Source: JBBIVP01 sp037439705 [NCBI: bacterium] (lineage in GTDB: Bacteria; JBBIVP01). Taken from it: DNA of 5,596 nt. Shown here piece by piece: positions 1 through 5,596 of this stretch; the first letter of the stretch is position 1; each line of letters starts with the position of its first letter. The notes below the pieces were generated by a model. The model did no database searches and was not told where the DNA came from. It was given only the letters and a program-made list of their open reading frames with translations. The position numbers were made by a program, and so were the translations under genes. The DNA lies in the NCBI GenBank assembly GCA_037439705.1, contig JBBIVP010000018.1:1-5596 (forward strand), written 5' to 3'.

Positions 1-1
1 A

Positions 2-259
2 ATTTCCATATCAGATGGAATGAAAAAGAAGATAATCAGTGGTGAAGACCTGAGAAGAATTATTGGTTATAACGAGATAAAAAGCACAATTTTTGAAATT
101 AAAGAGGCAGGTGATTCCATAATTTTTAAAGGAGAAGGAATGGGACACGGAGTTGGAATGTGTCAGTGGGGAGCCTATGAGATGGCAAAAATGGGATATA
201 ACTACAGGCAGATTCTTTTTCATTACTATAAAGGTGTTAATATTTTAAAAATATATTGA
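2..259 (+). CDS. SpoIID/LytB-family protein, C-terminal end (5' partial)
   Basis: This is the last 85 codons of a SpoIID/LytB-domain protein that starts outside the window. The frame is open from base 2; the first in-frame ATG, at 20, is probably internal because the preceding codons read through without a stop. The decisive motif is GMGHGVGMCQWGAYEMA, followed by a G-Y-x-Y-x-x-I-L-x-H-Y-Y-x-G stretch. This matches the family signature near the domain end, where GMSQWGA is the commoner form; Cys here replaces Ser. The preceding ISGEDLRRIIG segment fits the usual sub-domain in which the protein selects where its last strands pack. SpoIID is a lytic transglycosylase acting on denuded glycan strands in sporulating Firmicutes, but homologues are widespread in non-sporulating bacteria, so sporulation cannot be inferred. 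The catalytic part is off-window. Its TGA overlaps the queA ATG, implying a shared transcript. Confidence 0.88.
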   Translation: MSISDGMKKKIISGEDLRRIIGYNEIKSTIFEIKEAGDSIIFKGEGMGHGVGMCQWGAYEMAKMGYNYRQILFHYYKGVNILKIY

Positions 260-1275
260 TGTTCAGAACGGAAGAATATTCTTTCAACTTTCCGAAAGAA
301 CTTATTGCAAGGTACCCTTCTGAAAAAAGGGAAAAATCAAGACTGCTTGTCCTCCTTCCAGACGGAAAAATTTTACATCTTTTTTTTCACGACCTAATAT
401 CCTTTTTCAAAAAGGGAGACCTCCTTGTTTTGAACAATACAGAGGTGATAAGGGCAAGATTATGGACAAAAAAGGAGACAGGCGGAAAAGTGGAACTTCT
501 TTTTTTAAAAAAGATAGAGGACGAAAGATGGGAGGCAATTTTCAGGGGAAAGTTAAAGGAAGGGGATATACTTATTACTTTGGAAGGTTCAACCCTTGAA
601 GTTACGGAATTTACCCCGAGAAAAAGCGTTATTGTTTCTGGAAAAAGAATTGACAAAATCCTTGAAAAGGAAGGAGAAATTCCTCTTCCACCATACATAA
701 AAAGAAAGCCTGTTGAAATGGATAAAAAGAGATATCAGACTGTATTCGCAAGGGTAAAAGGTTCGGTTGCAGCACCAACAGCCGGACTTCATTTTTCTGA
801 GGAACTGCTAAAAGAAATCAAAAATCACGGGATAGAAATTGCGGAAATAACACTTCATGTCTCATGGGATACATTCAAACCCATAAAGGAAGATGATATA
901 AGAAAACACAAACTGCACGGAGAATACTGCATCGTAGGAGAAGAGGTTGTGAAAAAAATAATTGAAACGAAAAAAACAGGAGGAAGGATTATAGCCTGCG
1001 GAACCACTGTTGTAAGAGCTCTTGAAACAGCGGGCTCAGGTGGAATTTTAAAACCCTTTGAAGGAATTACTGAACTTTACATCGTCCCCGGCTTCAGGTT
1101 TTCGGTTATTGACCTTTTGATTACGAACTTCCACTTCCCAAAATCAACCCTTCTTGTCCTTGTATCTGCATTTGTAGGCAAAAACAGAATACTCAAAGCC
1201 TATCAAACTGCCATTGAAAAAAAATACAGATTATTCTCCTACGGAGATGCAATGTTAATATATCCGAAAAGATGA
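259..1275 (+). CDS. queA: S-adenosylmethionine:tRNA ribosyltransferase-isomerase QueA
   Basis: QueA transfers and isomerises the ribosyl moiety of S-adenosylmethionine onto 7-aminomethyl-7-deazaguanine at the wobble position (34) of GUN-anticodon tRNAs, giving epoxyqueuosine; it is a cytosolic enzyme. The 338-aa product is of normal family length and carries the family blocks in order: GDLLVLNNTEV (53-63), YQTVFA then GSVAAPTAGLHFS (159-180), HVSWDTFKPI (200-209), GTTVVRALET (248-257), ELYIVPGFRF (272-281), LITNFHFPKSTLL (287-299) and YGDAMLI (328-334). The frame is also open at a TTG at 256, but the ATG at 259 is preferred because it makes a TGATG junction with the upstream stop. No good Shine-Dalgarno lies at the right distance, so translation is probably coupled. 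Block 200-209 departs from the common HVGxGTFxPV form (see findings). The 3' end overlaps the transporter by ATGA. Other queuosine genes are not in view. Confidence 0.97.
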   Translation: MFRTEEYSFNFPKELIARYPSEKREKSRLLVLLPDGKILHLFFHDLISFFKKGDLLVLNNTEVIRARLWTKKETGGKVELLFLKKIEDERWEAIFRGKLKEGDILITLEGSTLEVTEFTPRKSVIVSGKRIDKILEKEGEIPLPPYIKRKPVEMDKKRYQTVFARVKGSVAAPTAGLHFSEELLKEIKNHGIEIAEITLHVSWDTFKPIKEDDIRKHKLHGEYCIVGEEVVKKIIETKKTGGRIIACGTTVVRALETAGSGGILKPFEGITELYIVPGFRFSVIDLLITNFHFPKSTLLVLVSAFVGKNRILKAYQTAIEKKYRLFSYGDAMLIYPKR

Positions 1276-2420
1276 GAAAAATACACAGAAATTTTATTCT
1301 TGCCTCTGCCACTGCGTTTTTCTTCTTCACATCAATGAGTTTCTTTTTACTTCTTCCAAAATTTATTCACCAGTTAGGTGGAAAAAAAGGAGAGATAGGG
1401 CTCATAATGGGTGCTTCCGGATTTGCAAGTTGTATTCTTATACCACTTACTGGAATTATTGCAGAAAAACTGGGAAGAAAAAAAATTGCCTTAACGGGTA
1501 TTCTCGGGGCTTCCATAGTTGCCTTTTTATACATCTGCGTCAAATCCATGGATTTACCATTACTTATAACCCTCAGAATTTTCCAGGGAACATTTTTTGC
1601 ATTTTCTTTTGTTTCCTGCGCTTCCTTTGCGGGTGACTTTTCACCTCCTGGAAGAAAAAGTGAGTTTCTTGGTTATTTCGGAATTGCAATTCTTTCTCCA
1701 AATATGATTGGACCATACCTCGGAGAAAAAATTATAGAAATGAGTTTTGATTTCTTATTTATGGCTTCCGCCTTTTCCGGATGCATTGCCTCCATAATCG
1801 CCCTCTTCTTTGCAAATGACCAAATTCAGCCTGAAAAAGTTGAAAAGAAAACCAATCTTATTGAGTTCTTAAAATTTTTAAAATATCTATTGTCCCTTTC
1901 TTTCATCCTCGGATGCCTATTTTCAACCACCTTCTTTTTTCTTCCCATCTACAGTGTGGAAAAAGGAATTGAAAAAGTAGGAATTTTCTACACAGCCTAT
2001 ACCCTTACAGCAATTGTAATAAGATTTCTTCTCGGGAGTGTTTCTGAAAAAATTGAATTTCACAAAAGAACTCCTGTTTTATTCTTTCTCATCTCGGTAG
2101 CTATCATGCTAATTGCTCGTATGAACTCCATTTCATCTCTCATCCTTTCAGCAATTATTTATGGTTTTGGAGAAGGACTTGCCTATCCATCAATAAATGG
2201 AGAAGTTCTTAACAGAGCTCCTAACTATTTAATAAATGTTGCTACTGGATTTTACATCGGTGCGTTTAACCTGGGCACCCTTCTTGCTCCCATAACATTT
2301 GGCTATTTCTCACAGCTCTATTCCTTCAAAACCGCATTTTTTGGGACATCATTATTTCCACTTTTTGGAATCCTTCTTATCTTGCTTGATTATTATAAGG
2401 GACAGTTCCGAAGAATTTAA
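1272..2420 (+). CDS. Major facilitator superfamily (MFS) transporter
   Basis: This is a 382-aa, strongly hydrophobic inner-membrane protein with the layout of a 12-TM MFS carrier. The segments fall roughly at residues 8-30, 42-63, 73-91, 96-119, 131-150, 160-181, 203-227, 236-256, 267-283, 286-306, 322-345 and 352-374. Motif A is clear in the loop after TM2 (GIIAEKLGRKK, 61-71). R102-x-x-Q105-G106 in TM4 resembles motif B. In TM5, G137 to G-P-Y-L-G (147-151) resembles the antiporter motif C. A charged cytoplasmic loop (about 183-200, KVEKK) separates the two six-helix halves. Motif C-like residues suggest a drug- or metabolite:proton antiporter, but the substrate cannot be read from sequence. 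The ATG lies inside the queA stop (ATGA), which fixes the start and implies co-translation. The gene ends 12 bp from the convergent ligase gene with no strong GC-rich terminator. Confidence 0.9.
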   Translation: MRKIHRNFILASATAFFFFTSMSFFLLLPKFIHQLGGKKGEIGLIMGASGFASCILIPLTGIIAEKLGRKKIALTGILGASIVAFLYICVKSMDLPLLITLRIFQGTFFAFSFVSCASFAGDFSPPGRKSEFLGYFGIAILSPNMIGPYLGEKIIEMSFDFLFMASAFSGCIASIIALFFANDQIQPEKVEKKTNLIEFLKFLKYLLSLSFILGCLFSTTFFFLPIYSVEKGIEKVGIFYTAYTLTAIVIRFLLGSVSEKIEFHKRTPVLFFLISVAIMLIARMNSISSLILSAIIYGFGEGLAYPSINGEVLNRAPNYLINVATGFYIGAFNLGTLLAPITFGYFSQLYSFKTAFFGTSLFPLFGILLILLDYYKGQFRRI

Positions 2421-2440
2421 GTTTTTAAAATATTACTTAA
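2417..2440. repeat. Short AT-rich inverted repeat spanning both convergent stop codons
   Basis: TTAAGT (2417-2422) and ACTTAA (2435-2440) form a perfect 6-bp inverted repeat around a 12-nt TTTTAAAATATT loop. It includes the TAA of the transporter (2418-2420) and, on the other strand, the TAA of the ligase (2433-2435). The symmetric position could serve as a weak bidirectional 3' end, with a short U/A tract in the loop. The stem is too AT-rich to call a terminator, and chance is a real possibility. Confidence 0.25.
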
Positions 2441-4070
2441 CCTTCTCCCTCCATCCCGGATATTCCTTATCTCTGTCCCATCCATGGTTTTTTAATTCTT
2501 TTTCTTTTGCAATGAGTTCGTGCTTTTTTATCCTGCCTGTAGGTGTATATGGTAAAGAAGAAACAATTTCAATATACCTCGGCACCTTAAAATAAGCCAG
2601 TTCCCTTCCCACATATTGAACGAGCTCCTTAGGCTCAATTTTTTTAATATTTTCCTTTGGAAGAACAATCGCTTTCACCTCTTCTCCCCTTATCGGGTCA
2701 GGCACAGGAATTACTGCACAATCCTTAACTGCTGGATGGGTTTTTATTACAGCCTCCACCTCCCACGCAGCAATGTTTTCTCCCGACCTTCTTATTATGA
2801 ACTTCTTCCTTTCAACAAAGTATGTAAACCCAGCTTCGTCTCTTGTCACAATATCTCCGCTGTAAAGCCATCCATTCACAATTGTCTCCGCTGTCTTATC
2901 CTTATCCTTCCAGTATCCAAGCATTGTGCAAGGGCTTCTCCTTATTAGCTCTCCCTTTTCACCGGGTTTAACCTCCTTACCATCCTCACCAATAACTTTT
3001 GCTTCATGTCCTAAATCCCAGAAAGCAGGAATCCCAAACGACCCAACAACCCTTCCATCCTTGGAAGGATAATTCAAAAAAGGAAGCGGGTCTTCTGTTT
3101 GACTATACCCTTCAAGCACAGTAACCCCGAATCTCTCTTCAAAGGCTTCCCAGAGTTCCTTTGGGGTTCCTCCAACAATCACATATTTTGCAGGATTGTC
3201 TCTATCTGAAGGTGAAGAAGGTAGTGAAAAGAGAAGTTGCATAAGCGAACCGAGTGCATTAAATGTTGTAGCTTTATATTTTCTTATTTCCTCCCAGAAC
3301 TTCTGAGGGCTGAACTTGTCAGAAAGAATCAGTGTTTTTCCCGAAACCATCATTCCCAGGGACGAATAGATTTGAGCATTTATATGGAACAATGGAAGAC
3401 AGGTATAATCGCTTTCCATTTCTTCTATTGGCCAGAGGGAAATAGCTTTTGCTGCTAAAAGATAGGAATGATGGGAAAGAACAGCTCCCTTCGGCATCCC
3501 TGTTGTTCCTGATGTATATATTATGGCAAACGGACTTTTCGGACTTATCCTTATTCCCCTTAATCTCCCTGTCGTTTTTTCTGCCTTCATCCTCAATTCA
3601 GAGGTGGGAACAATTGTTTTTAAAGATGGAAGGGAAGTCCTTACCTTTTCAGCAATCTGGAGAAGGTCGTCATCGCATACGAGAATTTTTGCCTCAGAAT
3701 TTGAAAGAATGTACTGGACTTCCTTTTCTTTATAATACCAGTTCACTGGAACCTGGATCGCCCCGAGTTTAGCGCACGCAAAGATACAGGCTAAATAATC
3801 GGGAGAATTCTTCATAAAGAGCGCAAGCCTGTCACCTTTTTCAAGACCGAGATTTCTCAAAGCCTCTCCAAATTTCATTGAATGAAGGTAAAATTCAAAA
3901 TATGAAAACTGCTCACCAGTGGGAGCAAAAATAAGGTAGGTTCTCTTAGGCCACAACCTTGATGCCAGTGAAATAAGCTCACCAACTGTTTTTGTCGCAA
4001 AAATTTTGGGATTTAGTTTCGTCTTTGCGGTTTTGCTTGAACTCCACTTTTTGTAATCTATCGTTTTCAT
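2433..4070 (-). CDS. CaiC-like acyl-CoA ligase / AMP-dependent synthetase
   Basis: This 545-aa member of the ANL superfamily would activate a carboxylic acid with ATP to an acyl-adenylate and transfer it to CoA in the cytoplasm. Visible core motifs are the P-loop YTSGTTGMPKG (185-195), LPLFHINAQ (225-233), EGYSQTED (320-327), YSGD with Asp406, the hinge region ERKKFIIRRSGENIAAWEVE (420-439) and A10 PYTPTGRIKKHEL (507-519). Overall wording (VPVNWYYKEKEVQYIL, RYGVT-like RFGVTVLEGY, DPIRGEEVKA) resembles crotonobetaine/carnitine-CoA ligase CaiC, but no carnitine genes are present, so the substrate is unknown. Two core positions deviate: the hinge Asp is Phe424 and the A10 Lys is Arg513. The start is supported by GAGG (4080-4077), six bases before the ATG. 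The gene seems to be transcribed alone from the promoter at 4106-4114, and it converges on the MFS gene. Confidence 0.93.
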   Translation of the reverse strand: MKTIDYKKWSSSKTAKTKLNPKIFATKTVGELISLASRLWPKRTYLIFAPTGEQFSYFEFYLHSMKFGEALRNLGLEKGDRLALFMKNSPDYLACIFACAKLGAIQVPVNWYYKEKEVQYILSNSEAKILVCDDDLLQIAEKVRTSLPSLKTIVPTSELRMKAEKTTGRLRGIRISPKSPFAIIYTSGTTGMPKGAVLSHHSYLLAAKAISLWPIEEMESDYTCLPLFHINAQIYSSLGMMVSGKTLILSDKFSPQKFWEEIRKYKATTFNALGSLMQLLFSLPSSPSDRDNPAKYVIVGGTPKELWEAFEERFGVTVLEGYSQTEDPLPFLNYPSKDGRVVGSFGIPAFWDLGHEAKVIGEDGKEVKPGEKGELIRRSPCTMLGYWKDKDKTAETIVNGWLYSGDIVTRDEAGFTYFVERKKFIIRRSGENIAAWEVEAVIKTHPAVKDCAVIPVPDPIRGEEVKAIVLPKENIKKIEPKELVQYVGRELAYFKVPRYIEIVSSLPYTPTGRIKKHELIAKEKELKNHGWDRDKEYPGWREKVK

Positions 4071-4076
4071 CTCCTG

Positions 4077-4080
4077 CCTC
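4077..4080 (-). promoter_or_regulatory. Ribosome binding site of the acyl-CoA ligase gene
   Basis: Read on the minus strand, the ten bases before the ATG are GAGGCAGGAG. The GAGG at 4080-4077 has a six-base spacer to the start. A second AGGAG directly abuts the ATG and is too close to act in the usual way. This is the clearest Shine-Dalgarno in the window and fixes the ligase start at 4070. Confidence 0.65.
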
Positions 4081-4105
4081 GTTTTTTTGTAGTATTTTAC
4101 ATCAA

Positions 4106-4114
4106 ATTATACCA
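4106..4114 (-). promoter_or_regulatory. Extended -10 promoter (TGGTATAAT) for the acyl-CoA ligase gene
   Basis: On the minus strand the sequence TGG-TATAAT gives a perfect sigma-70-type -10 hexamer (4111-4106) preceded by the TGn extension (4114-4112). No good TTGACA-like -35 sits 16-18 bases upstream, which is typical when the extended -10 carries recognition. A transcript would start near 4099-4100, leaving a leader of about 30 bases before the ligase ATG. This is a sequence match only. Confidence 0.55.
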
Positions 4115-4138
4115 AATAACAAGAGATAATAAATCATC

Positions 4139-4157
4139 ATGTATAAGTTATATACAT
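4139..4157. repeat. 7-bp inverted repeat upstream of the ligase promoter (candidate operator)
   Basis: ATGTATA (4139-4145) and TATACAT (4151-4157) form a perfect inverted repeat around AGTTA. The centre (4148) lies about 48-49 bp upstream of the predicted ligase start site, a position typical of an activator dimer site rather than a repressor overlapping the -10. No regulator gene is in the window. AT-rich DNA produces such repeats fairly easily, so this is a candidate only. Confidence 0.35.
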
Positions 4158-4320
4158 ATGCGACATTTTATGAGTTTGAATGAGAAAATTTAAGGGGCTT
4201 TTTAGACCAAGGGATTTGTTTCATTCCCCTCTCACTCTTTAATCTCGCACACATCTTAACTTTTCTCCCCACCATCAACAGCTATACCATTCCAGAAATT
4301 TTGCCAAATCAAAACATAAA

Positions 4321-4893
4321 TCAAACAGCTATTCTTGCGAGGTCAATGAGGAGCTTTGTGATTGTGAGAGACCTGTTGGCATTCGCTCTTATCTCACCAC
4401 AGGCTGTATCAACCCTCTCATAAAGAGAAACAGTCTTCTCTGGAAAAATTTTAGATTTGACGAGCCAGTGTTTGAACAATTCAAGAAGGTCAATTATCTG
4501 TTCTCTTTTGCCCACAAGGGCATCGGAAAGTTCCAGAACCCTTTTTATGGAGGTAACTTTAACCATCTGATAAATTTCTTCAAAAATGCTTATATCTTTT
4601 GAAAATTCTTTCATAAGGGAGATTCCAGCACCAGGGCTCCCGTCGGCAAGCTTTATAAAAATTTCCTCTTTTGGAATTCCCTCCAGTTCAAAAACCTGCG
4701 CAACTTCATCATCAGTTAAAAGCCCAAAATAAATGTGTTTACACCTTGACCTGATTGTAGGAAGGATTCTTCTTATACTGCTCGTAATCAGTATAATGAA
4801 GACTCCGGGAGGAGGTTCTTCAATTGTCTTCAAAAGCATCTTCGAACTTTTTACAGTAAGAATTTCTCCATCATCAAATATTACAAATCTCAT
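4321..4893 (-). CDS. holB: DNA polymerase III delta' subunit, C-terminal part (downstream of in-frame stop)
   Basis: This holds the second part of the clamp-loader delta' subunit, 190 codons if begun at the ATG at 4893. Counted in the full frame from 5208 (M = 106), it opens with the Walker B-type strand VIFDDGE (109-115). It continues with LLKTIEEPPPG (125-135), the FIILITSS sensor-like strand and TIRSRC (151-156), the SRC motif of clamp-loader subunits. The helical C-terminal collar ends with ANANRSLTITKLLIDL, resembling the usual delta' tail. Coding sense extends upstream of this ATG through PYTGD to the TAA at 4911-4909, in the same frame as the N-terminal part, so the ATG is probably an internal Met of one ancestral gene. 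A GGAG (4899-4896) is only two bases from the ATG, so re-initiation 15 nt after the stop is conceivable but not well supported. Confidence 0.85.
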   Translation of the reverse strand: MRFVIFDDGEILTVKSSKMLLKTIEEPPPGVFIILITSSIRRILPTIRSRCKHIYFGLLTDDEVAQVFELEGIPKEEIFIKLADGSPGAGISLMKEFSKDISIFEEIYQMVKVTSIKRVLELSDALVGKREQIIDLLELFKHWLVKSKIFPEKTVSLYERVDTACGEIRANANRSLTITKLLIDLARIAV

Positions 4894-4908
4894 ATCTCCA
4901 GTATAAGG

Positions 4909-5208
4909 TTAGAATTGAAGTTCTTCAAGAACCTCCTTCAACCTTTCCCTTTTTATTGAAATTCCTTCCGGCACAACTTCTATTATTGATGGATGATTCT
5001 CCTTAATTGCTCTCCTGCAGTTATCACAGGAAAAACATGGTTCCAAAACCTCTCCCCTTTCACATATCTGGGATATGGCAAAAATTTTCGCAGCCCTTTT
5101 CTTTCCCACACCTGCTGGACCGGCAAATATAAAAGCGTCAGCGGTTTTGGTTTTTTTCATAAATGATTTTAGAAGGGAAACAGCATTTTTATGCCCTACC
5201 AGCTTCAT
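4909..5208 (-). CDS. holB: DNA polymerase III delta' subunit, N-terminal part (ends at premature in-frame TAA)
   Basis: Delta' is the stator subunit of the bacterial clamp loader, working with delta and tau/gamma to load the beta clamp. This 99-codon part carries the AAA+ Walker A, FAGPAGVGKK (28-37; Lys37 takes the place of the usual Thr/Ser). It also has the four-Cys zinc-type module C49-x8-C58-x2-C61-x2-C64 followed by HPS, the family's Cys cluster before HPD. The end SIKRERLKEVLEELQF matches the usual SIxxIRxLxxxL segment that leads into Walker B. There the frame meets TAA (4911-4909), and the expected continuation follows in the same frame. Together the pieces span 294 sense codons, a plausible delta' length. 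The start ATG overlaps the tmk 3' end by 20 bp, so the genes are co-transcribed; AAAGAG ahead of it is a weak ribosome site. Confidence 0.88.
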   Translation of the reverse strand: MKLVGHKNAVSLLKSFMKKTKTADAFIFAGPAGVGKKRAAKIFAISQICERGEVLEPCFSCDNCRRAIKENHPSIIEVVPEGISIKRERLKEVLEELQF

Positions 5209-5596
5209 ATTTTCTCTTTATGGCTCTTATGGTGCTCTGATACAAAATCTCTGAAATTTCTTCAATCTTCATCGTTCCATTTATTATTTCCATTCTGAAA
5301 CACTTCTCTCTTGCAATTTTAAGATACCCATCTCTTACCCTTCTATGAAAATCAAGTGGAAGGGATTCAAACCTGTCAAAACCCTTTACCCTTTTTAGAC
5401 CTAACTCAGGCGGAATGTCAATCAAAAAGGCAATATCTGGAAAAAAGTTCCCGACTATAAAAAGAGAAAAATTCTTAACTTCAGAAATCGGTAAACCCCT
5501 TCCATATCCCTGATAAGCGATGGTGGAATGAACATATCTGTCAGCAACAACAATTTTTCCTTCATCAAGGGAGGGTTTGATTATTTCCTCTATAAT
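5189..5596 (-). CDS. tmk: Thymidylate kinase, C-terminal two-thirds (5' partial)
   Basis: Thymidylate kinase phosphorylates dTMP to dTDP with ATP, an essential cytosolic step toward dTTP. The frame stays open from the right edge, giving 135 visible codons; about 70 N-terminal residues, including the P-loop, lie outside. Visible signatures are VVADRYVHSTIAYQGYGRG (the DRY...S..AYQG nucleotide-site block), then FPDIAFLIDIPPELGLKRV and the LID-region GFDRFE. After these come FHRRVRDGYLKIA and a C-terminal helix, all in family order. A TTG at 5425 could be taken as a start, but coding similarity continues well upstream of it. The 20-bp overlap with holB reproduces the common bacterial tmk-holB arrangement and implies coupled expression of nucleotide supply and clamp loader. 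Confidence 0.95.
   Translation of the reverse strand: MIEEIIKPSLDEGKIVVADRYVHSTIAYQGYGRGLPISEVKNFSLFIVGNFFPDIAFLIDIPPELGLKRVKGFDRFESLPLDFHRRVRDGYLKIAREKCFRMEIINGTMKIEEISEILYQSTIRAIKRKYEAGRA

Follow-up and report, generated by a model that had tools for sequence, protein, structure and literature searches.

A 5,596-nucleotide stretch of contig JBBIVP010000018.1 (the window) carries holB, the gene for the delta' subunit of DNA polymerase III, with an in-frame TAA at codon 100 (4911-4909, minus strand). We think it probable that the gene is ordinary and of full length, and that the contig consensus has a single wrong base there. A sequence-only reading had reported a TAA between LEELQF and PYTGD-MRFVIFDD with the frame kept, and the minus-strand translation agreed: from 5208 to 4321 it gives 99 residues ending in LEELQF, then TAA, PYTGD (4908-4894), MRFVIFDDGE and the rest up to TGA at 4323-4321, and the reading frame is unchanged across the TAA. 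This is the sole internal stop of the frame when both sides are checked, so that the open frame 5208-4321 also upheld the claim of no second stop on either flank. The holB lesion is one substitution within an otherwise constrained gene, and a substitution at a conserved basic site, with no indel and no decay, is the pattern to be expected if the consensus is in error or if a nonsense allele has arisen very recently. The coordinates of the features are listed in Table 1.

Table 1 Features of the holB region in the window
Feature	Position	Strand	Remarks
holB frame (DNA polymerase III delta' subunit)	4324..5208	-	295 codons, one internal stop; TGA 4323-4321; PF13177, TIGR00678
N-terminal piece, 99 aa	4912..5208	-	Walker A GPAGVGK and four-Cys module
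In-frame TAA, codon 100	4909..4911	-	homologue column K25 R13 Q2 A1 T1
C-terminal piece, 195 codons	4324..4908	-	Walker B-like VIFDDGE, TIRSRC motif, C-terminal domain
ORF from internal ATG, 190 aa	4321..4893	-	start that re-initiation would use
tmk (thymidylate kinase), 3' part	5189..5596	-	PF02223 79.4 bits; TAA end; overlaps holB start

HolB is a clamp-loader subunit in E. coli and B. subtilis, according to the accessible part of a review (PMC13220808). In the window, PF13177 (gathering score 27) matched the N-terminal piece with 65.5 bits (profile positions 2-94) and the C-terminal piece with 64 bits (97-157), and a single match of 143.5 bits was obtained when X was placed at the stop. The best NCBIfam match was TIGR00678 (holB) with 163.2 bits, below its curated cut-off of 180.6, and dnaX_nterm followed with 135.2. 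When solved structures were compared by sequence, gamma/tau chains scored above delta' (81.9 bits versus 56.2 bits for 1a5t). The frame has 295 codons, versus at least 415 aa for the DnaX frames in the homologue set described below, and its ATG (5208) falls inside the 3' end of tmk, directly behind which the gene lies. Pfam, the family-model ranking, length and the tmk neighbour together point to a divergent delta', and the holB identity proposed earlier was supported by the joined PF13177 match and the top NCBIfam rank, though the score stays under the TIGR00678 cut-off. The gene resembles known holB genes (PF13177, TIGR00678) in length, Walker A, the four-Cys module and the SRC motif, and shares the tmk neighbour with some known delta' loci, but it is unlike them in its in-frame TAA and its sub-threshold TIGR00678 score. 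That 5208-4321 is a chance ORF was ruled out by the Pfam matches and the codon signal.

A coding signal model trained on the four other genes of the window gave in-frame codon likelihoods of 0.394 versus 0.388 bits per codon on the two sides of the stop, and -0.163 to 0.024 bits per codon in the other frames. Among 42 delta' homologues, the Walker A glycines 30, 33 and 35 are common to all, Cys 49, 58, 61 and 64 are each aligned with Cys in all, and in the T-x-x-S-R-C stretch T151, S154 and R155 are kept in all and C156 in 41. The colinear Pfam matches, the conserved motifs and the equal codon signal bear out the earlier view that both flanks are intact, and no second lesion was seen on either side of codon 100.

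The homologue set was drawn from 95 loci, 65 of which had a tblastn match to delta', the 30 without one being QueA loci. Of the 65, 23 whose frames were cut or had the length of DnaX (415 to 637 aa) were excluded, leaving the 42; no frame among the 65 delta'/DnaX loci is shorter than 250 aa, and therefore none was excluded for truncation by a stop. The loci are the best-scoring ones of the searches, a sample biased towards good matches; the homologues with a listed identity are about 26-37% identical to the window delta', and the frames in L060 and L086 extend past the end of their locus. Opposite the stop, the homologues have Lys (25), Arg (13), Gln (2), Ala (1) or Thr (1), a column that ranks sixth most basic among those aligned to the window protein, and neither a stop nor a gap was found there in any of these 42, all distant, homologues. 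The columns from -6 to +7 around the stop are gapless save for one row with a gap at +4, and the residue after codon 100 is Pro in 32/42. The stop therefore occupies a conserved position, and the suggestion that a Lys would fit codon 100 held good, with Lys or Arg in 38/42. A frameshift or indel at codon 100 was ruled out by the gapless alignment together with the colinear PF13177 profile coordinates.

Relatives of the window delta' were sought with the delta' query (P0001) in 1424 genome look-ups, repeats included, covering whole genomes of the phyla to which the QueA loci led. A match was listed in 19/19, 53/54 and 18/19 genomes at an E limit of 1e-3, in 37/384 at 1e-30, in 0/147, 0/74, 47/249, 27/198 and 1/2 at 1e-31, in 23/277 at 1e-34 and in 1/1 at 1e-36; under the strict E limits, the own holB of most genomes is absent from the listing. 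Among the matches listed, delta' and DnaX rows show 23-40% identity, the top-scoring row having 35% over residues 2-291 (G763, L074) and the most identical one 40% over 3-201 (G839), with no listed relative above 40%. Scans of genome_contigs and viral_contigs with a delta' protein pattern found no relative, and nothing in the plasmid or phage collections was matched in near-mode searches. An internal-stop flag was attached to just one of the listed delta'/DnaX rows, G016 ('1 TAA'), which was rejected as a relative sharing the stop, its ORF (L037, 276 aa) showing that the TAA is the normal gene end. The short delta' frames in G048, G049, G079 and G089 were rejected as truncated genes, since in each case the contig stops inside the match or shortly beyond it. 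The relatives examined are all distant, so that the absence of the stop is shown for distant kin only, and close kin may share it.

The QueA search returned 30 loci, the best of them 49% identical over residues 4-335 (Caldisericaceae, L001); a fragment (L028) reaches 53% over 160-335, where L001 has 58%, and no QueA match was found in 285 genomes at 1e-98. In the collections searched the contig's lineage has no close relative, on the best full-length QueA and on the delta'/DnaX rows alike.

For the lone stop, a consensus error is the most likely explanation, with a recent nonsense allele next. Under the consensus error, codon 100, where most relatives have a basic residue, would read TAA through a single erroneous base, one that probably arose in sequencing or assembly rather than as a change present in the cells. 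holB, and hence delta', is expected to be essential; we infer the error because a lineage lacking this clamp-loader subunit should not persist. Against it, queA, the MFS transporter gene, the ligase gene and the part of tmk are all open without breaks, and the contig is therefore not generally poor. Few random base errors create stops, which also counts against an error, though the finding was itself selected for a stop. It is rather unlikely, but the next candidate to consider, that the mutation is real and recent in some or all of the sampled cells, a rare or dying allele caught before further decay, with delta' function lost or kept only through low background suppression. A very young mutation would be expected to look like this, one base changed at a conserved site and no further damage seen on either side, but an allele of this kind in an essential gene should be swiftly lost, and 0/42 homologues carry one. 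It is improbable that an intact holB lies elsewhere in the genome and the window copy is a young pseudogene. A second, divergent HolB-like protein is described for some marine bacteria, and one besides the normal protein in many marine single-cell genomes, in the accessible part of one report (PMC12153180). The window holB, however, sits directly behind tmk and overlaps it, hence looks like the resident copy, and shows no further decay; tmk adjoins the delta' gene in 5/58 loci (L031, L033 and L056-L058), a count in which 28 of the 58 (L031-L058) have a delta' or DnaX match and the flanks are short.

We regard it as very improbable that holB works despite the stop, whether by UAA readthrough or as a two-part delta', re-initiated at the ATG 15 nt downstream, whose putative halves would assemble in the clamp loader; that the stop is real and fixed, with delta' made as two chains (residues 1-99 and a second one starting at Met 105 or 106) or the UAA read through, is less probable still. 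Both halves look constrained, and the internal ATG (4893) is in frame with a GGAG two bases upstream, its Shine-Dalgarno duplex (-6.4 kcal/mol) being stronger than that at holB's own start (-2.9). However, 4/25 other in-frame internal ATGs in window genes outscore this duplex, and the initiation context of ATG 4893 is therefore unremarkable; its 2-nt spacer is also shorter than the usual Shine-Dalgarno spacer of 5-9. In a single-sequence structure prediction, a poor model (mean pLDDT 41, pTM 0.27), the break comes after a helix (87-98) and before a strand (107-110), as might suit a split protein. Two promoter-like matches were found, fewer than the 4.1 that shuffles give, and one of them (4928-4900) covers the stop site. 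As for readthrough, no Rfam element was matched in the window, the three stretches around the stop that were folded for a stimulatory RNA structure did not outdo shuffled sequences (z 0.15, 0.32, 2.32), and the stop is absent from all 42 distant relatives. A reassignment of UAA was rejected: TAA terminates the MFS transporter (2418-2420, plus strand), the ligase (2435-2433, minus strand) and tmk (5191-5189, minus strand), which bears out the earlier statement that UAA keeps its stop meaning here. We know of no case of single-site UAA recoding in bacteria; none is named in the titles or abstract openings of the papers listed by the literature searches, in which no stop inside holB is described either. 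Programmed recoding does occur in the clamp-loader complex, in the gamma/tau frameshift of DnaX (PMC13220808, in the part accessible). DnaX and the window holB both encode clamp-loader subunits and early termination gives a shorter product in each, but DnaX relies on a ribosomal frameshift, whereas holB keeps its frame, no recoding signal was observed around its stop, and it is the AAA+ domain itself that is interrupted. The options first listed from the sequence were a sound set; the consensus error and the fresh nonsense allele come first among them, while readthrough and a two-polypeptide delta' found little positive support.

A stop fixed in the lineage would mean a split core replication subunit or site-specific recoding of UAA, both unexpected. 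The case also calls for caution: where one contig shows a single in-frame stop at a conserved site and the core gene is otherwise intact, the stop is for the time being best taken for an error or a transient allele.

Other features of the window were noted as well. No tRNA was found in it, and PADLOC returned nothing for four proteins. The acyl-CoA ligase gene has an AGGAG (4071-4075) that abuts its ATG (4070), a duplex of -7.5 kcal/mol with an unusually short spacer, and its true start may be other than ATG 4070. The about 250 bases between the ligase gene and holB (4071-4320) hold no ORF of at least 50 aa and no repeats. At the other end of the window, an 85-residue fragment without a Pfam match (2-259) lies directly before queA (256-1275); it presumably resembles the end of a SpoIID/LytB-type protein, and a similar sequence also precedes queA in 10/30 QueA loci.
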